Virus record (IMG/VR): IMGVR_UViG_3300006121_000042
Span: 1-25,217 of that record
Length of the DNA stretch: 25,217 nucleotides
Reading direction: 5' to 3' (one strand)
From: a virus
Part shown: positions 1 through 25,217 of the stretch, one piece after another
How the letters are laid out: each line of letters begins with the position of its first letter
How positions within the stretch are numbered: the stretch's first letter is position 1
The notes under the pieces: model-generated
What the model was told of the DNA's origin: nothing
The model's database searches: none
Seen by the model: the letters and a program-made list of their open reading frames with translations, nothing else
Program-made: the position numbers and the translations under genes

Positions 1-2
1 GT

Positions 3-1931
3 AAAAATGCTAACGAATCTGGTAAGACACTTACGCAAATGACCGCTGAGACTAGAGATAGTCAATTAGGCAAGCAATTACAGGCTTACGGTATTACTTT
101 GGGTGACGAGTATATGAAATTGCAGGCGTTGGGATCCATGTACACCAAAGAGAACTTGCAAGGTCCAGAAGGTTCTCAAGGTGCGGCCAACAGAAAGAAA
201 TTAAGCGAAGCTAACGCCGAACTAGCAAAAGAATTACAATTATCTGCAAATGCCACCGGACGAAATCGTGGAGAAATAGAAGCAGAAATAGAAAGTAGAT
301 TAAAAGAAGGAAAATATTCAGCTGCCTTGCAAGGCATGAATGAAGATCAAAGAAAAAACTTTATTAGAACTCAAGCACAAGTATCTGTGTTTGGTAAAAG
401 TGCAGAAGACTTAGCCGCAACTATTGCAATAGGCGGGAGAAAAACTGAAGAGCAACAAAATTATCTAATGTCAATGGGCCCTAAGGCCGCTAGAGAATTT
501 GAGCGTGCCGCACAACTAAGTGCAAGTAAGGACGCAACTTCTAGAGAAGTTGGCCGTGCTATGATGAATAAGGCCTTAGCCGATGCTGCCGTATATAGAC
601 AAAATGATCCTCAGTTTAGAAGACAAATTGCCTTAGGCGGTCCACTTGCAGATACTTTTACAAAAGCGCAAGATGAAGATAGAATTAGTCAGCGTGTAGC
701 ACAAGTTTTACGCAATAGCAATGGTACACTTACCCCACAACAAGCTCTTGATCAAGTAAGAAGAGATGCACGATTTGAAAGAAGCGCACGAAATCCTAAA
801 GAAGCAGTACAAATTGCCGCTAACGAAAATCAAGATCGAGGCGCCAAATCTGCCGAAGCACTAGCAAAAGGATTTGACGATGCGTTTGCAAAAGGCGCTG
901 GCACCCAAGTAGCTAAAGCAATTGACAGTTATAGTACAGCAGTCTTTGGATCAGGTCAAGCCGCAGATAAAGCCACTAAGTATATCGATGGATTTATTAG
1001 AGCAATTACTGGCACTCCTACTCCTAAAACAACTCCACCTGTTCCTACTACCACAACAGATGGCAAACCAATACCATCTCCAAATAAAATGCCTACTAAG
1101 GAAGAAGGAGAAGCAGAACGTAAAGCCGCACAACCTAAAATAACACCTGCAACTCCTAATCCTAGTACGCAAATGCCGTCTGGAAATACAGTTACTCCCG
1201 CAGTAACAGCACCAGTAGTAGCACCTAATCCTAGTACGCAAATGCCGTCTAGTACTCCGGCAGCACCTGCGGTAACAGCACCTACAGCACCAAATCCTAG
1301 TACGCAAACAACTCCCCAAGTAGCTAAACCTACAGTATCTACTCCGTCAATGTCTAATCCAAGTACACAAATGCCATCATCGCCAAGTTGGTGGTCTACA
1401 AATATGCCAAGTTGGCTGGGCGGATCCGATAAACCTGTTAGCAGAGCAAATACTAGTTTAGGATCAGTTGGATCATTGCTTGAACAATTTAGTCCAAACG
1501 GCACTCCAGCGCTATTGCATAATGAAGAAGGTGTTATTAATCGTCAACAATTAGATAATTTAGCAAAGGGAGCAAAGAATTCTGGAGTAGAAGCAGGTTA
1601 TAAAGAATTTGCCAGTATGTTTGATGGAATTAAAACTAAGATAAGCTCAATCAACACACCGCAGACAACTTATAATCCTAGTTCAATGATAAACAGTTCT
1701 TTAAAGCTACCAACTGAAGAACCAAAAATATCTGCTCCAGCAATTACTAATCAACAATCACAATCTTCTAATATAATCACAGATTCTACAACTCTAAAAG
1801 ATGTCAATGAACAACTTGTAAGGTTAAATACTGGTATAATGCAATTAGTTGCTAACAGTTCAAAAACTGTTGATTTGAACGCAATGCAAATCAAAGCTAC
1901 TAAAAGCCTAAGCGGCAACAAATTTGCCTAA
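3..1931 (+). CDS. C-terminal part of a large virion protein, probably tail tape measure (5' end outside window)
   Basis: The frame is open to the left edge and no ribosome-binding site precedes the first internal ATG at 39, so the gene very likely starts outside the window. Counting from that ATG, the visible part has an Ala/Gln/Arg/Glu-rich helical region (about residues 1-330), then a Pro/Thr/Ser-rich linker (about 330-470) with four NPSTQ motifs. After this comes GTPALLHNEEGVINRQQL, which resembles the 'PALLHGGEAVIP'-type motif near the C-terminus of many phage tape measure proteins. The end, with a short helix and ATKSLSGNKFA, also fits that family. A tape measure sets tail length and fills the tail tube. 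The gene lies 12 bases before the portal gene. In T4 the portal follows gp18 and gp19, so this order differs. It could instead be another helical virion protein; the assignment is inferred from motifs and composition. Confidence 0.5.
   Translation, partial: KNANESGKTLTQMTAETRDSQLGKQLQAYGITLGDEYMKLQALGSMYTKENLQGPEGSQGAANRKKLSEANAELAKELQLSANATGRNRGEIEAEIESRLKEGKYSAALQGMNEDQRKNFIRTQAQVSVFGKSAEDLAATIAIGGRKTEEQQNYLMSMGPKAAREFERAAQLSASKDATSREVGRAMMNKALADAAVYRQNDPQFRRQIALGGPLADTFTKAQDEDRISQRVAQVLRNSNGTLTPQQALDQVRRDARFERSARNPKEAVQIAANENQDRGAKSAEALAKGFDDAFAKGAGTQVAKAIDSYSTAVFGSGQAADKATKYIDGFIRAITGTPTPKTTPPVPTTTTDGKPIPSPNKMPTKEEGEAERKAAQPKITPATPNPSTQMPSGNTVTPAVTAPVVAPNPSTQMPSSTPAAPAVTAPTAPNPSTQTTPQVAKPTVSTPSMSNPSTQMPSSPSWWSTNMPSWLGGSDKPVSRANTSLGSVGSLLEQFSPNGTPALLHNEEGVINRQQLDNLAKGAKNSGVEAGYKEFASMFDGIKTKISSINTPQTTYNPSSMINSSLKLPTEEPKISAPAITNQQSQSSNIITDSTTLKDVNEQLVRLNTGIMQLVANSSKTVDLNAMQIKATKSLSGNKFA
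1155..1379 (+). repeat. NPSTQM repeat in a proline-rich linker
   Basis: Four copies of a motif encoding NPST-Q-M/T-P/T lie at about 1158-1181, 1227-1250, 1293-1308 and 1356-1379. The first two are identical over 27 bases (1155-1181 and 1224-1250). The third is cut short after the Gln codon and the fourth has synonymous changes. The segments between them are Thr/Ala/Pro/Val-rich. Such a linker is expected to be extended and flexible, and identity at synonymous positions suggests recent duplication. Confidence 0.85.
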
Positions 1932-1943
1932 GGACAACCATAA

Positions 1944-3686
1944 ATGAGTTGGAAAAAGTATTTTACACCTGTAGCGTCAAACACATCAGGCTCACTAAGC
2001 CCTTTTAATGGCAGTACTAGCCTTGGCCCAAGCCAAACTAACTATAGTAATTATTTGCCGGACGTTTACACAGGTAGTCCTAACCGCATTGAACGTTATA
2101 GCCAGTATGAAGTAATGGATAGTGATCCAGAAGTTAATGCCGCATTAGATATTCTTGCAGAATTTTGTACACAAAAATTAAAAGATGGCAAAAGTCCATT
2201 TACTGTCAGCTGGAGAAACAAAGCTACTAACAGTGAAGTTAAAATTCTTGCAGAATATATGCAACAATGGACTAAACTACAAAAATTTGAAACAAGAATT
2301 TTTCGTATTGTACGCAATGTATTCAAATATGGCGATGCTTTTTTTGTCAGAGATCCTGAAAATCAAAAATGGACTTATATAGATCCTAGTCAAATTATCA
2401 AAGTTATTGTAAATGAAAGCGAAGGAAAGAAACCCGAGCAGTATGTTGTTAAAGATCTAGCACCTAATTTTGAAAATTTAGTTGTAACACAAATAACTCC
2501 TAATATTAATCCACGTAATAATGCCGCTGGCGGTAATAGTTATGGCGGTATGATGGGCAGTCCAGGTAGTAGTAAAGGTACTGTAGGTAATAGTCCTACT
2601 AGTGGAAACGGCAGTAGATTTGGTCTCAATCAACATGAAAGTGCTTTAGATGCAAAACATATTGTGCATTTAAGTCTAAGTGAAGGATTAGATAACAATT
2701 ATCCATTTGGTAATAGCCTATTAGAAAATATTTTTAAAGTTTACAAACAAAAAGAGCTATTAGAAGACGCAATTTTAATTTATCGTATACAACGTGCTCC
2801 TGAAAGACGTGTATTTCATATCGACGTAGGTAATATGCCTAGCCATTTAGCTATGGCATTCGTAGAACGTGTTAAGAATGAGATACATCAACGTAGAATT
2901 CCTAGTCAATCAGGTGGCGGACAAAATGTTATCGACTCTGCTTATAATCCTTTAAGCATTAATGAAGACTATTTCTTTCCAACAACAGCAGAAGGACGTG
3001 GATCTAAAGTAGAAACATTGCCCGGCGGGACTAACTTAGGTGAAATTGATGACTTAAAGTACTTTACTAACAAGTTATTCCGTGGTTTGCGTATTCCAAG
3101 TAGCTATTTGCCTACTGGTGCAGACGATAGCCAAGCAAGTTTTAATGATGGACGAGTAGGAACAGCATACATTCAAGAGTTACGCTTTAACAAATACTGT
3201 GAAAGACTACAAAGTCTTATTACATCTGTGTTTGATGAAGAGTTTAAGATGTATATGCATGCCAAAGGACTTAATTTAGATGCTAATTTATTTGAATTAA
3301 AGTTTAATCCTCCGATGAACTTTGCCAGTTCACGTCAAGCAAGCATTGATGCAGAACGTATTAATACATTTAATACCATTCAAGCAGTACCATTTATGTC
3401 AAAACGTTTTGCATTAAAGCGTTTCTTAGGTTTAACAGACGAAGAAGTAGCAGAAAACGAACGTTTATGGGGCGAGGAAGCTGGAAAAGGCGAACCTACA
3501 ATGACTGATGCCGCTGGAGAAATGCGTAGTGCAGGCTTATCTGCCGCCGGCATTGAAGGAGATTTAGGCGCCGCAGGTGATATGACTCCTCCAGAGGATA
3601 TGCAAGAAGAACCAGGAGCAGAAAGTCAAGCTACAGCCGCTGGACAAACAGCAGGCACACCTGCTCCAACAGCACCACCAGCATAA
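1944..3686 (+). CDS. 20: Portal vertex protein of the head, T4 gp20 family
   Basis: The portal is a dodecameric ring at one vertex of the prohead. It initiates head assembly, passes DNA and joins the tail. The protein has 580 residues (T4 gp20 has 524) and family-typical features: an N-terminal RIERYSQYEVMDSDPEVNAA segment (about 50-70), WTYIDPSQIIKV in the clip/wing region, and GTNLGEIDDLKYFTNKLFRG followed by IPSSYLP (about 360-390). Two parts look lineage-specific: a Gly/Ser/Asn-rich insertion at about 194-226 and an Ala/Pro/Glu-rich, probably disordered C-terminal tail from about 530. The ATG follows TAAGGACAACC, a reasonable ribosome-binding site, 12 bases after the preceding gene. Protease, scaffold and capsid genes downstream confirm the identification. 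The stop codon lies inside a late-promoter-like motif. Confidence 0.95.
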   Translation: MSWKKYFTPVASNTSGSLSPFNGSTSLGPSQTNYSNYLPDVYTGSPNRIERYSQYEVMDSDPEVNAALDILAEFCTQKLKDGKSPFTVSWRNKATNSEVKILAEYMQQWTKLQKFETRIFRIVRNVFKYGDAFFVRDPENQKWTYIDPSQIIKVIVNESEGKKPEQYVVKDLAPNFENLVVTQITPNINPRNNAAGGNSYGGMMGSPGSSKGTVGNSPTSGNGSRFGLNQHESALDAKHIVHLSLSEGLDNNYPFGNSLLENIFKVYKQKELLEDAILIYRIQRAPERRVFHIDVGNMPSHLAMAFVERVKNEIHQRRIPSQSGGGQNVIDSAYNPLSINEDYFFPTTAEGRGSKVETLPGGTNLGEIDDLKYFTNKLFRGLRIPSSYLPTGADDSQASFNDGRVGTAYIQELRFNKYCERLQSLITSVFDEEFKMYMHAKGLNLDANLFELKFNPPMNFASSRQASIDAERINTFNTIQAVPFMSKRFALKRFLGLTDEEVAENERLWGEEAGKGEPTMTDAAGEMRSAGLSAAGIEGDLGAAGDMTPPEDMQEEPGAESQATAAGQTAGTPAPTAPPA

Positions 3687-3693
3687 ATACAAT
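3684..3693 (+). promoter_or_regulatory. Late-promoter-like motif TAAATACAAT overlapping the portal stop
   Basis: The motif resembles the T4 late consensus TATAAATA. Its first three bases are the TAA stop of the portal gene and its last base touches the ATG at 3694. The same 11 bases, GCATAAATACA, recur at 8595-8605, again on a stop codon. By T4 spacing, transcription would start at or just inside the ATG, so a promoter role for the gene at 3694 is uncertain. Confidence 0.45.
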
Positions 3694-3933
3694 ATGATTT
3701 TAAGAGAATTGTTTTACATTGATCCTGATACAAGACATGTGGCTAATGATTTACGCTACGAGCCTAAACGTGACGATACAGTTATGCACAGAACTGACAC
3801 ACGTAAAACCAGATTAACTTTAAAACAACTTAATGAACTACGTAAAAGTAGTGAAGCACATATACTAGAACAAGAGAACGAACTAGAATTTATACATTCA
3901 ATGTACGCAACTCCACCGGCTCCACCGGCATAA
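3694..3933 (+). CDS. Small conserved protein of T4-like aquatic phages, function unknown
   Basis: This 79-residue charged protein has no membrane segment or signal peptide. Residues about 35-70 (TRKTRLTLKQLNELRKSSEA and on to EFIHSMY) look like a basic then acidic helix ending in Met-Tyr. I recall this pattern from small proteins beside the portal gene in aquatic T4-like phages, but know no function for it. It ends TPPAPPA, similar to the APPA end of the portal protein just upstream. It occupies the place of T4 gp67, but the acidic gp67-like protein is the next gene, so this one is something else. The ATG is 7 bases after the portal stop, with no Shine-Dalgarno sequence. Translation may depend on coupling to the portal gene. 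Confidence 0.75.
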   Translation: MILRELFYIDPDTRHVANDLRYEPKRDDTVMHRTDTRKTRLTLKQLNELRKSSEAHILEQENELEFIHSMYATPPAPPA

Positions 3934-3976
3934 TAAAGAAAAATTGTCAAAACTGACTGTTTTTCGTCTATATCCA

Positions 3977-3999
3977 TACACTTTTTTAACAAAAGTGTA
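3977..3999 (+). other. Perfect 9-bp inverted repeat next to a late promoter
   Basis: TACACTTTT (3977-3985) and AAAAGTGTA (3991-3999) are exact inverted repeats around a 5-base loop. The right arm overlaps the TAAATA motif by two bases. The stem is AT-rich and lacks a T-run on the + strand, so it is not a convincing + strand terminator. As it lies upstream of the expected transcription start, it could be a protein-binding operator or a weak transcript end from upstream. Confidence 0.5.
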
Positions 4000-4008
4000 A
4001 ATATAATA
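3998..4008 (+). promoter_or_regulatory. Probable late promoter of the gp67-gp23 operon
   Basis: TAAATATAATA matches the core of the T4 late promoter and also contains TATAAT (4002-4007). It lies 40 bases before the ATG of the gp67-like gene, leaving room for a leader with a good ribosome-binding site (CAGGAGAA). It is the only such motif before the four tightly spaced head genes. Confidence 0.65.
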
Positions 4009-4019
4009 CAGCCTTGTAT
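4006..4019 (+). other. Stem-loop at the expected 5' end of the head-operon transcript
   Basis: ATACA (4006-4010) pairs with TGTAT (4015-4019) around the loop GCCT. By T4 spacing transcription would start near 4009, so this short stem would be at or partly upstream of the 5' end. It is weak alone, but similar stems follow the motif at 8598 and 13956. Confidence 0.35.
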
Positions 4020-4048
4020 CACAATTACAAATCACAGGAGAAATAAAC

Positions 4049-5008
4049 ATGACTGACCGCGCTCAATTTGAAGCCATGCTAGAAGCTTTGATCAATGATG
4101 ATCAACAGGCAGCAAAAGAAATATTTCATAATATCGTAGTAGGCAAAAGCCGTGAAATCTACGAAAGTCTTTTAGAAGACGACTTTGGTGGTGAAGAGAC
4201 ACCAATGGAGGAAGAGGAAGAGGAAGAGTCTAAGCCTAAAGCCAAAGACCAAGGTAACCCATATGGCTCAGATGATGATGCAGAAGATGATGATGCAGAA
4301 GATGATGATGCAGAAGATGATGATGCAGAAGATGATGATGCAGAAGATGATGCAGAAGATGACATGAGCTTCGGCGATGACGACGGTGAAGAAGGTGGCG
4401 ATATTGAAGATCGCGTAATGGATCTAGAAGATGCATTAGAAGACCTAAAAGCAGAATTTGAACAATTAATGGCCGACGAAGAGCATGAGCCAGAACATCA
4501 CGATGGTATCGATGATCCATCATTTGGTGGCGATGAAATGGGCGGCGATTTAGAAACAGAATTAATGGAATACGTAATTCCAGTTAAAGACGGACACGGT
4601 GCAGAGCGTAAAGGTGTTTCAAGCAAGACTGTTGGATCAGGAAGCTATGAAAATGCTGGAGAAGAATATCCAAAAAGTACAATTCGTGGTGACATGGTAA
4701 ACAATATGGGCGGTACAGCAAGTAACATTGCTCAGAACTATGTTGAAGTACACGGTGATGCCGGTACTAAAAATGGTGGCGGTACACAAGGTGGATTGCT
4801 AAAGCCAAGTACACAAATGATGAACGCTGGTAATGTTAATGTTCCTGGAAATAAGAAAGCTCCAGCTTACAAAAACGATGGCAAAGGTCATGGCGCAGAG
4901 AAGAAAGGTGCTAAACCAGGTGAAATGGTAGGTGCGCATACTGGTGAAGTAGGCGGACAACGTGGCGAGCAGAACAAGCAAAGTACGCTTCGCCCAATTA
5001 AGAAATAA
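4049..5008 (+). CDS. 67: Acidic prohead core protein with T4 gp67-like N-terminus and long extension
   Basis: Residues 1-45 form a predicted helical segment (FEAMLEALINDDQQAAKEIF, then a REIYESLLED stretch) followed by a long Asp/Glu tract at about 50-125. T4 gp67 has the same plan: a short helix, then an acidic tail, in 80 residues. gp67 is an internal prohead-core protein that affects head shape and is cut by gp21. This protein has 319 residues. The acidic tract contains five 15-base repeats coding DDDAE. A second acidic helical segment follows (about 120-160), then a Gly/Asn/Lys-rich, probably disordered region of some 140 residues with two copies of GHGAE(R/K)KG (near 182 and 280). That extension is absent from T4 gp67. 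The ATG has a strong ribosome-binding site, and the place just before gp21 supports the core role. I infer the assignment from layout and composition. Confidence 0.75.
   Translation: MTDRAQFEAMLEALINDDQQAAKEIFHNIVVGKSREIYESLLEDDFGGEETPMEEEEEEESKPKAKDQGNPYGSDDDAEDDDAEDDDAEDDDAEDDDAEDDAEDDMSFGDDDGEEGGDIEDRVMDLEDALEDLKAEFEQLMADEEHEPEHHDGIDDPSFGGDEMGGDLETELMEYVIPVKDGHGAERKGVSSKTVGSGSYENAGEEYPKSTIRGDMVNNMGGTASNIAQNYVEVHGDAGTKNGGGTQGGLLKPSTQMMNAGNVNVPGNKKAPAYKNDGKGHGAEKKGAKPGEMVGAHTGEVGGQRGEQNKQSTLRPIKK
4271..4357 (+). repeat. In-frame 15-base tandem repeat coding DDDAE
   Basis: Five perfect copies of GATGATGATGCAGAA run from 4271 to 4345, followed by a 12-base copy missing one GAT (4346-4357). 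The unit is a multiple of three, so copy-number change would preserve the frame and lengthen or shorten the acidic tract. Perfect identity points to slippage or very recent expansion. Confidence 0.95.
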
Positions 5009-5024
5009 GAGAACATACTAGACT

Positions 5025-5651
5025 ATGTTATACCTCCGAGAGAATCTCAGTTTCAACGAAGCAAAAATGATCGTTGAGTCTGATGACAAAGAAGGAAAAA
5101 ATTTATACATGTCCGGGATTTGCATCCAGGGCGGTATAAAAAACGCTAACCAGCGTGTATATCCTGTAAACGAGATTGGCAAGGCTGTCAAGACCTTAAA
5201 CGATCAGATTCAAAACGGTTATTCAGTTCTCGGAGAAGTGGATCATCCAGATGATCTAAAAATTAACCTGGACCGTGTGTCCCACATGATAGTTAATATG
5301 TGGATGGACGGTCCAAATGGTTACGGTAAACTGAAAATTTTACCAACCCCTATGGGACAACTAATCAAGACAATGTTGGAAAGCGGAGTCAAGTTGGGTG
5401 TTTCAAGTCGCGGATCCGGAAACGTCAAAGAAGACGGATCCGGTGAAGTATCAGATTTTGAGATTATCACAGTAGATATGGTAGCTCAACCTAGTGCTCC
5501 TGGAGCATATCCTACACCAATTTATGAACACCTGATGAATAGTCGTGGTGGGTTTAATGCCTTACGCATAGCGCAAGAGGTGAAAGATGATCCCAAGGCA
5601 CAGAAATATCTCAAAGAGAGCTTATTGAATATAATAAGCAAACTCCAATAA
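5025..5651 (+). CDS. 21: Prohead core protease, T4 gp21 family
   Basis: This serine protease of the herpesvirus-assemblin type digests the scaffold and trims the capsid proteins at (L/I)xE sites during head maturation. The 208 residues match the 212 of T4 gp21. Likely catalytic positions are His74 in GEVDHPDD and Ser127 or Ser128 in KLGVSSRGSG; Asp151 in the following VDMVAQPSAPGA block is another conserved-looking residue. The N-terminal part (NLYMSGICIQGG, NANQRVYP) is typical of the family. The upstream ribosome-binding site is weak (AAGAGAAC, more than 10 bases before the ATG), 16 bases after the gp67-like gene, so lower expression than gp22 or gp23 is plausible. The assignment of individual catalytic residues is by motif only. 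Confidence 0.94.
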   Translation: MLYLRENLSFNEAKMIVESDDKEGKNLYMSGICIQGGIKNANQRVYPVNEIGKAVKTLNDQIQNGYSVLGEVDHPDDLKINLDRVSHMIVNMWMDGPNGYGKLKILPTPMGQLIKTMLESGVKLGVSSRGSGNVKEDGSGEVSDFEIITVDMVAQPSAPGAYPTPIYEHLMNSRGGFNALRIAQEVKDDPKAQKYLKESLLNIISKLQ

Positions 5652-5664
5652 TAAGGAGAATCAT

Positions 5665-6759
5665 ATGTTGGATGCACTAAAAGGTTTATTTGAAAACAAT
5701 ATGATTTCTGAGGAGATCAAAGAGTCAATTGAGGCAGCTTTCGAAGCTCGCATTAGCGAGAGTCGCGAAGTACTAACTCAACAATTACGTGAAGAGTTTG
5801 CACAAAAATACGAACACGACAAGAACACAATGATAGATGCAGTAGATCGTATGATCTCTGAGCAACTATCTACTGAGATTGTCGAATTTGCAGATGATCG
5901 TAAGCAATTAGCTGAAATGAAAGTTAAGCTAGCTAAAGAAAAGAAGAAGGCAGCTGAAGTAATGAAAGAATTCGTTACACGTCAACTAGCTTCTGAAGTT
6001 CGTGAATTGCATGAAGATCAAGTTGTAATGGCAAGTAAATTTGGTAAACTAGAACAATTCGTAGTTGAAGCTCTTGCTCAAGAAATCGCAGAGTTTTACA
6101 AAGACAAACGTGACCTCGCAGAAACTAAAGTACGTTTAGTTCGTGAAGGTCGTCAACAAATCACTAAGGTAAAACAACAATTTGTAACCCGCGCCGCTCA
6201 AATGGTCGAAGGTGTTGTAACTAAGAATTTAACTTCTGAACTTACAGCATTAAGAGAAGACATCGAAGCCGCACGTCGTGCAGATTTTGGCCGCAAGTTA
6301 TTCGAGGCTTTTGCCGCTGAATATTCTTCAAGCTACCTAAATGAAAAATCGGAAACTGCTAAACTACTCAAGGTCATAGACATGAAGGACTTAGCTATGC
6401 AAGAGGCCGCACAAGCCGTTGTTAAAGCTGAGAAGTTAATAGAAAGTAAACAAGCAGAAATCCAGGCTTTGAAAGAAGCTCAAGAACGTAAAGCAATCAT
6501 GAATGAGTTACTTGCTCCTTTAAACAAGGAACAAAAAGCAATCATGGGAGAGCTAATGGAAGGCGTAAAGACTGCACGTCTAAACGAAAGTTTTGAAAAG
6601 TATTTGCCAGCCGTAATAGCAGGCAATGCACCGCAGAAGAAACAGGCACTAGTAGAGGCTAAAGAAGTAACCGGAAATAAGATTTCCAACACCAAACATA
6701 GCAGTGAGTCCGATAACAACATCGTTGATATTCGTAAACTTGCTGGACTAAAATTTTAA
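5665..6759 (+). CDS. 22: Prohead core scaffold protein, T4 gp22 family
   Basis: The scaffold fills the prohead core, guides capsid assembly and is then degraded by gp21. The protein has 364 residues (T4 gp22 has 269), is almost entirely helical and highly charged, and lies between protease and capsid genes as in T4. Two parts of about 60 residues look duplicated: roughly 65-120 and 130-195. Both follow the pattern ...EI-EF--D-R-LAE-KV-L--E and later FVTR. This probably explains the extra length. It has several LxE or IxE sites expected for gp21 digestion and ends NIVDIRKLAGLKF. A strong ribosome-binding site, AAGGAG, precedes the ATG at ideal spacing. The family is called from context, composition and length rather than from a single diagnostic motif. 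Confidence 0.88.
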   Translation: MLDALKGLFENNMISEEIKESIEAAFEARISESREVLTQQLREEFAQKYEHDKNTMIDAVDRMISEQLSTEIVEFADDRKQLAEMKVKLAKEKKKAAEVMKEFVTRQLASEVRELHEDQVVMASKFGKLEQFVVEALAQEIAEFYKDKRDLAETKVRLVREGRQQITKVKQQFVTRAAQMVEGVVTKNLTSELTALREDIEAARRADFGRKLFEAFAAEYSSSYLNEKSETAKLLKVIDMKDLAMQEAAQAVVKAEKLIESKQAEIQALKEAQERKAIMNELLAPLNKEQKAIMGELMEGVKTARLNESFEKYLPAVIAGNAPQKKQALVEAKEVTGNKISNTKHSSESDNNIVDIRKLAGLKF

Positions 6760-6772
6760 GGAGAAAATTTAA

Positions 6773-7948
6773 ATGTCAGAACTATTAAACGGACGTTGGG
6801 CAGAAACTAAGGAAGCCCTATTAGAAGGCTTACAAGGCACAAAAAAATCAGTAATGGGTGTAACACTAGAGAATACTCGTAAGTATTTGCTAGAAAGCCC
6901 AACAGCTGGTGCCACTTCTGCCGGCAACGTTGCAACATTAAACCGCGTAATTCTACCGGTAATTCGTCGTGTTATGCCAACCGTTATTGCTAACGAGTTG
7001 TTAGGCGTACAACCAATGACTGGTCCAGTTGGTCAAATTCACACTCTACGTGTGCGTTATGCTGACACATCATCAGGCGCTGGAGTCGTAGCAGGTGAAG
7101 AGGCATTAAGCCCATTCAAGATTGCGGCTTCTTATTCTGGTAACCAAACTGACGCAACTTCAAAAGCTAGCTCAACAGCTACTTTAGAAGGTCAAGCTGG
7201 TAACCGTTTAAGCATCCAGATCTTGAAACAAACAGTTGAAGCTAAGACACGTAAGTTATCAGCTCGCTGGACATTTGAGGCTGCTCAAGACGCTCAAGCT
7301 CAACAAGGTATTGACGTTGAAGCAGAAATTATGGCTGCTCTTGCACAAGAAATTACAGCTGAAATCGACCAAGAGATCATTGCATCATTGATCACATTGG
7401 CTGGTACTGCTAGCTACACATACGACCAAGCGTCTGTAAGTGGTACAGCTACATTCGTTGGTGACGAGCATGCTGCCTTAGCAGTTATGATCAACCGCGT
7501 AAGTAACTTGATCGCTCAACGTACACGTCGTGGTGCTGGTAACTACGCTGTTGTATCACCATTTGCATTGACAATTCTACAATCTGCTACTACTTCAGCT
7601 TTTGCTCGTACAACAGAAGGTACATTTGAAGCACCTACAAACACTAAGTTTGTTGGTACATTAAACAATGCTATGAAAGTATATGTAAACAGCTATGCTG
7701 TTGACACAACTGATATTCTTATCGGTTACAAAGGTGCTTCAGAGTCTGATGCTCCTGCTTTCTATTGCCCATACATTCCATTGATGAGCAGTGGTGTTGT
7801 TTTAGATCCATCAACATTCGAACCAGTCGTTTCATTCATGACACGTTATGGTTATGTTGAGTTGTCAAACACAGCAAGTTCTTTAGGTAATGCCGCTGAC
7901 TATCTAGGTCGTGTTGCTATTACTTCAGCTAACGTTAAGTTCCAGTAA
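6773..7948 (+). CDS. 23: Major capsid protein, T4 gp23 family
   Basis: This HK97-fold protein forms the hexameric lattice of the head. Diagnostic segments include NRVILPVIRRVMPTVIANEL (about 55-75), the MTGPVGQIHTLRVRYA block, RWTFEAAQDAQAQQGIDVEA, EITAEIDQEIIASL and SPFALTILQSA. It has 391 residues, about 130 fewer than T4 gp23 (521), so some T4 insertions are probably absent. The gp21 consensus (L/I)xE occurs at LLE|G (residue 18) and LLE|S (residue 41). The second lies shortly before the conserved core and is the likelier maturation site. AAGGAG precedes the ATG, 13 bases after gp22, and an intrinsic terminator follows the stop by 25 bases, as expected for the most abundant virion protein. 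Confidence 0.97.
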   Translation: MSELLNGRWAETKEALLEGLQGTKKSVMGVTLENTRKYLLESPTAGATSAGNVATLNRVILPVIRRVMPTVIANELLGVQPMTGPVGQIHTLRVRYADTSSGAGVVAGEEALSPFKIAASYSGNQTDATSKASSTATLEGQAGNRLSIQILKQTVEAKTRKLSARWTFEAAQDAQAQQGIDVEAEIMAALAQEITAEIDQEIIASLITLAGTASYTYDQASVSGTATFVGDEHAALAVMINRVSNLIAQRTRRGAGNYAVVSPFALTILQSATTSAFARTTEGTFEAPTNTKFVGTLNNAMKVYVNSYAVDTTDILIGYKGASESDAPAFYCPYIPLMSSGVVLDPSTFEPVVSFMTRYGYVELSNTASSLGNAADYLGRVAITSANVKFQ

Positions 7949-7973
7949 TTTAATCTTAGTCTTAAAGACAATG

Positions 7974-7998
7974 AAAAGGACTCTTTGGAGTCCTTTTT
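7974..7998 (+). terminator. Intrinsic terminator after the major capsid gene
   Basis: AAAAGGACTC (7974-7983) pairs perfectly with GAGTCCTTTT (7988-7997) around the loop TTTG, and the right arm runs into a T tract (TTTTT, 7994-7998). This is a textbook Rho-independent terminator. A late-promoter-like motif for the next gene starts only 8 bases later. Confidence 0.93.
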
Positions 7999-8005
7999 GT
8001 TTGGG

Positions 8006-8015
8006 TAAATATAAT
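8006..8015 (+). promoter_or_regulatory. Late-promoter-like motif TAAATATAAT directly before an ATG
   Basis: It sits between the capsid terminator and the ATG at 8016 and abuts that ATG, as at 3684-3696. Because the terminator isolates the next gene, a promoter is needed here. However, the T4 spacing would put the start at or just past the ATG, giving a leaderless transcript at best. Confidence 0.5.
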
Positions 8016-8600
8016 ATGACCACCACAAAGTATTTTCGTCCAACTAGTTTTTCTAATGTATCTATTTTGAATACAACTACTAATCAATACAGTATTGATT
8101 GGAATTACAATGGAGCGATATCAGAAAATAATTATGCAGTGACGCATCAGCCATTGTATACTATCAGTGGTATATGGATGGAAAGATTTTTATCAAATAC
8201 CAGCCAGTTGTGGTGTACAAATCTAAAAATCCCCAATAACAATCAAACAATACATGGTATAGAATTTAATCTTGTAATGGAACGCTATGCTCGTATAGAA
8301 GATTTATTAATACAGTTAACCTTAGGTGGTGAATTAATTGGTAATAATTATGCCAGTACTATAAATCCTGTGCCCGCAGACATTTACACAGGTGATGATT
8401 ACGGAGTAATATTAACTCCTCCGGGTAATAATTTTACCTATGGAGGATCTAATGATTTATGGGGAACTACAAGTTTAACAAGTGCAAATTTAGCAGATCC
8501 TACATTTGGTGTAGTTGTTAGTTTTAAGAGCAATCCAGCGTTTCCGCATAGGGATTTAGCTTATTTGTATCAATTAGGCGTAAGAATCACCTACGCATAA
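8016..8600 (+). CDS. Unrecognised virion-type protein of 194 residues
   Basis: I do not recognise a characterised family. The protein starts MTTTKYFRPTSF and looks beta-rich, without membrane segments. It ends with a compact block, LADPTFGVVVSFKSN then HRDLAYLYQLGVRITYA, resembling the ends of structural proteins of aquatic T4-like phages as I recall them. The frame is open further upstream, including an ATG at 7971. That ATG lies inside the capsid terminator and would add a 15-residue leader made from hairpin sequence, so I chose 8016. No Shine-Dalgarno sequence precedes 8016; the late-promoter-like motif abuts the start. Its place after gp23 among structural genes suggests a head or surface protein, but this is only context. 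Confidence 0.75.
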   Translation: MTTTKYFRPTSFSNVSILNTTTNQYSIDWNYNGAISENNYAVTHQPLYTISGIWMERFLSNTSQLWCTNLKIPNNNQTIHGIEFNLVMERYARIEDLLIQLTLGGELIGNNYASTINPVPADIYTGDDYGVILTPPGNNFTYGGSNDLWGTTSLTSANLADPTFGVVVSFKSNPAFPHRDLAYLYQLGVRITYA

Positions 8601-8606
8601 ATACAT
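8598..8606 (+). promoter_or_regulatory. Late-promoter-like motif TAAATACAT overlapping a stop codon
   Basis: The motif begins with the TAA stop of the preceding gene, in the same 11-base context (GCATAAATACA) as at 3681-3691. It lies 92 bases before the next ATG, and T4 spacing would start transcription near 8609, just before a stem-loop. This makes it the likely promoter for the gene at 8693. Confidence 0.6.
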
Positions 8607-8611
8607 AGTAT

Positions 8612-8670
8612 AAACTTACATGGGGTAAGTTTTATGCGGAAATCCAACCGCGTACGGCCTAGAACGCCGT
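8612..8670 (+). ncRNA. Structured 5' leader with three consecutive stem-loops
   Basis: Three stems occur in 59 bases. Stem 1: AAACTTAC (8612-8619) with GTAAGTTT (8625-8632), 8 bp, 5-base loop. Stem 2: GCGG (8636-8639) with CCGC (8648-8651), 8-base loop. Stem 3: ACGGC (8654-8658) with GCCGT (8666-8670), 7-base loop. CCG (8648-8650) could instead pair with CGG (8655-8657), which would exclude stems 2 and 3, so two alternative folds exist. The segment is more GC-rich than its surroundings and is followed by a strong ribosome-binding site (GAAGGAG). I cannot assign it to a known riboswitch or RNA family. Confidence 0.55.
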
Positions 8671-8692
8671 TATTCTTGAAGGAGAAATTAAA

Positions 8693-10231
8693 ATGGGACG
8701 TCCTTTATCATCAAAGTACTTTGGTCATAGAAACATAGGTACAGACGGCAATTTTGGTGCCGCAAACACAGCAGGCGATGCAGGCCTTGGCGGTCAATCA
8801 GTAAACGGTATTTCAGTAGGAACAGCAGGTTCTTATAATGCTACAAACGCTGACGCATTAACATTAACATTTCCAGCACCATCATTAAGTGGCGAAGGTG
8901 CAGTTAGTGCAACAGGTACACCAAATTTTAAAACATTAACTGCTACAATTAGCGGTACACAAACTCGTGCTTACCCAGTTGCCGCTGGTGCTTTAAGCAT
9001 TGGTTCTAGTTCAGCTACTTCGACTTATACAGCTACAGTTACCAGTGCCGCATTAGCTTCAGTTGCTTATGCAAGTGCTACTACAATTAGTTTCAACACA
9101 ACTGGTACAGCAATGATTTCTGGTACCAGCGTTGTAATCAGCGGTGCAAGTATTACAGGTACTATGACTATTGGTGGTGTAACAATTGCCGCAGGTCAAA
9201 CATACTATGTTGGTACACCAACAACAGCAACAGCCGCAACATTGTATGCAACTTACTCTAATGCTGTTAATGCAACAAGCCCATTGACAATTAGCAACGG
9301 TACAACAACTGGTGCTACATTTACATTTGGTACTACATACGGTACAGTTACAGCAGTAACAGTAGTATCAGGTGGTTCAATTGCCAAAGGTGCAGTAACA
9401 GCATACGCTGTAGCAACTACACCATCGACTTCTGACAGTTCAGGTTCTGGTCTACAAATTACTCCAGCAACATTTGGTCTAGTAAGTTCAACTATTACAC
9501 AAGCTGGTGATGGTTATGTAAACACTTCATTAACAAGTTATACAATTACAGCAACAACAGTTACATCAAACTTAGTTACATTAAGTTCAGTTGATGAAAT
9601 TGTTCCTGGTATGCAATTTACAGCCGCAAGTACAGTTGGTGGTATTACAGGTTCAACAGTTTATTATGTTGCTACAGTAAGCGTTGCTAACAGTCAAATT
9701 ACACTTGCTGACACATACGCTCACGCTATTGCTGGTACAAACATTATCAGCTTGACAACAACTACTGCTCAATCAGTTGCAACAACTATTGCTAGTAATT
9801 TGATTGTATTAACAAGTTCAGGAGCCGCAACAGCTACAGCAACTTTGACAACAGCAGAAACAACTGGTGCTACTGGTAGCGCAACGACCGGACGTTATTC
9901 AGCCATTCTAGCAACAGCATGGGTAGCAGGCGATTCTGGCGCAACTGAAGATGCAAATATTATTAAACAGTCAGCAACACGTCGTTACAAAGTTGAAACA
10001 ACAAATGGTACAAGCGGTGTTTGCACACTAGTAACTGCTACTCCAACATCAGGTCAGATGACTATTCAAGCAACTGATTCAGCTGGCGGTACATACTATG
10101 TAAGCAAATTAACTGCTCACAAAGCAACATTGGTGCCTATCACTGGTACTCAGTTTGCCAGCGGTGCAACAGCTGGTTGGAATTTTTCAACAGCAGTAGT
10201 AAACGTTTCAGTTGTAATCGATAACGGTTAA
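8693..10231 (+). CDS. Thr/Ala/Ser-rich virion protein, probably surface or fibre-related
   Basis: The 512-residue protein starts MGRPLSSKYFGHRNIGTDGNF, an opening I associate with virion proteins of aquatic T4-like phages. The centre is low-complexity Thr/Ala/Ser/Gly/Val with the pattern of beta-sandwich modules. Two stretches look like copies of one module: about 140-185 (TMTIGGVTIAAGQTYYVGT) and about 303-350 (STVGGITGSTVYYVATVSV). The last 100 residues (SATRRYKVETTNGTSGVCTL, then GGTYYVSKLTAHKATLVPI) are less repetitive and may be a folded C-terminal domain. GAAGGAG precedes the ATG. There is no signal peptide or enzyme motif. A role in head decoration, whiskers or fibres is possible; I cannot choose between them. 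Confidence 0.75.
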   Translation: MGRPLSSKYFGHRNIGTDGNFGAANTAGDAGLGGQSVNGISVGTAGSYNATNADALTLTFPAPSLSGEGAVSATGTPNFKTLTATISGTQTRAYPVAAGALSIGSSSATSTYTATVTSAALASVAYASATTISFNTTGTAMISGTSVVISGASITGTMTIGGVTIAAGQTYYVGTPTTATAATLYATYSNAVNATSPLTISNGTTTGATFTFGTTYGTVTAVTVVSGGSIAKGAVTAYAVATTPSTSDSSGSGLQITPATFGLVSSTITQAGDGYVNTSLTSYTITATTVTSNLVTLSSVDEIVPGMQFTAASTVGGITGSTVYYVATVSVANSQITLADTYAHAIAGTNIISLTTTTAQSVATTIASNLIVLTSSGAATATATLTTAETTGATGSATTGRYSAILATAWVAGDSGATEDANIIKQSATRRYKVETTNGTSGVCTLVTATPTSGQMTIQATDSAGGTYYVSKLTAHKATLVPITGTQFASGATAGWNFSTAVVNVSVVIDNG

Positions 10232-10244
10232 TAACTAACTTGAT

Positions 10245-10262
10245 AGGGAGCGCAAGCTCCCT
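10245..10262 (+). other. Intergenic hairpin with GCAA tetraloop
   Basis: AGGGAGC (10245-10251) pairs with GCTCCCT (10256-10262) around GCAA, a stable GNRA tetraloop. Only two T residues follow, so it is not a classic terminator. It could act in RNA processing or stability, or be a weak or phage-modified terminator. It lies between the stop at 10231 and the ribosome-binding site of the next gene. Confidence 0.7.
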
Positions 10263-10274
10263 TGAAGGAATATA

Positions 10275-11234
10275 ATGTCAAGAGTACTTAAAGTAAGTCA
10301 AAGCAATTATAGACTCCAGACTTTGTCTGGAGGTACTATAACTTTGGATACAGGTAATACAGTAGGGACAACGATTATCACAGGTAATTTAGATGTCAAA
10401 GGTATAACAACTACCATTGAATCTACAAATACAACTGTAGCTGATAATATTTTTACTATTGATACCGGTGTTACCGGCAATGGTATTCCGATAGCATTTA
10501 ACTATCAATCAGGATTTCAAATTAATCGCGGCAATTTTAGTGCCGCACAGATTATGTTTAATGAAAGTATTAGTCATTACAGCGGAGTTAGTAACTCTAA
10601 TGTTAATGGTACTTTTCAATTAAAAACAGCAGACAACATAATTAATGCATTACAAGTAGCCACTATCACTAATGATGGTACTACTGATTTAATTTTTGAT
10701 ATGCGTAATGGAAATGGAGTATTGCGTGTAGCAAATACTACCAATTATGAATTACGTGTAACACAAGACAACGATATTACAACTAAAAAATATGTCAACA
10801 CTTACGTGGCAGCGGCTAATGGTGTTGCATCAGTTGACCGTATTTTTTATCCAACAACAGCTCTTAGTGGCAGCGAACAAAGTAAAATTGAAGCATTTAG
10901 TAGCACTATCAATTTATATGTTGGCGGTACAACAATTGCCACCGTAAGTCCTGTAGGAGTTACAATTGGTGACGTTAACATTTATCAAGATACAGTTTCA
11001 AATACCAGTGCAAACAATTTAATTTTTACTGCGGTTAATAATAACGTAGAAGTTAATGGAGTGTTTAATCTTGATGATCAAGCATTGACTCCAGGTTCTA
11101 CTTCGGGCAAAACAAAGATTTATAGTCAAGCTACTTCTGGCCCAGGAAAAACTGGACTATACATCACAAATGTAAATACATCAGATGAATTGGTAAGCAA
11201 GAATCGAGCAGTATTACTAAGCATACTATTTTAA
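10275..11234 (+). CDS. Tail-fibre-like structural protein of 319 residues
   Basis: The opening SRVLKVSQSNYRLQTLSGG is followed by GTTIITGNLDVKGITTTIES and VADNIFTIDTG, a beta-repeat typical of phage fibre and appendage proteins. Near residue 165 is DNDITTKKYVNTYVAAANG, the widespread 'DND-ATKKYVD' segment of tail fibres. The giant adhesin at 15902 has a similar segment near its C-terminus (SDNTISTQRAIKTYIASRL). The protein ends ELVSKNRAVLLSILF, which I recall as a conserved end in aquatic T4-like phages. GAAGGA precedes the ATG. It is probably a trimeric fibre or appendage component; which appendage is unknown. Confidence 0.75.
   Translation: MSRVLKVSQSNYRLQTLSGGTITLDTGNTVGTTIITGNLDVKGITTTIESTNTTVADNIFTIDTGVTGNGIPIAFNYQSGFQINRGNFSAAQIMFNESISHYSGVSNSNVNGTFQLKTADNIINALQVATITNDGTTDLIFDMRNGNGVLRVANTTNYELRVTQDNDITTKKYVNTYVAAANGVASVDRIFYPTTALSGSEQSKIEAFSSTINLYVGGTTIATVSPVGVTIGDVNIYQDTVSNTSANNLIFTAVNNNVEVNGVFNLDDQALTPGSTSGKTKIYSQATSGPGKTGLYITNVNTSDELVSKNRAVLLSILF
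10314..10332 (+). other. Perfect intragenic 8-bp hairpin near the start of a gene
   Basis: CTCCAGAC (10314-10321) pairs with GTCTGGAG (10325-10332) around TTT, in codons for RLQTLSGG, 40 bases into the gene at 10275. Together with the GCAA hairpin 52 bases upstream it brackets the translation start. Confidence 0.6.
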
Positions 11235-11245
11235 TAGGAAAGATT

Positions 11246-11578
11246 ATGGCGTTAACATCGGTAGCAATCGGAACAACAAATACAACAATATATTCAAGTA
11301 GCGGCAATAATGCCATAACTACTATAATTATTTGTAATATTAATGCGTTTAATCCTAGTAATCCAACTGCTAATACTGCAAATTTTACTTTGTATGCAGT
11401 ACCAAACGGACAATCATTAAGCACAACAAATTTAATTGTTAATGCAGTACCTATTACGGCAGGCGAAACATTAAGTTTAGATCAAGAAAAATTAGTGCTA
11501 GGCAATGGAGATGTATTAGTTGCTAAATCAGATACCGCCAGCGCACTAGTAACAACTATAAGTACATTGGCGGTATAA
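11246..11578 (+). CDS. Small beta-rich structural protein (paralogue of 15176-15505)
   Basis: The 110-residue protein is probably a single beta-sandwich domain. Its C-terminal half, TAGETLSLDQEKLVLGNGDVL then KSDTASALVTTISTLAV, aligns by eye with TNSEKIVLGNNSSITLVSDT and SSVDATFSYAEVA of the protein at 15176, and the lengths match (110 and 109). These are therefore paralogues about 4 kb apart. I know no function for the family; similar short proteins occur among fibre genes of aquatic T4-like phages. The stop overlaps the next start (TAATG), so the two are translationally coupled. TAGGAAAG before the ATG serves as ribosome-binding site. Confidence 0.75.
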   Translation: MALTSVAIGTTNTTIYSSSGNNAITTIIICNINAFNPSNPTANTANFTLYAVPNGQSLSTTNLIVNAVPITAGETLSLDQEKLVLGNGDVLVAKSDTASALVTTISTLAV

Positions 11579-12597
11579 TGAGATTTTTAAGACGTCAAAC
11601 ACTTAATCGTCGAGCAGTATTCGACAATAGTTTGTATGTAGACACAAACAATAATATCGTTATGGGCACAACAAATACACTAGTTTTGCCCAGTGGAACT
11701 ACTAACGGAACAAGTCCTCGTCCATATGTTCCAGTAGCAGGAATGATGCGTTATAATACAACTACTAGTAACATAGAAGTGTATCAAGGCAGTAGTTGGA
11801 GAGCATTACGTTATGCAGAGTCAGGCCCAATTGTTCAACAAAATTTAGGCGCCGGTGACGGGCAGTCTGTATATTTTGGACCTTTAAATAGTTTATATAA
11901 TCCCGGAAATGTCAGTAGCAACAACAGTAATTTTGGCGGACAAAATATGCTAGTAGTTGTGGAAAACGTTTTGCAACTAGCTGGTAATAACTATACAGTA
12001 GTACAAAATCCTACTCTAAGTTCAGAAGTTTTTCAACCAATAGTATCTCAAGATGTAACAACTGGGCAAACATCGATACCATTAGTAACAAGTTTAACAG
12101 TAACAAGTGTAGGATCATCTGGAGGTATTGCCACTTTAATTTTTAATACATTATTAGCAAATCCATTTTATGTAGGTCAAACTATTACAGTGACAGATAT
12201 TAATCCATCAGCATATAACGGCAAATTTACAGTTTCTAGTGTAACTCCAGGTAGTGTAAGTTATAGCAGTAGTGCTACTGGTAGTATGCCAGCTGGGTCT
12301 TATGGAACAGTTATGGGTGTAGGTGCCATCTATGCAGGAAATTCAATCATTGGCGCAACAGTATCTGGAACACATATTCCAAACGGTACTACAGTTGCCA
12401 GTATATTAAACGATCCTAATACTGATGCAATTATCAATATTAGATTAAGTCAAGCAACTACTGGCGGAACAATTACTGCTGGAACACAGATCACTATAAC
12501 AGAAAACAGCCAAACTGGTAGTGGTTACTATCTATTCTTTAGTAGCCCTCCTCCATACGGTAAAATTGTAACAGCATTACTGGGTTTTGACCAGTAA
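11578..12597 (+). CDS. Fibre-type protein with RP-G-RYNT-EVY-W motif and Ig-like module
   Basis: The 339-residue protein starts MRFLRRQTLNRRAVFDNSLY. Residues about 39-78 hold the tail-fibre motif LPSGTTNG...RPYVPVAGMMRYNTTT, then EVYQGSSW. The neighbours at 12610 and 14105 carry the same motif. From about 175 to 236 is an Ig-like module (IATLIFNTLLANPFYVGQTI, then YNGKFTVSSVTPGSVSY) that recurs inside both giant adhesins. Between them lies a domain with FGGQNMLVVVENVLQLAGNN. The end, GYYLFFSSPPPYGKIVTALL, looks folded. It overlaps the previous stop by one base and has no separate ribosome-binding site. It probably belongs to the same appendage as its neighbours. Confidence 0.72.
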   Translation: MRFLRRQTLNRRAVFDNSLYVDTNNNIVMGTTNTLVLPSGTTNGTSPRPYVPVAGMMRYNTTTSNIEVYQGSSWRALRYAESGPIVQQNLGAGDGQSVYFGPLNSLYNPGNVSSNNSNFGGQNMLVVVENVLQLAGNNYTVVQNPTLSSEVFQPIVSQDVTTGQTSIPLVTSLTVTSVGSSGGIATLIFNTLLANPFYVGQTITVTDINPSAYNGKFTVSSVTPGSVSYSSSATGSMPAGSYGTVMGVGAIYAGNSIIGATVSGTHIPNGTTVASILNDPNTDAIINIRLSQATTGGTITAGTQITITENSQTGSGYYLFFSSPPPYGKIVTALLGFDQ

Positions 12598-12609
12598 TAA
12601 GGAGCTATC

Positions 12610-13941
12610 ATGGGGCGCGAACTAGGTAGAATTAGTGGCCCGTTACTAGCAGATAATCTGTTACGCAACGGCAATGATCTTGCATTTGAAACAAGTTTAC
12701 TCTACTTAAATGTTTCAAATGGTTTCATTGGCGTTAATAACAATACACCAACTAGAACTTTTGACATTAGCGGGTTAACTTATGCTCCTACTGTAATTGT
12801 AGATACAGAGGCAGATCTAAGCGAATTATACTTTACAACAAATCAAGTACAAAATTTATTTGATGTAATTAATATTCAGCCAAATCAATCTAGCAATCCA
12901 AATATTGTTGTTCCTAGCCTTAGCACTGATAAAATTACTTTAAAAGGAAATACTATCACCGATTACGTTTCGGGAGATAGTATTTTTATTAATCCTACCG
13001 GACAACTAGTAATAGGTACTGCGCTAGCCAATAATAATGTATTGGTCAACGGTGATGTACATGCCACTGGAAATGTTACATTTGATGGTAATATTGTTTT
13101 AGGATCCGGCCCTACAAAAACTATTACTATACCAGCCCAAGTCGATAGTAATATCATTCCGTTAACTACTAACACTTATAATTTAGGTTCTAGTAGCTTG
13201 TATTGGAATACAATTTATAGCAATGCTCTACAAACTGGAGCAATTACCAATACTAATATTCTTACCGGTAGCATGACCATTGGCAATGTTACTGTCGGCA
13301 ATAACAATATTATTGATAATTTATCTGGTGATAATTTAAAGTTTTCAACAAGCGGAACTGGAGTTATTAATCTTAACAACACCATTACTATTCAGCAAGG
13401 TACTATAAATTACAGTCCAACAGTTACACCTTTAACTTTTAATTTTGCCGCAGATTCAATTACTGGTGCTCAAAACGGATACTTGTATTTTAGCGGTTCT
13501 AACGGTTTTGTTCCTCCGGTCGGAACAACTGTACAACGTCCTGTAAATCCTCCGCTAGGTACATTACGTTTTAACACAGACTTGTCTATCTTAGAAGTCT
13601 ATGCCAATGTATCAAATACAGTAACTAGTTTTAATGCAACTACCAATGCTCAATCTAATTCAGGAACAAGTATAATCTATACTACTGGAACTACCGGAAT
13701 GAAAGTAGGCGATCTAGTAACCGGTATAAGTTTACCTGGAGCATTTAGTGCCAACACATTAATAACTAGCATCAATGCTGGAGTAAGTTTTAATATTAGT
13801 AGTCCACTATTGCTTACATTACCTTCAGGAAGTACAGTAAACGCATTACAACAATGGGTACCCAGTATCGGTCTCAGCCCAGTGCTAAGTGCAGACGAGG
13901 TTACTGAAACTATGGACATTTGGACCCTTATACTAGGGTAA
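12610..13941 (+). CDS. GRISGPLL-type fibre protein, copy 1 (443 residues)
   Basis: The N-terminus (LGRISGPLLADNLLRNGNDL, then FETSLLYLNVSNGFIGVN) is nearly the same as that of the next gene, so the two are tandem duplicates. The body has repeated beta segments such as VNGDVHATGNVTFDGNIVLG and NLGSSSLYWNTIYSN, also shared with copy 2. Near residue 315-331 is RPVNPPLGTLRFNT then EVY, and the matching Trp comes only 84 codons later (13855). Copy 2 has 4 codons at this place, so about 80 residues of an Ig-like module (GMKVGDLVTGISLPGAFSAN) are inserted here. The end is LSADEVTETMDIWTLILG. AAGGAG precedes the ATG, 12 bases after the previous gene. A fibre or appendage subunit is the probable role. 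Confidence 0.78.
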   Translation: MGRELGRISGPLLADNLLRNGNDLAFETSLLYLNVSNGFIGVNNNTPTRTFDISGLTYAPTVIVDTEADLSELYFTTNQVQNLFDVINIQPNQSSNPNIVVPSLSTDKITLKGNTITDYVSGDSIFINPTGQLVIGTALANNNVLVNGDVHATGNVTFDGNIVLGSGPTKTITIPAQVDSNIIPLTTNTYNLGSSSLYWNTIYSNALQTGAITNTNILTGSMTIGNVTVGNNNIIDNLSGDNLKFSTSGTGVINLNNTITIQQGTINYSPTVTPLTFNFAADSITGAQNGYLYFSGSNGFVPPVGTTVQRPVNPPLGTLRFNTDLSILEVYANVSNTVTSFNATTNAQSNSGTSIIYTTGTTGMKVGDLVTGISLPGAFSANTLITSINAGVSFNISSPLLLTLPSGSTVNALQQWVPSIGLSPVLSADEVTETMDIWTLILG

Positions 13942-13955
13942 AAAATCAAAACAGC

Positions 13956-13967
13956 TAAATACTATTA
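13956..13967 (+). promoter_or_regulatory. Probable late promoter of copy 2 and downstream genes
   Basis: TAAATACTATTA matches the T4 late core and sits 15 bases after the preceding stop. Transcription would start near 13967, three bases before a perfect 9-bp stem-loop. No stronger promoter is seen before the gene at 14105. Confidence 0.6.
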
Positions 13968-14104
13968 CTGTAAAAACTGACCAAGTTTTTACGATATTCA
14001 ACTGTGGTAAACCGACAAAGAGCCTTTTAAAGGATGCGGAAGAAGGGTAACGCCAGACACCAAACTAGGTTAACCGTGAAACACGGGGTATACGAGGAGC
14101 GTAA
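13968..14104 (+). ncRNA. Long structured 5' leader, family unknown
   Basis: This 137-base leader is not coding. Stem 1: GTAAAAACT (13970-13978) with AGTTTTTAC (13984-13992), 9 bp, loop GACCA. Possible stem 2: CCG (14012-14014) with CGG (14037-14039), enclosing CCTT (14023-14026) with AAGG (14030-14033). Stem 3: CCGTG (14074-14078) with CACGG (14082-14086), loop AAA. Purine-rich single-stranded stretches lie between, for example GCGGAAGAAGGGTAACGCC from 14036. The last stem ends shortly before the ribosome-binding site GAGGAG. The segment is more GC-rich than flanking DNA. ATGCGGAA also occurs in the leader at 8634-8641. I cannot match it to a known riboswitch. Confidence 0.55.
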
Positions 14105-15172
14105 ATGGCTGTTGGTCGAATTTCGGGTCCGCTCTTAAAAGATAATTTGCTTCGTAACGGGGTAAATTTAGCTTTTGAGACGAGCTTACTTTACTTGGAT
14201 GTTAATAACAGCCGTATCGGTATTAATACAACCGCGCCAACCAATGACCTACAAGTTGTAGGTACAACTCGTACTACCAATTTACAAACAACCAACAGTG
14301 CAACGATTGCTACATTTACTGTAAGCAACAATACAATTTCCAGCTCAAGTGGAACAATCAATCTAGTACCAGCAGGCGGCACTAACGGAGTTGTGTATCA
14401 AGGTAATTTAACAGTTGGTACACAATTAAACATTAATGGTAATACTATTAGTACAGTTGGTACTAATACAAATTTAAACATTACCACAACTGGTTCAGGA
14501 CAAGTAACAGTTAACAGCAACGTTTTAGTTAACGGTAATTTACATGCTACTGGAATGATTACTGCTGACGGCAATATTCAATTAGGTGATAGTGGAGTCG
14601 GTGATACTATTCAGTTCAACGGAGAAGTGGATAGTGATATTGTTCCTACTCCTACTAACTCTTGGAATTTGGGATCTAGCTTACTAAACTGGGCTACCAT
14701 TTACAGTAATAATGCAACTATTAATAATATAAATGCAACTTCAATTACTGGAACAGATTATAAAACCGCTAGTTTAGAAATAAACGGCAGTACAATTAGC
14801 ACACGCTCGACAAATACAAATATTAATTTGTTAACAACTGGTTCTGGAGCAGTAAATTTAGGTAATAATTTAAGTATTGCGGCCAATACAATTACTAATA
14901 CTGTTCCTGGTAGTATAACAACTTTTGCTACTACAGGCACTGGTTATGTTGCAGTATCTGGCACAAATGGTATGGTTATTCCAAGCGGTTCAGTTGCCGC
15001 TCGACCAGCAAATGCGTATGCGGCAATTGGTATGATACGTTATAACACTGAACAATATTTGGTCGAAGTTTATACTACAGGTGGCTGGGTAAGTGTTGCT
15101 GGTAGCGCCGGCGGTGTTACTGCACAGTCGGCAGCTGATATTGGTGTAGAACAAGCATTAATTTACGGATAA
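14105..15172 (+). CDS. GRISGPLL-type fibre protein, copy 2 (355 residues)
   Basis: It starts MAVGRISGPLLKDNLLRNGV, then FETSLLYLDVNNSRIGIN, an opening common in aquatic T4-like phages. Beta repeats follow: three blocks of the form GNTIST-GTNTNLNI-TTGSG (about 110-135 and 240-265, with a related block at 75-95), and VNGNLHATGMITADGNIQLG. The fibre motif is uninterrupted: IPSGSVAARPANAY, then IGMIRYNTEQYLVEVYTTGG with Trp directly after. The end is TAQSAADIGVEQALIYG. It is the tandem duplicate of the gene at 12610 but has its own late-promoter-like motif and long structured leader, so its expression is probably controlled separately. GAGGAG precedes the ATG. Confidence 0.8.
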   Translation: MAVGRISGPLLKDNLLRNGVNLAFETSLLYLDVNNSRIGINTTAPTNDLQVVGTTRTTNLQTTNSATIATFTVSNNTISSSSGTINLVPAGGTNGVVYQGNLTVGTQLNINGNTISTVGTNTNLNITTTGSGQVTVNSNVLVNGNLHATGMITADGNIQLGDSGVGDTIQFNGEVDSDIVPTPTNSWNLGSSLLNWATIYSNNATINNINATSITGTDYKTASLEINGSTISTRSTNTNINLLTTGSGAVNLGNNLSIAANTITNTVPGSITTFATTGTGYVAVSGTNGMVIPSGSVAARPANAYAAIGMIRYNTEQYLVEVYTTGGWVSVAGSAGGVTAQSAADIGVEQALIYG

Positions 15173-15175
15173 AAC

Positions 15176-15505
15176 ATGGCAACCTATTTTCACACTAAAG
15201 TACAAGCAAGTATAGGAACAACTCCAGTAACACCACTTACAACAGGTGCAACTAATATCTATACAATCATTGGTCTAAATTTAGCCAATACAACAGATTA
15301 CGATGTTACAGTTAATATTACTATAACAGATTCTACTCCTACAACAGGTTACTATATTAGCGGATTAATAATTCCTCCATATACCAGTGTTAAAGTAGTA
15401 ACTAATAGTGAAAAAATTGTATTAGGAAACAACAGCAGTATTACACTAGTTTCGGATACTGCTAGTAGTGTTGACGCCACATTCAGCTATGCTGAAGTAG
15501 CTTAA
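15176..15505 (+). CDS. Small beta-rich structural protein (paralogue of 11246-11578)
   Basis: This 109-residue protein is predicted to be beta-rich, with a hydrophobic core pattern and GYYISGLIIPPYTSVKVVT in the middle. The second half (EKIVLGNNSSITLVSDTASS, ending SYAEVA) matches the paralogue at 11246. The start is 3 bases after the previous stop with only GGATAA as a weak ribosome-binding site, so translational coupling is likely. No function is known to me. Its place between a fibre-type protein and a conserved small protein suggests a component or attachment domain of the same appendage. Confidence 0.75.
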   Translation: MATYFHTKVQASIGTTPVTPLTTGATNIYTIIGLNLANTTDYDVTVNITITDSTPTTGYYISGLIIPPYTSVKVVTNSEKIVLGNNSSITLVSDTASSVDATFSYAEVA

Positions 15506-15514
15506 GGATAGATT

Positions 15515-15892
15515 ATGAGCAATAGTAATAATTATTATTTTGGAAGAGATCAACAAGAATTGATCGGAGGTCAGCCACGATACTTCATGGGACTACGTAG
15601 AAATAGCGATGGCGAAATAACCTTAGCCATTGTTGATCAATTAAGTAGAACTGATAGTATTCAAATTAACAATCCTGGAGATCCTAGCGGTAATTATACT
15701 GCATTTGAACCAGGTACAGATTTTTATGACAATAGAGATATCAATCACGCTTTGGTATATGCCAATTTAAATTACGAACAATACCGCTGGGATGATCGTA
15801 GAATTTATTATTATGTTGATAGCACAGGTGAACTAGTAGCCAGAATTAATACAAAATATGCTTACCCATCAGGGATAAGTTCAAACAATTAA
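15515..15892 (+). CDS. Conserved small protein YFGRDQQELIGGQPRYFMG, function unknown
   Basis: The 125-residue soluble protein contains the block YYFGRDQQELIGGQPRYFMG at residues 7-26 and EQYRWDDRRIYYYVDSTGEL near 93-112. I recall both as conserved in aquatic T4-like phages, always near fibre genes, without a known role. It is rich in Tyr, Asp and Arg, unlike the Thr/Ser/Ala-rich genes around it, and looks like a compact globular domain. AAGGATAG precedes the ATG, 9 bases after the previous gene. A connector or baseplate-linked role is a guess from the company it keeps. Confidence 0.75.
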   Translation: MSNSNNYYFGRDQQELIGGQPRYFMGLRRNSDGEITLAIVDQLSRTDSIQINNPGDPSGNYTAFEPGTDFYDNRDINHALVYANLNYEQYRWDDRRIYYYVDSTGELVARINTKYAYPSGISSNN

Positions 15893-15901
15893 GAGTAGAT
15901 T

Positions 15902-18900
15902 ATGCCAGATTTTAAAATAGCCAGTATACGATACACATGGAAAGGAACTTGGACTAGTTCCAATGGTTACCTTGCTGACGATGTAATATTTTACGGCGGT
16001 AAGGCTTACGTTTGTTTGTTAGCTCACACAAGTAGCAGTAGTTTTGCCACAGACTTAGCATTATCTACACTATGGGTACAGATGTTTGATGGGTATACAT
16101 GGCGCGGTGCATGGACACCGAGTGCAACTAATACATTATCAGTAATTTCATCATCTGGCAACGGAACAACTGCTACATTAGTGTTTGCAACTCAATCATC
16201 TAATCCATTTACTGTTGGACAATCTATTACTGTTGGCGGTAATAGTGTGTCTGGATATAATGTAACCGCTACAGTTACAGCAGTTACAACTAGTTCAGTT
16301 AGCTATCTAAATACTACTACAACGACAGGAACCGGTGGCACTATTACGTCTGCTGGTGCAGTTAATTTATATAATCCCGGAGATACAGTTAGTTATGGAG
16401 GATTAGTTTATAGATGTATTACTAGCCACACTGCCGCAATTTCAACTGCACTTGGACTTGAAGCTAATCAAAGTGCTTGGACTATTGTAAGTCAAGCCGA
16501 TGCTTGGAAAACAAATTGGGCAATTAGTACACAATATAAAGTTAACGATGTAGTCGTATATGGTGGAACAATTTATCGTTGTATTACTGCTCACACTAGT
16601 TCATCTTTTGTTACTACTGGATTAGAAGCTAATCAAAGTGCTTGGCAAATTGTATATCAACAATTATCTTATAAGAGTGGTTGGGCAACTGCTACAAATT
16701 ATCACGTATTAGACGTAGTTCAGTTTGACGGAACTTTATATATTTGTAATGTAGCTCACCAATCTACTGTATTTTTAACAGATTCTCCAGTATATTGGAG
16801 TATATATTTAGACGCTTTAGAATTCCCGGGACTTAATTCGCCTATATATAGTTCAAGTCAGCAATATTATAAAGGTGATATCGTTAACTATGGTGGCTAT
16901 AGCTATAGAGCACTCAGAAATAATCTTAATCAGATTCCGGACATTAACACAAGTTATTGGCAAATCGTAACAGAAAATTATTACTATAGACAAACATGGT
17001 CTTCTTCAGTTTCATATACTATTGGATCTGTAATTAGAAATGATGGTTATCTATATGTTTGTATATTAGACAACTATCAACAACAACCTCCTAATGCAAC
17101 TTATTGGACATTGTTAGTACCAGGTCGCTTCTGGGCAGGTTTTTGGTCAACACCTACTCCTTACGTATTAGGAGATATAGTTTCATATGCAGGATTGTCA
17201 TACGAGTGTATACTTGCTCATACTTCTTCATCGGGCACATTACCTGCTACTGATGTTGCCGCTGGCTCATCTAGTGTTGGTACATATTGGAAAGTTTATA
17301 GTCTTGGAGATGCCAATAATGTATTGACAACTCAAGGTGATACGCTTTGGTGGAACACTGGCGCAAAATCAAGATTACCTATTGGAAATCCTGGACAAAT
17401 TTTAAAAGCAAGTTCTGGTACTTCAATAAATTGGGCAACATTTGGAGTTATTAGTAAAGTTTATTATGTTTCATCAACGGCAGGAACAGATACTCCGTTG
17501 TACGGAACTAGTTTGAATAGCCCATGGGCTACTATTGCCTACGCTTGCGCTCAATTGATTGCAAACGGTATTACAGGCGCAACAATTTTTATCAAAACTG
17601 GTACATATACTGAAGTATGTCCGATCAGTGTTCCAGCTAATTGTAGTTTAGTAGGTGACGAGTTGCGTACAACTATTGTTCAACCAACTGCGGCTACTAG
17701 TGGTAACAACATGTTTTATGTTCGCAACGGCACAATTATTAGAAATATGACTCTTCAAGGGTTAACTGGATCATTAGGCCTTGCAAATTCTTACGGCACA
17801 AAACGTCCAACTGGCGGAGCGTTCGTAAGTTTAGATCCAGGTTCTGGCACAAGTGATAGTTCAGTTTGGATTACTTCAAAGAGTCCGTATGTACAAAACG
17901 TAACAACGTTTGGTACAGGATGTGTAGGATTAAAAGTAGATGGAACATTACATGCCGGCGGTTACAGAAGTATTGTATGTAACGATTTTACACAAATCTT
18001 AAGTGATGGTATTGGTGTATGGATTAATAGTTTAGGTCGTTCAGAAGCTGTATCAGTGTTTACTTATTATAATTACATAGGTTATCTATGTGAAAATGGC
18101 GGAAAATTACGTGCAACCAACGGCAATAATAGTTATGGTGTATATGGATCTGTAGCAGAAGGAGTATACTCTGCAGAAACTCCAATTACTGCTTACGTTA
18201 ATAACAGAGCTACACAAGCAAGTGTTGGTTATGTTATGACTAATACTGTAAAATTATTAGCATTTGAATATGCCAATGCTGGATTAAATTATACCAGTCC
18301 GTCATATACTATCACTGGTAGCGGTTCAGGAGTTATATTTGAAACTTATGATATTCGTAATGCCGGCATTTATGAAATTAGAGTTACTGATCCTACTAAC
18401 ACTGGGTTTCCTGGTGGTACAAGTTATCTTAGCGTAACTGGATTGGCACAAAATGGTACTAGTAACGGAACTATCACACTATCAGCTAGTGATACAAACA
18501 GCGCATTAGTTTATGCAGGTATGCGAATTGTAGTTCTTTCAGGAACTGGTGCAGGACAGTCGGGTTATATTCAAGCGTACAACAGTACAAGTAAAGTAGC
18601 TACAATTTATTCTGAAGCAACTGGCGCACAAGGATGGGATCTTGCCTATCCAGGAACCCAGCCAACAGTTTGCGACAACTCTAGTTCGTATATTATTGAA
18701 CCAAGAGTTGCGATTGCAGGTCCAGGTTTTGGTACAGTAGGTGGAAGTTTAACAGCTTCAGGATATTGGGCTAGTAGCGCATACGGTAATGGATATTTTG
18801 TAACAATTGACGGACAAAGTCAACTAGTTAACTATTCTACAAATGGCCTTAATTGGAATTTAGGTTCTGGTTTACCAAACTTAGGCGCAACAACTAGTAT

Positions 18901-21268
18901 GGTTTACAGTAATGGTTTATTCATTGCTACTAATACACTTACTACAACTATTGCATATAGTTCTAACGGTACTAGTTTTACTTCAGGTGCATTACCTGTA
19001 ACAACATTTGGTAATTCACCAATTATTTCTGCTCCAAGCAGTTATTATGGAAACTATGCCGCTATTGTAATGAACACCGGTTCAAGAACTAATTTGTTAA
19101 CTTATAGTAATACGTTAACAAATGCCGCTTGGACTACAAGTTTATCTTATATTGTTCCAGCATCTGTTGCGACACAAGCACCAGATGGAACATATACTGC
19201 TTATAAATTTATTGACAATACTAGCAATGCAGAACACGTAATTTATTATACTAGAACAAATGCTAGTCCAGAAACAGTTACATTTTCTATCTATGCTAAA
19301 GCCGCAGAACGTAGCCAAATTCTAGTTGGATTTACTAATGGAACGCCAAGTACAACATTCACTGGTGCAATTATAAATTTAGCAACAGGTGGAGTTATTA
19401 CTGCTCCGACAAGTACAGGAGATTATTCAGGAACGTCGGTAAACGTAACTGGTGCAGGGAATGGTTGGTATAGAATTGCTGTAACAGCTACCCATGCAGT
19501 AGGAACAAATACTAACAACTATCCATTTATCGATGTTATTAATAATTCTAGCGCACAGCAATATATTGGCGATGGATTGAGCGGGTTGTACTTATGGGGC
19601 GCACAATTAGAAGTTGGTACTCGTGCTAGCGCATACGTTCCGACTACTACAACCACTGCTAACGGTACATTTGAATTATTTAAAACTAACAATGCTACTA
19701 CTTGGATTCCATTTGGATCTCCTACTATCGGCGGAGGCCCATTAGTCTACGGTAACGGAACTTATGTAAGTTTTGCTAGTACAGCTAGCAATCAATGCCA
19801 ATATGCTATCAACGGTATTACATGGGCAACAGCAACTTTACCATTTACTCAAACATGGACATTAGCTAGTTTTGGTAACGGAGTGTTCATTGCAGTTTCA
19901 ATTGGATCATCTAACGGTGCTTATAGTATAGACGGTATTAACTGGTATGCAATGACTTTACCAGCCGCAAGTCAGTGGCTCAGCGTAACTTTTGGTCAAG
20001 GCTTATTCATGTTAATAGCTAGTGGATCAACTAGCAATGCACAAAGTCAAGATGGTATCAACTGGACTGCAAATTTAGTAGGAACAAGTCCTGCATGGAG
20101 TACAGTATCAGTTAGCAATCCTACATCAGGGCCTGCTGTGTTTGTAGCAATTACCTCAGGTAGTAACATCTCAAGTGTGATGACAACTGGAGCAACTGCT
20201 CGAGCAAGAGCAATTATATCGTCAGGATCGATTAAATCTTTTAGAATTCAGAATCCAGGATCTGGCTATGTAATTGGACCAACACTGACTATTACCGATC
20301 CAAATGCAAGTACAGCCGCATCTTATACAATTCGTTACGGTGATGGAGTATTAGGTCAACCAACATTTATATCTAGGGGTACTGGATACCTAACTGCTGG
20401 TGCTGTTATTACAGATAGTGCTAGTACAGGTTATGCAGATTCTTATCAAACTGGAAGCTATCTAAACATATATGGAATGACTAGTACACCTACTCCAGGA
20501 TCAAACGTAGTTATTAGCGGTAATCCTACAGTTTATAAGCTGGTAGCTATTACTAATGTATCTGGATCATTAGGTAATCAATCTGCTACATTGCAATTTG
20601 ACCAATCTATATCTGTTTATAAATCGCAAGCTAATGCAACTGCATTGTCTATTCGAATTTTATACAGTCAAATTCGTTTAACAGGACATGATTTTTTAAG
20701 TATTAATAGCGGTAACTATGTTAATACAAATTATCCAATCAATGCGTTCTTTACACCTAGCTTGGCAACTTTTCAAACAATAGAAGCTGGTGGCGGCCAC
20801 GTATTTTATACTGCAACTGACCAAGATGGTAATTTTACAGTAGGTAATATTTTTGGTGTTGCTCAAGCAACTGGTACAGTTACACTAAGTGCTAGTTTGT
20901 TTAATCTTTCAGGATTAACACAAATTAGTTTAGGTGCGTTAGTTGTTGGTAGTTCAAGTGCAATTATTAATACTATTAGTACAGACGGTACTATGAGTGC
21001 AAACAGTGATAATACTATTAGTACTCAACGAGCAATTAAAACATATATTGCTAGCAGATTAGGTCAAGGTGGCGGAACAAGTCAGGTAAACAGTGCCACT
21101 ATGGGGCAAGTGCAAGTGGTGAATGATAATAGCGGTATAGGTAGTATCTTAACTACAACAGGTAATCAAATTAATATGGCTAACAAAGTTATGTTCCAAG
21201 GCCCAGCGGCTGGTGTTGATGGGTCGCTATTAGCAATGGCATATTTAATGCAAAGTTTCCATAATTAA
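15902..21268 (+). CDS. Giant multidomain adhesin or tail-fibre protein (1788 residues)
   Basis: Domains in order. Residues 13-466: seven repeats like chitin-binding type 3 / CBM5/12 modules, pattern W...Y..GD.V.Y.G..Y.C...H......W. Repeat 2 is interrupted by an Ig-like module at about 78-152. About 467-515: linker VLTTQGDTLWWNTGAKSRLP. About 515-775: right-handed beta-helix of pectate-lyase type, beginning ATIFIKTGTYTE and including SDGIGVWINSLGRSEAVSVF. About 780-945: beta-rich modules. About 948-1425: blades with YSTNGLNW, INGITW, IDGINW and QDGINW, suggesting a beta-propeller, interrupted at about 1061-1255 by a lectin-like domain (TNLLTYSNTLTNAAW...QAPDGT). About 1592-1788: C-terminal domain RLTGHDFLSINSGNYVNTNY with FYTATDQDGNFTVGNIFGVA. 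It probably binds host surface glycans. No catalytic site is evident. The ribosome-binding site is weak (AAGAGTAG). Confidence 0.85.
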   Translation: MPDFKIASIRYTWKGTWTSSNGYLADDVIFYGGKAYVCLLAHTSSSSFATDLALSTLWVQMFDGYTWRGAWTPSATNTLSVISSSGNGTTATLVFATQSSNPFTVGQSITVGGNSVSGYNVTATVTAVTTSSVSYLNTTTTTGTGGTITSAGAVNLYNPGDTVSYGGLVYRCITSHTAAISTALGLEANQSAWTIVSQADAWKTNWAISTQYKVNDVVVYGGTIYRCITAHTSSSFVTTGLEANQSAWQIVYQQLSYKSGWATATNYHVLDVVQFDGTLYICNVAHQSTVFLTDSPVYWSIYLDALEFPGLNSPIYSSSQQYYKGDIVNYGGYSYRALRNNLNQIPDINTSYWQIVTENYYYRQTWSSSVSYTIGSVIRNDGYLYVCILDNYQQQPPNATYWTLLVPGRFWAGFWSTPTPYVLGDIVSYAGLSYECILAHTSSSGTLPATDVAAGSSSVGTYWKVYSLGDANNVLTTQGDTLWWNTGAKSRLPIGNPGQILKASSGTSINWATFGVISKVYYVSSTAGTDTPLYGTSLNSPWATIAYACAQLIANGITGATIFIKTGTYTEVCPISVPANCSLVGDELRTTIVQPTAATSGNNMFYVRNGTIIRNMTLQGLTGSLGLANSYGTKRPTGGAFVSLDPGSGTSDSSVWITSKSPYVQNVTTFGTGCVGLKVDGTLHAGGYRSIVCNDFTQILSDGIGVWINSLGRSEAVSVFTYYNYIGYLCENGGKLRATNGNNSYGVYGSVAEGVYSAETPITAYVNNRATQASVGYVMTNTVKLLAFEYANAGLNYTSPSYTITGSGSGVIFETYDIRNAGIYEIRVTDPTNTGFPGGTSYLSVTGLAQNGTSNGTITLSASDTNSALVYAGMRIVVLSGTGAGQSGYIQAYNSTSKVATIYSEATGAQGWDLAYPGTQPTVCDNSSSYIIEPRVAIAGPGFGTVGGSLTASGYWASSAYGNGYFVTIDGQSQLVNYSTNGLNWNLGSGLPNLGATTSMVYSNGLFIATNTLTTTIAYSSNGTSFTSGALPVTTFGNSPIISAPSSYYGNYAAIVMNTGSRTNLLTYSNTLTNAAWTTSLSYIVPASVATQAPDGTYTAYKFIDNTSNAEHVIYYTRTNASPETVTFSIYAKAAERSQILVGFTNGTPSTTFTGAIINLATGGVITAPTSTGDYSGTSVNVTGAGNGWYRIAVTATHAVGTNTNNYPFIDVINNSSAQQYIGDGLSGLYLWGAQLEVGTRASAYVPTTTTTANGTFELFKTNNATTWIPFGSPTIGGGPLVYGNGTYVSFASTASNQCQYAINGITWATATLPFTQTWTLASFGNGVFIAVSIGSSNGAYSIDGINWYAMTLPAASQWLSVTFGQGLFMLIASGSTSNAQSQDGINWTANLVGTSPAWSTVSVSNPTSGPAVFVAITSGSNISSVMTTGATARARAIISSGSIKSFRIQNPGSGYVIGPTLTITDPNASTAASYTIRYGDGVLGQPTFISRGTGYLTAGAVITDSASTGYADSYQTGSYLNIYGMTSTPTPGSNVVISGNPTVYKLVAITNVSGSLGNQSATLQFDQSISVYKSQANATALSIRILYSQIRLTGHDFLSINSGNYVNTNYPINAFFTPSLATFQTIEAGGGHVFYTATDQDGNFTVGNIFGVAQATGTVTLSASLFNLSGLTQISLGALVVGSSSAIINTISTDGTMSANSDNTISTQRAIKTYIASRLGQGGGTSQVNSATMGQVQVVNDNSGIGSILTTTGNQINMANKVMFQGPAAGVDGSLLAMAYLMQSFHN
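17639..17686 (+). repeat. 48-base exact repeat, copy 1 (beta-helix start)
   Basis: It encodes NCSLVGDELRTTIVQP in the adhesin at 15902 and is identical, including synonymous positions, to 24409-24456 in the paralogous adhesin. Flanking bases differ on both sides. Confidence 0.95.
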
Positions 21269-21276
21269 AAATAACA

Positions 21277-21287
21277 TAAATATAATA
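21277..21287 (+). promoter_or_regulatory. Probable late promoter of the second giant adhesin
   Basis: TAAATATAATA, the same 11 bases as at 3998-4008, lies 8 bases after the stop of the first adhesin and 19 bases before the ATG at 21307. T4 spacing would start transcription near 21288, leaving a leader of about 19 bases with the ribosome-binding site CGGAG. No strong stem-loop is seen here. Confidence 0.65.
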
Positions 21288-21306
21288 GACAAGTACGGAG
21301 TATACA

Positions 21307-24300
21307 ATGGCAGAATTTAAATTAGGTAGAATTAGATTTGTTTGGAAAAACACATGGGCTGGTTCTACTACCTACTACAAAGATGACGTAGTTAGATACG
21401 GCGGTAAAACATACCTTTGCTTAACAGGGCACACTAGTAGTAGTGTATCAAACGGTTTTTATACGGATTTGTCATCAAATTACTGGCAATTATCTGCTGA
21501 TGGCCAATCGTGGACCGGTACTTGGGTAGCTAGTACAGTTTACAAAATTGGTGATTTAGTAAAATACGGTGGAACTGTTTACATTTGTAATACAGGTCAC
21601 GTTGCAAGTACTACACTCGAAACGAATCAAAGTTATTGGGATCAATGGGCAACCAGTTTGAATTTTATTGGTCCTTGGATTGCCGGTACAACATACAAAG
21701 TAGCTGACATTGTTACATACGGTGCAACGGTGTATCGTTGTAACACTGGACATACTGCGGCTGCAACTCCTGCTCTTGGATTAGAAGCAAATCAATCATC
21801 ATGGGATGTATTGAACCAGGCGTTTGCTTATGTAGGTGCATGGAGTGCACCTACTACTGTAACCGGTACTATTAGCGGAACAACATTAACAACTACAGGC
21901 GGATCTCCAGCTATTGGACAAGTGTTATCCGGTGGTAGTATTGCCGCAGGAACAGTAATTCTCAGCGGTAGCGGAACAACTTGGACATTAAGTATTTCTA
22001 ATGGATCATTGTCTAGCGCAACTTATACAGCAAGCCCACGTTACAGAATAAATGACGTGGTAAAATATGGCGCAGGTCTTTGGATTTGTACAACATATCA
22101 TAGCAGTACCAACGCTGGATTTGCCACAACTAATTTTGCAAGACTAGTAGACGGTTTAGAATTTAGTAATTCTTGGTCAGTGTCTTCAGCCTATGCGGTC
22201 GGCGATACCGTTACATACGGCGGTTATACTTATGTTGCAAAAACTAACGTAACAAATACAAGTCTTTCATTAGCTTCTTCAGTAGGAAATGGAACAAGTG
22301 TAACTTACAATTTTGCTAGTCAAACAATTCAACCATTTGTAGCACCACAGAGTGTAACCATAACAGGTGCAACTGGTACGTTGGCATCAAATACATCAAC
22401 TGGTGTTGGAGCTACAGCAGTGTTTACTGCAAGTGTAACTAGCTCAACTACATTAAGTGTATCTAGTGTTACTAGTGGAACTATCACAGTTGGATCTGTA
22501 ATTTCCGGAACTGGTGTTACTGTAGGAACAACTATTCTTGCATTATTATCAGGTAATGGTAGTTCAGGTGCAAGCACATGGCAGTTAAGTACTAGTCAGA
22601 ATTTTACATCAACTACAGTTTCAGCATCTGCTAATACTGGCGTAGCTACTTTAGTGTTCAACACAGCCCAATCGGTTGCTCCATTCCAAATTGGACAAAT
22701 TATAACTGTATCAGGGTTTACAGGTGGAGCAACAGGATATAATGGTACTCAAACTGTAGTATCTTGTACACAAACATATCTTACATTTGCTAGTTCTACT
22801 ACTCCGTATGCAACTGGTGGTACAATTACAATTACTGGATATAATGGTTCTTATGTAGTACAAAGTGCAACCAGTTCAAGTGTAACAGTTTTAAATACTA
22901 ATATTATTCCAATGACTGGTGGTACTATTACCAACAGTCCTCCTACAACAAACACAGGATCATGGGGTTTATTAAGTACTGGATTTAGTTATCAAAGTAC
23001 ATGGACTACATCAACTGCATATAAAATTGGTGCTGTAGTATCATTTGGTGCGTATACATATTTGGTCACTGCTGATCATACTAGTAGCGCAACTATCATT
23101 CCTCCTAATGCAAGTTATTATGCATTATTGAATCCAGGAATGCGTTGGACTACTTACGCTACAGGTGCAAGCTATGTAAGCCCAACAAATACAACTACAA
23201 GTGGTACAGGTTCAGGCGCAACATTTACAGTTGGTGTTAACGGTACAACTTATACAGTTACTAAAACTGGTAATGGTTCTGGATATTCAACTAATGCAGT
23301 AATTAAAATTGCTGGTACACAAGTAGGCGGTTTAACTCCTGCTAACGATATTCTTATTACAGTACAACAAAGCGGTGGCGCAATCACAACATTTACCTTT
23401 ACTGGTTTAGCAGTAACTTGGTATTCAGGCAGTTCATATGTACTTGGCGATCAAGTTACAATGGGTTATAACAGTTATATTTGCGTATTAGCTCATACTG
23501 CCGCAACAGGAAATCGTCCAGATAATGATACAACAGGTACATATTGGAACCAAGTAGCAAGTGGTGCTGAGACTAACGTATTAACAACACAAGGTGATAT
23601 AGTTTATTTTGGTGGAGCAGGTGCTACACGTTTACCTATTGGTACTGATGGTCAAGTATTGAAAGTCGTTGGTACTACTCCAACATGGGCAACATTTGGA
23701 CAAATTAATAACGTTTATTATGTTGCACCAAGTGGCACAGACAACTATACTAATGGATATGGTGTTACATTAGATAAACCATTTGCCACAATTAAATATG
23801 CCGCAAGTATTGTTGCCGCAGGTGTTAACAATCCTAATGCAGTTGCTTTATTAAAAGCAAATAAAACTTGGATGCAAAACGAAATGTGGTACTGGAGCAC
23901 TTATGAGAAATCAGTTAGTGCAAGTCCGTTTAGTCCAAGTTCAGTCTACGACCAAACTAAATCATATCGCGATTCAGGATTTATTATTGATGGTGTAATT
24001 TATGACTTATCACGTGGTGGTAATAGTCAGACAATTTTCAATGCGTATGCATTTTTCCAACCAGGAACTAATACATTCTACGATACAACTGTGGCAGCTG
24101 AAATGCCATATTTCATTGCCATGTTGACTGAGTTGGCCAGTTTAATGCAAAATGCGTTAACACAAACTGCGCCAGGAACAAGTTATCAAACTGTAATGAC
24201 AGCACCTAATCCAGTTAGTCAAGTAACTGCTGGCTCAGCGGCTGAATCCGGAGCAACTACAGCAACAACAACTTTAATGAACTATATCATTACTGCGTTG

Positions 24301-25217
24301 ACTACTGTAAGTACTGCGGCACTACCTTCACGTAGTAGCGGTCAAAGTGCAACAATTTTTGTTAAGACAGGAACTTACAACGAAATTCTTCCTATTAGTA
24401 TTCCAGAAAATTGTAGTTTAGTAGGTGACGAGTTGCGTACAACTATTGTTCAACCAGCAAGTACTACAGCAACTGTAACTGGATTTATCAGCAATGGTAC
24501 AAATAGTTCAACCGCAGGTACAACATTATCAGTAACCGCTGTTACTAGTGGTAGCGTAACAAACGGTATGTGGTTACAATCCGCTGGTGTAATTGCATTA
24601 CCAACTCAAATTACCAGCATCAATGCTGGTACACTTAATAGTCCATCGATTGCGGCAACAACGGTTGCAAGCACAGCATCGGTTGGAAGTGTAACCGGAT
24701 CAGGACCTTGGACAGCAACATTAACAGGACTATCAAATGCTAATTTGTTTACGGTTGGCGCAACAATTTCTGCAACAGCTGGTTCAAGTACTTCCCTTTC
24801 GGGTATGGCAAGCAGTGGCGGCGGCGTATTTACAATTACTACTCCATCAATTACTATAGCAGTTGGTATGACTGTAACTCTTACTAGTGCTAATACTGGT
24901 ACTGCTTCTAATGTTACTGCTGGTTCATATACGATTACAGCAATAGCTAGTCAAACACAATTTACTATTGCCGCATTAGCAACAGCTACTTCAGGTACTA
25001 TTGCTACACAAACTTGGGCAATTTCCGCTGGATCATTATATAGCGGTAGTCCAACTAGTGCTGTAGTAACAAGTATTCCAAGTGCAACTAGCATTACATA
25101 TACTGTTACAGGCGGTAATTTACCAGTAGCAGGCCCAATTACAGCAGTAACACAAACACAATTAACAGCAGGAGCAAGCAGTACTGGTTTAACAGTTGGC
25201 GGCGTACTAAGCGGCGG
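21307..25217 (+). CDS. Second giant adhesin, paralogue of 15902-21268 (3' end outside window)
   Basis: The frame was read from the ATG to the right edge (1303 codons) and no stop was found. The start MAEFKLGRIRFVWKNTW parallels MPDFKIASIRYTWKGTW of the first adhesin. Seven CBM5/12-like repeats follow, for example YGGKTYLCLTGHTSSS and YGGTVYICNTGH. Repeats 4, 5 and 7 are enlarged by inserted Ig-like modules. Then come the linker VLTTQGDIVYFGGAGATRLP, the beta-helix start NNVYYVAPSGTDN...KPFATIKYA, a helical insertion of about 170 residues (about 842-1013, with NKTWMQNEMWYW and YRDSGFIIDGVIYDLSRGGN), and the resumed beta-helix ATIFVKTGTYNEILPISIPE. More Ig-like modules (TVTSGSVTNGMW type) continue to the edge. 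CGGAG precedes the ATG. It probably binds a cell-surface glycan. Confidence 0.85.
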   Translation, partial: MAEFKLGRIRFVWKNTWAGSTTYYKDDVVRYGGKTYLCLTGHTSSSVSNGFYTDLSSNYWQLSADGQSWTGTWVASTVYKIGDLVKYGGTVYICNTGHVASTTLETNQSYWDQWATSLNFIGPWIAGTTYKVADIVTYGATVYRCNTGHTAAATPALGLEANQSSWDVLNQAFAYVGAWSAPTTVTGTISGTTLTTTGGSPAIGQVLSGGSIAAGTVILSGSGTTWTLSISNGSLSSATYTASPRYRINDVVKYGAGLWICTTYHSSTNAGFATTNFARLVDGLEFSNSWSVSSAYAVGDTVTYGGYTYVAKTNVTNTSLSLASSVGNGTSVTYNFASQTIQPFVAPQSVTITGATGTLASNTSTGVGATAVFTASVTSSTTLSVSSVTSGTITVGSVISGTGVTVGTTILALLSGNGSSGASTWQLSTSQNFTSTTVSASANTGVATLVFNTAQSVAPFQIGQIITVSGFTGGATGYNGTQTVVSCTQTYLTFASSTTPYATGGTITITGYNGSYVVQSATSSSVTVLNTNIIPMTGGTITNSPPTTNTGSWGLLSTGFSYQSTWTTSTAYKIGAVVSFGAYTYLVTADHTSSATIIPPNASYYALLNPGMRWTTYATGASYVSPTNTTTSGTGSGATFTVGVNGTTYTVTKTGNGSGYSTNAVIKIAGTQVGGLTPANDILITVQQSGGAITTFTFTGLAVTWYSGSSYVLGDQVTMGYNSYICVLAHTAATGNRPDNDTTGTYWNQVASGAETNVLTTQGDIVYFGGAGATRLPIGTDGQVLKVVGTTPTWATFGQINNVYYVAPSGTDNYTNGYGVTLDKPFATIKYAASIVAAGVNNPNAVALLKANKTWMQNEMWYWSTYEKSVSASPFSPSSVYDQTKSYRDSGFIIDGVIYDLSRGGNSQTIFNAYAFFQPGTNTFYDTTVAAEMPYFIAMLTELASLMQNALTQTAPGTSYQTVMTAPNPVSQVTAGSAAESGATTATTTLMNYIITALTTVSTAALPSRSSGQSATIFVKTGTYNEILPISIPENCSLVGDELRTTIVQPASTTATVTGFISNGTNSSTAGTTLSVTAVTSGSVTNGMWLQSAGVIALPTQITSINAGTLNSPSIAATTVASTASVGSVTGSGPWTATLTGLSNANLFTVGATISATAGSSTSLSGMASSGGGVFTITTPSITIAVGMTVTLTSANTGTASNVTAGSYTITAIASQTQFTIAALATATSGTIATQTWAISAGSLYSGSPTSAVVTSIPSATSITYTVTGGNLPVAGPITAVTQTQLTAGASSTGLTVGGVLSG
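24409..24456 (+). repeat. 48-base exact repeat, copy 2 (beta-helix start)
   Basis: Identical to 17639-17686 in the first adhesin and in the same place relative to the beta-helix. The two genes differ widely elsewhere at synonymous positions, which points to gene conversion or selection on this stretch. Confidence 0.95.

Follow-up and report, generated by a model that had tools for sequence, protein, structure and literature searches.

In the tail fibre gp015 of Agrobacterium phage 7-7-1 and the tail spike gp124 of Milano, the part that matches the repeats described below is a trimeric N-terminal module, which binds the tail and precedes a beta-helix. Milano further carries two short fibres parallel to each spike and bound to it. 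In the Anabaena myophage A-1(L), the long (274 Å) and short (258 Å) tail fibres are of similar length and fold back pairwise on one baseplate, and the distal CBM of the neck fibre failed to bind the host of this phage. The proteins closest to those analysed here belong to the T4-GC 296 tail-fibre family, with P-SSM2 PSSM2_301 as an example. All isolate homologues that were examined are single-copy and have five repeats, or six in Mosig. The family is widespread in IMG/VR, where single scans returned more than 570 related stretches. The usual view is that phage fibres are free to vary in their number of repeats.

The stretch of DNA analysed here (the window; 25,217 nucleotides) is the whole 25.2-kb IMG/VR contig IMGVR_UViG_3300006121_000042. 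It holds a T4-type head cluster, beyond which lie fibre and structural genes. The portal protein gp20 was identified with Pfam (Portal_T4, E = 2.7e-109), and protease-, scaffold- and gp23-like genes were recognised after it by inspection. Nearest capsid relatives are jumbo T4-like phages, namely Sinorhizobium phage Phosso (72%), Vibrio phage 2.275.O (69%) and the GAP32/CBB group (67.5%). The major capsid protein (6773-7948) is closer to those of these proteobacterial jumbo phages than to those of cyanophages, which contrasts with the fibre family, best known from the latter. Relatives of the fibre pair were found on contigs of up to 364 kb.

Two adjacent long genes on the (+) strand, P1 (tail-fibre paralogue 1, 15902-21268, 1788 aa) and P2 (tail-fibre paralogue 2, 21307-25217, open at the contig end, 1303 aa here), both fall into PHROG 9851 (E = 2.4e-140 and E = 1.5e-79, respectively), which corresponds to T4-GC 296, and tblastn of the pair gave matches in P-SSM2 and S-CAM1. 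Directly upstream of P1 lies a small gene of 125 aa (15515-15892, +) that encodes a T4-GC 295 homologue (PHROG 8997, E = 1.7e-13; BLASTP against PSSM2_300, E = 3e-8), and the gene 3' of P2, which is seen in contig L062, encodes a T4-GC 297 homologue (42%, E = 2e-28). The P1/P2 pair therefore occupies the locus of the single fibre gene of cyanophages. No tandem pair was seen in isolate records in homologue searches that included P-SSM2 and S-CAM1. A scan of genome contigs for pairs returned only two loci, both from one Neomarinimicrobiota MAG, which we do not count as host evidence. Beyond the fibre cluster, sugar-modifying genes were recognised by inspection at 19147-21788 of L062 (L007 contig), comprising a glycosyltransferase-like ORF and a Nol-like carbamoyltransferase; P-SSM2, S-CAM1 and S-CAM3 likewise contain sugar-modifying genes beyond the fibre cluster.

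An earlier note made from the sequence had described the two proteins as sharing one plan of seven repeats, a linker and a beta-helix, with differing inserts, and this description was confirmed. A repeat HMM detected seven copies in the N-terminus of P1 and seven in that of P2. Repeat 1 of P1 (15932-16093, +) is the most conserved one and the probable anchor. Repeat 2 (16094-16498, +) is split by a 67-aa beta module that lies within its loop (16154-16351, +; module HMM, E = 5e-22), and is followed by repeats 3 (16499-16660, +), 4 (16664-16816, +), 5 (16841-16978, +), 6 (16979-17125, +) and 7 (17126-17308, +). Repeat 4 is orthologous to position 5 in relatives with eight repeats, and repeats 5, 6 and 7 correspond to positions 6, 7 and 8. 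The linker NVLTTQGD...RLPIG (17309-17420, +) leads into a beta-helix-like region (approximately 17450-18180, +), which is strand-rich in the AF2 model and conserved in relatives. Further downstream, a beta-propeller-like region with a large insert (approximately 18720-20160, +) was indicated by the Ycf48 propeller profile (E = 5e-7) and by Foldseek matches to sialidases and propellers; its insert matches PHROG 5939. The conserved C-terminal region xSQxRLTGHDFL...TSTDQDGNF (20663-21061, +) was delimited by columns that are invariant among relatives. The model of the P1 C-terminus (mean pLDDT 74) resembles a sialidase and other propellers according to Foldseek, and domain limits in this half of the protein are approximate.

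P2 has a full length of 4005 aa in the near-identical contigs L007 and L062. Its repeats 1 (21337-21504, +), 2 (21505-21657, +) and 3 (21658-21822, +) are followed by repeat 4 (21823-22149, +) with an insert in the first loop, repeat 5 (22150-22974, +) with inserted beta modules (module HMM matches at residues 327-396, 441-508 and 500-542), repeat 6 (22984-23139, +) and repeat 7 (23140-23565, +), again with an insert in the first loop. The linker NVLTTQGD...RLPIG of P2 is located at 23566-23680 (+), and in both proteins the motif 'xxIPxNCSLVGDELRTTIVQP' follows LTTQGD...RLPIG.

The length of P2 varies among relatives, with 4005 aa in the L007/L062 lineage compared to about 1600 aa in relatives with eight repeats in either protein (8/8), for instance L009 and L011. 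The excess (residues ~2150-3600) consists largely of low-complexity T/S/G-rich beta modules, including near-duplicates at residues 2832-2896 and 3158-3224. The ~67-aa beta module also recurs: apart from the copies in P1 and in repeat 5 of P2 given above, it is found at 12115-12315 of the window and, in the 4005-aa P2, at about residues 2212-2277, 2498-2565 and the two near-duplicates. Its presence in several structural proteins here and in varying repeat loops of relatives is reminiscent of a mobile domain.

Several lines of evidence identify the fold of the repeats. Pfam CBM_5_12 matched P1 with E = 1.7e-34 and P2 with E = 1.7e-30. An AF2 monomer model of P1 residues 1-620 (50 aligned sequences) reached a mean pLDDT of 79, with about 90-95 in the repeats, and contains seven three-stranded domains, while the insert of repeat 2 (residues 96-145) mostly remained below 50. 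Foldseek searches against the PDB returned the 7-7-1 tail fibre 9rkv (E = 9e-9) and the Milano tail spike 8fqc (E = 3e-4) as well as chitin deacetylase CBMs and ChiA1 (1ed7, TM 0.75 by target). Together, the Pfam and AF2/Foldseek matches assign the repeats to the CBM5/12 fold, as the earlier note had proposed. Fold and core residues are common to the repeats and to CBM5/12 domains such as those of ChiA1 (1ed7), ChiC (2d49) and chitin oligosaccharide deacetylases, with an rmsd of 1.9 Å over 45 columns to 1ed7 and of 1.2 Å over 40 columns to 2d49.

Unlike the chitin-binding CBM5/12 domains, the P1 and P2 repeats are devoid of the chitin-binding aromatics. In CBM5, chitin is bound by an aromatic pair (PMC8449059). 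This pair (Y-W or W-W) was present in none of the 2080 P1 and P2 repeats among the matches listed; the core Tyr is kept in ~100% and the core Trp in 91-97% of repeats. At the aligned columns that we take to be the position of the CBM12 Trp, a Trp occurs in at most 0.1% of P1 and P2 repeats, and 37 of 1839 raw slices had a Trp at any place from the His up to the last Trp. Judged by these residues, the repeats do not have the appearance of sugar-binding domains. Since the residues of the site are absent, the glycan binding that the earlier note had ascribed to the repeats was rejected as a default interpretation. A Cys-x3-His motif, for which a metal or structural role is possible, is conserved in repeats 1-5 and 8 and mostly absent from repeats 6 and 7 in both paralogues.

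Repeat numbers of the two paralogues were compared in tandem pairs from seven IMG/VR scans and one genome scan, a non-random sample of the best 80 loci per query by similarity. Among the matches listed, 265 tandem pairs had complete N-termini and grouped into 134 clusters at 90% identity. Raw HMM counts among these matches were equal in 262 of 265 pairs and 132 of 134 clusters (100 clusters with 8/8, 31 with 7/7, one with 9/9 and two with 8/7). In both 8/7 exceptions (L333 and L431), an extra CBM copy is nested within the loop of a P1 repeat. The host repeat of L333 resumes past the nested copy (residues 335-383 of the 4331 (+) ORF), and in L431 a weak extra hit lies between the halves of repeat 5 (residues 247-276 of the 9998 (+) ORF). 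After correction for nested copies, which was made post hoc for L333 and L431 once the cases had been inspected, axial counts were equal in all 134 clusters among the matches listed (100 with 8/8, 33 with 7/7 and one with 9/9). None of the unequal pairs was retained as a true exception: in L181/L184 one repeat is divided by an insert, and L333 and L431/L432 contain nested copies, not axial repeats. Other unequal counts belonged to filtered-out pairs at contig ends, and the remaining filtered-out pairs were equal. The equal length of the P1 and P2 repeat strings is well supported. In L148 (9/9), the extra copy of each paralogue scores best against repeat 4 of the same protein; in P2, it scores equally well against repeat 3.

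Other parts of the proteins are not matched. The distance from the last repeat to the beta-helix motif is ~135 aa in P1 compared to 508 aa in P2, P1 proteins more often have propeller motifs (94/134) than P2 proteins do (32/97), and the inserts sit in repeat 2 of P1 and in repeats 4, 5 and 7 of P2. Matching is confined to the shaft, and loop inserts and tips are free to differ.

To place these counts in an evolutionary context, a tree was calculated from repeat 1, the last four repeats and the linker (quick maximum-likelihood, midpoint root). P1, P2 and the single-gene proteins separate cleanly, with two changes as the minimum and SH-aLRT values of 97/97/100, which indicates that the duplication predates divergence. 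On the joint tree of the pairs, five branches show a change of the count (four clades with seven repeats, one row with nine), each time in both paralogues, a result that depends on a rapidly calculated tree for a region that evolves fast. When the P2 count was simulated independently of P1 on this pair tree, the two disagreed in at least 27 of 134 rows. The suggestion in the earlier note that the repeat number matters is strengthened by these equal and co-changing counts; its emphasis on exactly seven was mistaken, and seven as a special number was rejected, since relatives have 8/8 or 9/9 and single-gene homologues five to six repeats. A test for in-register co-evolution between the repeats of P1 and P2 gave no significant signal (p = 0.21), and direct contact from repeat to repeat is thus hypothetical.

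It could be argued that the equality reflects common ancestry together with gene conversion or recombination between P1 and P2, without functional coupling, as descent accounts for the 8/8 state of most pairs. Both paralogues nevertheless changed on each of five separate branches, and one deletion cannot strip a repeat from two genes ~5 kb apart. Moreover, P1 repeats were no closer to P2 of their own phage than to P2 of other phages (mean rank ~0.5), and leave-one-out assignment recovered the right position and paralogue for 1577 of 1600 repeats and the right paralogue for 1597 of 1600. Since repeats are individually recognisable and within-phage similarity is not raised, gene conversion fails to account for the match. 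It was rejected for showing no signal in partner similarity, and we regard this explanation as already contradicted and highly improbable. Multivalent glycan binding by seven (or eight) modules per protein, with dual specificity conferred by the two proteins, would agree with the Pfam CBM_5_12 hits and the fold matches to chitin-binding domains. We nevertheless consider it improbable, given that the CBM5 pair and the CBM12-position Trp are absent or nearly so while the core Tyr and Trp are kept, that the corresponding domains of the closest solved phage fibres serve for tail binding, and that host binding was not observed for the distal CBM of the neck fibre in A-1(L). In addition, multivalency gives no reason to expect equal counts in two proteins.

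The reading that we prefer, with a probability of roughly 0.6, is that the repeats form structural shafts, which have to be equal owing to co-assembly of P1 and P2 or to their lateral pairing on the virion, and that the tips differ. Equal axial length combined with unequal tips and tolerated inserts is expected of shafts in one assembly or in a paired geometry. The equal, co-changing counts also support the hetero-complex considered in the earlier note, and from them we infer a physical complex. Co-assembly is favoured, and paired but separate fibres are the main rival. If P1 and P2 were separate, non-touching homotrimeric fibres, the geometry of a common baseplate (or neck) platform could force equal shafts, and equal counts would arise without in-register co-evolution; the pairwise folding of long and short fibres in A-1(L) and the parallel arrangement of short fibres and spike in Milano lend weight to this view. 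However, loop inserts and tip lengths (1788 vs 4005 aa) should upset a purely geometric match, and strict equality across five changes suggests tighter coupling. Separate fibres are therefore a serious possibility, which we rate clearly below even odds.

Under the preferred reading of co-assembled or laterally paired shafts, P1 and P2 would have arisen by ancient tandem duplication from the tail-fibre gene that is present once in T4-like cyanophages. The CBM5/12-fold repeats would act as structural shaft domains, with repeat 1 anchoring to the virion and the repeat string setting the projection distance of the beta-helix and the tip modules. An equal axial number would be required because P1 and P2 would be assembled together, either in a hetero-oligomeric fibre or laterally paired on one platform. 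The tips diverge in propeller, lectin-like and beta-module inserts and, judging from these domain types, would bind the host, probably at two receptors or at two parts of one. Dual specificity from the differing tips is plausible, if putative. It may further be speculated, at slightly less than even odds, that the duplicated gene became an obligate hetero-oligomeric, length-coupled two-tip fibre, in which domain gain or loss must be matched between side-by-side chains. If true, uncultured jumbo T4-like phages would be the setting of such a fibre. We take it as an evolutionary sign of common assembly that the repeat number stays equal although repeats were gained and lost several times independently, and although tips and inserts vary. 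A note of caution also follows for annotation, as 'CBM5/12' labels in phage fibres may denote structural instead of sugar-binding domains.

A precedent for matched fibres was not found in the open-licence literature, and the known systems each share part of the architecture. The T4-GC 296 proteins, annotated as 'phage tail fiber-like protein', have the same N-terminus (MAxF+LGR++F.W+..W), CBM5/12-fold repeats, LTTxGD...RLPIG linker, C-terminal region and T4-GC 295 and 297 flanks as P1 and P2. In cyanophages, however, they are encoded by one gene with five (sometimes six) repeats, whereas the locus described here contains a tandem pair with matched numbers of 7-9. CBM-like N-terminal domains followed by a beta-helix, as in 7-7-1 gp015 (PDB 9rkv) and Milano gp124 (PDB 8fqc), were found here in the form of the Foldseek matches and the strand-rich region after the linker. 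These two proteins differ from P1 and P2 in their size (587 aa), jelly-roll tip and single gene, without a shaft of 7-9 domains, and Milano gp124 has two N-terminal globular domains, unlike P1 and P2. Finally, gp33 and gp34 of A-1(L) are two fibre types that are paired on one baseplate and address different receptors, but they stem from different genes, in contrast to the length-matched paralogues P1 and P2 with their common repeat shaft.
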